From Alkalinema sp. FACHB-956 (GTDB lineage: Bacteria > Cyanobacteriota > Cyanobacteriia > Leptolyngbyales > Leptolyngbyaceae): 38,699 nucleotides of DNA. Below, in pieces: positions 1 to 38,699 of the stretch. The stretch covers positions 1 through 38,699 of the forward strand of contig NZ_JACJRC010000040.1 in NCBI RefSeq assembly GCF_014697025.1, read 5' to 3'. A model generated the notes under the pieces. That model had not been told where the DNA came from and made no database searches. It was given only the letters and a program-made list of their open reading frames with translations. Positions within the stretch are counted from its first letter, which is position 1, and every line of letters begins with the position of its first letter. Made by a program: the position numbers and the translations under genes.

Positions 1-2
1 GA

Positions 3-71
3 GCTGGATGGGTTGAAGCGCAGGTTTACTCACAGATTCAATCTCTAGTCCCTAATAGAATGCTAAATTAA
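3..71 (+). CDS. Possible C-terminal end of an unidentified protein (5' end outside window)
   Basis: One open frame runs into the window from the left edge and stops at TAA 69-71. It would encode the last 22 residues of a protein, ending in SLVPNRMLN. The two other forward frames close earlier or look less protein-like. I do not recognise a family from so short a tail. The call rests only on an open frame that could belong to the upstream gene. Confidence 0.25.
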   Translation, partial: AGWVEAQVYSQIQSLVPNRMLN

Positions 72-427
72 CTGCTTTTTCTGGATTCTTGTAAAAACTC
101 TCTATTTTTTTAAGCCTGAGTAGTTACGTTTTGCAATCATATTTTGCAATCATGGTTTGACCTTCTCTGCATATTTTCCTGAGGCCGTCAGTAGGATTGC
201 GTAGAGAAGCAACAACCGATCGAGGGTTATTTGCTTGCTCAGCCCAGTCCTCCCATCTCCTAGGCGGGTGCCTCTGCATTGTCGGCAAGATGATCGACTT
301 GTCGGAAAGTGGCATTTCTAGATGGGTCACTGGGGTAGACTCGGTCGATCGAGATCGTCGCGATCGATGCGCTTCATCTACCGTTGATTCCACAATTCGC
401 AATCCCTACTTTTTAGGACACACCAGT

Positions 428-1120
428 ATGAAGCAACTTGCTTTGACATTCGGCCATCGGGCTGCAATTTTGGCTTGCTTATCAATCGGTAGCTGGGCGA
501 TCGCCACCCCCCAGGCTCAGGCGGCTAACCTGAGTGCGGGCGGCACGGTTCCCACCGTTGGCACCACCGCTGCGGCACGGCCAGAATTGGCGGGCTTGGT
601 TCTCGAAGACGCGATCCGAAATGTGAATTTAGGATCTGGGATTTCCGTTTCTGTACAGGATCGTGTCGTGAGATCGGACTTAACAGGAACACTTGATTTC
701 TACTACCGCATTATCAATAACAACACCTTTGACGTTCGACTGGGCGATTTAATTTCCCACTCGTCCTTTGCGGGGTTTACCACGGATGTCGATTACCGCA
801 TTGATGGGTTAGGCAATCCCAATCCGTTGACGGCGGCCCGATCGGCGGATGGGAGTACGGTCACCTTTGACTTTGACAATTCCCAAAATAATGCCTTGCT
901 TTTAGCTGCCGGGGAAACCACTCGTTTCTTCTTTGTGAAGACGGGGGCAACGTTGTATAACGCTTTGGGGCAGGGAACCTTGCGGGGTGTCAATGGTGAA
1001 GCCTATAGTTTTGCCTCCTTCCAGCCCACCAATGCCATTCCCACCCCTGCGCTTTTGCCCGGTTTAGTGGGTTTAGGCTTGGGGGTTTGGCGGCGACGGA
1101 AGTCAGACACGATCGTGTAA
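428..1120 (+). CDS. Secreted surface protein with PTPA-CTERM sorting signal
   Basis: A 230-residue exported protein of unknown function. An N-terminal signal peptide is visible (MKQLALTFGHRAAILACL, ending near AQA at about residue 35). The body is rich in Asn, Thr and Gly and predicted beta-rich. The C-terminus has the tripartite sorting signal of cyanobacterial CTERM proteins: a PTPALLPG motif, a glycine-rich hydrophobic stretch (VGLGLGVW) and a basic RRRK tail. By analogy with PEP-CTERM proteins it would be processed by an exosortase-type enzyme and placed at the cell surface; no such enzyme is encoded in this window. The frame is open upstream to 197, but the signal peptide begins only at ATG 428, so that start is chosen. 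The function of the mature domain is not recognised. Confidence 0.8.
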   Translation: MKQLALTFGHRAAILACLSIGSWAIATPQAQAANLSAGGTVPTVGTTAAARPELAGLVLEDAIRNVNLGSGISVSVQDRVVRSDLTGTLDFYYRIINNNTFDVRLGDLISHSSFAGFTTDVDYRIDGLGNPNPLTAARSADGSTVTFDFDNSQNNALLLAAGETTRFFFVKTGATLYNALGQGTLRGVNGEAYSFASFQPTNAIPTPALLPGLVGLGLGVWRRRKSDTIV

Positions 1121-1265
1121 CGGTCGGGTATCTAATCTAAGGTATCTAATCTAGCGCCTCTAACCGAGAGGCAGAAACGGGGGACTCGTCCATCAATCTG
1201 GCTCGTATAATCGAAGGTCAGCGCGATCGAATGAATCCTCCAGTTTCTTGTTTGAATTCCCTCCG

Positions 1266-1910
1266 ATGAACACCCCAGTTTCTCAGCAGGCTGCTTCCTC
1301 GACTGCCTTTCTTGGGTCAATTGTGACCGCAGATTGGCTCGATCGATCGGTGTTGCAAGTGGCTCCGGAGTTACTGGGGTGTACGCTGGTGCGGCAATTT
1401 CCCGATGGGCGGCAGTTGCGGGGCCGCATTGTGGAAACCGAAGCCTACCAGGAAGGGGATCCGGCCTGCCATGCCTATCGTCGCAAAACGCCCCGAAATC
1501 GCATTATGTTTGGCCCTGCGGGGTCTGTTTACGTTTACTTAATCTATGGCATGTACCACTGCCTCAACATTGTGACCGATCGGGATGACTTTGCCAGTGC
1601 GGTGTTGATCCGGGCGTTGCATTTAGAAACGGTGCCCGCCGATCGACTCAGGCCCCGTGAAAAGCCCGATCGGGTGGCGGCTGGCCCTGGCAAACTGTGC
1701 AAAGCCCTGGAGATTGATTTGGATCTCTACGGCACAAAGTTGGAACCGGGACAGCCGCTCTGGCTAGAGCATCGTACCCCTGATTGGCAGCGGCAATGGG
1801 ACGAAGGGACGATCGAAGCTGTGCAAACCACCCGGATTGGGCTGACCCAAGGGATGGAACTGCCCTGGCGCTGGTATGTCAAACATTGCCCTGCGGTGTC
1901 CAAACTCTAA
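1266..1910 (+). CDS. DNA-3-methyladenine glycosylase (Mpg/AAG family)
   Basis: Base-excision repair enzyme that removes alkylated purines such as 3-methyladenine. The 214-residue product has the whole Mpg fold: the LLGC(T)LVR start, the [10 protein letters not shown] strand with the catalytic-region glutamate, the [10 protein letters not shown] segment, the [21 protein letters not shown] block whose tyrosine/histidine face the flipped base, the VLIRAL strand and the GPGKLCKAL motif near residue 145. Length fits bacterial members. The frame is open to a TTG at 1248, but ATG 1266 gives a normal N-terminus; no clear Shine-Dalgarno sequence is seen. It stands alone between a CTERM protein and a convergent lipoprotein gene. 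Assignment to the family is secure; substrate range is inferred from the family. Confidence 0.9.
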
Positions 1911-1927
1911 AGCACAATTTCGCAACG

Positions 1928-2530
1928 CTAAAGCACGATTTCAGACTGACCGTCGGTGAATTTCACATCTTGAATTCCCCAGGCTGCGTGACTAGTTAGG
2001 GTCTTGCGTAGACTGCCAAAGAGTGCCATTTGTTCGGCGCTGGACATGGACTCAAAATGGCGGGTGGATTTTGGATCCAGGCGTAGATCAATGGTCGCGA
2101 TCGCCCCCTGTACCTTGACGCGATAGCCCACCACGTTGAAATCCGGCGAATTACTGGTTTGAATAATTTGCCCGATCGCTGCGTCCATGGCCCGATCTTT
2201 GGGCAAATTAGCCTTAACAGGGACTAGATTTTCGTAGGAACTGTCAGGGCGATAAATTTGCACTGGGACTGTTCCCACGGGTGCCGCCGGTGACGCTGGA
2301 GCCATGGATGTGGCGGGAGGCTGGCTGGGTTCTGTTGGGCTGGCTGACTCCGTTGGAGACGGGCTGGGAGATGGGCTAGGACTCGCGGACTCCGTGGGTG
2401 TAGGCGACTCTGTGGGACTGGGCGACTGGGTGGCGATCGGGCTTCCGGTGCCGCAACCCGTGAGTACCCCGAGGAGCAGGAGGGTCAACGCCCCCCGCTT
2501 GGGGATAGAGCCAAGGACGGGTAGGGACAT
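1928..2530 (-). CDS. Lipoprotein with Pro/Ser/Thr-rich linker and GerMN-like domain
   Basis: Probable outer-surface or periplasmic lipoprotein of 200 residues. The N-terminus has a lipoprotein signal: a basic n-region (SIPKRG), a hydrophobic core (LTLLLLGV) and the lipobox LTGC, whose Cys would be lipidated. A low-complexity linker of repeated SPSPTES-type units follows (about residues 35-75), then a globular domain of about 110 residues with VPVQIYRPDSSYENLVP and the LRLDP...FESMSSAEQMALFGSLRKTL block. This resembles GerMN (spore germination/sporulation) domains that occur in cyanobacterial lipoproteins, but the match is by eye only. Starts at 2557, 2560 and 2599 are also in frame; 2530 is chosen because it gives a standard 26-residue lipoprotein signal. 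Convergent with the glycosylase gene, 17 bases apart. Confidence 0.75.
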   Translation of the reverse strand: MSLPVLGSIPKRGALTLLLLGVLTGCGTGSPIATQSPSPTESPTPTESASPSPSPSPSPTESASPTEPSQPPATSMAPASPAAPVGTVPVQIYRPDSSYENLVPVKANLPKDRAMDAAIGQIIQTSNSPDFNVVGYRVKVQGAIATIDLRLDPKSTRHFESMSSAEQMALFGSLRKTLTSHAAWGIQDVKFTDGQSEIVL

Positions 2531-2717
2531 TTTTTTTAAATCTTGTAGAAAATTCATCATTTCTTGGAACTCGAATAGATTATCTAAGCGCGCATTCAAC
2601 TGTCCCTGACCCTTGTAACCTATACCCTACCGTGATTTCCACGATCGCAGGCTATCTTGGCAAAAGATGGGGTTCTGTAAGAAATTGCTAGCGTATTCTA
2701 CGGAACATTGTGCATCG

Positions 2718-2859
2718 TGACCTTCAGGGTTAGCATGGGGATAGCGGTATCTACCATGATTACCGATGTTGCATTTGTAGACTTCCATGGACCGAAGTCC
2801 AGTCCCTGAAGGTTATAGCATCCCGTAGTTTCTGGAAGCCTTGGGTCTTCCAGCGCGGG
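2718..2859 (+). promoter_or_regulatory. Candidate structured 5' leader of mgtE
   Basis: The mgtE leader can fold into a nested structure. A closing helix pairs ACCTTCAGGG (2720-2729) with CCCTGAAGGT (2804-2813), extended by one wobble and one more pair. It encloses two hairpins: CATGG-g-GATA / TATC-ta-CCATG (2734-2758) and GACTTC / GAAGTC (2780-2799). After this three-way-junction-like unit, CTGGAAG / CTTCCAG (2832-2853) is flanked by CCCG (2822-2825) / CGGG (2856-2859). The Shine-Dalgarno GAGG (2867-2870) follows only eight bases later. Mg2+ riboswitches of other bacteria control mgtE, but I do not see the conserved M-box sequence here. Function is inferred. Confidence 0.45.
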
Positions 2860-2877
2860 GAAGATCGAGGTGAAAAT

Positions 2878-4233
2878 ATGCTGACACAGGAAGGCCGTGT
2901 TTCTCTGTCGGAAATTACCGACTTGAATAAGCTGAAGTTTGAGTTAAATCGACTGCCCCCCGTGGATGTAGGTGATTACATCACCGATTTGCCCGTGGAG
3001 CGGCGGGCGATCGCCTTTCGGGTTCTCAAAAAAGACCAGGCAACAGCGGTTTTTGAGTATTTGGAACCGGAGATTCAGGAGGCGTTGATTGGCTCCCTCC
3101 ACGATGCCCAGGTTTGTCAAATTCTGGAAGGAATGCGACCGGACGATCGGGCGGAATTGTTTGATGAACTGCCTGCTGGGGTGGTGCGGCGGCTGATTCA
3201 GCAGCTCAGTCCGATCGAGCGGCAGGCCACGGCGACCATTTTGGGCTATCCGGAAGGGACCGCAGGCCGGGTGATGACGACGGAATACGTGCGGCTGCGG
3301 GAGGGGTTGACGGTTTCGGAGGCGCTGAGCAAGATTCGGGCGGACGATCGCGATAAGGAAACGGTGTACTACGCCTACGTGACGGACAATAACCGCAAAC
3401 TGGTGCGGGTGGTGTCGTTGCGGCAGTTGCTGTTTTCCTTGCCGGATGCGCTGGTGCGGGATGTGGCCAGCGATCGGGTGATCAAGGTGCATACGGAGAC
3501 GCCCCAGGAAGAAGCGGCGCAAATGATGAAGCGCTATGACCTGTTGGCGGTTCCGGTGGTCGATCGGGAGGATCGGCTGGTGGGGATTGTGACGATCGAT
3601 GATATGGTGGATGTCCTGGAAGAGGAAGCCACGGAGGACATCCAAAAGATTGCGGGGGTGACCAGCGGGGATGAATCTTCGTTGTCCCATCCCTTGGATA
3701 AGCTGAAAAATCGCTTGCCTTGGCTATTGGGGATTATGGCGCTGTATATTGGTGCGTCTAGTTCAATTTCGCCGTTCCAAAGTACGATTCAGCAGGTGCC
3801 GGTGCTGGCGGTGATTATGCCGTTGTTTTCCAATACGGGGGGAACGGTGGGTATCCAAGCCCTGACGGTGACGATTCGATCGATCGGTTTGGGTGAAGTG
3901 GAGCCGGAAGATACGTTGACGATTCTGAAAAAAGAGTTGCTCGCTGGGTTGGGTACAGCATTGTCGTTAGGAACAACGATGGTGTTGCTGTCGTTGATTT
4001 GGACGAAGCCGGAGGAGCGCTGGGTGTCGTTGGTGGCGGGAACGGTGATGGCAACCAATACGTTGGTGGCGGTGACGTTGGGGACGTTGTTACCGATCGG
4101 GTTTAAGCGACTCAACCTTGATCCGGCGTTGATTAGTGGCCCCTTAGTGACGACGATGTTGGATACGATCGGGTTTATCTTGTTTTTAACGTTGATTACG
4201 GTGAGTTTGAATGTGTTACATGCTCCGGTGTAG
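2878..4233 (+). CDS. mgtE: Magnesium transporter MgtE
   Basis: Homodimeric Mg2+ channel of the inner membrane, gated by cytosolic Mg2+. The 451 residues show the standard order: MgtE N-terminal helical superdomain (about 20-125, with RRAIAFRVL and the DDRAELFDELP repeat), a pair of CBS domains (about 125-250; GTAGRVMTTEYVRL opens the first, VIKVHTETPQEEAAQMM the second), then five transmembrane helices from about residue 279. The acidic residue of the last pore helix is present (TMLDTIGFILF, about residue 428). Start ATG 2878 has a Shine-Dalgarno GAGG seven bases upstream. The gene is preceded by a long foldable leader (2718-2859), which may regulate it. Codons are strikingly G-rich, shared with the next five kilobases of the plus strand. 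Confidence 0.95.
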   Translation: MLTQEGRVSLSEITDLNKLKFELNRLPPVDVGDYITDLPVERRAIAFRVLKKDQATAVFEYLEPEIQEALIGSLHDAQVCQILEGMRPDDRAELFDELPAGVVRRLIQQLSPIERQATATILGYPEGTAGRVMTTEYVRLREGLTVSEALSKIRADDRDKETVYYAYVTDNNRKLVRVVSLRQLLFSLPDALVRDVASDRVIKVHTETPQEEAAQMMKRYDLLAVPVVDREDRLVGIVTIDDMVDVLEEEATEDIQKIAGVTSGDESSLSHPLDKLKNRLPWLLGIMALYIGASSSISPFQSTIQQVPVLAVIMPLFSNTGGTVGIQALTVTIRSIGLGEVEPEDTLTILKKELLAGLGTALSLGTTMVLLSLIWTKPEERWVSLVAGTVMATNTLVAVTLGTLLPIGFKRLNLDPALISGPLVTTMLDTIGFILFLTLITVSLNVLHAPV

Positions 4234-4278
4234 TTGCTAAGCACGAGTTTTGAATCACTGGTTATTGCGATGCGATCG

Positions 4279-4310
4279 ATCCCCCTAAATCCCCCTTAAA
4301 AAGGGGGACT
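4279..4310. repeat. Dispersed C-rich/G-rich hairpin repeat
   Basis: Cyanobacterial dispersed repeat with a CCCCCTAAATCCCCC motif followed by the perfect hairpin CCCCCTT (4291-4297) - aaa - AAGGGGG (4301-4307). It lies just downstream of mgtE and could end its transcript. A relative of the same motif occurs at 5738-5858. The rest of the gap to 4530 holds no gene I can support. Confidence 0.6.
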
Positions 4311-4529
4311 TTGAAAGTATTGTTGGATCTCCATTCTACTGACGGGAGTTCGACAAGCCAAATTGTCCCTCACAAATCTCCTGTGCTTAGACAGAGAATT
4401 CACTTTCGGGGGGTGTCGGGGGAGTAGAGTCCCCTGACATTGCAGGGGAGCGGGGAGAAGTTCCCCGATCTTCGCTGCGCAGCAGCACCGACGATCGAAC
4501 CGCACCACGAATTTATCGAACTCACGTTC

Positions 4530-5672
4530 CTACTGCGGGTTAGAGGCGTCTTTGAAGGCGAGGATGTCGGAGTTTTGGAAGCCGTACCAGGAGACTTTGA
4601 GGTGCTTGGGGGCGGGGAAGTGGGTGTCGTAGACGGTGATGACGTTGGTAAGGTTGCGACCGGGGGATTTGAGGATGCGGTTGCCTTTGGCGATCGCCAG
4701 CGAAGTCCCGCCGTCTAGGTTCATGGCTTCGTAGCAGCCGAGGTAGCGCATGATTTCTGCTTCCCGTTTGAGGGAGACGGGTTTGAGGAAGGTGACGTGT
4801 AGGAGTTTGTGGCCGGATTTGGGGAAGCCGATCGCCGATCGAATGGCGCTGCCCATGACGGCCCGATCGGTGAAGCCTTCTTTTTTGGGATTAATCCAGA
4901 GTTTGCCTCGGCTGAGTAGGCGGGGGCCAGCGGTGAGGGAGAACCAATGGTCTTGCCAGCGGGGTTTGCCTTGGACGCGGGCGGTGATCATTTCCGGTTG
5001 GTTGCCGACGCGCAGGCCGAGGGTGGTGCCGTAGTTTTCCCAGGGGCTGAATTTGAGGAATTGGCCACCGGCGACTAGGTTGCCCATGACGCGCTTTTGG
5101 CGATCCATGCTGAAGAAGGTGCCGCTGAGGGTAAGGGCGGCGCGGTTACGGCGGACGAGGTGGACAAAGGGTTCGTCGCCTTGGGTCGATCGGGCGCTGT
5201 TGGCTTGGCTGGCGTTTTTGGCGAGGCCGATGTGGAGGAAGGTTTCGGGGTCTTTGAGGTCGATCGTGGCGATGTAGACGGGGATGCCTGCGAGTTTGCG
5301 GTAGAGGACGGAGACGGGTTGGGGCGTGGGAGAGTGGGAGGGTGCAAGCGTGGGAGAGTGGGGGACGGGCGGTGAGGATGGGGGGCGGAAGGTGAGGATG
5401 GGGGGTGGGGCGGTGTCTTCGATCGGGGCTTGCAGGGGGGAAGGGATATCGGTGTCAGCCGCCGGATCAGCTGGAGCCGAGTCTTCGGGGGGGAGATCGG
5501 GGGCGAGTTCGCTGGTGGTGAAGTGGGGATAGGTTTGCAGGAGGGCGACGGTTCCGGCAAACAGGATGAGGATGTTGGCGAGGACGATCGGTAGGTTTTT
5601 GAAAGCTTGGATCGACGGGGGACAGTTTTGGGCGCGGGTACGCTCGCGGTGTTGGCGGAGTCGCTCTACCAT
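4530..5672 (-). CDS. Membrane-anchored phosphodiester glycosidase (NAGPA/DUF2233) family protein
   Basis: Exported 380-residue protein. One N-terminal membrane helix (about 28-48, LPIVLANILILFAGTVALL) is followed by a Pro-rich linker (about 55-125), placing the C-terminal domain outside the membrane. That domain (about 130-370) has the marks of the NAGPA (phosphodiester N-acetylglucosaminidase-like) family: VYIATIDLKDPETFLHIGLA, the TLSGTFFSM segment, NLVAGGQFLKFSP, SAIGFPKSGHKLL and the signature CYEAMNLDGGTSLAI near residue 330, followed by RNLTNVI. In bacteria such domains act on extracellular sugars or peptidoglycan, but the substrate here is unknown. ATG 5672 is the natural start. The gene lies on the minus strand inside a plus-strand G-rich region, so its codons are unusually C-rich. 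Confidence 0.85.
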   Translation of the reverse strand: MVERLRQHRERTRAQNCPPSIQAFKNLPIVLANILILFAGTVALLQTYPHFTTSELAPDLPPEDSAPADPAADTDIPSPLQAPIEDTAPPPILTFRPPSSPPVPHSPTLAPSHSPTPQPVSVLYRKLAGIPVYIATIDLKDPETFLHIGLAKNASQANSARSTQGDEPFVHLVRRNRAALTLSGTFFSMDRQKRVMGNLVAGGQFLKFSPWENYGTTLGLRVGNQPEMITARVQGKPRWQDHWFSLTAGPRLLSRGKLWINPKKEGFTDRAVMGSAIRSAIGFPKSGHKLLHVTFLKPVSLKREAEIMRYLGCYEAMNLDGGTSLAIAKGNRILKSPGRNLTNVITVYDTHFPAPKHLKVSWYGFQNSDILAFKDASNPQ

Positions 5673-5737
5673 GGACTATCTGGGAATGATGACGAGGTGT
5701 GGGAAGGGTTGCAGGATCTCCCTAGCTCCTCTTGACT

Positions 5738-5858
5738 CCGATCCTCCCTAGCCCCCCTTAAAAAGGGGGGGAACTGGGAATAAAGGGGAACCAGATCACT
5801 TCAAAGTCCCGCTTATTTCTAGCGCAGCGGCGCGTAGCGCGGGGATTTAGGGGGATCG
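5738..5858. repeat. Imperfect inverted-repeat element of the dispersed C-rich family
   Basis: The left part (CCGATCCTCCCTAGCCCCC, from about 5739) and the right part (GGGGATTTAGGGGGATCGG, ending about 5858) are near reverse complements. Just inside the left arm is a hairpin CCCCCCTT (5752-5759) / AAGGGGGG. The layout resembles a small non-coding mobile or dispersed repeat. No target duplication or coding content is visible. Confidence 0.45.
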
Positions 5859-5878
5859 GAGATTTAGGGTGGTTGGGA

Positions 5879-5912
5879 GATCTGGCAATGACCAAGATCT
5901 GGCAATGACCAA
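5879..5912. repeat. Perfect 17-bp tandem duplication
   Basis: GATCTGGCAATGACCAA occurs twice head to tail (5879-5895 and 5896-5912). The surrounding 5673-6197 region has no convincing gene; besides this duplication and the inverted-repeat element at 5738-5858, I see nothing in it. Confidence 0.8.
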
Positions 5913-6197
5913 TGGATTGGATATGCGGTAATGGGGGAGATATTAGCTTAAATGGTGGGATTTTTAGCAGGTTTGATGTCGGTTTTCCAAGGGTTGCTAC
6001 GGATCTATGCACTTAACTTACCCAGGCATCCGCTGAATTCTTAAATTGTTTACAAAAAATTGTGATTTGTGATGTTGTGGGGGAGAGGGTGGGGGATGGT
6101 GCCTGTAACCTGGGGGCTTTCTGCCAATTCAAAGGCCCGTATTCTCCTTGAAAACTCGCTTAAAATGGGGAGGATCGGGTTTGTATAGGTGTTGCCA

Positions 6198-7571
6198 ATG
6201 GCGAGTTTAGCAGAACTGCAAGAGCGGTTAGAGGTGTTCCGGATGGCGGGGCGGAACCTTCAGCTTGACCCGTTGGTGACGCAGAAGGCGCTGGCGCAGT
6301 TTGGGGTGGAGTATCAGACGGATCTACTGGAGCAATTGGAGCAGGCGATCGAGGATGCGGACGATCGGGATAATAAGTTTGTGTTTACGGGGCATCGGGG
6401 CTGCGGGAAGTCTACGCTGCTGGCGGAGTTGGGGTTTCGGCTAATTGAGACGGGTCGCTATTTTGTGGTGATGTTTTCGATCTCAGACACGATCGAACGA
6501 TCGGCAGTGGATCATGTCAATATTTTGTTTTCCATGGCGTTGCAGTTGATTGAGGCGGCGGAACTGCGATCGGTGAAGTTGAAGCCGGGAATCAAAAAGG
6601 AATTGTATCGGTGGTTGGGGAAGCATACGCAAACGGAATCCCAGGGGTTAGAGTCGGAGATTGAGGCCAGCGGTGGGGCGAGTTTGGAGGGAGGTGTTCC
6701 GGGGTTGCTGAAGTTTTTGGCGGAGATTAAGTCAAAGATGAAGGTGAACTCGGTGATTCGCAAGGAGATTACGACGGAGTTTGCGCGACGGATTTCGGAT
6801 TTGATTGCGAAGATTAATGAGATCCAGGTTTATATCGAGAATGCGACTGGGCAGCGGGTTTTGGTCATCATTGATGATTTGGATAAGTTGGATCTTTCGG
6901 TGACGGATAGCATTTTCAGTAAGAATATTCAGCCGTTGCTTGATCCGAATTGTCATATTCTTTATACGATTCCGATCGCGACGTTGCGGGAGGTGTCGTT
7001 GAAGCGGAATATTGAGGCGTTGGTGAAGCAGATTCATACGATGCGGGTGGCGAAGTTCTTTAGTCGATCGGTGGTGCGGAAGGCCGATCGGGTGCCGGAT
7101 GAGGGCTGTGTGGCGATTTTTGAGGAGGTGTTGGATCGGCGGTTGCGGACGGAGTTGATTGAGCCGGAGGTGAAGCGGCAGATTATTTTAAAGAGTGGCG
7201 GGGTGTTGCGGGAGTTGATTCGGTTGGTCGATCGCTGTTGTGATAAGTGTATGCAGCAGTTACGCAGTCAGATTCGGCGGGAGCAGTTGGATCGACCGTC
7301 GGTGGTGGTGAATCAGCAGATTTTGGATCAGGTGTTGACGGATTTTCAGATTGAGTTTGCGGAACCGTTGGGGCAGGTAGATTTTGAGGCGTTGAAGCAG
7401 ATTTATGGGGATTTGAAGCCACGGGATACGGAGAATCAGCGGTTTTTGGATTTGCTGCATGGGCTGTACATTTTGGAGTATCGCAATGCGGTGTTGTGGT
7501 ATGACTTGAATCCGATCGTGGTGGATTTGTTGGTGCAGGAGGGGGTGTTGGATGGTGACGCGATCGTCTGA
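6198..7571 (+). CDS. P-loop ATPase of a two-gene ATPase-TPR unit
   Basis: Soluble ATPase of 457 residues from ATG 6198 (the frame is open to GTG 6189). A short helical lead is followed by the Walker A motif GHRGCGKST at about residue 66 and, after about 145 residues, a Walker B strand VLVIIDDLDKLD with two adjacent aspartates, as in STAND- or KAP-like AAA ATPases. A central segment (about 130-200) is hydrophilic and glycine-bearing; no membrane helix is seen in it. The C-terminal third, after FSRSVVRKADR, looks like a helical lid and winged-helix region with GGVLRELIRLVDRC. The stop overlaps the start of the TPR gene by 20 bases, so the two are very probably co-translated and act together. 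Partner and target are unknown; a signalling, stress or defence role is only a guess. Codons are strongly G-rich. Confidence 0.8.
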   Translation: MASLAELQERLEVFRMAGRNLQLDPLVTQKALAQFGVEYQTDLLEQLEQAIEDADDRDNKFVFTGHRGCGKSTLLAELGFRLIETGRYFVVMFSISDTIERSAVDHVNILFSMALQLIEAAELRSVKLKPGIKKELYRWLGKHTQTESQGLESEIEASGGASLEGGVPGLLKFLAEIKSKMKVNSVIRKEITTEFARRISDLIAKINEIQVYIENATGQRVLVIIDDLDKLDLSVTDSIFSKNIQPLLDPNCHILYTIPIATLREVSLKRNIEALVKQIHTMRVAKFFSRSVVRKADRVPDEGCVAIFEEVLDRRLRTELIEPEVKRQIILKSGGVLRELIRLVDRCCDKCMQQLRSQIRREQLDRPSVVVNQQILDQVLTDFQIEFAEPLGQVDFEALKQIYGDLKPRDTENQRFLDLLHGLYILEYRNAVLWYDLNPIVVDLLVQEGVLDGDAIV

Positions 7572-9384
7572 GCTGACGCCGGAGAATGAGGCGACCTATG
7601 AGTCGTTGATTTCGTTGATTGAGAATAGTCAGGGGCGGCTGGCTCCGATTATTGTGGGTTGTGATGATGCGGGGGTACGGCGGCGGGTGATTGCGCGCTA
7701 TGAGCAGGAGGCGCGGGAGAGCCAGATTCGGCCCTATCGGGTGGTGTTGGGGCAGGAGCCGAGTTTACGATCGGAGTTGGCGAAGTTGAGGGAGGCGGAA
7801 CCCTATTTGCAGGGGGATGGGGAGGCGGTGTTTACGGTGACGGGGGCGGAGGTGCTGTTGCGGCTGAAGCTGCGCCCGGAGGATGAGCAGAGTGATTTGG
7901 ATAAGTTTTTTGGTTATTTGCAGTGGACGCGGGAGGGGTTGCGGGAGTTTCCCTATCCGATCGTGCTGTGGGTGAGTCAGCGGATTTTGCGGGAGATGAG
8001 CCGACGGGCACCGGATTTTTGGGGTTGGCGGAAGGCGGTGTTGCGGTTCGCGGATGAGGAATCGCATGGAATTCAGGTTGAGTGGGAGCCGCCTGTGAAA
8101 TTAGCGGAAGTGAGCAGAGAAGATGAGTCTTTGCCACCGCTAGAGGAATTACTAGAAGAAATTCAGATATTAGAACAGAAGTCATCTGATGCAGCAGGTT
8201 TGACAATACTATACGATAAGTTGGGACAGTTTTATAGAAATCAAATCGCTCAGGGTAAAGCAAAGAATTTAGAACAGGAACGGGAATTAGCAATTCAGGC
8301 ATTTAAAAAGTCGATTGCACTATATACGGTTCAAAATCAGAAAGTTGAACTTCTTCGGGTTTGGATACGGCTAGGGAACTTTTTGGGTCATCAATCTCGC
8401 TATTTTGAAGTAATTGAGGCCCACCAAACTGCATTAGATATTGCTCAGGAAATTGGCGAGCGTCAGGGCGAAGCAAGTTCCTTAAAGGGTCTGGGGAATG
8501 CGTACTTTTCTCTAGGCGGATATCAACAGGCGATCGATTTCTACCAACAAGCTCTGGAAATTGATCGTGAAATCAGCGATCGCCAGGGCGAAGCAAGTTC
8601 CTTAAAGGGTCTGGGGATTGTGTATGGCTCTCTCGGCCAATACCAAGGAGCGATCGATTTCCACCAACAAGCTCTGGAAATTGATCGTGAAATCAGTGAT
8701 CGCCAGGGCGAAGCAACTTCCTTAACCAATCTGGGGATTGCGTACTACTATCTCGGCCAATACCAACGAGCGATCGATTTCTACCAACAAGCTCTGGAAA
8801 TTGATCGCGATATCGGCGATCGTAACGGCGAAGCACATTCCTTAATGGGTCTAGGGATTGCGTACGACTCCCTCGGCCAATACCAACGGGCGATCGATTT
8901 CTACCAACAAGCTCTGGAAATTCAACGTGATATCGGCAATCGTCAGGGCGAAGCAAATTCCCTTCACAATCTGGGGTTTGCATACTTTTCCCTAGGCCGA
9001 TATCAACAGGCGATCGATTTCTACCAACAATCCCTGAAAATTAAACGCGATATCGGCGATCGTAACGGCGAAGCATTGTCTCTGCGTAATTTAGGTTATG
9101 TACTTGCAAACTATGAGCCTCGCCGATGGGAAGCCCTCCAAGCCTACGAGCAAGCAAAAGCCATCTTCACAGAACTCAAGCTGGATCAGGAGGTTGAGAA
9201 ATGCAATAACGCTATCTATGCATTCAACCAAAATATTGCAACTCAGCAGCAAGCTAAAACCCTAGACCTTCCCAAACAATCTGCTCGTGCTAGAAAACGC
9301 TCTAAGCTCACTAGAAAACATTATCTCTTCTGGGGTGGTGTAATTATTGTTATTGCGATCGTTGTTTGTGTAATAATTTTCTAG
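7552..9384 (+). CDS. Tail-anchored TPR protein, partner of the upstream ATPase
   Basis: A 610-residue protein in three parts. Residues 1 to about 180 form a degenerate NTPase-like domain: it has hydrophobic strands (APIIVGCD, AVFTVTGAEVL, YPIVLWVSQ) but no Walker A lysine motif. Residues about 200-545 are tetratricopeptide repeats; six are of 40 residues in exact register from residue 304 (pattern GxAYxxLGxYQxAIDFYQQALEI). Residues about 588-610 are a single hydrophobic helix after a basic stretch (RARKRSK), so the protein should be tail-anchored in a membrane with its TPRs in the cytosol. ATG 7552 overlaps the ATPase stop. Base composition changes sharply at about 8095, between the first and second parts, suggesting that the TPR module has a different history from the N-terminal domain. 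Confidence 0.8.
   Translation: MVTRSSELTPENEATYESLISLIENSQGRLAPIIVGCDDAGVRRRVIARYEQEARESQIRPYRVVLGQEPSLRSELAKLREAEPYLQGDGEAVFTVTGAEVLLRLKLRPEDEQSDLDKFFGYLQWTREGLREFPYPIVLWVSQRILREMSRRAPDFWGWRKAVLRFADEESHGIQVEWEPPVKLAEVSREDESLPPLEELLEEIQILEQKSSDAAGLTILYDKLGQFYRNQIAQGKAKNLEQERELAIQAFKKSIALYTVQNQKVELLRVWIRLGNFLGHQSRYFEVIEAHQTALDIAQEIGERQGEASSLKGLGNAYFSLGGYQQAIDFYQQALEIDREISDRQGEASSLKGLGIVYGSLGQYQGAIDFHQQALEIDREISDRQGEATSLTNLGIAYYYLGQYQRAIDFYQQALEIDRDIGDRNGEAHSLMGLGIAYDSLGQYQRAIDFYQQALEIQRDIGNRQGEANSLHNLGFAYFSLGRYQQAIDFYQQSLKIKRDIGDRNGEALSLRNLGYVLANYEPRRWEALQAYEQAKAIFTELKLDQEVEKCNNAIYAFNQNIATQQQAKTLDLPKQSARARKRSKLTRKHYLFWGGVIIVIAIVVCVIIF
8461..9080 (+). repeat. 120-bp tandem DNA repeats encoding 40-residue TPRs
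   Basis: Five consecutive units of exactly 120 bp, plus a partial sixth, start at 8461, 8581, 8701, 8821, 8941 and 9061. Blocks such as GGCGAAGCAA and GCGATCGATTTCTACCAACA recur with few changes. Near identity at DNA level points to recent expansion or gene conversion, so copy number may vary between strains. Each unit carries a HIP1-like GCGATCGAT. Confidence 0.9.
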
Positions 9385-9425
9385 TCGTAAATGGCTCTCT
9401 GCTTTTCCCAGAGTGTTGATGCTTG

Positions 9426-9536
9426 CTACCCCACAGCAAACCCTGTCAACTTTCTGGCATAGGGAGCATGATAAGCCAACACAATATCCTGCTTCGGCAC
9501 ACCCCGATCGATCAATTCATTAGCGATCGAACTTGT
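9426..9536 (-). pseudogene. xisI: Relic of xisI (C-terminal end only)
   Basis: Read on the minus strand, this stretch encodes IANELIDRGVPK, DIVLAYHAPYAR and TGFAVG followed by a stop. It matches the conserved C-terminal third of XisI, the fdxN-element excision-controlling factor family common in cyanobacteria (usual length about 110 residues). An in-frame TGA at 9537-9539 interrupts the frame and no XisI-like sequence precedes it, so only about 35 codons remain. No xisH partner is seen; a DUF1016 nuclease gene now abuts the relic. Recognition is from family memory, not a search. Confidence 0.7.
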
Positions 9537-9575
9537 TCACATTATCCTCAGCCAGAATTCGGAGCAACACGATCG

Positions 9576-10637
9576 TCATTGCCCCAATTCCGCCTCAATC
9601 TGCTCAATACTCGGCAAGCGCGATCGCATCTCCTCCGGCAAAGTATGCGTGATTTGATACTCTGCAACCCCGATCGGTTTGTGGATATCACTCAACGCCC
9701 ACTCCGCCACCAACCGATCGCGATTTTTGCACAGCAAAAGCCCAATACTCGGTTCATCTCCCGGTTGCCGCAATCGCTCATCCGCCGCCTTGAGATAAAA
9801 ATTCAACTTTCCAGCGTGTTCAGGTTCAAAGTCCCCAGTTTTTAGTTCGATCACCACATAGCAATGCAAATGAGTATGGTAAAACAGCAAATCCAAGAAA
9901 AACTCACGATCGCCAACCTGAAGTGGCACCTGCCGTCCCATATAAGCAAATCCAGCCCCTAACTCCAATAGAAATTGTGTAATGTGTTCAATTAAATTGC
10001 GTTCTAAATCTCGTTCATTGTAATCCTTAGAAAGCGACAGAAAATCAAACACGTAGGGGTCTTTGAGCGTTTGTTGAGCGAGGTCTGATTGGGGTGTCGG
10101 CAAAGTGGTTTGAAAGTTCGCGATCGCCTTGCCCTCGCGCTCCCATAGTTTGCTTTCAATGTGATGGGTCAAGACATTGCGACTCCAACCATGGTTCAAA
10201 GTATTTTCAATGTAGTAGAGTGCTTCTGTGGTGGATTGGCACTTAGTCACAATTACGACATTATGCCACCAAGGAATTTGGAAAAGCTTGTGCATTTTGC
10301 CTTCCTTGATTTGCGAAGCAGGTTGCTTCGCAAATGGTTCATTCCCTGACCAGAACCTATACCAACGCCGAATTTGTTCCAGATTCCGCTTTGAGAATCC
10401 CTTCATTTCCGGAAACTCCGCCATCAAATCCTGACTGAGTTGCCGCAAAAAGCCATCGCCCCAAGCTCGTTCCTTTTGCTTTTCAACAATCTCCGCACCC
10501 AATTCCCAATAAAAAGCCAACAGTTCCGAATTAACTGCCACCGCTGCCTTCAACTGCACCGATCGTAGCTTTGACTTCACTCCCGCTAACCAATTTCGGT
10601 AATCCGCTGATTCCTGTAGCACGATCGAATTCTCCAT
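9576..10637 (-). CDS. DUF1016/YhcG family PDDEXK nuclease
   Basis: Predicted nuclease of 353 residues. The N-terminal DUF1016_N domain (about 10-140) begins YRNWLAGVKSKL and holds the LLAFYWELGAEIVEKQ and WGDGFLRQLSQDL blocks, then FSKRNLEQIRRWYRFW and the IPWWHNVVIV segment. The C-terminal YhcG domain (about 165-340) has LKDPYVFDFL, the ERDLERNLIEHITQFLLELG block and a PDDEXK-type core: FFLDLLFYH with the metal-binding Asp, then VVIELK with the Glu-x-Lys pair. The family is frequent in mobile and defence-rich regions and has been linked to restriction or phage defence, but this member is untested. The frame is open to 10688, but that extension is encoded by a short direct repeat (two copies of CCAGATGCC near 10650-10670), so ATG 10637 is preferred. 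Partly replaces an xisI locus. Confidence 0.85.
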   Translation of the reverse strand: MENSIVLQESADYRNWLAGVKSKLRSVQLKAAVAVNSELLAFYWELGAEIVEKQKERAWGDGFLRQLSQDLMAEFPEMKGFSKRNLEQIRRWYRFWSGNEPFAKQPASQIKEGKMHKLFQIPWWHNVVIVTKCQSTTEALYYIENTLNHGWSRNVLTHHIESKLWEREGKAIANFQTTLPTPQSDLAQQTLKDPYVFDFLSLSKDYNERDLERNLIEHITQFLLELGAGFAYMGRQVPLQVGDREFFLDLLFYHTHLHCYVVIELKTGDFEPEHAGKLNFYLKAADERLRQPGDEPSIGLLLCKNRDRLVAEWALSDIHKPIGVAEYQITHTLPEEMRSRLPSIEQIEAELGQ

Positions 10638-10713
10638 GTCTCGGGTACCAGATGCCCTGTTGCCAGATGCCACGTTACCAAACATCACAACATTGCAAAC
10701 AATCGCAAAATAG

Positions 10714-10742
10714 TTGACAGCGCCTTAGTTTACCCCTAGGCT
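10714..10742 (+). promoter_or_regulatory. Sigma-70-like promoter for the 75-residue gene
   Basis: TTGACA (10714-10719), a 17-base spacer and TAGGCT (10737-10742). It would start a transcript near 10749, leaving a leader of about 240 bases before ATG 10988. Confidence 0.45.
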
Positions 10743-10751
10743 TGTTTTTCA

Positions 10752-10987
10752 TAGCTGAATGAAACCGTGTGCGTTAAGTCCCGATCGCTCAGCTACGACC
10801 CCAAAAATTAAGGCGCTACCCAGCGTTGCTGTCAACAACAAAGGGTAGCTAAACCCCAAGCTGTACTCGGCAGCTAGGCGGTCTGACACGGATTTTAACA
10901 TTCGATCGGGCCACCCTACTTGTCCTGCGCAAAAGGGTGGCTTTAATTTTTGGGATTTCCTCCCCATCTACACCCAGGAGAAATCCC
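10752..10987 (+). promoter_or_regulatory. Hairpin-rich leader with attenuator-like stem
   Basis: Five hairpins in series: TAGCTGA / TCAGCTA (10752-10758 / 10789-10795); GCTACCC / GGGTAGC (10815-10821 / 10843-10849) with an inner GTTG / CAAC; AGCTG / CAGCT (10859-10875); GCCACCCT / AGGGTGGC (10910-10917 / 10934-10941) followed by the T-rich TTTAATTTTT; and GGGATTTC / GAAATCCC (10952-10959 / 10980-10987), whose loop holds the AGGAG ribosome site and which ends one base before ATG 10988. The fourth looks like a terminator placed before the gene, the fifth like a translation gate. Control by attenuation is inferred. Confidence 0.4.
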
Positions 10988-11215
10988 ATGTTTACTGGCT
11001 TTGGCGGCACCGATCGCCCAGAAACTTCGATCGACGATTCCCGCAGACCGTTCCAAATCTACCTGCTCGGCACCCGCGAAGAAATCCAAACCACGATCAA
11101 CCAACTGCAAGTGGTGCGGTTTTGCGAGCGGATTCGTTGGAGTCCACCGATTCCAGTTCTCGGTTCCGATTGGAAATACATCAGCATGATGGAACGCGAT
11201 CGGGCGACGGAGTAA
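10988..11215 (+). CDS. Small conserved-looking protein of unknown function (75 aa)
   Basis: A 75-residue soluble protein starting MFTGFGGTDRPETS and ending MMERDRATE. It is acidic and basic in turn, without membrane helices, signal peptide or cysteine pairs. A short beta-alpha unit seems likely (PFQIYLLGTREEIQTTINQL). I do not recognise the family. The start is supported by the AGGAG site at 10976-10980, eight bases before ATG 10988; the frame is open further upstream to 10937 but through the leader hairpins. It is followed by a strong bidirectional terminator and faces the sulfate transport operon. The long folded leader suggests that its expression is conditional. Confidence 0.6.
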   Translation: MFTGFGGTDRPETSIDDSRRPFQIYLLGTREEIQTTINQLQVVRFCERIRWSPPIPVLGSDWKYISMMERDRATE

Positions 11216-11223
11216 GTCGATTT

Positions 11224-11256
11224 AAAAACCGGGATTTTTTGAAAATCCCGGTTTTT
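11224..11256. terminator. Bidirectional intrinsic terminator
   Basis: Perfect 15-bp stem, AAAAACCGGGATTTT (11224-11238) with AAAATCCCGGTTTTT (11242-11256), loop of three bases. The A-run and T-run on either side let it serve both the 75-residue gene (+) and the end of cysW (-). Confidence 0.9.
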
Positions 11257-11289
11257 GGTCTAGACTGCGAGTTCGATCAAATCCAATCC

Positions 11290-12150
11290 TCACGCCGTTT
11301 TCCGATGGGTCTTCCGTTCCAAAATTTCCTTCAGAATCAACGTCAACAGCCCTAGCGCTCCCAGCAACACCGATGCCGAAAACGCCGCCCCCGTCGCATA
11401 CTGCTTGTAGGAATCCTCCACAAACAAAGACAGCGTTTGCGTCTTCCGTGCAATATTTCCCGCCACCACCGACACCGCACCAAACTCACCCATCGCCCGC
11501 GCATTCGTCAGCAACACCCCATACAGCAGCCCCCAACGAATATTCGGCAACGTCACATTCCAAAAAATCTGCCAATTATTGGCCCCCAATGTCCTTGCCG
11601 CTTCCTCTTCATCCGTGCCCACTTCTTCCAGCACCGGAATCACCTCCCGCGCCACAAACGGCAACGTCACAAACGCCGTCGCCAGCACAATCCCCGGCAC
11701 CGCAAAAATGACTTTGAAATTGATAAACTGCAAAATCGGACTCAACCAGCCCTGCTGTCCATACAACAGCACCATCATCAGCCCCGCAACCACCGGCGAA
11801 ATGGAAAACGGCAAATCCAGAATACTAATGACGATCGGTTTTCCCCGGAAAGGATGACGCGCGATCGCCCAAGCAGCAAACAAGCCAAATACCGTATTCA
11901 ACGGCACGACAATGAATGCAACAAACAACGTCAACCCGATCGCCGTTTGCATATCTGCCTCGGCAAAATGGGTCAGAAACGGCCCCACACCCTTGGCTAA
12001 CGCCTGGTAAAACACATTCACCGCAGGCAATAACAGCACCAGCGCCAAATACCCGATCGCGATCGCAATCATCACCCACTGGGCCCACGGTTTAGCAGAC
12101 TCCGAAGTCGATAACGTCGATGAAGATAACGTCGATGAATTAGTTGGCAT
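11290..12150 (-). CDS. cysW: Sulfate/thiosulfate ABC transporter permease CysW
   Basis: Second membrane subunit of the sulfate/thiosulfate importer, 286 residues. A Ser/Thr-rich N-terminal tail (to about residue 20) precedes six predicted membrane helices. The binding-protein-dependent permease signature with the EAA loop is clear: [24 protein letters not shown], which docks the ATPase. CysW traits include [15 protein letters not shown] and [15 protein letters not shown]. Its start overlaps the end of cysT by 11 bases, implying translational coupling. Downstream there is no cysA: the strand carries a bidirectional terminator 34 bases after the stop and then an opposite-strand gene. Confidence 0.95.
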
Positions 12151-12985
12151 AGCGTCTTCCCCAAGCTTGCAGCAAATTAATCAGCAGAAGCAACACAAAC
12201 GAGATCAGCAATAGCACCGTCCCGATCACCGTAGCTCCCACAATGTTGTACTGTTCCAGTTGCTGGAAAATCAGCACCGGCGCAATCAAATCCTTAAACG
12301 GTGTATTCGACGCAATCATCACCGTCGAACCATATTCCCCCACCGCTCGGGAAAACCCCAAGGCAACCCCCGTCAAAATCGCAGGCAGCAACGGCGGCAA
12401 CGTCACCCGCAAAAACGTCTGGATCTTGGACGCACCTAGGGACCACGCCGCTTCCTCTAGCTCCCGTTCCATTTCGCTCAGTACCGGTTGCACCGTCCGC
12501 ACCACAAACGGTAAGGAAATAAACAACATCGCGATCGCCACCCCCACTCGGGTAAAGGCAATCTTGACCCCAAAGGGAGCCAGCAGTCCCCCAATCCAGC
12601 CCTTGGGACTGTAGACCGTTGCCAGTGTCAATCCGGCCACCGCCGTCGGCAACGCAAACGGCAAATCCACGATCGCATCAATCAGCCGCTTCCCCGGAAA
12701 GGAATAACGCACCAACACCCAAGCAATCAACGTCCCAAACAATCCATTGACCAACGCACTGCCCAACGCCGTCACAAACGTGACCTCATAGGCCGACAGC
12801 GCGATCGGACTTGTCGCAATCCGCCAAAATTCACTGGGTTGCGCCGTAATCGCTTTCCCAAACAGCGCCACGATCGGCAGCACCAACATCCACGCCAGAT
12901 ACCCGATCGTCACCCGCCATGGCAGAGAAATTTTGCCTAAATACCCTAACGGTTGTCGCCAGGAAAGAGAAGGAGCGATTGCCAT
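12140..12985 (-). CDS. cysT: Sulfate/thiosulfate ABC transporter permease CysT
   Basis: First membrane subunit of the sulfate/thiosulfate importer, 281 residues with about six membrane helices. It has the permease EAA loop ([25 protein letters not shown]) and the family blocks [17 protein letters not shown] and [18 protein letters not shown]. It forms the heterodimeric channel with CysW, receiving sulfate from SbpA. ATG 12985 lies 43 bases after the sbpA stop and the 3' end overlaps cysW by 11 bases, so the three genes form one operon in the order sbpA-cysT-cysW. The gene usually found between cysT and cysW in some cyanobacteria (cysR) is absent. Confidence 0.95.
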
Positions 12986-13028
12986 AAAAACAACTCAAAC
13001 TACAAAGACATCAAAAAGATGGAAAAAA

Positions 13029-14219
13029 CTAGGAAGCTTTCGAGGCAGTCCCTTGAATTTGATCAAACACACCGCCTTGATCAAAAAACGTCTTTTGCAG
13101 CATTTTCCAGCCGCCCATTGCTTTGGCCGTCGTCAATTGCGCGATCGCGGGATACTGCTGCACCATCTCCGGCGACTGGGCCACCTCAGGATTCACAGGC
13201 CGAAACCCCACCTTGGCAAACTCTACCTGCGCCTCTGGGCTGAATAGGTACTGCACAAAGGCTTCTGCTGCTGCTCGGTTGCCGTGGCGATCGACATTCT
13301 TATCCACCACCGCGACCGGCGCGTCAATGGAAATATTCACCGGCGGCACCGTAAACGGCAACGATTCCCCCTTGAGTTTGGCCAACAACAACTCATTCTC
13401 ATAGTTGATCAGCACATCCCCCACTTCCTGCTTAAAGAACGTGTCCGTCGCTTCTCGGGCATCCCGCGCCAACACCGGAACCTGCTGATACACCTGTTTG
13501 ACAAAGGCTTTGGCCGTTTCGTCATTGCCATTGGCTTGCAGTGCCGCGTTCCACAACGCCAAAAAATTCCACCGCGCCACCCCCGACGATCGCGGATCAG
13601 CGGTAATCACCTGAATTCCCGGTTTCACCAAGTCCGCCCAGGTTTGAATCTGCTTTGGATTGCCATCCCGCACCGCCAAGGCCACCACCGATCGGGTCAC
13701 GATCGCCTGATTGGGGGCCTCATCTTCCCAGCCCGGATCAATCAACCCCGCCTTTTCAATCTTTTGCACGTCCAACCCCAAGGCCAAGTGCACCACATCT
13801 GCTTCCAACCCATCGATCACCGCACGGGTTTGGGCACCGGATCCAGCGTAGCTTTGGTTAATCGTCAATCGCTGGTTGTGCTCCTGTTGCCACTTGTCCT
13901 CAAACTTGGGAATGATGGCCCGGTAGGCAATTTTCGGCACCGAAAAAGAGGCTAGCGTCAGTTCGATCGGGGCGTTCCCCGCTGGCCGGAATCCCTGGCA
14001 AGCCCCCAGCAGCCCGGACAGCACCAAACCCACCACAAATAACCCAACGCCTCGCTGGATCAGTCGCGCTTGGGACAACCTCGATCGCTGCAATGCCCTG
14101 TAGAACGCCTGACTGTACCGTCTACTCAGGCGACTAAAAGCCCTATTAAATGCCTGACTATGGCAAGCCCGATCGCAATCTTGACCAGATTTTTTACTTG
14201 AAGGGTTACTAAGAGCCAT
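13029..14219 (-). CDS. sbpA: Sulfate-binding lipoprotein SbpA
   Basis: Substrate-binding subunit of the sulfate importer, 396 residues, longer than the usual 340-350. The mature part starts after a lipobox-like LLGAC (about residue 74) and contains the family motifs: LTLASFSVPKIAYRAIIPKF, NQSYAGSGAQTRAVIDGLEADVV, VVALAVRDGNPKQIQTWADL, DPRSSGVARWNFLALW, LINYENELLLAK and FVQYLFSPEAQ. The first 55 residues are an odd basic stretch with internal repetition (SQAFNRAF, SQAFYRAL). No internal ATG exists before the signal, so either the protein has an extended n-region or translation begins at an internal TTG or GTG. First gene of sbpA-cysT-cysW; expression under sulfur limitation is expected from the family, but no operator is recognisable in 14220-14445. 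Confidence 0.93.
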   Translation of the reverse strand: MALSNPSSKKSGQDCDRACHSQAFNRAFSRLSRRYSQAFYRALQRSRLSQARLIQRGVGLFVVGLVLSGLLGACQGFRPAGNAPIELTLASFSVPKIAYRAIIPKFEDKWQQEHNQRLTINQSYAGSGAQTRAVIDGLEADVVHLALGLDVQKIEKAGLIDPGWEDEAPNQAIVTRSVVALAVRDGNPKQIQTWADLVKPGIQVITADPRSSGVARWNFLALWNAALQANGNDETAKAFVKQVYQQVPVLARDAREATDTFFKQEVGDVLINYENELLLAKLKGESLPFTVPPVNISIDAPVAVVDKNVDRHGNRAAAEAFVQYLFSPEAQVEFAKVGFRPVNPEVAQSPEMVQQYPAIAQLTTAKAMGGWKMLQKTFFDQGGVFDQIQGTASKAS

Positions 14220-14388
14220 CGGAATCTACAGTTTGTCGGTCGGGAAAGGGGATTTATTTGTGCTTCCTGATACTAGCGTTAAATGACCTACGACACAATT
14301 AGCCCCATGCATGCAAATTCCAGCCCTAATCCAATCCGATCGATAGACAATTGCGTATGGACCATGCAGGACAACAATTCGCTATTCT

Positions 14389-14435
14389 GGAGAGAGTGTT
14401 TAAAGTTTATAGAACTTAACACTTGCATCCTCTCC
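14389..14435 (+). promoter_or_regulatory. Hairpin just upstream of the pterin synthase start
   Basis: GGAGAG (14389-14394) pairs with CTCTCC (14430-14435), enclosing AGTGTT / AACACT (14395-14400 / 14418-14423) and AAGTT / AACTT (14403-14407 / 14413-14417) with a two-base bulge. ATG 14446 follows ten bases later and no Shine-Dalgarno sequence is visible. It does not resemble a preQ1 riboswitch. The remainder of the 14220-14445 gap holds nothing I can name. Confidence 0.3.
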
Positions 14436-14445
14436 CATTGAGCCT

Positions 14446-15315
14446 ATGAAGTGTGTCATCAATCGTCGAGCCAAGTTTTCGGCCAGCCATCGGTATTGGC
14501 TTCCGGAATTGAGTGATTCGGAAAATGCCGAGCAGTTTGGAGACTGTGCCCGATTTCCTGGGCATGGCCATAACTACACATTGTATGTGTCTATGCTAGG
14601 GGAGGTTGATGAGCATGGGATGGTGCTCAACCTATCCAATGTCAAACACGTCATTAGGCAGGAAGTCACAGGTCAACTAGATTTTTCCTATCTCAATGAC
14701 GTATGGGAAGACTTTAAGCAAACCCTACCCACCACTGAAAATCTGGCACGGGTGATTTGGCAGCGTCTTGCCCCCCACCTCCCGATCGTCGAGATTCGCT
14801 TGTACGAAAACGAAACCCTCTGGGCTGATTATCAAGGAAACGCCATGGAAGCTTACCTCACTGTTAGCACACACTTCAGCGCGGCTCACCGCTTGGCTCA
14901 CCCCGACCTCAGCTTTGAGGAAAATAGCCAAATCTACGGCAAATGTGCACGGGTGAATGGCCACGGCCATAACTATCATGTGGAAGTCACGGTGAAGGGC
15001 AATATCCATCCCCGCACAGGAATGCTGGTGGATTTGGGTGCATTGCAAGCCGCGATCGATGAATACATCGTGGAACCGATGGATCACACCTTCTTAAACA
15101 AAGATCTGCCTTACTTTGAGCGGGTGGTTCCCACGGCAGAAAATATTGCCGCCTACATTTGCCAAACTTTAGAAGAACCCGTGCGGCAACTGGGCGCAAA
15201 GTTACATAAAGTGAAGCTCTACGAAAGCCCCAATAACGCCTGCGAAGTTTACGCCAGCAGCAACACCGACAACTTGGCGCTGAAAATCCAACTTCCTGAA
15301 CTGGCCACGGTGTAA
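14446..15315 (+). CDS. Tandem-domain 6-carboxy-/6-pyruvoyl-tetrahydropterin synthase (QueD/PTPS family)
   Basis: Converts 7,8-dihydroneopterin triphosphate to a tetrahydropterin, feeding either queuosine or cyanobacterial pterin glycosides. The 289 residues hold two copies of the T-fold domain. Domain 1 (about 1-130) has KFSASHRYW, the zinc ligands in FPGHGHNYT, the nucleophile region FGDCAR and PTTENLA. Domain 2 (about 134-280) has HFSAAHRL, YGKCARVNGHGHNYH, MDHTFLN, PTAENIA and KLYESPNN. The catalytic Asp-His pair (LDH in known enzymes) is intact in domain 2 (MDH) but reads LDF in domain 1, so domain 1 has probably lost catalysis while keeping zinc and cysteine. Stand-alone gene with its own terminator. 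Whether it is QueD or PTPS cannot be settled here. Confidence 0.9.
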   Translation: MKCVINRRAKFSASHRYWLPELSDSENAEQFGDCARFPGHGHNYTLYVSMLGEVDEHGMVLNLSNVKHVIRQEVTGQLDFSYLNDVWEDFKQTLPTTENLARVIWQRLAPHLPIVEIRLYENETLWADYQGNAMEAYLTVSTHFSAAHRLAHPDLSFEENSQIYGKCARVNGHGHNYHVEVTVKGNIHPRTGMLVDLGALQAAIDEYIVEPMDHTFLNKDLPYFERVVPTAENIAAYICQTLEEPVRQLGAKLHKVKLYESPNNACEVYASSNTDNLALKIQLPELATV

Positions 15316-15442
15316 GCCTTAAATGGGCAGAAGAAGAGCCAGACTCCTAGTCCCTCACCCAGAACGGGAGATGGATTGAGGGAGAGGGCAAAATTGCAGA
15401 GACTCATGAGTGATGCAGAACTGCTCATTCCATATTTGATAA

Positions 15443-15482
15443 GAAAGGCTTGCCGTTACAATGCAAGCCTTTCTTTTTTTCG
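15443..15482 (+). terminator. Intrinsic terminator after the pterin synthase gene
   Basis: An 11-bp perfect stem GAAAGGCTTGC / GCAAGCCTTTC (15443-15453 / 15463-15473) with a nine-base loop and a run of Ts. Confidence 0.92.
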
Positions 15483-15555
15483 CCCAAGTTTATCCCGTTT
15501 TACCCAAATCCCGTTTTAGGCTAGATAAAGTGTTTACTGCTTTTAGAAAAGTTGC

Positions 15556-17151
15556 ATGACCATTAAGCGGTTGGTTTTGGTAGCCCTCACAGCGATCGCG
15601 CTCCTGTTCATGGGGGCGGATTTGGTTGCGAGTCTTGGCAAACCCCAGTTTCAAGGACGATTAACCCTATTTGAAAGTGACTTGCGGTTGCACTTTGTGG
15701 AGTGGCAAGGGCAACCCGATAGCACCGCCCAAGCGCTACGGGAACTGCTGGGAGAAAGTCGGCCTGTGGAATCCGCCCTGGAGGAATACACGGCTGCCAA
15801 AACCCTCGCCGCTGATAATTTAAGCAATGCCCAAAAGGAACTGACTCAGCTGAAACAGGCGGATACGACGTCAGAAACCATTCTGGAGAAGCTAGCAGAC
15901 AAAACCCGATCGGAACAAATTGCAGACCTAGAAGCCCAAGTGAACCAAAAGCAGAAGAACCAGGATGAACTGGATCTGCGCTTGGGTCTGCTTTACCGCA
16001 TCAAGCCCAAAGCTACGACAGAAGACTTACAAAAATCCGCCCAACTCTGGCAGAACTTGCAGGAGAGTCCTACCACCTCACCCAATCTTGCCGACACCGC
16101 CGCTGTGCTCTCCGGCCTGTGGCAAACGCCGCCGCAACTCCTGCCCCAAGCTGAACGCCTGATTCAGCAAAATTTGGATGGCTGGTATCGCTATCGATCG
16201 CTGGAACGGGTCTATGAACTGTCCCAGCAGAAGGCCGAACTCAGCAAACTCAACGCCACCGAACAAGAAACCGCCGAGCGCGTCATTACCCAACTGGGCT
16301 TCAGCAGCTTGCTCAGTGCCCTGACCTTTGTGGGTGGCAGTGTCCTCCTCCTCACCCTCGGCGTCCAACGGTTGCTGCGCGGGCAGAAATCCCTCCTAGC
16401 AGGCATCCAAGACAGTCAATGGGCCGTTCCCTGGGATTGGGAAACCACGTGGTGGGTAGTCATCGTCGGCTTTTTCTTTGTCGGGCAATTTCTCGCCGGG
16501 AACTTTTTGGTTCCGATCGCTACCTTGGGTTTGAAATCCGCCCTCGGCCCGCTGATCAGCCGAGATCTGCTGCAAGCGTTATCGATTTTGGTTGGCTATC
16601 TCTGCCTTGCGGGGGGAGCCTCCACGGTTTTATATCAAACCCTCAAGCCCCATTTTCCCCTGGAGAAAAACTGGTTCCGCCTTAGCCTCCAAGGCAACTG
16701 GTGGCTCTGGGGTTTGGGAAGTTACCTAGTCGTTTTTCCGCTGGTTGTAGGAGTCAATTTAATTAATCAAGCGATTTGGCAAGGTAAAGGGGGCAGTAAT
16801 CCCTTGCTAGAAATTTTGCTGAATGGTCAGGATCCCCTCGCCCTCGTTCTGTTCTTTGTTACGACTTCGATCGCTGCGCCCATTTTTGAAGAATTCTTTT
16901 TCCGAGGCTTTTTGCTGCCGTCCCTGACACGGTACGTTTCCCCGTGGAATGCCATTCTGTTAAGTAGCTTAATTTTTGCCCTCGTACACCTCAGTTTGTC
17001 AGAAGTGTTGCCCCTGGCGACTTTGGGGATCGTGCTAGGGTTTGTCTATACCCGCACCCAAAATCTGCTAGCTTCCATCGTGCTCCATAGTCTGTGGAAC
17101 AGTGGAACCTTAATTAGTTTGTTTATCCTAGGAAATGCCAGTCGCGGATGA
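15556..17151 (+). CDS. CPBP family intramembrane metalloprotease (CAAX-like) with coiled-coil extension
   Basis: Membrane protein of 531 residues. Residues about 5-25 form a first membrane helix, about 65-140 a charged, coiled-coil-prone segment (AKTLAADNLSNAQKEL, DLEAQVNQKQKNQDEL), and residues from about 250 a bundle of membrane helices. The CPBP (Abi/CAAX protease, Rce1-like) motifs lie near the end: IFEEFFFRGFLLP with the paired glutamates and arginine (about 443), FALVHLS (about 473) and HSLWN (about 510), which supply the active-site Glu and His. The long extension is typical of cyanobacterial members, whose substrates are unknown. The stop overlaps the next start (ATGA), so the small membrane protein after it is coupled. 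Confidence 0.88.
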   Translation: MTIKRLVLVALTAIALLFMGADLVASLGKPQFQGRLTLFESDLRLHFVEWQGQPDSTAQALRELLGESRPVESALEEYTAAKTLAADNLSNAQKELTQLKQADTTSETILEKLADKTRSEQIADLEAQVNQKQKNQDELDLRLGLLYRIKPKATTEDLQKSAQLWQNLQESPTTSPNLADTAAVLSGLWQTPPQLLPQAERLIQQNLDGWYRYRSLERVYELSQQKAELSKLNATEQETAERVITQLGFSSLLSALTFVGGSVLLLTLGVQRLLRGQKSLLAGIQDSQWAVPWDWETTWWVVIVGFFFVGQFLAGNFLVPIATLGLKSALGPLISRDLLQALSILVGYLCLAGGASTVLYQTLKPHFPLEKNWFRLSLQGNWWLWGLGSYLVVFPLVVGVNLINQAIWQGKGGSNPLLEILLNGQDPLALVLFFVTTSIAAPIFEEFFFRGFLLPSLTRYVSPWNAILLSSLIFALVHLSLSEVLPLATLGIVLGFVYTRTQNLLASIVLHSLWNSGTLISLFILGNASRG

Positions 17152-17336
17152 CCCCCAAGCCGATCGATCGTAAACAACTGGGCCACCTCATGCTCTGGGC
17201 TTGTGGAGGCATGGCCTATTTCAATGCCTTCTCCAGCCTCAACTTACCCACCAGTGCGGCCTTCTTGTTGGCCGGGTTGCCCGTGCTGCTGGGCTGTCTG
17301 TGGCTGATGCGCCAGTCCTCGGACGACCCTTCATAA
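17148..17336 (+). CDS. Small two-helix membrane protein coupled to the CPBP protease
   Basis: A 62-residue protein with two predicted membrane helices (about 10-32, LMLWACGGMAYFNAF, and 36-54, AAFLLAGLPVLLGCLWLM) and a short acidic tail. Its ATG shares bases with the TGA of the protease gene (ATGA), a common sign of translational coupling and joint function. No family is recognised. The coupling and hydrophobic pattern support a real gene; the role could be as protease partner or regulator, but this is inference. Confidence 0.65.
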   Translation: MTPKPIDRKQLGHLMLWACGGMAYFNAFSSLNLPTSAAFLLAGLPVLLGCLWLMRQSSDDPS

Positions 17337-17400
17337 TCCCCCTGGGAATCATCTTTCTGAATTCCCCGACTGAATCTCTCAACTTGAGGAAGTTTTGCCT

Positions 17401-19938
17401 GTGCTGACCTCTGCGATCGTGTCCTCGACCTCCGCATCTCCCACCGTCCAAACCCTCACCCTGGATATCACCGGGATGAAATGTGCTGGATGCGTTAAAG
17501 CCGTGGAACGCAAGCTGGCCCAACAACCGGGAGTCCAGTCCGCCTGCGTCAATCTGGTCACGGAAGTCGCCACAGTCACCTGTGAGCCGGAAACCGACCC
17601 CGAAGGGCTAGCGCAGGTCTTACCCCAGATCTTGACCCAATCGGGATTTCCCAGCCAAGTCAGACAGTCCAACAGCCCGTCCCTGCAAGCCGGCTTGGCG
17701 GATTTAGCCAATCTGCGCCAAGCCCAAGCCCAGCGCCAACGTCGGGATTTAATCGTTGCGATCGGGCTGTTGCTGGTTTCGACGATCGGGCATGTTTCAC
17801 AAACGATCGGGATTGCCATTCCTGGCCTCGGTAATGATGGGTTCCATGCTGGATTGGCCGCCGCCGCGTTGTTGGTTCCCGGTCGAGCGCTGGTGTGGGA
17901 TGGGCTGAAGAGTCTTTGGCACGGGGCCCCCACCATGAATACCCTCATTGGCTTAGGGGCATTAACCGCCTTTCTCACCAGTTTGGTGGCGTTGATCAAC
18001 CCTACCCTAGGCTGGGAGTGCTTTTTTGATGAACCTGTCATGCTGATTGGTTTTATCCTCCTAGGCCGCACCTTGGAGCAGCAAGCCCGCCACCGCGCCG
18101 CCGCATCCTTCCAAAGTCTGTTAGCGTTGCAACCGCGCATTGCCCGTTTGGTCAAAGTCCAAGGGTTTAGTCCTTCCCAAGATCAGCGTGATCAACCGCA
18201 AACTCCCACGATCGCGCCTGGGGCGATCGAAGTGCCCGTCGAACATTTACGGGTGGGGGAATGGGTGCAAGTTCTGCCGGGGGAACAGGTGCCGATCGAT
18301 GGTGAGATTTTGCTGGGCGAATCGACGATCGATGAATCCATGCTGACCGGGGAATCCGTGCCCGTGGTCAAACGCATCGGGGACAGCGTCTCCGCTGGCA
18401 CCCTGAACCAATCCGGCGCGATCGTCCTCCAAGTCACCCACACCGGAGAAAACACCACCCTCGCCCGCATTATCCAACTCGTCGAAACCGCCCAAACCCG
18501 CAAAGCCCCGATCCAGCAGCTGGCTGATACCGTCGCGGGCTACTTTACCTATGGGGTTATGGCGTTGGCGGGTTTAACCTTTCTGTTTTGGTTCTTTTTA
18601 GGGCTGCACTGGTGGCCAGAGGTGCTGAACTACGGTGGCCAAATGTCCCACCAAATGTCTCACCAAATGCCCCACCCTCTGCCATTGCCAGAAGCCCTAG
18701 CGCCCGCAAGCACCCTCCCCTCCCACCCCCTTTCCCCCCTTCTCCTCAGCCTCAAACTGACGATCGCCGTATTGGTGATTGCTTGCCCCTGTGCCCTTGG
18801 GTTAGCCACACCGACCGCGTTACTCGTCGGTTCCAGTTTAGGAGCCGAAAATGGCCTTCTGATTCGAGGAGGTGACGTTTTGGAACGGGTCCGCACCCTG
18901 GATACGATCGTTTTTGACAAAACGGGAACCGTAACCCAAGGTCAACCCACGGTCACGGATATCATCGTTGCCCCCCAGCTTGCCCAGCCTTACACCACCG
19001 ACCAACTGTTACAAATGGCTGCCTCGGTAGAGCAGGGTACGACCCATCCCTTAGCCACCGCGATCGTTCAAACCGCCAAAAATCAAGGATTAGACTTGCT
19101 CTCTGCCAGCGAGTTCCGCACCCAGGCCGGGGCCGGGGTGATTGCCCAGGTGGACCTCGCAGGACGGCGGTCTTGTGTGCTTTTAGGCAATGCGGATTGG
19201 CTCAACCAGCACCAGGTAACGCTGCCTCCAGATGCCCATGCTCAGGCAGCAACGGTTGCGCACCAAGGCAAGACGATCGTGCACATGGCGATCGAACAAC
19301 AGTGGGTTGGACTATTCGGGATCCAGGATCCCCTGCGTCCCGATGCCCAGGACAGCCTGCAAACCCTGCAACGGGAAGGATTGCGCGTCATGCTGCTCAC
19401 GGGCGATCGCCGTGAAACGGCCCAAGCCGTGGCCCAAGCCCTAGGATTGGCGAGTGACCAAGTGATTGCCGAAGTTAAACCCGAGGAAAAATCCCACGCG
19501 ATCGCCGCACTGCAAGCCCAGGGATATCGGGTGGGTATGGTTGGAGATGGCATTAATGATGCGCCTGCCCTCGCCCAAGCCGATGTGGGAATTGCCCTCC
19601 AATCCGGCACGGAAGTCGCGGCAGAAACCGCCAGTTTGGTGCTGATGCGCGATCGCCTCTCCGATGTGGTTCTGGCACTTCACCTGAGTCGGCAAATTTT
19701 AGGTACCATTCGTCAAAACTTAGTTTGGGCATTTGGGTACAATGCAGTATCTATTCCGATCGCGGCGGGAGTTTTCCTACCCCAGTTTCGGATCCTTTTA
19801 AGTCCAGGGAGTGCTGGATTTCTCATGGCGCTGAGTTCCATTAGCGTGGTGCTGAACTCCCTCTTGCTGCGCTGGCACTTTAATCGAATCTCTATTGAGT
19901 CACCGATTCGTCAGTCAAAGCCGTCTCTCCCAAATTGA
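17401..19938 (+). CDS. ctaA: Copper-transporting P1B-type ATPase, CtaA-like
   Basis: Cu(I)-pumping ATPase of 845 residues. One N-terminal heavy-metal domain carries GMKCAGC (about residue 25); in cyanobacteria this GMKCAGCV form is typical of CtaA, which supplies copper across the plasma membrane, rather than PacS. Further motifs: the TGES phosphatase loop (MLTGESVP), the CPC metal site in ACPCALGLATP (about 461), the phosphorylated DKTGT (about 506), the HP nucleotide motif TTHPLA and GDGINDAP (about 716). Between two membrane helices just before CPC lies an unusual loop (about 406-446) with MSHQMSHQMPH. Start: GTG 17401 is favoured because GAGGAAG (17386-17392) sits at normal distance; the TTG at 17395 is too close. 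The CtaA/PacS choice is by motif only. Confidence 0.9.
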   Translation: MLTSAIVSSTSASPTVQTLTLDITGMKCAGCVKAVERKLAQQPGVQSACVNLVTEVATVTCEPETDPEGLAQVLPQILTQSGFPSQVRQSNSPSLQAGLADLANLRQAQAQRQRRDLIVAIGLLLVSTIGHVSQTIGIAIPGLGNDGFHAGLAAAALLVPGRALVWDGLKSLWHGAPTMNTLIGLGALTAFLTSLVALINPTLGWECFFDEPVMLIGFILLGRTLEQQARHRAAASFQSLLALQPRIARLVKVQGFSPSQDQRDQPQTPTIAPGAIEVPVEHLRVGEWVQVLPGEQVPIDGEILLGESTIDESMLTGESVPVVKRIGDSVSAGTLNQSGAIVLQVTHTGENTTLARIIQLVETAQTRKAPIQQLADTVAGYFTYGVMALAGLTFLFWFFLGLHWWPEVLNYGGQMSHQMSHQMPHPLPLPEALAPASTLPSHPLSPLLLSLKLTIAVLVIACPCALGLATPTALLVGSSLGAENGLLIRGGDVLERVRTLDTIVFDKTGTVTQGQPTVTDIIVAPQLAQPYTTDQLLQMAASVEQGTTHPLATAIVQTAKNQGLDLLSASEFRTQAGAGVIAQVDLAGRRSCVLLGNADWLNQHQVTLPPDAHAQAATVAHQGKTIVHMAIEQQWVGLFGIQDPLRPDAQDSLQTLQREGLRVMLLTGDRRETAQAVAQALGLASDQVIAEVKPEEKSHAIAALQAQGYRVGMVGDGINDAPALAQADVGIALQSGTEVAAETASLVLMRDRLSDVVLALHLSRQILGTIRQNLVWAFGYNAVSIPIAAGVFLPQFRILLSPGSAGFLMALSSISVVLNSLLLRWHFNRISIESPIRQSKPSLPN

Positions 19939-20042
19939 GCATGTTGACCGATGTCATTTGCTCCGGGCGAGTTTATGGTTGTACTGAAAGACCTATGGTG
20001 TAATTTATTTATTGTCCTTAGCCACGGGAACCACCACGCGAC

Positions 20043-20486
20043 ATGCCTTCAGAACCGCGCCAAAACCATCTGCTCATCATTGAAGACGACAAAGGTCGGC
20101 GAGAATTTAACCTGGATGCTCCCGTCTATTCGATCGGTCGTGATCCCCGTTGTGACATTCGCCTCGTGTCACAATTTGTTTCCCGCCGCCATGCCACTTT
20201 GGTGCAACTGCCGAAGGAAGATGGCAGCTATTACTACCGCATTGTAGACGGTAACCTCCGGGGCCAAGCCAGTGCCAATGGGCTGCTGATCAATGGGCGC
20301 AAGCTCCAAACCCATGATTTGCAGGATGCAGATGAAGTTGTGTTTGGCCCCCAGGTTCGTGCTATTTACTATCTGCTGAAACGGGAAGCTGTACAAACGG
20401 TACCACCCGATGAGTTTGATATCACGCTCATTAGCCCTGGTATGGTCGGCGATCCCGAAGATTTAGGGGATGACGAGCTAGACTGA
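20043..20486 (+). CDS. FHA domain protein
   Basis: Cytosolic phosphothreonine-peptide-binding protein of 147 residues. An N-terminal beta-strand (HLLIIEDDKGRREFNL) leads into the FHA signature: YSIGRDPRCDIRL (Gly-Arg of the binding loop), VSRRHATLV (Ser-Arg-x-His) and the ANGLLINGRKL block (Asn-Gly). The tail (about 110-147) is acidic and ends FDITLISPGMVGDPEDLGDDELD. FHA proteins read Ser/Thr kinase signals; no kinase is in this window. The start ATG 20043 follows a spacer of about 100 bases after the copper ATPase gene; the frame beginning at 19951 is a different, non-coding one. Its 3' end is followed by two hairpins. Confidence 0.9.
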   Translation: MPSEPRQNHLLIIEDDKGRREFNLDAPVYSIGRDPRCDIRLVSQFVSRRHATLVQLPKEDGSYYYRIVDGNLRGQASANGLLINGRKLQTHDLQDADEVVFGPQVRAIYYLLKREAVQTVPPDEFDITLISPGMVGDPEDLGDDELD

Positions 20487-20529
20487 TGAGCTAGTCTAAG
20501 GAGCACTGGATTTTTCTAGATTTTCTTAG

Positions 20530-20565
20530 AACGATCGAGTTTTCCTAGGGCAATCGTTTTTTTTT
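20530..20565 (+). terminator. Probable terminator of the FHA gene
   Basis: AACGAT (20530-20535) pairs with ATCGTT (20553-20558), followed by a run of Ts to 20565. The stem is short. Confidence 0.55.
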
Positions 20566-20595
20566 CACACGATCGGGTTTTCATTAGAACCATTG

Positions 20596-20630
20596 GGAGG
20601 ATCGGTGGGCGCGTGCCCGACTGATCCTCC
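20596..20630. terminator. Strong hairpin between convergent genes
   Basis: GGAGGATC (20596-20603) pairs with GATCCTCC (20623-20630), with an inner GGGC / GCCC around a GCGT loop. There is no T-run on either side, so it may act as an end-of-message barrier rather than a classic terminator. Confidence 0.5.
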
Positions 20631-20650
20631 TGATGACTAGCGATCGAATC

Positions 20651-20998
20651 TCAACCACTGACCGTTTCAATCAACTTCCATTGATTCGTTTCATTCACGG
20701 CCTTGTAAATCTCATCAAACATCAGATGGCAGTGATTGTTGACCTGGAGTGGCAATTCTTCATTCTTGATGACAAACTTCATGCGAACTTCTTGATCGGT
20801 GGCAGTGGTGCGATCGATCAAAATTTCTACCGTCACTAATTTTGGGAACGGAACTTGTCCGGGAATTTCCCGCGCCATCATGTATTCTGGAGTATCGTAA
20901 ATAACTTCTAGGCGGCAGGACTCCAGAACCTTGCGCAAAACCCTGTGCAGATCAGTGACTGCGATCCCAACGGTAAACAGCGCAGTATAACGAGCCAT
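20651..20998 (-). CDS. Conserved small protein of unknown function (115 aa)
   Basis: A 115-residue soluble protein starting MARYTALFTVGIAVTDLHRVL. Hydrophobic strands alternate with charged segments (LEVIYDTPEYMMARE, VTVEILIDRTTATDQEVRMKFVIK), and the C-terminal third is amphipathic helix (HLMFDEIYKAVNE). No signal peptide, membrane helix or metal motif. I do not recognise a named family. The frame is open to a GTG at 21004, but ATG 20998 is the natural start. Protein-like composition and its own upstream region support a real gene. Confidence 0.65.
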   Translation of the reverse strand: MARYTALFTVGIAVTDLHRVLRKVLESCRLEVIYDTPEYMMAREIPGQVPFPKLVTVEILIDRTTATDQEVRMKFVIKNEELPLQVNNHCHLMFDEIYKAVNETNQWKLIETVSG

Positions 20999-21037
20999 AA
21001 CCACCCCCAGCTTGTAGCTTGCTTTATCAACATTAAC

Positions 21038-21076
21038 GAGTCACCCTAATGAGTCACCCTAATGGGTCACCCTTAA
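21038..21076. repeat. 13-bp tandem repeat, three units
   Basis: GAGTCACCCTAAT at 21038-21050 and 21051-21063, then the diverged GGGTCACCCTTAA at 21064-21076. It lies in the divergent region before tmk, an intergenic gap of about 300 bases. Confidence 0.8.
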
Positions 21077-21209
21077 GTTGTACTCGATCGAACAATAACC
21101 GCGACGCTATCGATCGATTGATTCCATCCCGCTTTTTATAGGTATTTCTCACCCTACGGCAAGGATTACACCATGGTCTACTATGAACCATGGTCTATTA
21201 TTAGCAGAG

Positions 21210-21281
21210 CCACAGGGGGATTTGATCAAAAGTCAGTCCCTTTCGGTCAGCATACATTTACCCTGTGGGATGAATTCATCC
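21210..21281 (+). promoter_or_regulatory. Inverted repeats in the tmk upstream region
   Basis: CCACAGGG (21210-21217) pairs with CCCTGTGG (21261-21268), and the perfect palindrome GGATGAATTCATCC (21268-21281) follows at once. Two copies of ACCATGGTCTA lie just upstream. The palindrome could be a protein-binding site or a leader hairpin; nothing fixes a function. Confidence 0.3.
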
Positions 21282-21309
21282 TACAGACTAGAGGATGAGA
21301 CTGCGGATC

Positions 21310-22014
21310 ATGGAGAAACGGGGCAAGTTAATCGTCTTTGAGGGGGGGGAAGGCTGCGGCAAAACGACACAGCTTCAGCACACCCAACAATGGTTAGAAC
21401 AATGGTTGTCCGACAGAGGCTGGTTAGAGAATGCTCAACCTTCCTTCCCGATCGCGGCCATTGCATCCACACGTGAACCCGGTGGCACACCGCTCTGTCA
21501 AAACATTCGTCAGGTGTTGCTGACGCCCGACCTTGAACCCATGCAGGATCGGACTGAACTCTTGCTTTATGCGGCCGATCGGGCTCAACATGTGGCAGGC
21601 TACCTACAACCCCTCCTGGCCCAAAGTACCCTCATTCTGTGCGATCGCTATACCGACTCCACCGTTGCCTATCAAGGCTATGGTCGAGGTTTGGATCTTG
21701 ATCTGATCCACCAACTCAATACCATTGCGACCCAAGGACTGATACCCGATTTAACCCTCTGGCTGGATTTAGAGGTGGAATTGGGGTTAGCCCGCGCCCA
21801 AGCTAGGGGAAGCCGCGATCGCATTGAACAGGCGGATGTCGCGTTCCATCAACGGGTGCGCCAAGGGTTTATGGAACTGCACCAGGCCCATCCCGATCGC
21901 ATCCTGCGCATTGATGCTGCTCAACCGATCGACGCCGTCAGTCAAGCTATTCAGACTGTGTTGGAAACAAAATTAACCCAGTGGTACGCTATCCCAGCGA
22001 TCTGCAATCCCTGA
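21310..22014 (+). CDS. tmk: Thymidylate kinase
   Basis: Phosphorylates dTMP to dTDP with ATP, in dTTP synthesis. The 234 residues show the P-loop FEGGEGCGKTTQ (about residue 9), the TREPGGTPLCQNIR segment, the DR-Y motif DRYTDSTVAYQGYGRG (about 113) with substrate-binding Arg and Ser, and a LID of the type with arginines (ARGSRDRIEQ). ATG 21310 is chosen over ATG 21295 because it gives the usual short N-terminus before the first strand; the GAGGATGAG stretch at 21291-21299 can serve as its ribosome site. Stand-alone gene, followed by a palindromic hairpin. Confidence 0.95.
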   Translation: MEKRGKLIVFEGGEGCGKTTQLQHTQQWLEQWLSDRGWLENAQPSFPIAAIASTREPGGTPLCQNIRQVLLTPDLEPMQDRTELLLYAADRAQHVAGYLQPLLAQSTLILCDRYTDSTVAYQGYGRGLDLDLIHQLNTIATQGLIPDLTLWLDLEVELGLARAQARGSRDRIEQADVAFHQRVRQGFMELHQAHPDRILRIDAAQPIDAVSQAIQTVLETKLTQWYAIPAICNP

Positions 22015-22042
22015 AACCCTTGCAATCCCTAGAAACAGCAAA

Positions 22043-22066
22043 AAGCGAGGTCATATGACCTCGCTT
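22043..22066. terminator. Palindromic hairpin after tmk
   Basis: The perfect 24-base palindrome starts AAGCGAGGTCAT at 22043 and ends at 22066, so it forms a 10- to 12-bp stem in either strand. Only a weak T-rich stretch follows. Likely the shared end of tmk (+) and hfq (-) transcripts. Confidence 0.65.
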
Positions 22067-22145
22067 GATTTAGACTTTCATGAAACTTTAGTTTGTTGCA
22101 GGTCGATCGTCGGTTGAGGGGTTAAGCGCTTTGGTCAGGGTTAAG

Positions 22146-22190
22146 CGATTTAACTAAGCACGATTTAACTAAGCGCGATTTAACTAAGCG
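22146..22190. repeat. 15-bp tandem repeat running into the hfq stop codon
   Basis: Three units of CGATTTAACTAAGCR: 22146-22160, 22161-22175 and 22176-22190. The third unit contains the hfq stop codon (22184-22186) and two of its last sense codons. It resembles the short tandemly repeated sequences known from cyanobacteria, and shares the core ATTTAACT with the repeat at 35889-35922. Confidence 0.85.
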
Positions 22191-22399
22191 CGAGGTTTCA
22201 TGTAAGCGATCGCCTGTCGCCACACGATCGTCGGCTGATCGTACTGATCAACGAGGCAGATACAATGGGGATCTTGCCAACGAATTTTGCCGGAGAGCAG
22301 ATCCCCGGTGACTAACTTAAATTCAACGTCATTGCCATCTTTAATCAAATTTTGAATTTGGCGAGTGCTTGGCAATCCAGTTTCTAATTCCAGCGCCAT
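22184..22399 (-). CDS. hfq: Hfq, cyanobacterial type
   Basis: Sm-like protein of 71 residues. The core matches the divergent cyanobacterial Hfq: TGLPSTRQIQNLIKDG, VEFKLVTGDLLSGKIRWQD (Sm1) and the IVWRQAIAYMKPRA strand (Sm2). In cyanobacteria this protein binds RNA weakly but is needed for type IV pilus-dependent motility through the pilus ATPase PilB; that role is known from Synechocystis and is inferred here. It is divergent from dapF, an association I know from other cyanobacteria and that supports the call. The 3' end lies within a short tandem repeat. Confidence 0.93.
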   Translation of the reverse strand: MALELETGLPSTRQIQNLIKDGNDVEFKLVTGDLLSGKIRWQDPHCICLVDQYDQPTIVWRQAIAYMKPRA

Positions 22400-22487
22400 T
22401 TTATTTTTGTGCTCCCTGGGGCTAATCTGGTTCTTCTAGCGTATCTTCGCTTGACTTCAGTCTACCCATCTCTGGACTTTTCGACCC

Positions 22488-23330
22488 ATGAACCTGCAAT
22501 TTAGCAAGTACCACGGCCTCGGTAACGACTTCATTTTGGTGGATAACCGCCATAGCTCGGATCCTATTTTGTCCCCTGAGCAGGCTGAAAAACTCTGCGA
22601 TCGGCATTTTGGCATTGGAGCCGATGGTGTGATTTTTGCGCTGCCGGGAGAAAACGGTACTGATTACACCATGCGGATTTTCAACTCCGATGGCTCGGAA
22701 CCGGAAATGTGCGGCAACGGGATCCGCTGTATGGCTCGCTTTCTCGCGGATTTAGAAGGCGATGCGGCCAAATCGGTGTACACCATCCATACCCTAGCCG
22801 GATTGATTACGCCCAAACTGGAAGCCGACGGCCAAATTACTGTGGACATGGGCAAACCTCGGCTGTTGGCGGGAGAAATTCCAACGACGTTAACTGCCGC
22901 CGATGCCCAAGCCGTGGCTGTTCCCCTGGAAGTGGCAGGGCAAACCTGGGCTGTTACAACGGTCAGCATGGGCAATCCCCATTGCATCACTTTTGTGGAG
23001 AATGTTGCGGCGATCGACCTGGAAAAAGTTGGCCCACAGTTTGAGCACCATTCCGTCTTTCCCCAGCGCACCAATACTGAATTCATTGAAGTGGTCGATC
23101 GGGGCTATCTGAAAATGCGGGTCTGGGAGCGGGGAGCGGGGATCACCCTAGCCTGCGGGACTGGAGCCTGTGCCTCGTTAGTGGCTGCTGTGCTGAATGA
23201 CAAGAGCGATCGCAAAGCCACGATCGAGCTTCCCGGTGGGCCGTTACAAATTGAATGGGCTGCCGACGATCGCATCTTTATGACGGGGCCTGCGGAACGG
23301 GTCTTTGTAGGAGAAGTGGCGATCGACTAA
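22488..23330 (+). CDS. dapF: Diaminopimelate epimerase
   Basis: Cofactor-independent racemase that interconverts LL- and meso-diaminopimelate for lysine and peptidoglycan synthesis. The 280-residue protein has the two pseudo-symmetric halves with catalytic cysteines: [10 protein letters not shown] in the first (about residue 75) and ACGTGACAS in the second (about 223). Other family marks are [14 protein letters not shown] at the N-terminus, [17 protein letters not shown] and [13 protein letters not shown] 22488 is the natural start and the length is typical. Lies back to back with hfq across 88 bases. Confidence 0.97.
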
Positions 23331-23373
23331 CGCGATTACCGCCAGCGATCGACTAGCAAGATTGACCAAGGCC

Positions 23374-23418
23374 AATTGCTGGAGAACGAGTTTCTCAAGC
23401 GTTGCTCAACCAGCAATT
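23374..23418. terminator. Hairpin after dapF
   Basis: AATTGCTGG (23374-23382) pairs with CCAGCAATT (23410-23418), enclosing GAGAA / TTCTC. No T-run follows, so termination is only possible. Confidence 0.4.
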
Positions 23419-23514
23419 CATGATGGGTTGATGATGGGCGGGGTGAATCATGGGGCCATGGGCCGTCAGATTCTACGCCCTCGCCCATGAGTGTATCCTT
23501 GCGGGGCAAGAGTC

Positions 23515-23943
23515 ATGACCGATGAATTCAAAACTAACGAATTAAACACCAACAAATTCAAAACCTATAACGGTAGTTGTCATTGCGGCGCTGTGCAGTT
23601 TGCAGTCCAAGTCACCGCTGATGAACGGGTTGTTGAAGACTGCAATTGTTCCATCTGTCGCAAAAAAGGATTTCTGCACCTAATTGTGTCACCCGATCGC
23701 TTTACCCTCCTCGCGGGCCAAGACAGCCTCGTGACTTACACCTTCAATACCCACACCGCCCAGCATCGATTTTGCCAACACTGCGGGATCCACGCCTTTT
23801 ATACGCCCCGATCCCATCCCGATAAAGTGGATATCAACGTGCGTTGTTTGGACGGGGATGTTCTGGAAGAATTTACGATCGTGCCCTTTGATGGACAAAA
23901 CTGGGAAGCCAATATCGAGGCCCTCAAAACCCGCAAACCTTAG
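23515..23943 (+). CDS. GFA/CENP-V family zinc protein
   Basis: Soluble zinc-binding protein of 142 residues with the glutathione-dependent formaldehyde-activating (GFA) fold. The zinc-site cysteines are all visible: GSCHCGAVQF (about residue 19), CNCSICRKKG (about 42) and FCQHCGIHAFY (about 85). The first 17 residues are a low-complexity run (DEFKTNELNTNKFKT) with tandem copies of an N-K-F-K-T-like unit. Family members are often misnamed as formaldehyde enzymes; real substrates are mostly unknown. The frame is open to GTG 23491, but ATG 23515 is the better start. Confidence 0.88.
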   Translation: MTDEFKTNELNTNKFKTYNGSCHCGAVQFAVQVTADERVVEDCNCSICRKKGFLHLIVSPDRFTLLAGQDSLVTYTFNTHTAQHRFCQHCGIHAFYTPRSHPDKVDINVRCLDGDVLEEFTIVPFDGQNWEANIEALKTRKP

Positions 23944-23972
23944 CTTCCCGGATTACCTGACCGTAAAAAATC

Positions 23973-25076
23973 CTAGCTAACTGTAAATGTCGGCAGTTGA
24001 CCCATGTTGTCAAAAAGCCCAACCCCATAGCTGCCGCTGTAGGGAATTAGCATTGCATTAGACCGGGTGGCTGCCTTGGCCCAAGATGCCTGCCCCAAGG
24101 CCGATGAAGCCAGTGCCGCCTGTGCCGTCGCCTGCACACATTGCAAAAAGTAAGCACTCGTGACTAGCAGCAAGTTATAGGTTGGTTGGTCGAAGTTTGC
24201 AATTGAGAGGAAAACATTCTGGGGACTCCACGTCAGCTTCCCACGGGTGATCGCGCTTGTCTGAAGCGAAATCAGTGAATTGGCTTCCCCTGTCCCTTCA
24301 ACAATTTCGTTGTAACGACTCCCCGATCGCGAGGCCGCCAAGTGAGTCTGTAGTCGCCAAAAATTCAATGGCTGAATCTCTGGGACACCATAGGTGCCGT
24401 TTAGGATGGCAGTGCTTTGATAGGAGAAATAATTCGCCGGAGCCACCGCATTGATAGGCTTTGATCCCACTAAAATCTGATCGAGATAACCCGCATTATA
24501 GCCATAGCTGTCAACCAGTCCTTGGAGTGGTAAACCGCGTAGATTTTCCTCAGCATAGGCTAAGGCTGCTGCATCGTACTCTAAAGCTGTCAATGCAGCA
24601 TTGATGCGGGCTACAGCAACTGCAAAGCTGTTCGCAGAGACCGGGAATCCTGGCCGTGGATTGGGGGAACCAGGACCCGGAAAGTGAATGAAGGCATCCC
24701 GTAACCAAACGCCGCCAAAATAACCCGCTAAATGCATCAGCCAGAGAAATTTAGGGAGTAATGGCTGAATGGACGCAGACGGTAGCAGGGTCTGCTCAAA
24801 GATATAAACCGGGACGTAGCGGGAGAGAAAATCGATCGGATGTTGTTGTGCCGTTGGCGTTGATCGAGCATAGGCTCCTAAAAGTCGATCAAGGAGAGCA
24901 CGATCCTCCGTCATTACCGACTGAAGATTTGGAAAAAATGGGTAAGGAGGCAGGTTTAAGGCCAATGAAGGTGAACTTTTAGCCTGGGAGGAACGACGAT
25001 CGAACAAAATAGAACCTGACAGGCTTGTTGCAGCTAGCCCCGTCAAGAACCCTCGGCGCGAAAGAGGATTGCCCAT
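23973..25076 (-). CDS. Tat-exported protein of unknown function
   Basis: A 367-residue protein beginning with a twin-arginine signal: SRRGFLTGLAATSLSGSIL (the arginine pair at residues 7-8), so it should be exported folded. The mature part is largely helical with many Ala, Leu and Tyr, and no metal-binding or catalytic motif that I can name; the segment YVPVYIFEQTLLPSASIQPLLPKFLWLMHLAGYFGGVWLRDAFIHFPGP is striking for its aromatic residues, and LVDSYGYNAGYLDQIL and FDNMGQLPTF recur as family-like blocks. Proteins exported by Tat usually carry a cofactor or fold quickly. No partner gene is adjacent: it lies convergent to the GFA gene and upstream of trpA on the same strand. Confidence 0.8.
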   Translation of the reverse strand: MGNPLSRRGFLTGLAATSLSGSILFDRRSSQAKSSPSLALNLPPYPFFPNLQSVMTEDRALLDRLLGAYARSTPTAQQHPIDFLSRYVPVYIFEQTLLPSASIQPLLPKFLWLMHLAGYFGGVWLRDAFIHFPGPGSPNPRPGFPVSANSFAVAVARINAALTALEYDAAALAYAEENLRGLPLQGLVDSYGYNAGYLDQILVGSKPINAVAPANYFSYQSTAILNGTYGVPEIQPLNFWRLQTHLAASRSGSRYNEIVEGTGEANSLISLQTSAITRGKLTWSPQNVFLSIANFDQPTYNLLLVTSAYFLQCVQATAQAALASSALGQASWAKAATRSNAMLIPYSGSYGVGLFDNMGQLPTFTVS

Positions 25077-25247
25077 GGTAATTGATCCTACGGATATCTT
25101 TAAATCCTTTGCATCGATAGTATCGGGTTTGACTCCGATCCCCTAGCCTCTTCTATATTTCTCAACAAAAAGATTCTCAAGAAATTCTCAATAAAAAAGG
25201 GCTAGGATTCACCATCCCAACCCCACTCTTCTCATGATCCAGAACAA

Positions 25248-26054
25248 TTAGCCTTCAACTGTTAACGCCGCTTTTAAGCTCCGGCAGAAGGACTCCAATG
25301 CACTCAAGCCTTCCTTAGGGGATCCGCTTTCAGCTAAGCGCTTCACAAAAGCACTCCCCACGATCGCGGCATCTGCGCCCCATTCCATCACCTGTTTCGC
25401 GTGCTCTGGCTGGGAAATTCCAAATCCCACCCCGATGGGTTTGTCAGTGACCGTCCGCAATTCTTGTACTAAGTCTTTCACCCGCGACTGCAACTGCGTC
25501 CGCATCCCCGTCACCCCGGTGGTACTGACCAGGTAGATAAAGCCCTGGGATTGCTGGGCGATCGCTGCAATTCGATCGGTCGGACTGGTGGGCGCAACTA
25601 ATAATGTGACCTCAATACCCACTACCGCTGCCGGGGTCAGTAATGCATCCGCCTCTTCCAATGGTAAATCGGGCACCACTAAGCCCTTAACACCGATGCT
25701 AGCAATTTCCTGGAGAAACGCTTCAATGCCCCGGTTCAAGATTGGATTGTAATAAGTAAATAAAACGATCGGAGCGTTGAGGCTGGGGATCACATCTTTT
25801 AACATCCCCAACACATCATCCAGCTTGGTTCCATTGGCCAATGCCCGAGTCGCCGCCGCTTGAATGACGGGCCCGTCTGCTAAGGGATCGGAATAGGGAA
25901 CCCCTAATTCAATCAAATCCGCACCCGATCGATCCAAAATCCGTAATGCTTCAGCGGTAGTCGCTAAATCTGGATCCCCAGCCGTGATGAACGGAATCAG
26001 GGCACATTGGGCGCGATCGCGCAGTTGCTCAAAACACTGAGAAATGGAAGTCAT
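25248..26054 (-). CDS. trpA: Tryptophan synthase alpha chain
   Basis: Cleaves indole-3-glycerol phosphate to indole and glyceraldehyde 3-phosphate, passing indole to TrpB. The 268 residues form a TIM barrel with the family's signatures: [12 protein letters not shown], the catalytic glutamate in [13 protein letters not shown] (about 48) and the catalytic aspartate in [10 protein letters not shown] (about 59), [12 protein letters not shown], and the phosphate site [11 protein letters not shown] and [12 protein letters not shown]. Start ATG 26054. It is the last gene of the minus-strand group ndhL-DUF3007-trpA, an order I know from other cyanobacteria; no trpB is nearby, as is usual for the split trp genes in this phylum. 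Confidence 0.97.
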
Positions 26055-26151
26055 TGAAACTTAACGGGACAAGCTACAACGGTACAGCGTACAGGAAGAC
26101 GGGGACAGAGACACAAGCTAGTCCAATCAATCCCCATGCCAATCACTCAAT

Positions 26152-26469
26152 TTAGGACGATGAACTTGATTGCCGCTCCTGTTCGACCTCTGCTTGCAAC
26201 TGTGCGAGTTCTTCCGGAGTCAATTCTTCCAAGCGCTTTTGCAGTACAGCATCTTCATAATCTTTTAACTGCTGGTTATAGGTCATTTTTTGGGTCACGG
26301 CCCGCACTAAATAGGTCGTCAGCCAGCCAATCACCACCAGCACCAGCAGAAACTGACTCCAGATGCCCGCATTGATATCATCCAAACCCAGCCACTGGAA
26401 ACCAACATAGGCAACGCCACCCGCCACAAAAATGCCTAACCCGATCGCAAGTACATCAATTCGTCGCAT
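26152..26469 (-). CDS. DUF3007 membrane protein
   Basis: A 105-residue protein conserved in cyanobacteria and plants. Two membrane helices (about 5-25, VLAIGLGIFVAGGVAYVGF, and 35-60, IWSQFLLVLVVIGWLTTYLV) are followed by an acidic, coiled-coil-like tail: the block MTYNQQLKDYEDAVLQKRLEELTPEELAQLQAE is the hallmark of DUF3007. Its position between ndhL and trpA is the usual one. Function is not established in what I know; a role near photosynthetic electron transport is suggested only by neighbourhood and distribution. Confidence 0.92.
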   Translation of the reverse strand: MRRIDVLAIGLGIFVAGGVAYVGFQWLGLDDINAGIWSQFLLVLVVIGWLTTYLVRAVTQKMTYNQQLKDYEDAVLQKRLEELTPEELAQLQAEVEQERQSSSSS

Positions 26470-26518
26470 GGTTTAGTTGCCTAAATTTCTTCGATAGAGG
26501 TCGTCAAGACGATCGGGG

Positions 26519-26731
26519 CTAGGCACCGATTTCCCGACGGTTGGGACGGAAATTCAAAAAGGGCGCTAACACTAACATCCCAGGGAAGCACAGGAACACC
26601 ATGAAATACATCAAAACCCGTTCCACAGAGCTGGCCACGTACCAGCGTGCCTTCAAGTAGAAGTAAAGCGTCAAGGGTAGAACTAAGAGGTAAGCACCTC
26701 CCAAGGCCAAATAGAGAAGAGCAACTTCCAT
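26519..26731 (-). CDS. ndhL: NAD(P)H-quinone oxidoreductase subunit L
   Basis: Small membrane subunit specific to the photosynthetic NDH-1 complex, needed for NDH-1 function in cyclic electron flow and CO2 uptake. The 70-residue protein has two to three hydrophobic segments ([21 protein letters not shown] and [19 protein letters not shown]) and the ends typical of NdhL, including [16 protein letters not shown] and a basic C-terminus FRPNRREIG. First gene of the minus-strand ndhL-DUF3007-trpA group, separated by short gaps, so probably one operon. Confidence 0.93.
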
Positions 26732-26921
26732 AGCTAACCTGCTGCAATCCGTTAAAACGTCTCAATGTCATATTATCCTGTGAAAGGGAGGCTAATATAG
26801 TTTCAGTCCATCAAGCTTTCTTAGGTTATCTAGTGAAATAGGTTATCTCGAGAAACTGGTTGCCAGCTAGCGCAATTGATGATGGAATAGTTAGAGAGGA
26901 TTTTTCCTCACCCAACCTCAT

Positions 26922-27004
26922 GGGGGCATGGCGGAATGGTAGACGCTACGGACTTAAAATCCGTTGACCGCAAGGTCGTGAGGGTTCAAGTCCCTCTGCC
27001 CCCA
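26922..27004 (+). tRNA. tRNA-Leu (anticodon TAA)
   Basis: Complete 83-base tRNA. Acceptor stem GGGGGCA / TGCCCCC with discriminator A, anticodon loop CTTAAAA on a five-pair stem (ACGGA / TCCGT), a long variable arm (TGACCGCAAGGTCGTG) as in class II tRNAs and T arm AGGGTTCAAGTCCCT. CCA is not encoded. It reads UUA/UUG codons. Confidence 0.97.
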
Positions 27005-27023
27005 TTCTCTGAATGAATTCTGC

Positions 27024-27077
27024 TCAATCAACGAGTATTCACTTACATTCAACCCGTATTCAATCAACGGGTATTCA
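27024..27077. repeat. 18-bp direct repeat in a 650-base gene-free stretch
   Basis: TCAATCAACGAGTATTCA (27024-27041) and TCAATCAACGGGTATTCA (27060-27077). The second copy with the bases before it also forms a hairpin ACCCGT / ACGGGT. The whole 27005-27674 region has no convincing gene or known RNA; it may hold a long 5' leader for the next gene. Confidence 0.7.
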
Positions 27078-27674
27078 TCAGTCCTTAGCATTCACCCAAC
27101 TAGATGACTAGCTAAATACGCGGTGAAGCTAAACGGTTGCTGGCTAGTTGCTAAAAAATTAGCGATACTACGCGATAGAACTTTGCTCACTTGGTTGACA
27201 AACTTTACACTTTCTTAAAACGAACTTGATCGCAATGATTAAGTTTGGCGCTACCTCAGAGTTAGTTGGTTTCAGTAATTTTACTGTTGATACAATTATT
27301 ACGGTCAACACGTAGGTGAAAATCTCATCGTTAATGATGAATGCTCAACTTATGGGTGGAGCAATTCAAGATTGACTGGATGCCTAACCAACTTATCGAT
27401 CGCCTTATCTCATGATTGATCCCGCGCTACAAGCGCCTTGGGATAAAGATCCGCCTTTTACAGTATGAGTTTTCTAGCTGACTAAGCTATCTTTGAGGAG
27501 TATTCAGGGGATTAACCGGAAATGTGTTTCTTCATGCTGTAGTTGTTCTGACCAAGTCGAAATATATTTGGTTTCAGATAACAATCCAACCAAATGCCTT
27601 CCATGAACTGGGTTCGCCTAGTTCAATGTCTTTATTAGCTCTAGAATCTGCAAGCCACAGCGTTGAGTCGCCGA

Positions 27675-29096
27675 ATGATTGGGGATGTTCTTCCGAACGA
27701 GCGGCTGGGTGTCTGGTCTGAAACACTAACTCAGTCCGAGCGCGCCATCCAACTTGCTCAACAAACGATTTATCGGTTCCTGTTAGAAATTGTCCGAAAG
27801 TGGCCGCCAGAAGAAGTTTTGCTTGAATTCAAGCGACTTTTTCTATATCACGTTGATTCTGTGAGCGCCTCAGCCATCAATGCGCTCTATGACATTGTGT
27901 TGGCCAACAACGAGTCAGAATTCCGCAACACTATTAAGCGGTCTTGTTACATCTTGGTCAATAACTGGGATGCAGCCAGACGCTACCGGGCCATCCAAGA
28001 TCTCATCGAAGCCCTTCAAGAACCCTTTCCTCGCGATACGATTTCACCGACATTGGGCCGACTGCGCCTCTGGGTGGATAATTTTCGCAAGAGCCAAGAT
28101 TACGCTGACCTAAAGCTTTTTGCCTCACGCTATGATCCCCAACAAACGAATGAGGATGGGCCTTGGGTTAAGCGCTATACTGCCTATCTTTTAGTGCCAC
28201 AGTATGCGGATCTGAACAACCCCATTGAGCAACGGGAAGCAGCCCGTGCCATGGCGCAACAGTTACGGAATCAGTTCAAGTTTGAGCTGGCTATGTATGT
28301 TGCCCGATCGCAGGCCAAGCAGATTACCGATCGGCCTTTGAAAAACCCCACGGTTCTCGGGGATGACGTTCTACGGCTGATTAAAACGATCGTGGCAAAA
28401 CGGGGATCCTACAGTTACCTTAACCTCGCCAACATTTTTCTCAACCAGGTTCGCCAAGTTAGCTATCGAGAATTTAAACTCAGCCTACAAAAGTACTTGG
28501 TGTTTTCGATCGAAGCCAACGACTTTTCCCACACATTGCAGACTCGCCTCGCCGAAAAGTTGGGGTCATTGTATGAAGAACACCATGATGAGCCGCTGAG
28601 TGATGCGATGCTTTTACGCACTTGTAATCGCGTCATCGATTACCTCACGACAGAAACTCACAAGGAACCATCTGCATTGTTTGCCTTGCTCCTGTCCCAA
28701 GGCAATCCCATGACTTTAGTCGTCGCCCTACTCAAATTGGTTTTGGCCTCCAAAAACTCACGGACTTATCTAGAGGCCCGAATTGCAGATTTGATTCGCT
28801 ACTATGAAGGCTTTCCAGAAGAGGATTGTCGCTGGGTGGTCAACTTCCTGGAAATTTTCAATGTTACCTTTACGATTTATGCCGAAAACGTGCAATACAA
28901 CCTTATTCGCATGGCAAGTGACGAGGTGAATGGGATGGCTGCGCCCTTGGAACAGAATTTGGATGCCTATCGCATCTTTTCCCAGATCAAATTGCAAGAA
29001 GACATCTCGTTCAATTTAGAGGTTACGGATGATACTGTAGACGTCTTGGATGATGAGCCCCCCACCCAAGACTTATCTAACCCAACGCAGCTCTAA
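27675..29096 (+). CDS. Large conserved-looking helical protein of unknown function (473 aa)
   Basis: Soluble, mainly helical protein with an acidic C-terminus (VTDDTVDVLDDEPP). The N-terminal part reads RAIQLAQQTIYRFLLEIVRKWPPEEVLLEFKRLFLYH; later regions are rich in Arg, Leu and Asp with repeats of helix-turn-helix length (RRYRAIQDLIEALQEPF, LLSQGNPMTLVVALLKLVLA). No motif, signal peptide or membrane helix is seen, and I do not recognise a family name, though such proteins of about 480 residues occur singly in cyanobacterial genomes. The frame opens at TTG 27663; ATG 27675 is the more natural start. It has an unusually long gene-free upstream region of about 650 bases. Confidence 0.75.
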   Translation: MIGDVLPNERLGVWSETLTQSERAIQLAQQTIYRFLLEIVRKWPPEEVLLEFKRLFLYHVDSVSASAINALYDIVLANNESEFRNTIKRSCYILVNNWDAARRYRAIQDLIEALQEPFPRDTISPTLGRLRLWVDNFRKSQDYADLKLFASRYDPQQTNEDGPWVKRYTAYLLVPQYADLNNPIEQREAARAMAQQLRNQFKFELAMYVARSQAKQITDRPLKNPTVLGDDVLRLIKTIVAKRGSYSYLNLANIFLNQVRQVSYREFKLSLQKYLVFSIEANDFSHTLQTRLAEKLGSLYEEHHDEPLSDAMLLRTCNRVIDYLTTETHKEPSALFALLLSQGNPMTLVVALLKLVLASKNSRTYLEARIADLIRYYEGFPEEDCRWVVNFLEIFNVTFTIYAENVQYNLIRMASDEVNGMAAPLEQNLDAYRIFSQIKLQEDISFNLEVTDDTVDVLDDEPPTQDLSNPTQL

Positions 29097-29188
29097 TCAT
29101 CATTGACTGAGTTATCAATATTGATCACGGCCAGTCATTCTAAACTGAACTTAGATCTGGCCGGAAAACTCGCCTCTAAATCTGTCTT

Positions 29189-30148
29189 TTAAATCTGTCG
29201 TTCCGACGCCACTACTAATCCAGCTCCCAAGGCTTCTGCGATCGTATTAATTAAGCGATACAGGGCAAGAATGGCGAGTAAGTCCGTGGTGGGCAGAAAA
29301 GGGCTGAGCAAGGCCAACGCCACTGCTTCAAACACACCAATGCCACCGGGTAAGCCTGGAATAATAAACCCAAGTAACCAAGCGATCGCAAATCCACCAT
29401 AGAGGACCTGAAGATGATCGATTGCGAACGGACTCACCGCTAGGCACACAAGGAAAAATCCGGTTCCCCGTAGGATTAAAAAACTGAATTCTCCCAGAAA
29501 AGAGCACCATGGGTAATGCCTCAACGCGAAATTGATGTCAGTGCCTCCCAAGGTCTTTTGCTTCAGGCGAACGAGTTGCTGAATCCCAATGTTTAGGAAC
29601 TGAGGATGCATCGCCACCAAAATAATGAATAAGCAACAACCCTGAATGCCCCATGTCCAGGCTCCAGTTTGCCAAGCCAGTAACGGTTGAAGCCCAACGA
29701 TTGCTAAGGCGACTGCCGCTAAAACGAGCAATAACGGTTCCAAGAGAATACTAATGGCAGCGATCGACCCCGGAACCTTAGCAGCTTGGCTGGCCTGCAA
29801 GCGTCCATAGAAATGCCAGACATTGCCAGGGAGATATTTAGCAATATTGGTTTTGAGATAAATAGCCATCCCCCAGTCATAGGTCACCATTTGCCCCAAA
29901 TCCTGGAGAATGTTGGCCCAGACCATCCCTGCGAGAATATGGGCTAAAAGCGTCATTCCCAACGCGATCGCGAGACTGGCCAGTCCTGCTGAGCCAAGCC
30001 GCAAACTCAAGACCCCTTGACCATGTTCCAACAGCGTTTTGGTGAGAAAAAAGACAACAACTCCAATCACCACGAAACGCAACTGGCCTTTGACAAGAGA
30101 AGACAGTCCCTGGGAAACCCGACTTAACTGAGATTTCAACGTTGACAT
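29189..30148 (-). CDS. Flippase-like membrane protein (LPG_synthase_TM/UPF0104 family)
   Basis: Polytopic membrane protein of 319 residues with about eight hydrophobic helices. The signature near the end, [24 protein letters not shown], together with [15 protein letters not shown] in the middle, identifies the lysylphosphatidylglycerol synthase transmembrane family, whose stand-alone members are thought to move lipids or undecaprenyl-type carriers. No synthetase domain is attached, so lipid lysylation is unlikely. The frame opens at 30187, but ATG 30148 is chosen; it overlaps the end of larC by 13 bases, implying co-expression that may be structural rather than functional. Confidence 0.85.
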
Positions 30149-31803
30149 AACTCTAATACTTCCTGCAAGCCAGATTCGGCAAACCAAGCCGCTAGGGCTA
30201 AACGATGCACTTCACGCCAAGGTAGATGATACTGGCGCGCCAGCACCGCACAATCTTCATATTCTGGTTGAACATTAACAACTGTTTCGCCTAATTTTGC
30301 CACTTTTAGGCGCACAACACCCTGTTTTAACTGGATTGGCTGCCATTCTCGGGAAAGCTCTGTGCGCGTCTGCAATGTCCTACGAATCCCTAGGGTGGTT
30401 GTTTCCCGAAACAGAATGCGTTCACAGTCTTCAATGGTTTCCGGTCTACAAATCACCGTAATGAGTGTACCAGGACGGGATTTTTTCATCCCGATCGCCT
30501 GGGTAAAGACATCCAATGCCCCAGCAGACAGTAACACTTCAAATAAATAGCCCAAGGCCTGGGGATTCAGGTCGTCTATCTGAGTCTCCAAAACAGCGAT
30601 CGTTGTCTGGGTAGGAGATGACTCGGGGGGGAGATCCCGGGTAGATGGGGATTCCGGAAGAGAAGGGGGTGGCGACAATTGGCTTGAAGCGTCCTTTGAC
30701 ACCGCAGAAGACTGGGCTAACGTCATTAGCCTAGAAGGGGTTGCAAGCCTAGAAGGGGTTGCAGCATCAGACTCCCACGATTCCCCCAACCACAGACGAA
30801 CCATGTTAGGAATGGGGAGTTGCAAAGATCCAGCGCCCAGGCCAACTTTTTGGAGGGTCATGCGGGGCGGAGGGCCAAACTGTTGGGCTAGGACAGTGAC
30901 GATCGCAGCCCCCGTTGGTGTCACTAATTCCCGATCGATCCCATTGTGATAAATCGGCACCTGACGAGATTCAAAAAGTTTTAAGACAGCAGGTACGGGC
31001 ACGGGCAATCGTCCATGGGCGGCCCAAATGGTTCCCCCCCCTGTGGGCAACGCAGAACAATAAATTGCGTCAACCCCTAACCAGTCCAGCCCTAAACAGG
31101 TACCCACAATATCCACGATCGCATCCACTGCCCCCACTTCATGGAAGTGCACTTCCTCCGGCGGAATTCCATGGACGGCACCTTCTGCTTCAGCCAATTG
31201 CCGAAAAATTGCCAAACTCCAGCCCGTAGCCCGATCGGGTAAATGAGCGTTGTGAATGAGCTGCACAATATCCGGCAAATTGCGCGTCTGGCCATAGGCC
31301 CCAGGAATCTCACCATGGTGATGTCCAGCAGACTCATCATGAGCGTGGTGATGGTGGTGATGGTGGTGATGGTGAGTGTGGTGGTGATGAGCGTGGTGAT
31401 GGTGAGCGTGGTGATGGTGAGCGTGGTGGTGATGATGATGGTGGGAAGAATACGATGCGGGTGACTCTACAGCATCCCCTGATGGGGAAGAATCAACATG
31501 GTCTTGGGGATGACCTTGGGGAGATCGCTGACTCAGCGTTAACGCAGGGTCTAAATTCTGCGTTGTCGATCCATGACTAGTTGGATCTAGTAATTCCGGA
31601 TCTAGTAATTCCACCGTCAGCTTGGTAGCTTGTTGACCATTGTGGGAAACTTTCTCTACCTTTAGATTAAATTCACCCTGAAGCCCTAGTTTTTGCAAAG
31701 ATTGGGTTAGGTAGTCGATCGGAACCCCCGCATCGATCAACGCCCCCAGACACATATCCCCCGAAATCCCCGTCGGACAATCTAGATAGGCCAGCTTGGT
31801 CAT
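30136..31803 (-). CDS. larC: Nickel-pincer cofactor biosynthesis protein LarC
   Basis: Inserts nickel into the pyridinium dithio-bis-carboxylate precursor, using CTP, to make the nickel-pincer nucleotide. The 555-residue protein begins with the family start [21 protein letters not shown]. It then carries two insertions relative to the usual length of about 400: an N-terminal histidine tract (residues about 121-163, 33 His in short runs split by Ala or Thr) and a Ser/Pro-rich linker (about 345-405) at the point where the LarC1 and LarC2 halves join. Core motifs after the His tract include [18 protein letters not shown] and [19 protein letters not shown]; LarC2 starts [17 protein letters not shown]. 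In Lactobacillus the two halves are joined by a frameshift; here one frame suffices. No larB, larE or larA is present. Confidence 0.93.
31315..31443 (-). repeat. Histidine-codon microsatellite inside larC
   Basis: About 130 bases of short repeated ATG/GTG-type units on the plus strand (CAC/CAT codons on the minus strand), with GAGCGTGGTG-type blocks. Such a tract can change length by slippage in whole codons, altering histidine number without breaking the gene. Confidence 0.85.
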
Positions 31804-32094
31804 TGCACTACAACTATTGCACTAAGCATAATGTTTGGATTTTCTTACAAATCTTAATTATTTCGCAGTCACTCTTTTTTATAAAAGTTTATGATGTTAA
31901 TCATTGGTAACAATTAATAAAAAGTATAGATAGCTCCTATCACCTCAATCAAGGTGGGAAACCGATCGCTTTTTTCACGCAACAACCTATTTCAGGGGAG
32001 CATCTCAGAAAATAACCTCTGAATGATGGTTTCAGCCCCCTATGGACTGGTATTAACGCTGCTTTGTGGTTTCCACCTGTTGATTCTCCGCCCC

Positions 32095-32628
32095 ATGACA
32101 ACTACATTACTCTGCGATCGCATCGACTCCGAAATTGGTCAAATTTTGACCGTGATGGATCAGGATCGCCTCTGTGCTCTGGACTTTGTTGAGCATGAAG
32201 ACCGAATGATACGGTCACTCGAAAAACGCTATCCTCTCTTTGAACTCACGGCAGCGCCCATTGAAAATCCCATCAGCGATCGCATTCGTAACTATTTCAC
32301 CGGAAATTTAACTAGCGTCAACGAAATTCCCGTCAAAACTCAAGGAACCGAGTTTCAAACGTTGGTTTGGCAAACGCTTAGACAAATCCCCGTCGGCCAA
32401 GTTTGGAGCTATCAAAAGTTAGCGATCGCCATTGGCAAACCCAAAGCAGTACGAGCCGTTGGCATGGCTAATCGCCTCAACCCGGTGCAAATTGTCATCC
32501 CGTGCCATCGCGTAGTTGGCGCAAACGGCAATTTGATTGGTTATGCCGGAGGCATTGAGCGGAAGCAGTGGTTGCTCAACCATGAAGGGGTAGCTTTACC
32601 ATCCTTGTCTAACCCTTCTCTGCTCTAA
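32095..32628 (+). CDS. ogt: Methylated-DNA-protein-cysteine S-methyltransferase
   Basis: Suicidal DNA repair protein that takes the methyl group from O6-methylguanine onto its own cysteine. The 177-residue product ends with the DNA-binding/active-site domain: GTEFQTLVWQTLRQIPVGQVWSYQKLA, the helix-turn-helix RAVGMANRLNP and the acceptor motif IPCHRVVG (Cys about 145), then GYAGGIERKQWLL. The N-terminal part is the usual short ribonuclease-H-like domain. The frame is open to 32023, but ATG 32095 (MTTTLLCDRIDSEIGQI) is the typical start. Followed by a shared terminator. Confidence 0.93.
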   Translation: MTTTLLCDRIDSEIGQILTVMDQDRLCALDFVEHEDRMIRSLEKRYPLFELTAAPIENPISDRIRNYFTGNLTSVNEIPVKTQGTEFQTLVWQTLRQIPVGQVWSYQKLAIAIGKPKAVRAVGMANRLNPVQIVIPCHRVVGANGNLIGYAGGIERKQWLLNHEGVALPSLSNPSLL

Positions 32629-32666
32629 AGGCAGGGCTAGAGGCCGTCTGCAAAAAGCAATGCAAC

Positions 32667-32722
32667 AAAAAGCCGCTGCTGTTCATCCTAAAAGGAACCA
32701 GAACTTGAGCAGGCGGCTTTTA
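32667..32722. terminator. Terminator between ogt and the 58-residue gene
   Basis: AAAAGCCGC (32668-32676) pairs with GCGGC plus TTTT (32713-32721) around an inner loop that includes CTGC / GCAG-type pairing. T-rich on the plus side and A-rich on the other, so it can serve both convergent genes. Confidence 0.7.
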
Positions 32723-32735
32723 TTATTCCTAGAGC

Positions 32736-32912
32736 TTAATTTTGGTCTGGAAAAGTTCGATTGAAATCTTCCAGTAAATCATCCATCTCTTCGATCGCCT
32801 GATTGACATCAATCCGTAAGGTGCCTAGATCTGGCCGCTCTAAGAGTTGGACTAAAAATTCTCGTTTGGTTTCAATCAGCTTAATGCGATCGCGAATCGC
32901 TGAAACATCCAT
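32736..32912 (-). CDS. Small conserved helical protein (58 aa)
   Basis: A 58-residue protein, MDVSAIRDRIKLIETKREFLVQ at its start and DLLEDFNRTFPDQN at its end. It is highly charged and should form two helices around a short turn (ERPDLGTLRIDVNQA). I believe very similar small proteins recur in cyanobacteria, with the RPDLGTLRIDVN segment conserved, but no function is known to me. Start ATG 32912 and stop TAA 32736-32738 are unambiguous and the codon use is that of real genes here. Convergent with ogt across a terminator. Confidence 0.75.
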   Translation of the reverse strand: MDVSAIRDRIKLIETKREFLVQLLERPDLGTLRIDVNQAIEEMDDLLEDFNRTFPDQN

Positions 32913-32997
32913 AATGACTTGGTGAAGCTAAGTAAAGACGGCTTAACCATTTTAACGCTGGATGTAAGTTTATTGCTGGAGCGATCGCGGGAGCAGG

Positions 32998-33198
32998 CTA
33001 CAGACCTTGACGGGAAATGAGTTTTTCAATGTCCGCTTGAGTCTGTTGCAGAAGCTGTTGGCGACTATCATTAACCGCCGAAAAACTTGGAACTAGTTTC
33101 CGGGACTGAAGTGTCATATGCAATTGCAGTTGAGCGACATACTCACTGAAGTCTTCGCGAGGCATGGTAGAGAAAGAAGTTTGTGCTCGGGAACTCAC
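32998..33198 (-). CDS. Small protein of unknown function (66 aa), GTG start
   Basis: A 66-residue soluble protein rich in Gln, Ser and Leu (QLQLHMTLQSRKL, LLQQTQADIEKLISRQ), predicted helical at its C-terminus. The start is GTG 33198: a perfect Shine-Dalgarno AAGGAGA (33204-33210) lies five bases upstream on the minus strand, while the internal Met at residue 12 has none. No family recognised. The gene lies 85 bases upstream of the 58-residue gene on the same strand and might be co-transcribed with it. Confidence 0.65.
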   Translation of the reverse strand: MSSRAQTSFSTMPREDFSEYVAQLQLHMTLQSRKLVPSFSAVNDSRQQLLQQTQADIEKLISRQGL

Positions 33199-33434
33199 CG
33201 GTATCTCCTTAACTATCTCGGCAGACGGTTCATATAACGTGAAATTAAACTATCACAGCGTTGCAATAATCCTTGAATTTCGCAACGAAGCTTAAATATT
33301 CACAGACACTATTATTCATAGTGCCCACTGGCGCAGTGAAATTTCTTCAAACTTTTTTACGAACCGCGTTTTACGAACCGCGATCGAGGGGGGATCCTTA
33401 ATTCTGCGCAAACCGTGAGACTGAAAAATGAGGG

Positions 33435-33464
33435 TTGCATCTCTTTGTAGTGGTGTGGTATATT
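33435..33464 (+). promoter_or_regulatory. Promoter of tRNA-Val
   Basis: TTGCAT (33435-33440), an 18-base spacer and TATATT (33459-33464), with a start near 33471. A small GCGGA / TCCGC hairpin lies in the leader at about 33480-33491. Confidence 0.55.
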
Positions 33465-33503
33465 CAGTGAGCGCTGATGCGGAGCTTCCGCAGAGGTAAA
33501 CAC

Positions 33504-33577
33504 GGACGTATAGCTCAGTTGGTTAGAGTACCACGTTGACATCGTGGGGGTCACTGGTTCGAGTCCAGTTACGTCCA
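33504..33577 (+). tRNA. tRNA-Val (anticodon GAC)
   Basis: Complete 74-base tRNA. Acceptor GGACGTA / TACGTCC with discriminator A, D arm TAGCTCAGTTGGTTAGA, anticodon loop TTGACAT on the stem CCACG / CGTGG and T arm CTGGTTCGAGTCCAG. CCA is not encoded. Confidence 0.97.
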
Positions 33578-33704
33578 TACTTTACTTTAAATTATCTGTG
33601 CCGATCTGTCAGATAGCACTAGGACTCAGGGCTCTTCTCTGCTGGAGGCAACGGTAGTTGGCAAGAAAGTTCCATTTCCAGGCTTCATTTCTAGCGAAAA
33701 AGTA

Positions 33705-33733
33705 TTGACAGATTTGCAACCTAGAGATAATAT
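33705..33733 (+). promoter_or_regulatory. Sigma-70 promoter of the first NYN gene
   Basis: TTGACA (33705-33710), a 17-base spacer and TAATAT (33728-33733): close to the consensus. Transcription should begin near 33740, at the conserved CAAGCTTT. Confidence 0.8.
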
Positions 33734-33739
33734 AGCGCC

Positions 33740-33885
33740 CAAGCTTTTTGTGAAGGATGTTCTTCTGAATCTAATAATCGGTTGTTCCTTGAACAGGCTT
33801 CTTTGGAAGCAAATTTAGTATCAGGTTCGCAAGAATTTTTTTCACCCATAAGCCTCTACTTAAAACGTGCTTAGAGGTAACACCC
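33740..33885 (+). promoter_or_regulatory. Structured leader RNA, copy 1 (NYN gene)
   Basis: Leader of about 146 bases. Block 1 (33759-33776, GTTCTTCTGAATCTAATA) pairs with block 2 (33818-33836, GTATCAGGTTCGCAAGAAT): TTCTTCTGAATC to GGTTCGCAAGAA gives twelve positions with one C-C mismatch and two wobbles. The apical part folds as TGTTC / GAACA (33783-33795) and GCTTC / GAAGC (33797-33810). Block 3 (CCTCTA, 33853-33858) pairs with TAGAGG (33872-33877), hiding the Shine-Dalgarno GAGG, seven to eight bases before ATG 33886. Copy 2 at 34520-34685 repeats every block. Regulation of translation is inferred. Confidence 0.65.
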
Positions 33886-34332
33886 ATGGCAAGGATTAAG
33901 CTTGTTTATGTGTTTCTGGATGTGGAAAATATTCCTTCCCATCCCTATGCCTTTCGGATTCGACGATTTTCGCGACGCTTCGGCAAGGTTCACCCCGATC
34001 GCTTGCGCGCCTATGCTGTTAACTGGAGGATTCGAGAAGAGTCCAAGAAAATGCTGGAAAAAGCCAGCTTTTTGACCAAAAATGTTGCCCCTGGGGAGAA
34101 TGCGGTCGATAACAGGATCATTCGAGACTGCACGACGTTTTCTCAACAGGGAAGACCCCAGGATGTCTACATTTTGGTGAGTGGAGATGGGGACTATGTC
34201 GAAATGGTGGAAATGCTACACCAACGGGATAAATATGTCGTGTGCCTCACCAGCAAAGCCCATGCAGCTAGCAAGAGGCTGTTACAGTGCGTTGATGAAC
34301 ATTACTTTCTCGAAGATCTGTATTCGTCCTAA
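33886..34332 (+). CDS. NYN-domain ribonuclease-like protein 1
   Basis: Protein of 148 residues made of one NYN (PIN-like) domain, a fold of metal-dependent ribonucleases. The acidic residues expected at the active site are visible: VFLDVENIP (Asp 12), NAVDNRIIRD and VSGDGDYVEM, followed by the strand KYVVCLTSK. By hand alignment it matches NYN protein 2 without gaps over about 145 residues, some 80 of them identical, so the two are old paralogues. The Shine-Dalgarno (GAGGT) lies in a leader hairpin. Its stop is followed by a foldable 87-base element and then the promoter of the second copy. Target RNA is unknown. Confidence 0.85.
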   Translation: MARIKLVYVFLDVENIPSHPYAFRIRRFSRRFGKVHPDRLRAYAVNWRIREESKKMLEKASFLTKNVAPGENAVDNRIIRDCTTFSQQGRPQDVYILVSGDGDYVEMVEMLHQRDKYVVCLTSKAHAASKRLLQCVDEHYFLEDLYSS

Positions 34333-34355
34333 TTGACTGATTTAGATCCTGATTT

Positions 34356-34442
34356 GGATACTGCATCCCTTGGCAAAGAGGCCAGGGCTTATGCCCGGTA
34401 TTGTTGACTGTTCCTGTTTAGGAACTCCAGGGTGCAGTATCC
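34356..34442. repeat. Foldable 87-base cruciform element between the NYN genes
   Basis: The ends GGATACTGCATCCC (34356-34369) and GGGTGCAGTATCC (34430-34442) pair with one bulge, and two perfect hairpins lie inside: GGGC / GCCC (34385-34396) and GTTCC / GGAAC (34410-34425). There is no T-run, so it is not a simple terminator. It could be a small RNA, a dispersed mobile repeat or a processing site. Confidence 0.5.
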
Positions 34443-34484
34443 CGGATTGATACAAAACTTCTCTCAGCTTTGAGATACGAGGAC

Positions 34485-34513
34485 TTGACAAGCCTAAAAA
34501 CTGGGGTTACTCT
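34485..34513 (+). promoter_or_regulatory. Promoter of the NYN2-rnc operon
   Basis: TTGACA (34485-34490), a 17-base spacer and TACTCT (34508-34513). The -10 is weaker than in copy 1, but the distance from TTGACA to the conserved CAAGCTTT is 35 bases in both copies. Confidence 0.6.
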
Positions 34514-34519
34514 TGTGAG

Positions 34520-34685
34520 CAAGCTTTAAGTTAAAGGCGTTCTTCTGAATCTAATATTTGCTTATGTACTGAGGGCTTCCCTTCCCACTCCAGGGTATTC
34601 CTCCCCACGTAGTCGAGTATCAGGTTCGCAAGAATATCTTTAATCCAAAAGCCTCTAACTCCTACAATTTTTAGAGGTTTTAACT
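34520..34685 (+). promoter_or_regulatory. Structured leader RNA, copy 2 (NYN2-rnc)
   Basis: Leader of about 166 bases. Block 1 (34539-34556) and block 2 (34617-34635) are identical to copy 1 and pair in the same way. The 13 bases from block 2 to AAGCCTCTA and the 7 bases from TTAGAGGT to ATG are also the same. The Shine-Dalgarno hairpin is CCTCTAA (34652-34658) / TTAGAGG (34671-34677), extendable by AAA(A) / TTTT around a bulged G. Only the apical part differs: 60 bases here, 41 in copy 1, without sequence similarity. Confidence 0.65.
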
Positions 34686-35165
34686 ATGGCAAAGCAACCG
34701 CTTGTCCATTTGTTTTGTGACGTGGAAAATATTCCTGCCCATCGCTACGCAGACTACATTCGACAATTTTCCAAGCAGTACGGTCGAACTTGCCAAACTC
34801 GACTGCGAGTGTACGCTGTAGATTGGGTGATTCGAGAACAGCCGAGGAAAACATTTCAACAAACAGGTTTTTTGATTTTAAGAGCAAAACCTGGAGACAA
34901 TGCGGTAGATAACAAGATTCTGCGGGATGGTCTTAGTTTCTCAAAACAAGGGAACTTGCAGGACATTTATATCTTGATTACTGGGGATGGTGATTATGTT
35001 CAGCTTGTAGAAGTCCTGCGTGAACGTGGTAAATACGTCATTTGTCTCACCAGTAAACACTGTAAATCTAGTCAAAAGCTCCTTCAGAGCGTTCATGAAC
35101 ATTACTTTCTCGAAGATCTTCCCCAACTGCTTGCGCGATCCCATGAAATCCTTCACGTTGCCTAA
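34686..35165 (+). CDS. NYN-domain ribonuclease-like protein 2, coupled to rnc
   Basis: A 159-residue NYN (PIN-like) domain protein, paralogue of the gene just upstream. Predicted active-site acids: LFCDVENIP (Asp 12), NAVDNKILRD and ITGDGDYVQLV. A C-terminal extension of about 12 residues (QLLARSHEILHVA) is missing in copy 1. Its last 23 bases overlap the start of the RNase III gene, so the two should be made together. It has its own promoter and a leader RNA like that of copy 1. This context suggests a role in RNA processing or decay, possibly including its own message; this is inference. Confidence 0.87.
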   Translation: MAKQPLVHLFCDVENIPAHRYADYIRQFSKQYGRTCQTRLRVYAVDWVIREQPRKTFQQTGFLILRAKPGDNAVDNKILRDGLSFSKQGNLQDIYILITGDGDYVQLVEVLRERGKYVICLTSKHCKSSQKLLQSVHEHYFLEDLPQLLARSHEILHVA

Positions 35166-35820
35166 ATTTGAACATCTGAGTCTCTTCCAGCAGGCGATGA
35201 CCCATCGTTCCTATGCGAATGAGACTCCCAGTGTGAAAAAACACAACGAACGTCTAGAGTTTCTGGGCGATGCGATTTTGACCTTTCTCTGTGGTGAATT
35301 TCTCTATAAGAAATATCCTGCACTACCGGAAGGAAAGCTGACGCCGTTGCGAGCTTCTTTGGTGGACGAAAAGCAGTTGGCTCAATTCGCGATCGCCCTA
35401 GATCTCGGCAAACACCTATTGCTAGGCAAAGGGACCGATCAAATGGGGGGACGACAAAATCCCAACCTGTTAAGTAGCGCCTTTGAGGCGTTGATTGGAG
35501 CGCATTATCTGGATTGTGATTCAGATATGAATCGGGTGCGTTGCTATGTTGAACCCTTCTTTGAATCCGTTGTGGAAAAGGTAACCGTTGATGCCCCCAA
35601 TGTGAATTACAAGAGTGAGTTGCAGCATTGGGCGGCAGTCAACCATGGGGAAAACCCGGTGTACAACCTGATGCAAGCGATCGGGCCCGATCACCAAAAG
35701 CAATTTACAGTGGAGGTACAAGTGCGGGGTAAATCCTATGGACGGGGAACCGGACGCACTAAACAAGCCGCTGAAAAAGATGCGGCGCGGGATGCATTGG
35801 AAACCCTAGAGCTGTTGTGA
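35143..35820 (+). CDS. rnc: Ribonuclease III
   Basis: Double-strand-specific endoribonuclease for rRNA and mRNA processing, 225 residues. The catalytic domain (to about 150) has MTHRSYANE, the signature NERLEFLGDAIL with the essential Glu and Asp, and SSAFEALIGAHYLD. In that last motif, E. coli RNase III reads DTVEALIG; here Ser replaces the first metal-binding Asp while the second, the Glu, stays, which may be a family-specific variant. The dsRNA-binding domain follows (about 152-223; NYKSELQHWAAV, VEVQVRGKSYGRGTGRTKQAAEKDAA). The frame is open to 35020, but ATG 35143 is the natural start, overlapping the NYN2 gene. RNase III is known to control itself through a leader stem in other bacteria. 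Confidence 0.93.
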   Translation: MKSFTLPKFEHLSLFQQAMTHRSYANETPSVKKHNERLEFLGDAILTFLCGEFLYKKYPALPEGKLTPLRASLVDEKQLAQFAIALDLGKHLLLGKGTDQMGGRQNPNLLSSAFEALIGAHYLDCDSDMNRVRCYVEPFFESVVEKVTVDAPNVNYKSELQHWAAVNHGENPVYNLMQAIGPDHQKQFTVEVQVRGKSYGRGTGRTKQAAEKDAARDALETLELL

Positions 35821-35888
35821 GTGACAGCTTAGGGGAATTGCTGAGGTGAACTTTGAAGTCGTCCTTTTTGAACGAATTTAGGAAACGC

Positions 35889-35922
35889 AATTTAACTGGC
35901 GACTCAATTTAACTGGCGATTC
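35889..35922. repeat. 17-bp tandem repeat after the dehydrogenase gene
   Basis: AATTTAACTGGCGACTC (35889-35905) and AATTTAACTGGCGATTC (35906-35922), ending two bases before the dehydrogenase stop codon (35925). It shares the core ATTTAACT with the repeat at the end of hfq. Confidence 0.75.
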
Positions 35923-35924
35923 AA

Positions 35925-36971
35925 TTACGGATAGAGCAGAATTTTATAGGTTTCTGGAGTAGGTTGAATCGCTTGTTCCACAGCGTTGGCCAATTCGCTG
36001 AGGGGATAGCGATCGCTGATGAGGGCATTGACATCAATCTTGTTCTCAAACACTAATTCTGCGGAAAGCGCTTGTAGCGGAAAGGCTGAACTGTAGCTGC
36101 CCATCAGATCAATTTCCCGCCGATATAACAGGTTGGGATTGAGGGGAATTTCCACTTCATCGGGAAACTCAGCAAAGAACAGGATTTTACCGCCCTTGCG
36201 AGTGCAGTCTAACGCTTGAAAGAATGCCTTCTCGCTGGGCACCGCCAATAAACTGACATCCACACCATAGCCCTGGGTGAGATCCTGTACCTTGTGGGTC
36301 AAGTCCCGATCGCAGGCATCAAAGGCCGCCAATGCCCCAACGGCCAACGCTTTTTCCAACCGTGCAGGGATTAAGTCCGTGACGATCGCCTTTGCACCAA
36401 AATGATTGACCAGCATGACAAACATCAACCCGATCGGCCCTGCTCCGGTAATGAGTACCGTTTGACCTGTGCGAATTTGGGCTTTCTTAACGGCTTTGAG
36501 GCAGCAATTGGTCGGCTCCACAAAGCTGGCCTGTTCAAAGGTGACGTAATCAGGAATGGGAATTAAACCCCCTTGGCGAACGATGTGCCCCGGCACTTTG
36601 ACGTATTCTGCAAAGCCGCCCCCACTGGGTGCAAAGCCAGCGGTCGTTGTAATGTTTTTATAGGTTTCGCACATGGAATAGCTACCGGTTTCACAGTAGC
36701 CACAGTTCATGCAGGGAATGTGATGCATCACAACCACCCGATCGCCCACCTGCCAGCCTTCGACTGCTGCACCGATTTGGCAGATCGTCCCTGCGGTTTC
36801 ATGGCCAAAAATTCGCGGCGGTTCATAGAGGGGATATTTAATTTTTTTGATATCCGATTGACACAAGCCGACTACTTTCACCTGCACGAGCACTTCATCC
36901 TCGGCCAGTTCCGGTATGGGAATTTCTTCGTATTGCAGGTTATTGACCCCACGAAAGACCTGTGCTTTCAT
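35925..36971 (-). CDS. Zinc-dependent MDR alcohol/polyol dehydrogenase
   Basis: Oxidoreductase of the medium-chain family, 348 residues. Catalytic-zinc ligands are visible: VVGLCQSDIKK (Cys about 35), FGHETAG (His-Glu about 57). The structural-zinc lobe is present as CMNCGYCETGSYSMC (about 88-102). The Rossmann cofactor site is TVLITGAGPIGLMFVML (about 165) with TDLIPARLEKA after it; the acidic residue in TDLIP suggests NAD(H). Among MDR proteins it resembles sorbitol, threonine or erythritol-type dehydrogenases, but the substrate cannot be named. The frame opens at 36998; ATG 36971 (MKAQVFRGV) is preferred, with AAGGA suitably upstream. Alone on its strand. Confidence 0.88.
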   Translation of the reverse strand: MKAQVFRGVNNLQYEEIPIPELAEDEVLVQVKVVGLCQSDIKKIKYPLYEPPRIFGHETAGTICQIGAAVEGWQVGDRVVVMHHIPCMNCGYCETGSYSMCETYKNITTTAGFAPSGGGFAEYVKVPGHIVRQGGLIPIPDYVTFEQASFVEPTNCCLKAVKKAQIRTGQTVLITGAGPIGLMFVMLVNHFGAKAIVTDLIPARLEKALAVGALAAFDACDRDLTHKVQDLTQGYGVDVSLLAVPSEKAFFQALDCTRKGGKILFFAEFPDEVEIPLNPNLLYRREIDLMGSYSSAFPLQALSAELVFENKIDVNALISDRYPLSELANAVEQAIQPTPETYKILLYP

Positions 36972-37176
36972 CCTGATGGTTCCTTCTGCTGAATTCAAGA
37001 CCTATTGACTAGGACTCTACCATTAAGCAGAGCTGTCTGACAGGGCTGTCTGGCACAGGGCGAAGAATGGTTAGAAAGGGGGGATAAAGTAGCCATCAGA
37101 GGGATGGGGATGGGGGCAGGCACCACAAAGTATGTCCCCCTTTCGCTAAGCTAGATCATGGGTGATTAGCGCTAGG

Positions 37177-38415
37177 ATGACTGAAATGAAACTTGCAGAC
37201 CTTGGGCCTTGGGTCGTGCCCCCGATCGCCGGTGGCATCATTGGTTACTTCACCAACGACATTGCCATTCGCATGTTATTTCGGCCCTACCGACCTTGGT
37301 ACATCGGCAACTTCCGCGTTCCCTTGACCCCTGGCGTCATCCCCCGCAATCAAGCCAAGCTCGCCAAACGCATTGCCGATACCATCATGGGCTCCCTCCT
37401 CACCCCTGATGAAATTCACGGCATCGCCCAACGCCTGCTCAAAGTCGAACGAGTCCAAGCTGCCATTCTCTGGATTCTTCGCCTCGTGCTGGACCAACTG
37501 CAAACCGGAAAAGAAGAAAACACCACCAAGGTGCTCGCTAATATTTTGCGAGATTTATTTGGTGACTCTCTGCCCCGGTTGCTGCAAGTCCTTGCCCAAC
37601 GGGAACATTTTTTAGAAACCCAACTGAACCAGATTTTCGATCGAATTTTGCTCGAATTTCAACTGACTGAAGAACAGGCTAACCACCTCTCCGTTTGGCT
37701 GCTCACCTCCGTTCTCCCCCCCGATGTCCTACGGCAAATCCTCGTCGATTTCCTCACCGATCGCAATATTCAAATTCTTGACGATCGCTTCCGCGAAAAA
37801 ACTAGTGGTACCTACTGGGTTGTTGCCAATTTATTTGGTGTGCGCAATTCCCTCATTCGGTTACGTACCTTTTGCCTCGACGATCGGGAAGCCACCAATG
37901 CCATTATCCAAGACCTCATCATTTCCCTTCGCATTCAACAACGCTTCCAGGAATTTTTCTACGACTTCTCCCTGCAAAATCTCCCCGTTTCTACCGTGCG
38001 CCAACTGCGCCGTACCCTCAGGGACAGCGTTCGTAACTACCTGCGCGATCGGGGGGCTGACCTGCTGCAAGGACTGAGTTCTTCTGTGAATTGGGAAAAC
38101 GTTGCTTCTGTCATTCTGAAACGTCTGCAAACCCTCAGCACCGTAAGCGAGTCGTTAGATGTTGTTAGTTGGGAAATTGCCAATGTTTTAGAACGCTATT
38201 TGGAACGAGATTTAGAAAATATTGTGATTGAAGTGCTTCCCGTTCTGGACATTGATCAAGTCATTATTAACCGAGTGATGGCAACACCACCCGCAGAAAT
38301 GGAAGCTGGAATTAATGAACTAGTACAGACAGAATTACAGGCGATCGTGAACCTAGGTGGTGTCCTCGGGGTCGCGATCGGGTTACTGCAAACGCTTTCT
38401 TTACTATGGCACTAA
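37177..38415 (+). CDS. DUF445 family membrane protein
   Basis: A 412-residue protein of the DUF445 (YheB-like) family. It opens with a membrane helix and the family start [29 protein letters not shown], then [31 protein letters not shown]. The long middle part (about 80-370) is helical and polar, and the end has one more hydrophobic helix ([21 protein letters not shown]), so both ends sit in the membrane and the centre is soluble. Function in any organism is little known. GTG 37162, ATG 37177 and ATG 37186 are in frame; AGGA at 37174-37177 would suit 37186 best. Codons are very C-rich. Confidence 0.85.
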
Positions 38416-38576
38416 GGCACAATAGTCTTTTCTTTCAGCAAAATAGTACTATTAGCAAACAGTAATCAAAAATGACAATAACAAGTGCTAATCATCATCA
38501 GTGATTACAGTCAATTGTTGTATTCCGAGGAGTACACGATCGATTATCTAATACCCAAAATTATAAATTCTCGTAA

Positions 38577-38699
38577 CTACTCAGGCTGAGGTTCAAGCGA
38601 CACAGGATGTCCCGAGAACAATGCAACGAGAGCCTCTAAAAGATTGATATGCTGCTTGCGCAAGGTGGATAAATAGCCCCGAATACGACAGAACATGCG
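38577..38699 (-). CDS. C-terminal end of a probable IS66-like transposase (5' end outside window)
   Basis: The minus strand holds a 40-residue open tail reading FCRIRGYLSTLRKQ, then HINLLEALVALFSGHP, and a stop at 38577-38579. This strongly resembles the C-terminus of IS66-family transposases (RGYISTLRKQ-type motif followed by the helix before a short tail). The start lies beyond the right edge. 38416-38576 holds no gene; it has the palindrome AATAGTACTATT (about 38443-38454) and the inverted repeat GTAATCA / TGATTAC (about 38461-38509), either of which could belong to an insertion-sequence end. Confidence 0.5.
   Translation of the reverse strand, partial: RMFCRIRGYLSTLRKQHINLLEALVALFSGHPVSLEPQPE

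Follow-up and report, generated by a model that had tools for sequence, protein, structure and literature searches.

Structured leaders with a buried ribosome site precede exchangeable nuclease genes and rnc in cyanobacteria and form a candidate RNase III-processed RNA switch

Two tandem NYN nuclease genes followed by rnc, each NYN gene behind its own structured leader, raise the question of what such leaders do and which protein reads them. The genes lie in a 38,699-nucleotide stretch of Alkalinema sp. FACHB-956 (contig NZ_JACJRC010000040.1, positions 1 to 38,699), the whole of which is called the window here:

33886..34332, + strand: NYN nuclease gene 1 (NYN1), 148 aa, PF01936 E = 6e-17
34686..35165, + strand: NYN nuclease gene 2 (NYN2), 159 aa, PF01936 E = 1.2e-17
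35143..35820, + strand: rnc, RNase III, 225 aa, TIGR02191 233.1 bits against a cut-off of 166.25; PF00035

Both NYN proteins score above the curated cut-off of PF01936 (63 and 65.2 bits versus 24.2) and thus belong to the NYN ribonuclease family. Alignment gives 57% identity over 145 aa, in agreement with the roughly 56 percent counted in the initial annotation. Residues D12, D75, D101 and D103 (NYN2 numbering), which we take to be the catalytic aspartates of NYN ribonucleases, are common to all three NYN paralogues of this genome. The rnc product was identified as RNase III by its TIGR02191 equivalog score and its dsRNA-binding domain. The rnc start codon was picked by eye and by homology; this ATG falls within NYN2, 23 bases from its end, an overlap through which rnc translation may be coupled to that of NYN2. 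Close members of the window NYN subfamily (56–58% identity) were found in this genome only, among 386 and 42 genomes, the best matches elsewhere being far weaker. Searches for relatives yielded 129 stretches in genome contigs and 52 in viral contigs, none of them confirmed, no match in phages and three matches at 27% identity in plasmids; PADLOC gave weak partial matches only, to LabA-like NYN and PtuB-like HNH.

The leaders begin with the following elements:

33705..33733, + strand: promoter 1, predicted, TTGACA-17-TAATAT, 10 of 12 in a consensus scan
34485..34513, + strand: promoter-like site 2, read directly, TTGACA, 17 bases, TACTCT (weak second hexamer)
33740..33747, + strand: CAAGCTTT box, identical in both leaders, second copy at 34520

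Matching blocks, spacings and coordinates had been claimed for the two leaders, and direct reading bore this out throughout. The distance from TTGACA to CAAGCTTT is 35 in both; block 1, GTTCTTCTGAATCTAATA, starts 19 further on (33759 and 34539), and block 2, GTATCAGGTTCGCAAGAAT, starts at 33818 and 34617. The apical parts between the blocks, 41 bases in leader 1 and 60 bases in leader 2, are unrelated. A gap of 13 bases separates block 2 from AAGCCTCTA (33850 and 34649), and TTAGAGGT (33871 and 34671) stands 7 bases ahead of the ATG (33886 and 34686). With up to 3 mismatches allowed, each block occurs in the window only at its two places (0.01 and 0.00 expected by chance); genome-wide, block 2 has two exact places, both in the window, and two more elsewhere with 3 mismatches. 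The assignment of a TTGACA promoter to each NYN gene held for the first hexamer, at 33705 and 34485, but a good −10 element was found at promoter 1 only, and site 2 was absent from the output of the consensus scan that gave promoter 1. Transcription from promoter 1 would be predicted to start near the CAAGCTTT box, whose CTT can pair with the AAG right before the second of the hairpins listed below.

33750..33845, + strand: leader 1 long hairpin, including blocks 1 and 2, 24 bp (8+6+7+3, single mismatches between the runs)
34530..34644, + strand: leader 2 long hairpin, the 24 bp of leader 1 extended at the apex, 35 bp by fold count
33850..33878, + strand: leader 1 ribosome-site hairpin, AAGCCTCTA / TTAGAGGT, GAGG ending 8 bases before the ATG
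34649..34678, + strand: leader 2 ribosome-site hairpin, GAGG ending 8 bases before the ATG
34356..34442, + strand: 87-base inverted repeat between NYN1 and leader 2, 13-nt arms, 92% complementary

The stem first described as 12 positions long in fact comprises 24 pairs in four runs with single mismatches between them, and all 24 form in both copies. A hairpin over the Shine-Dalgarno sequence had also been proposed, and the second hairpin of each leader indeed holds it. The GAGG is paired with a mean probability of 0.83 in leader 1 (last 60 bases) and 1.0 in leader 2; one longer fold of leader 1, cut at 33900, pairs this region otherwise, and another shows the hairpin. Folding z-scores were −2.29 for leader 1, with 7 of 200 shuffles as good, and −5.81 for leader 2, with 0 of 200. 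The 87-base repeat 3′ of NYN1 is possibly a 3′ end or processing structure.

Could the identical blocks simply be the product of a recent duplication or local gene conversion, with no function? This explanation fits the fact that only two sequences of the window-type leader turned up, in a genome-wide block search and in 42 genomes searched with a covariance model of the two leaders (R2). However, the separate blocks of 18 and 19 bases are identical at 37 of 37 positions, with identical spacings, whereas at 4-fold degenerate sites with the same first two bases NYN1 and NYN2 agree at 14 of 34, so that third coding positions are near random; the coding sequences have a nucleotide identity of 65%, and the apical parts show no similarity. 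Pairing is moreover preserved through changes in the outer stem: six bases of the outer 8 bp differ between the copies, with one pair changed on both sides, four on one side and none broken. At another locus, L114, tandem NYN genes with 46% identity each have their own leader, and these leaders are still alignable (68% over 164 columns). We regard recent copying as very improbable. The earlier view that the blocks were selected rather than recently copied is reasonable, because they remain identical while degenerate coding sites have mostly diverged.

Compensatory change in the stem, which had been put forward as a check, amounts to one pair in the window. The two-leader covariation was equalled in 261 of 500 shuffles and cannot be called significant from two sequences; a substitution simulation on the same six sites gave P = 0.005, 0.027 and 0.10 at transition biases of 1, 2 and 4. 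In relatives, covariation is clear, as described below.

A further proposed check was whether the window leaders recur, always before NYN or rnc genes. R2 matched this genome only, among 42 of the family, and its leader sequence was thus unseen elsewhere. R1, a model built from NYN leaders, matched 20 of 386 genomes, some of them seed loci (e.g. G030 = L091), and all 20 matches lie before rnc; it has no match in this genome. Run on 100 loci, R1 recovered L171 and otherwise only matches at E 0.07 to 0.24. Judged by sequence comparison, what recurs is the architecture, the window leader sequence itself coming from one genome. In all 42 named cyanobacterial NYN loci retrieved, rnc follows NYN, and it stands beside NYN in 23 of the 29 loci L009–L037. 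Of 47 non-redundant NYN leaders, 32 have the ribosome site paired with a probability above 0.7, as compared with 14 of 87 other genes, and the remaining 15 do not exceed this threshold; the 47 are what is left of 70 leaders once 23 with 85% or more similarity across their final 60 bases were taken out, and L112, in which no start was found, was left out. Leaders of HNH genes bury the site in 12 of 15 cases, counted without L065 and L067 (no usable HNH start) and L142 (a near copy of L141), with start codons and ribosome sites uncertain for L207, L215 and L046. Since the loci are related, counts across them are not independent.

A far larger hairpin, of 52–131 bp, is present in 37 of 41 named NYN loci. 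The foot of these long hairpins carries GTCTYA and TRAGAC, both found in 45 of 62 leaders and absent from the window leaders, which share no sequence with the wider leader family. The window hairpins are short (24 bp, or 35 once the apical part of leader 2 is included) beside a fold-count median of 75; for leader 1 the fold count itself took a 25-bp stem upstream of the promoter instead of the leader hairpin. Because the window hairpins are short and low-scoring, common descent of the window leaders and the long leaders is conjectural. RNAalifold found no structure on a joint alignment of 39 leaders, and an alignment of 16 Nostoc leaders lacking the 5′ arm folded weakly until the full hairpin was added. 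The leader pattern was not found in viral contigs.

We then scored upstream inverted repeats by a strict scheme, which replaced lax scoring and fold count (fold-count controls had a median of 28 bp, with 16 of 87 at 40 or more). The median strict score was 58.75 for 62 nuclease-rnc leaders, 13.25 for 82 rnc genes without either nuclease and 17 for 88 other genes. Scores of at least 41.5 were reached by 52 of the 62 leaders and by none of the 82 nuclease-less rnc genes, the best of which scored 41; this control left out L212 (a leader remnant), L043, L068, L070 and L071. The ten leaders below 41.5 include L109, L111 and the window's two, which score 20 and 27. Four of the 88 other-gene controls score 60 or more, and in some of these a misplaced ORF start may have brought in the same repeat.

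These repeats might act as DNA, as operator palindromes, cruciforms or mobile-element remnants, with any RNA fold being incidental. They are indeed long palindromes with conserved ends near promoter-like boxes, and HNH genes are often mobile. The base changes tell otherwise. In 42 repeats scoring at least 50, G-U outnumbers A-C by 371 to 195, with an excess in 37 loci and a deficit in 2 (37 of 39 untied loci), which is not expected for DNA. Covariation in the Nostoc set (14 rows) covers 79 pairs, 10 of them changed on both sides, and 0 of 500 shuffles scored as high; the HNH set (7 rows, without a shuffle control) has 66 pairs, 19 of them changed on both sides. More G·U than A·C together with covariation argues for a long hairpin that, in the relatives, acts as sense RNA. 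In addition, 51 of 62 loci have TTGACA no more than 130 bases ahead of the repeat, compared with 78 of 1240 random stretches, and the Nostoc-type repeat occupies one place per genome in each of four genomes searched. A role as DNA is thus very unlikely. A multi-copy palindromic element (MITE) was likewise considered and rejected on the single Nostoc-type places and the two exact genome copies of block 2.

Which protein, then, would read the leader? The slot before rnc holds either an NYN or a small HNH nuclease, and the two are swapped between close relatives while the rest is kept. Behind the R1 leaders the intervening gene is NYN in 17 cases and HNH in 3. Locus L134 (HNH) and locus L088 (NYN) are 89% identical upstream and 95% identical in rnc, with no similarity reported in between. 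In the tree of 109 rows, L175 to L232, which have the first part of rnc only, were removed by a length filter, and NYN-remnant rows were counted as NYN. With the nuclease changing and RNase III constant, the leader is more likely to be read by RNase III. For its part rnc can do without the leader: among 108 rnc places sampled, 69 lack both nucleases in front. Seven fused or long RNase III loci were left out of the analysis.

The initial annotation had proposed a cis-regulatory RNA or an autoregulatory site for the NYN nucleases. The first part is supported, as the leader is structured over the ribosome site and was conserved while the proteins diverged, and a similar architecture recurs in relatives, with covariation there; the second loses weight, since an unrelated HNH gene can also stand behind related leaders, each time followed by rnc. 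In the autoregulatory version the NYN protein itself would bind or cut the leader and repress its own synthesis, each NYN gene needing its own leader. The tandem genes of the window and of L114 do each have one, and a CRISPR-associated NYN ribonuclease cleaves CRISPR repeat RNA in vitro, according to the available text of PMC11346440. The third paralogue of this genome, L003, which stands away from rnc, lacks block 2 or any similar leader, an arrangement that fits either RNase III or NYN as the RNA reader. However, a model made from NYN leaders also finds leaders before HNH genes, most HNH leaders have the long hairpin and the buried ribosome site, and the constant neighbour is rnc. Self-control by NYN is therefore unlikely, though still worth weighing.

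Alternatively, the leader could sense a ligand or temperature, as a riboswitch or RNA thermometer does, its ribosome-site hairpin opening under stress and RNase III having no special part. The ribosome-site hairpin is common to NYN and HNH leaders, Nostoc leaders have conserved stretches between their hairpins, and the accessible text of PMC7660261 reports the N. punctiforme NYN gene as strongly responsive in a stress-like state. No known riboswitch family was matched, though, and a sensor of this kind leaves unexplained both the 52–131 bp hairpin and the association with rnc; we consider it rather improbable. More generally, Rfam 15 gave nothing at gathering score on the window leaders or on 39 relatives' loci, so a described RNA family was rejected.

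Taken together, the best explanation, to which we give a probability of about one half, is a translation-limiting leader that is processed by RNase III and feeds back on the nuclease–rnc operon. It builds on what is seen in the sequence: two hairpins, a buried ribosome site, the gene order, the recurring architecture, covariation and signs of sense RNA in relatives, and the swapping of the nuclease with leader and rnc retained. Each NYN gene would stand under a cis-acting leader with a long hairpin and then a hairpin hiding the ribosome site. RNase III, encoded by the last gene of the string, would take the long hairpin as its double-stranded substrate; the cut would determine how stable the nuclease-rnc message is or how well it is translated, and in this way RNase III activity would feed back on both rnc and the partner nuclease. 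The ribosome-site hairpin would hold basal translation low, and rnc would be translated via coupling to NYN2. We infer that the leader is transcribed here, that it is co-transcribed with rnc, that RNase III cleaves it, and in which direction the regulation works.

Leaders for feedback by RNase III are textbook knowledge, most of it from E. coli. There, RNase III cuts its own 5′ UTR in the rnc-era leader (Bardwell et al. 1989, as cited in the available text of PMC8708148). The window hairpins lie upstream of rnc in one gene string, and such a leader would likewise offer RNase III a double-stranded site, with feedback as the natural reading. Unlike in E. coli, an NYN gene (in the window) or an NYN or HNH gene (in relatives) separates the leader from rnc, and we therefore do not file it as an autoregulated rnc leader of the E. 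coli type, in which the leader is followed by rnc directly. It differs further in the second hairpin that buries the ribosome site, in the far longer hairpin of relatives and in the lack of a comparable repeat before 82 nuclease-less rnc genes. In the B. subtilis mrnC-rlmB-yacP neighbourhood, the NYN ribonuclease Rae1/YacP is encoded near the RNase III-like Mini-III, but it belongs to another NYN subfamily and Mini-III has no dsRNA-binding domain; we know of no such leader there. RNase III of B. subtilis also silences the txpA/yonT prophage toxins, as stated in the accessible part of PMC3531473, keeping a harmful gene down through double-stranded RNA cleavage; the duplex there is formed by mRNA and antisense RNA, whereas here it would be a hairpin inside the nuclease-rnc leader.

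The adjacency of NYN and rnc (Npun_R1332-Npun_R1331) and an Oscillatoria fusion are already published (PMC7660261); the available text of that paper mentions no leader, hairpin, tandem NYN genes or HNH exchange. Our search of the open-licence literature found no description of a nuclease–rnc hairpin leader. In that same available text, the NYN gene next to rnc in N. punctiforme has the highest induction of one experiment (63.5-fold by RNA-seq, 21.4-fold by RT-qPCR), showing that such a gene can be strongly regulated. Npun_R1331 (rnc) is named once in the main text, as a neighbour and not as induced (PMC7660261), which speaks against simple shared feedback, as this would not be predicted by it.

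A broader reading, to which we give a low probability, is an undescribed cyanobacterial cassette consisting of a TTGACA promoter, a long RNA hairpin (24 bp in the window, reaching about 130 bp in relatives), a ribosome-site hairpin, a swappable NYN or HNH nuclease and RNase III, in which the hairpin would report RNase III activity. RNase III would cut the hairpin and keep the nuclease low; were RNase III blocked or swamped, for example by a phage, the leader would remain uncut and the nuclease would be made. Swapping, decay and rapid divergence of the nuclease, against a kept leader and rnc, would then reflect a role in conflict or defence, with RNase III acting as both guard and antidote.

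The leader is a candidate for an undescribed RNA switch, one that RNase III probably cuts. Its architecture, present in several cyanobacterial families, ties RNase III to a partner nuclease for which an enzyme of another fold can be substituted without loss of the leader. The leader–nuclease–rnc system offers a concrete, testable case of how double-strand RNA cleavage is balanced in bacteria, and a handle on why, in published Nostoc data, an rnc-adjacent NYN gene tops induction. Should the leader sense RNase III activity, it would represent a new kind of trigger for nuclease effectors.

The window holds the following features.

33886-34332: NYN1, preceded by leader 1; PF01936 match
34356-34442: inverted repeat of 87 bases, branched at its top, lying between NYN1 and leader 2
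34686-35165: NYN2, in tandem with NYN1 and preceded by leader 2; PF01936 match
35143-35820: rnc, the RNase III gene, sharing 23 bases with the end of NYN2
30136-31803, minus strand: reading frame containing an extended histidine run, which we take to encode a LarC-like nickel-insertion protein

The two tandem NYN proteins have indeed diverged, as the initial annotation had claimed: both match PF01936, and they are 57% identical to each other. The rnc product is a complete RNase III including the dsRNA-binding domain. A TTGACA promoter had been assigned to each NYN gene; promoter 1 is good, whereas promoter 2 is good in its first hexamer only. Because no T run follows the inverted repeat at 34356-34442, it is perhaps a processing or 3'-end structure.

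The conserved blocks and spacings described for the two leaders were found at their positions in the window. Exact copies of block 2 in the whole genome are confined to these two leaders; for block 1 the search covered the window. Minimum-energy folds bring the two blocks together in a single helix, as proposed, but the structure is larger than had been noted and its outer part varies between the copies. In the pair alignment, all 24 pairs of the helix are formed in both copies, 19 of them invariant, 4 changed on one side and 1 on both sides. When pairing partners were shifted by 1 to 3 columns, 34-53% of cells stayed paired vs 100% unshifted, a comparison biased towards the helix because it was derived from the same sequences. 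The compensatory changes sought in this pair did not stand out, with shuffles as good in 261 of 500, two sequences being too few for significance. Simulating the six outer-stem substitutions gave P = 0.005 with no transition bias, rising to 0.10 under a fourfold one. The blocks are fully identical, whereas identity at 4-fold degenerate sites of the NYN1 and NYN2 coding sequences is close to random (14/34). The predicted hairpin over the ribosome site was recovered: GAGG, 8 bases before ATG in both leaders, has mean pairing probabilities of 0.83 and 1.0.

At the sequence level, the expected recurrence of this leader was not seen, as R2, the covariance model built from the two window leaders, matched the own genome only among 42 of the family. 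In the sets searched, members of the window NYN subfamily were likewise found in the own genome only (three copies), the other matches being distant NYN proteins. The third copy (contig C3, L003 1477-2043) is 56-58% identical to NYN2 and has no rnc beside it, no block 2 and no similar leader; by eye, its neighbours are an iron-sulphur membrane protein-like and a polysaccharide tyrosine-kinase-like gene.

The gene order itself recurs widely. Among the best NYN matches outside the own genome, from 386 cyanobacterial genomes (L009-L037), rnc adjoins the NYN frame in 23 of 29 loci, and it lies downstream of NYN in all 42 named loci, with cyanobacterial titles, obtained by scanning GTDB r220 genomes with nine NYN proteins of this kind. 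This order is not new, because NYN-rnc adjacency and an Oscillatoria fusion have been reported (PMC7660261). Nor is a tandem NYN pair before rnc unique to the window, since L114 and L097, two of the 42 loci, carry an additional NYN gene further upstream. The L114 leaders are 68% identical over 164 columns and, further on, 83% over 29 around the ribosome site, with NYN proteins at 46% identity, and the L097 leaders are 66% identical over 271 and 80% over 40; leaders alignable between tandem NYN genes are the same pattern as in the window.

Several further arrangements were observed in the loci compared. Long NYN frames with four NYN profile matches each precede rnc, without a long hairpin, at L109 2986-4620 and L111 2986-4521. 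Two RNase III frames occur in one NYN stretch at L110 3799-4870, L112 3814-5430 and L111 1314-2588 and 4631-5341. A c-di-AMP riboswitch (RF00379) lies ~0.3 to 2 kb past rnc in L081, L083, L093, L101, L117, L118, L121 and L150. Nostoc-type NYN proteins (e.g. L010 1456-2238) have a ~90-residue C-terminal region beyond the NYN domain that is absent from the window NYNs; by eye it looks like an OST-HTH/LOTUS domain, and it gave no Pfam match.

In relatives, most of the leaders fold into a very long hairpin. Fourteen Nostoc-type leaders with enough upstream sequence share one of 79 pairs, 10 with both-sides changes, a number reached by 0 of 500 shuffles (mean 3.1); 97.2% of cells are paired vs at most 47% when slid. 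Seven leaders before HNH nuclease genes share a single hairpin of 66 consensus pairs, 19 with both-sides changes, counted without a shuffle control. The folded stem spans 52 to 131 bp in 37/41 named NYN loci and at least 50 bp in 12/15 HNH leaders. Scored as the best strict inverted repeat within 520 bases upstream, 62 nuclease-rnc leaders had a median of 58.75 (at least 60 in 29), compared with 13.25 (highest 41) for 82 rnc genes without a nuclease and 17 (at least 60 in 4) for 88 other genes. Ten leaders fall below 41.5, namely the window's two, L082, L108, L109, L111, L046, L050, L177 and L192. On the sense strand of the 42 repeats scoring at least 50, G·U exceeds A·C by 371 to 195, where composition expects 52%, and does so in 37 loci against 2 with the reverse, the loci being related. 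Since a DNA-level palindrome should give no such asymmetry, the hairpin appears to be kept as sense RNA. The foot motifs GTCTYA and TRAGAC are both present in 45/62 loci, NYN and HNH types alike, and TTGACA lies at most 130 bases before the hairpin in 51/62 vs 78/1240 random stretches. The Nostoc-type hairpin occupies a single place in each of four genomes searched.

The buried ribosome site is also common. Once leaders with a similarity of 85% or more in their final 60 bases had been dropped, 47 of 70 NYN leaders were left, and the site is paired above 0.7 in 32 of these vs 14/87 other genes of the same loci, which are related. Eighteen aligned Nostoc-type leaders support two hairpins, an interrupted inner one of 14 consensus pairs and one of 7 pairs at the ribosome site. 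Both-sides changes affect 4 of the 21 pairs, a count reached by 35/500 shuffles, and the number of both-sides-changed cells is reached by 1/500. R1, the covariance model from this alignment, matched 20 of 386 genomes at one place each, some of them containing its seed sequences (e.g. G030 = L091), and all 20 places lie upstream of rnc.

The gene in the slot between leader and rnc is exchangeable. At three R1 places, L134 (1501-1937), L141 and L142, it is a small HNH nuclease rather than NYN, and PF01844 and PF14279 support this identity for L134 and L150. Among 108 rnc places of a phylum sample, the slot holds NYN in 29 (some truncated genes or mere remnants), HNH in 10 and neither in 69; among 26 in the window's family, which overlap the sample by three, the numbers are 2, 9 (two degenerate) and 15. 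The family's HNH cases include L045, L046, L050, L058, L062, L063 and L066. Placing the three labels on a tree of 109 RNase III proteins takes 19 changes; on starred branches there are no fewer than 6 for HNH and 11 for NYN. L134 (HNH) and L088 (NYN) are 89% identical over ~1.38 kb upstream, ending at the long-hairpin foot, and 95% in rnc, with no similarity reported between foot and rnc; L090 (NYN) and L141 (HNH) share 88% identity both upstream and over 105 leader columns, and 95% in rnc. These swaps between close relatives are exchange in place. In family f7 genomes, rnc is preceded at several loci by a truncated NYN gene or what remains of one (L164, L170, L213, L171/L133), which points to repeated loss of the nuclease. 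L212 has a weak R1 match (1346-1480, E 0.24) that stops 6 bases short of where rnc is estimated to begin. No nuclease is left there, and the first codons (MTNDT...) look like the beginning of an NYN gene run into rnc, a picture that would fit a deleted nuclease and a leader then serving rnc directly.

In the window, as in its long-hairpin relatives, a promoter, a hairpin and a hairpin over the ribosome site precede NYN and rnc, in that order; the tandem duplication is shared with L114 and L097. It differs in its short hairpins, 24 bp (35 bp with the leader 2 apical part), and in lacking the conserved foot motifs. Its nearest rnc relatives in the family have no nuclease within 244 upstream bases (L043) or have HNH (L045, L046, L050). 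The window leaders may derive from the long ones by reduction, or may represent the same design arrived at independently.

Across leader-bearing loci the invariant partner is RNase III, while the nuclease varies in fold. RNase III cuts hairpin RNA of this type. Because this enzyme is constant and cuts such RNA while the nuclease changes fold, we favour, from comparative sequence, a leader that would be processed by RNase III and so feed back on the nuclease-rnc string, in which the ribosome-site hairpin would limit translation and, in the window, rnc would be coupled to the upstream gene through the overlap. Escherichia coli RNase III cleaves its own 5' UTR, a precedent for the proposed processing (PMC8708148). 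In Nostoc punctiforme, the rnc-adjoining NYN gene was the most induced gene of one published expression set (63.5-fold by RNA-seq, 21.4-fold by RT-qPCR), and the main text of that paper names rnc once, as a neighbour and not as induced (PMC7660261). As far as that text goes, this suggests separate control, as processing could give, or alternatively counts against a simple shared feedback. The heat-stress section of a Mastigocladus study terms an NYN protein 'highly perturbed' (PMC9284123). No leader of this type was found in Rfam 15 or in the open-licence literature searched. The features that set this RNase III-linked leader apart are its exchangeable nuclease, its buried ribosome site and, in relatives, the very long hairpin.
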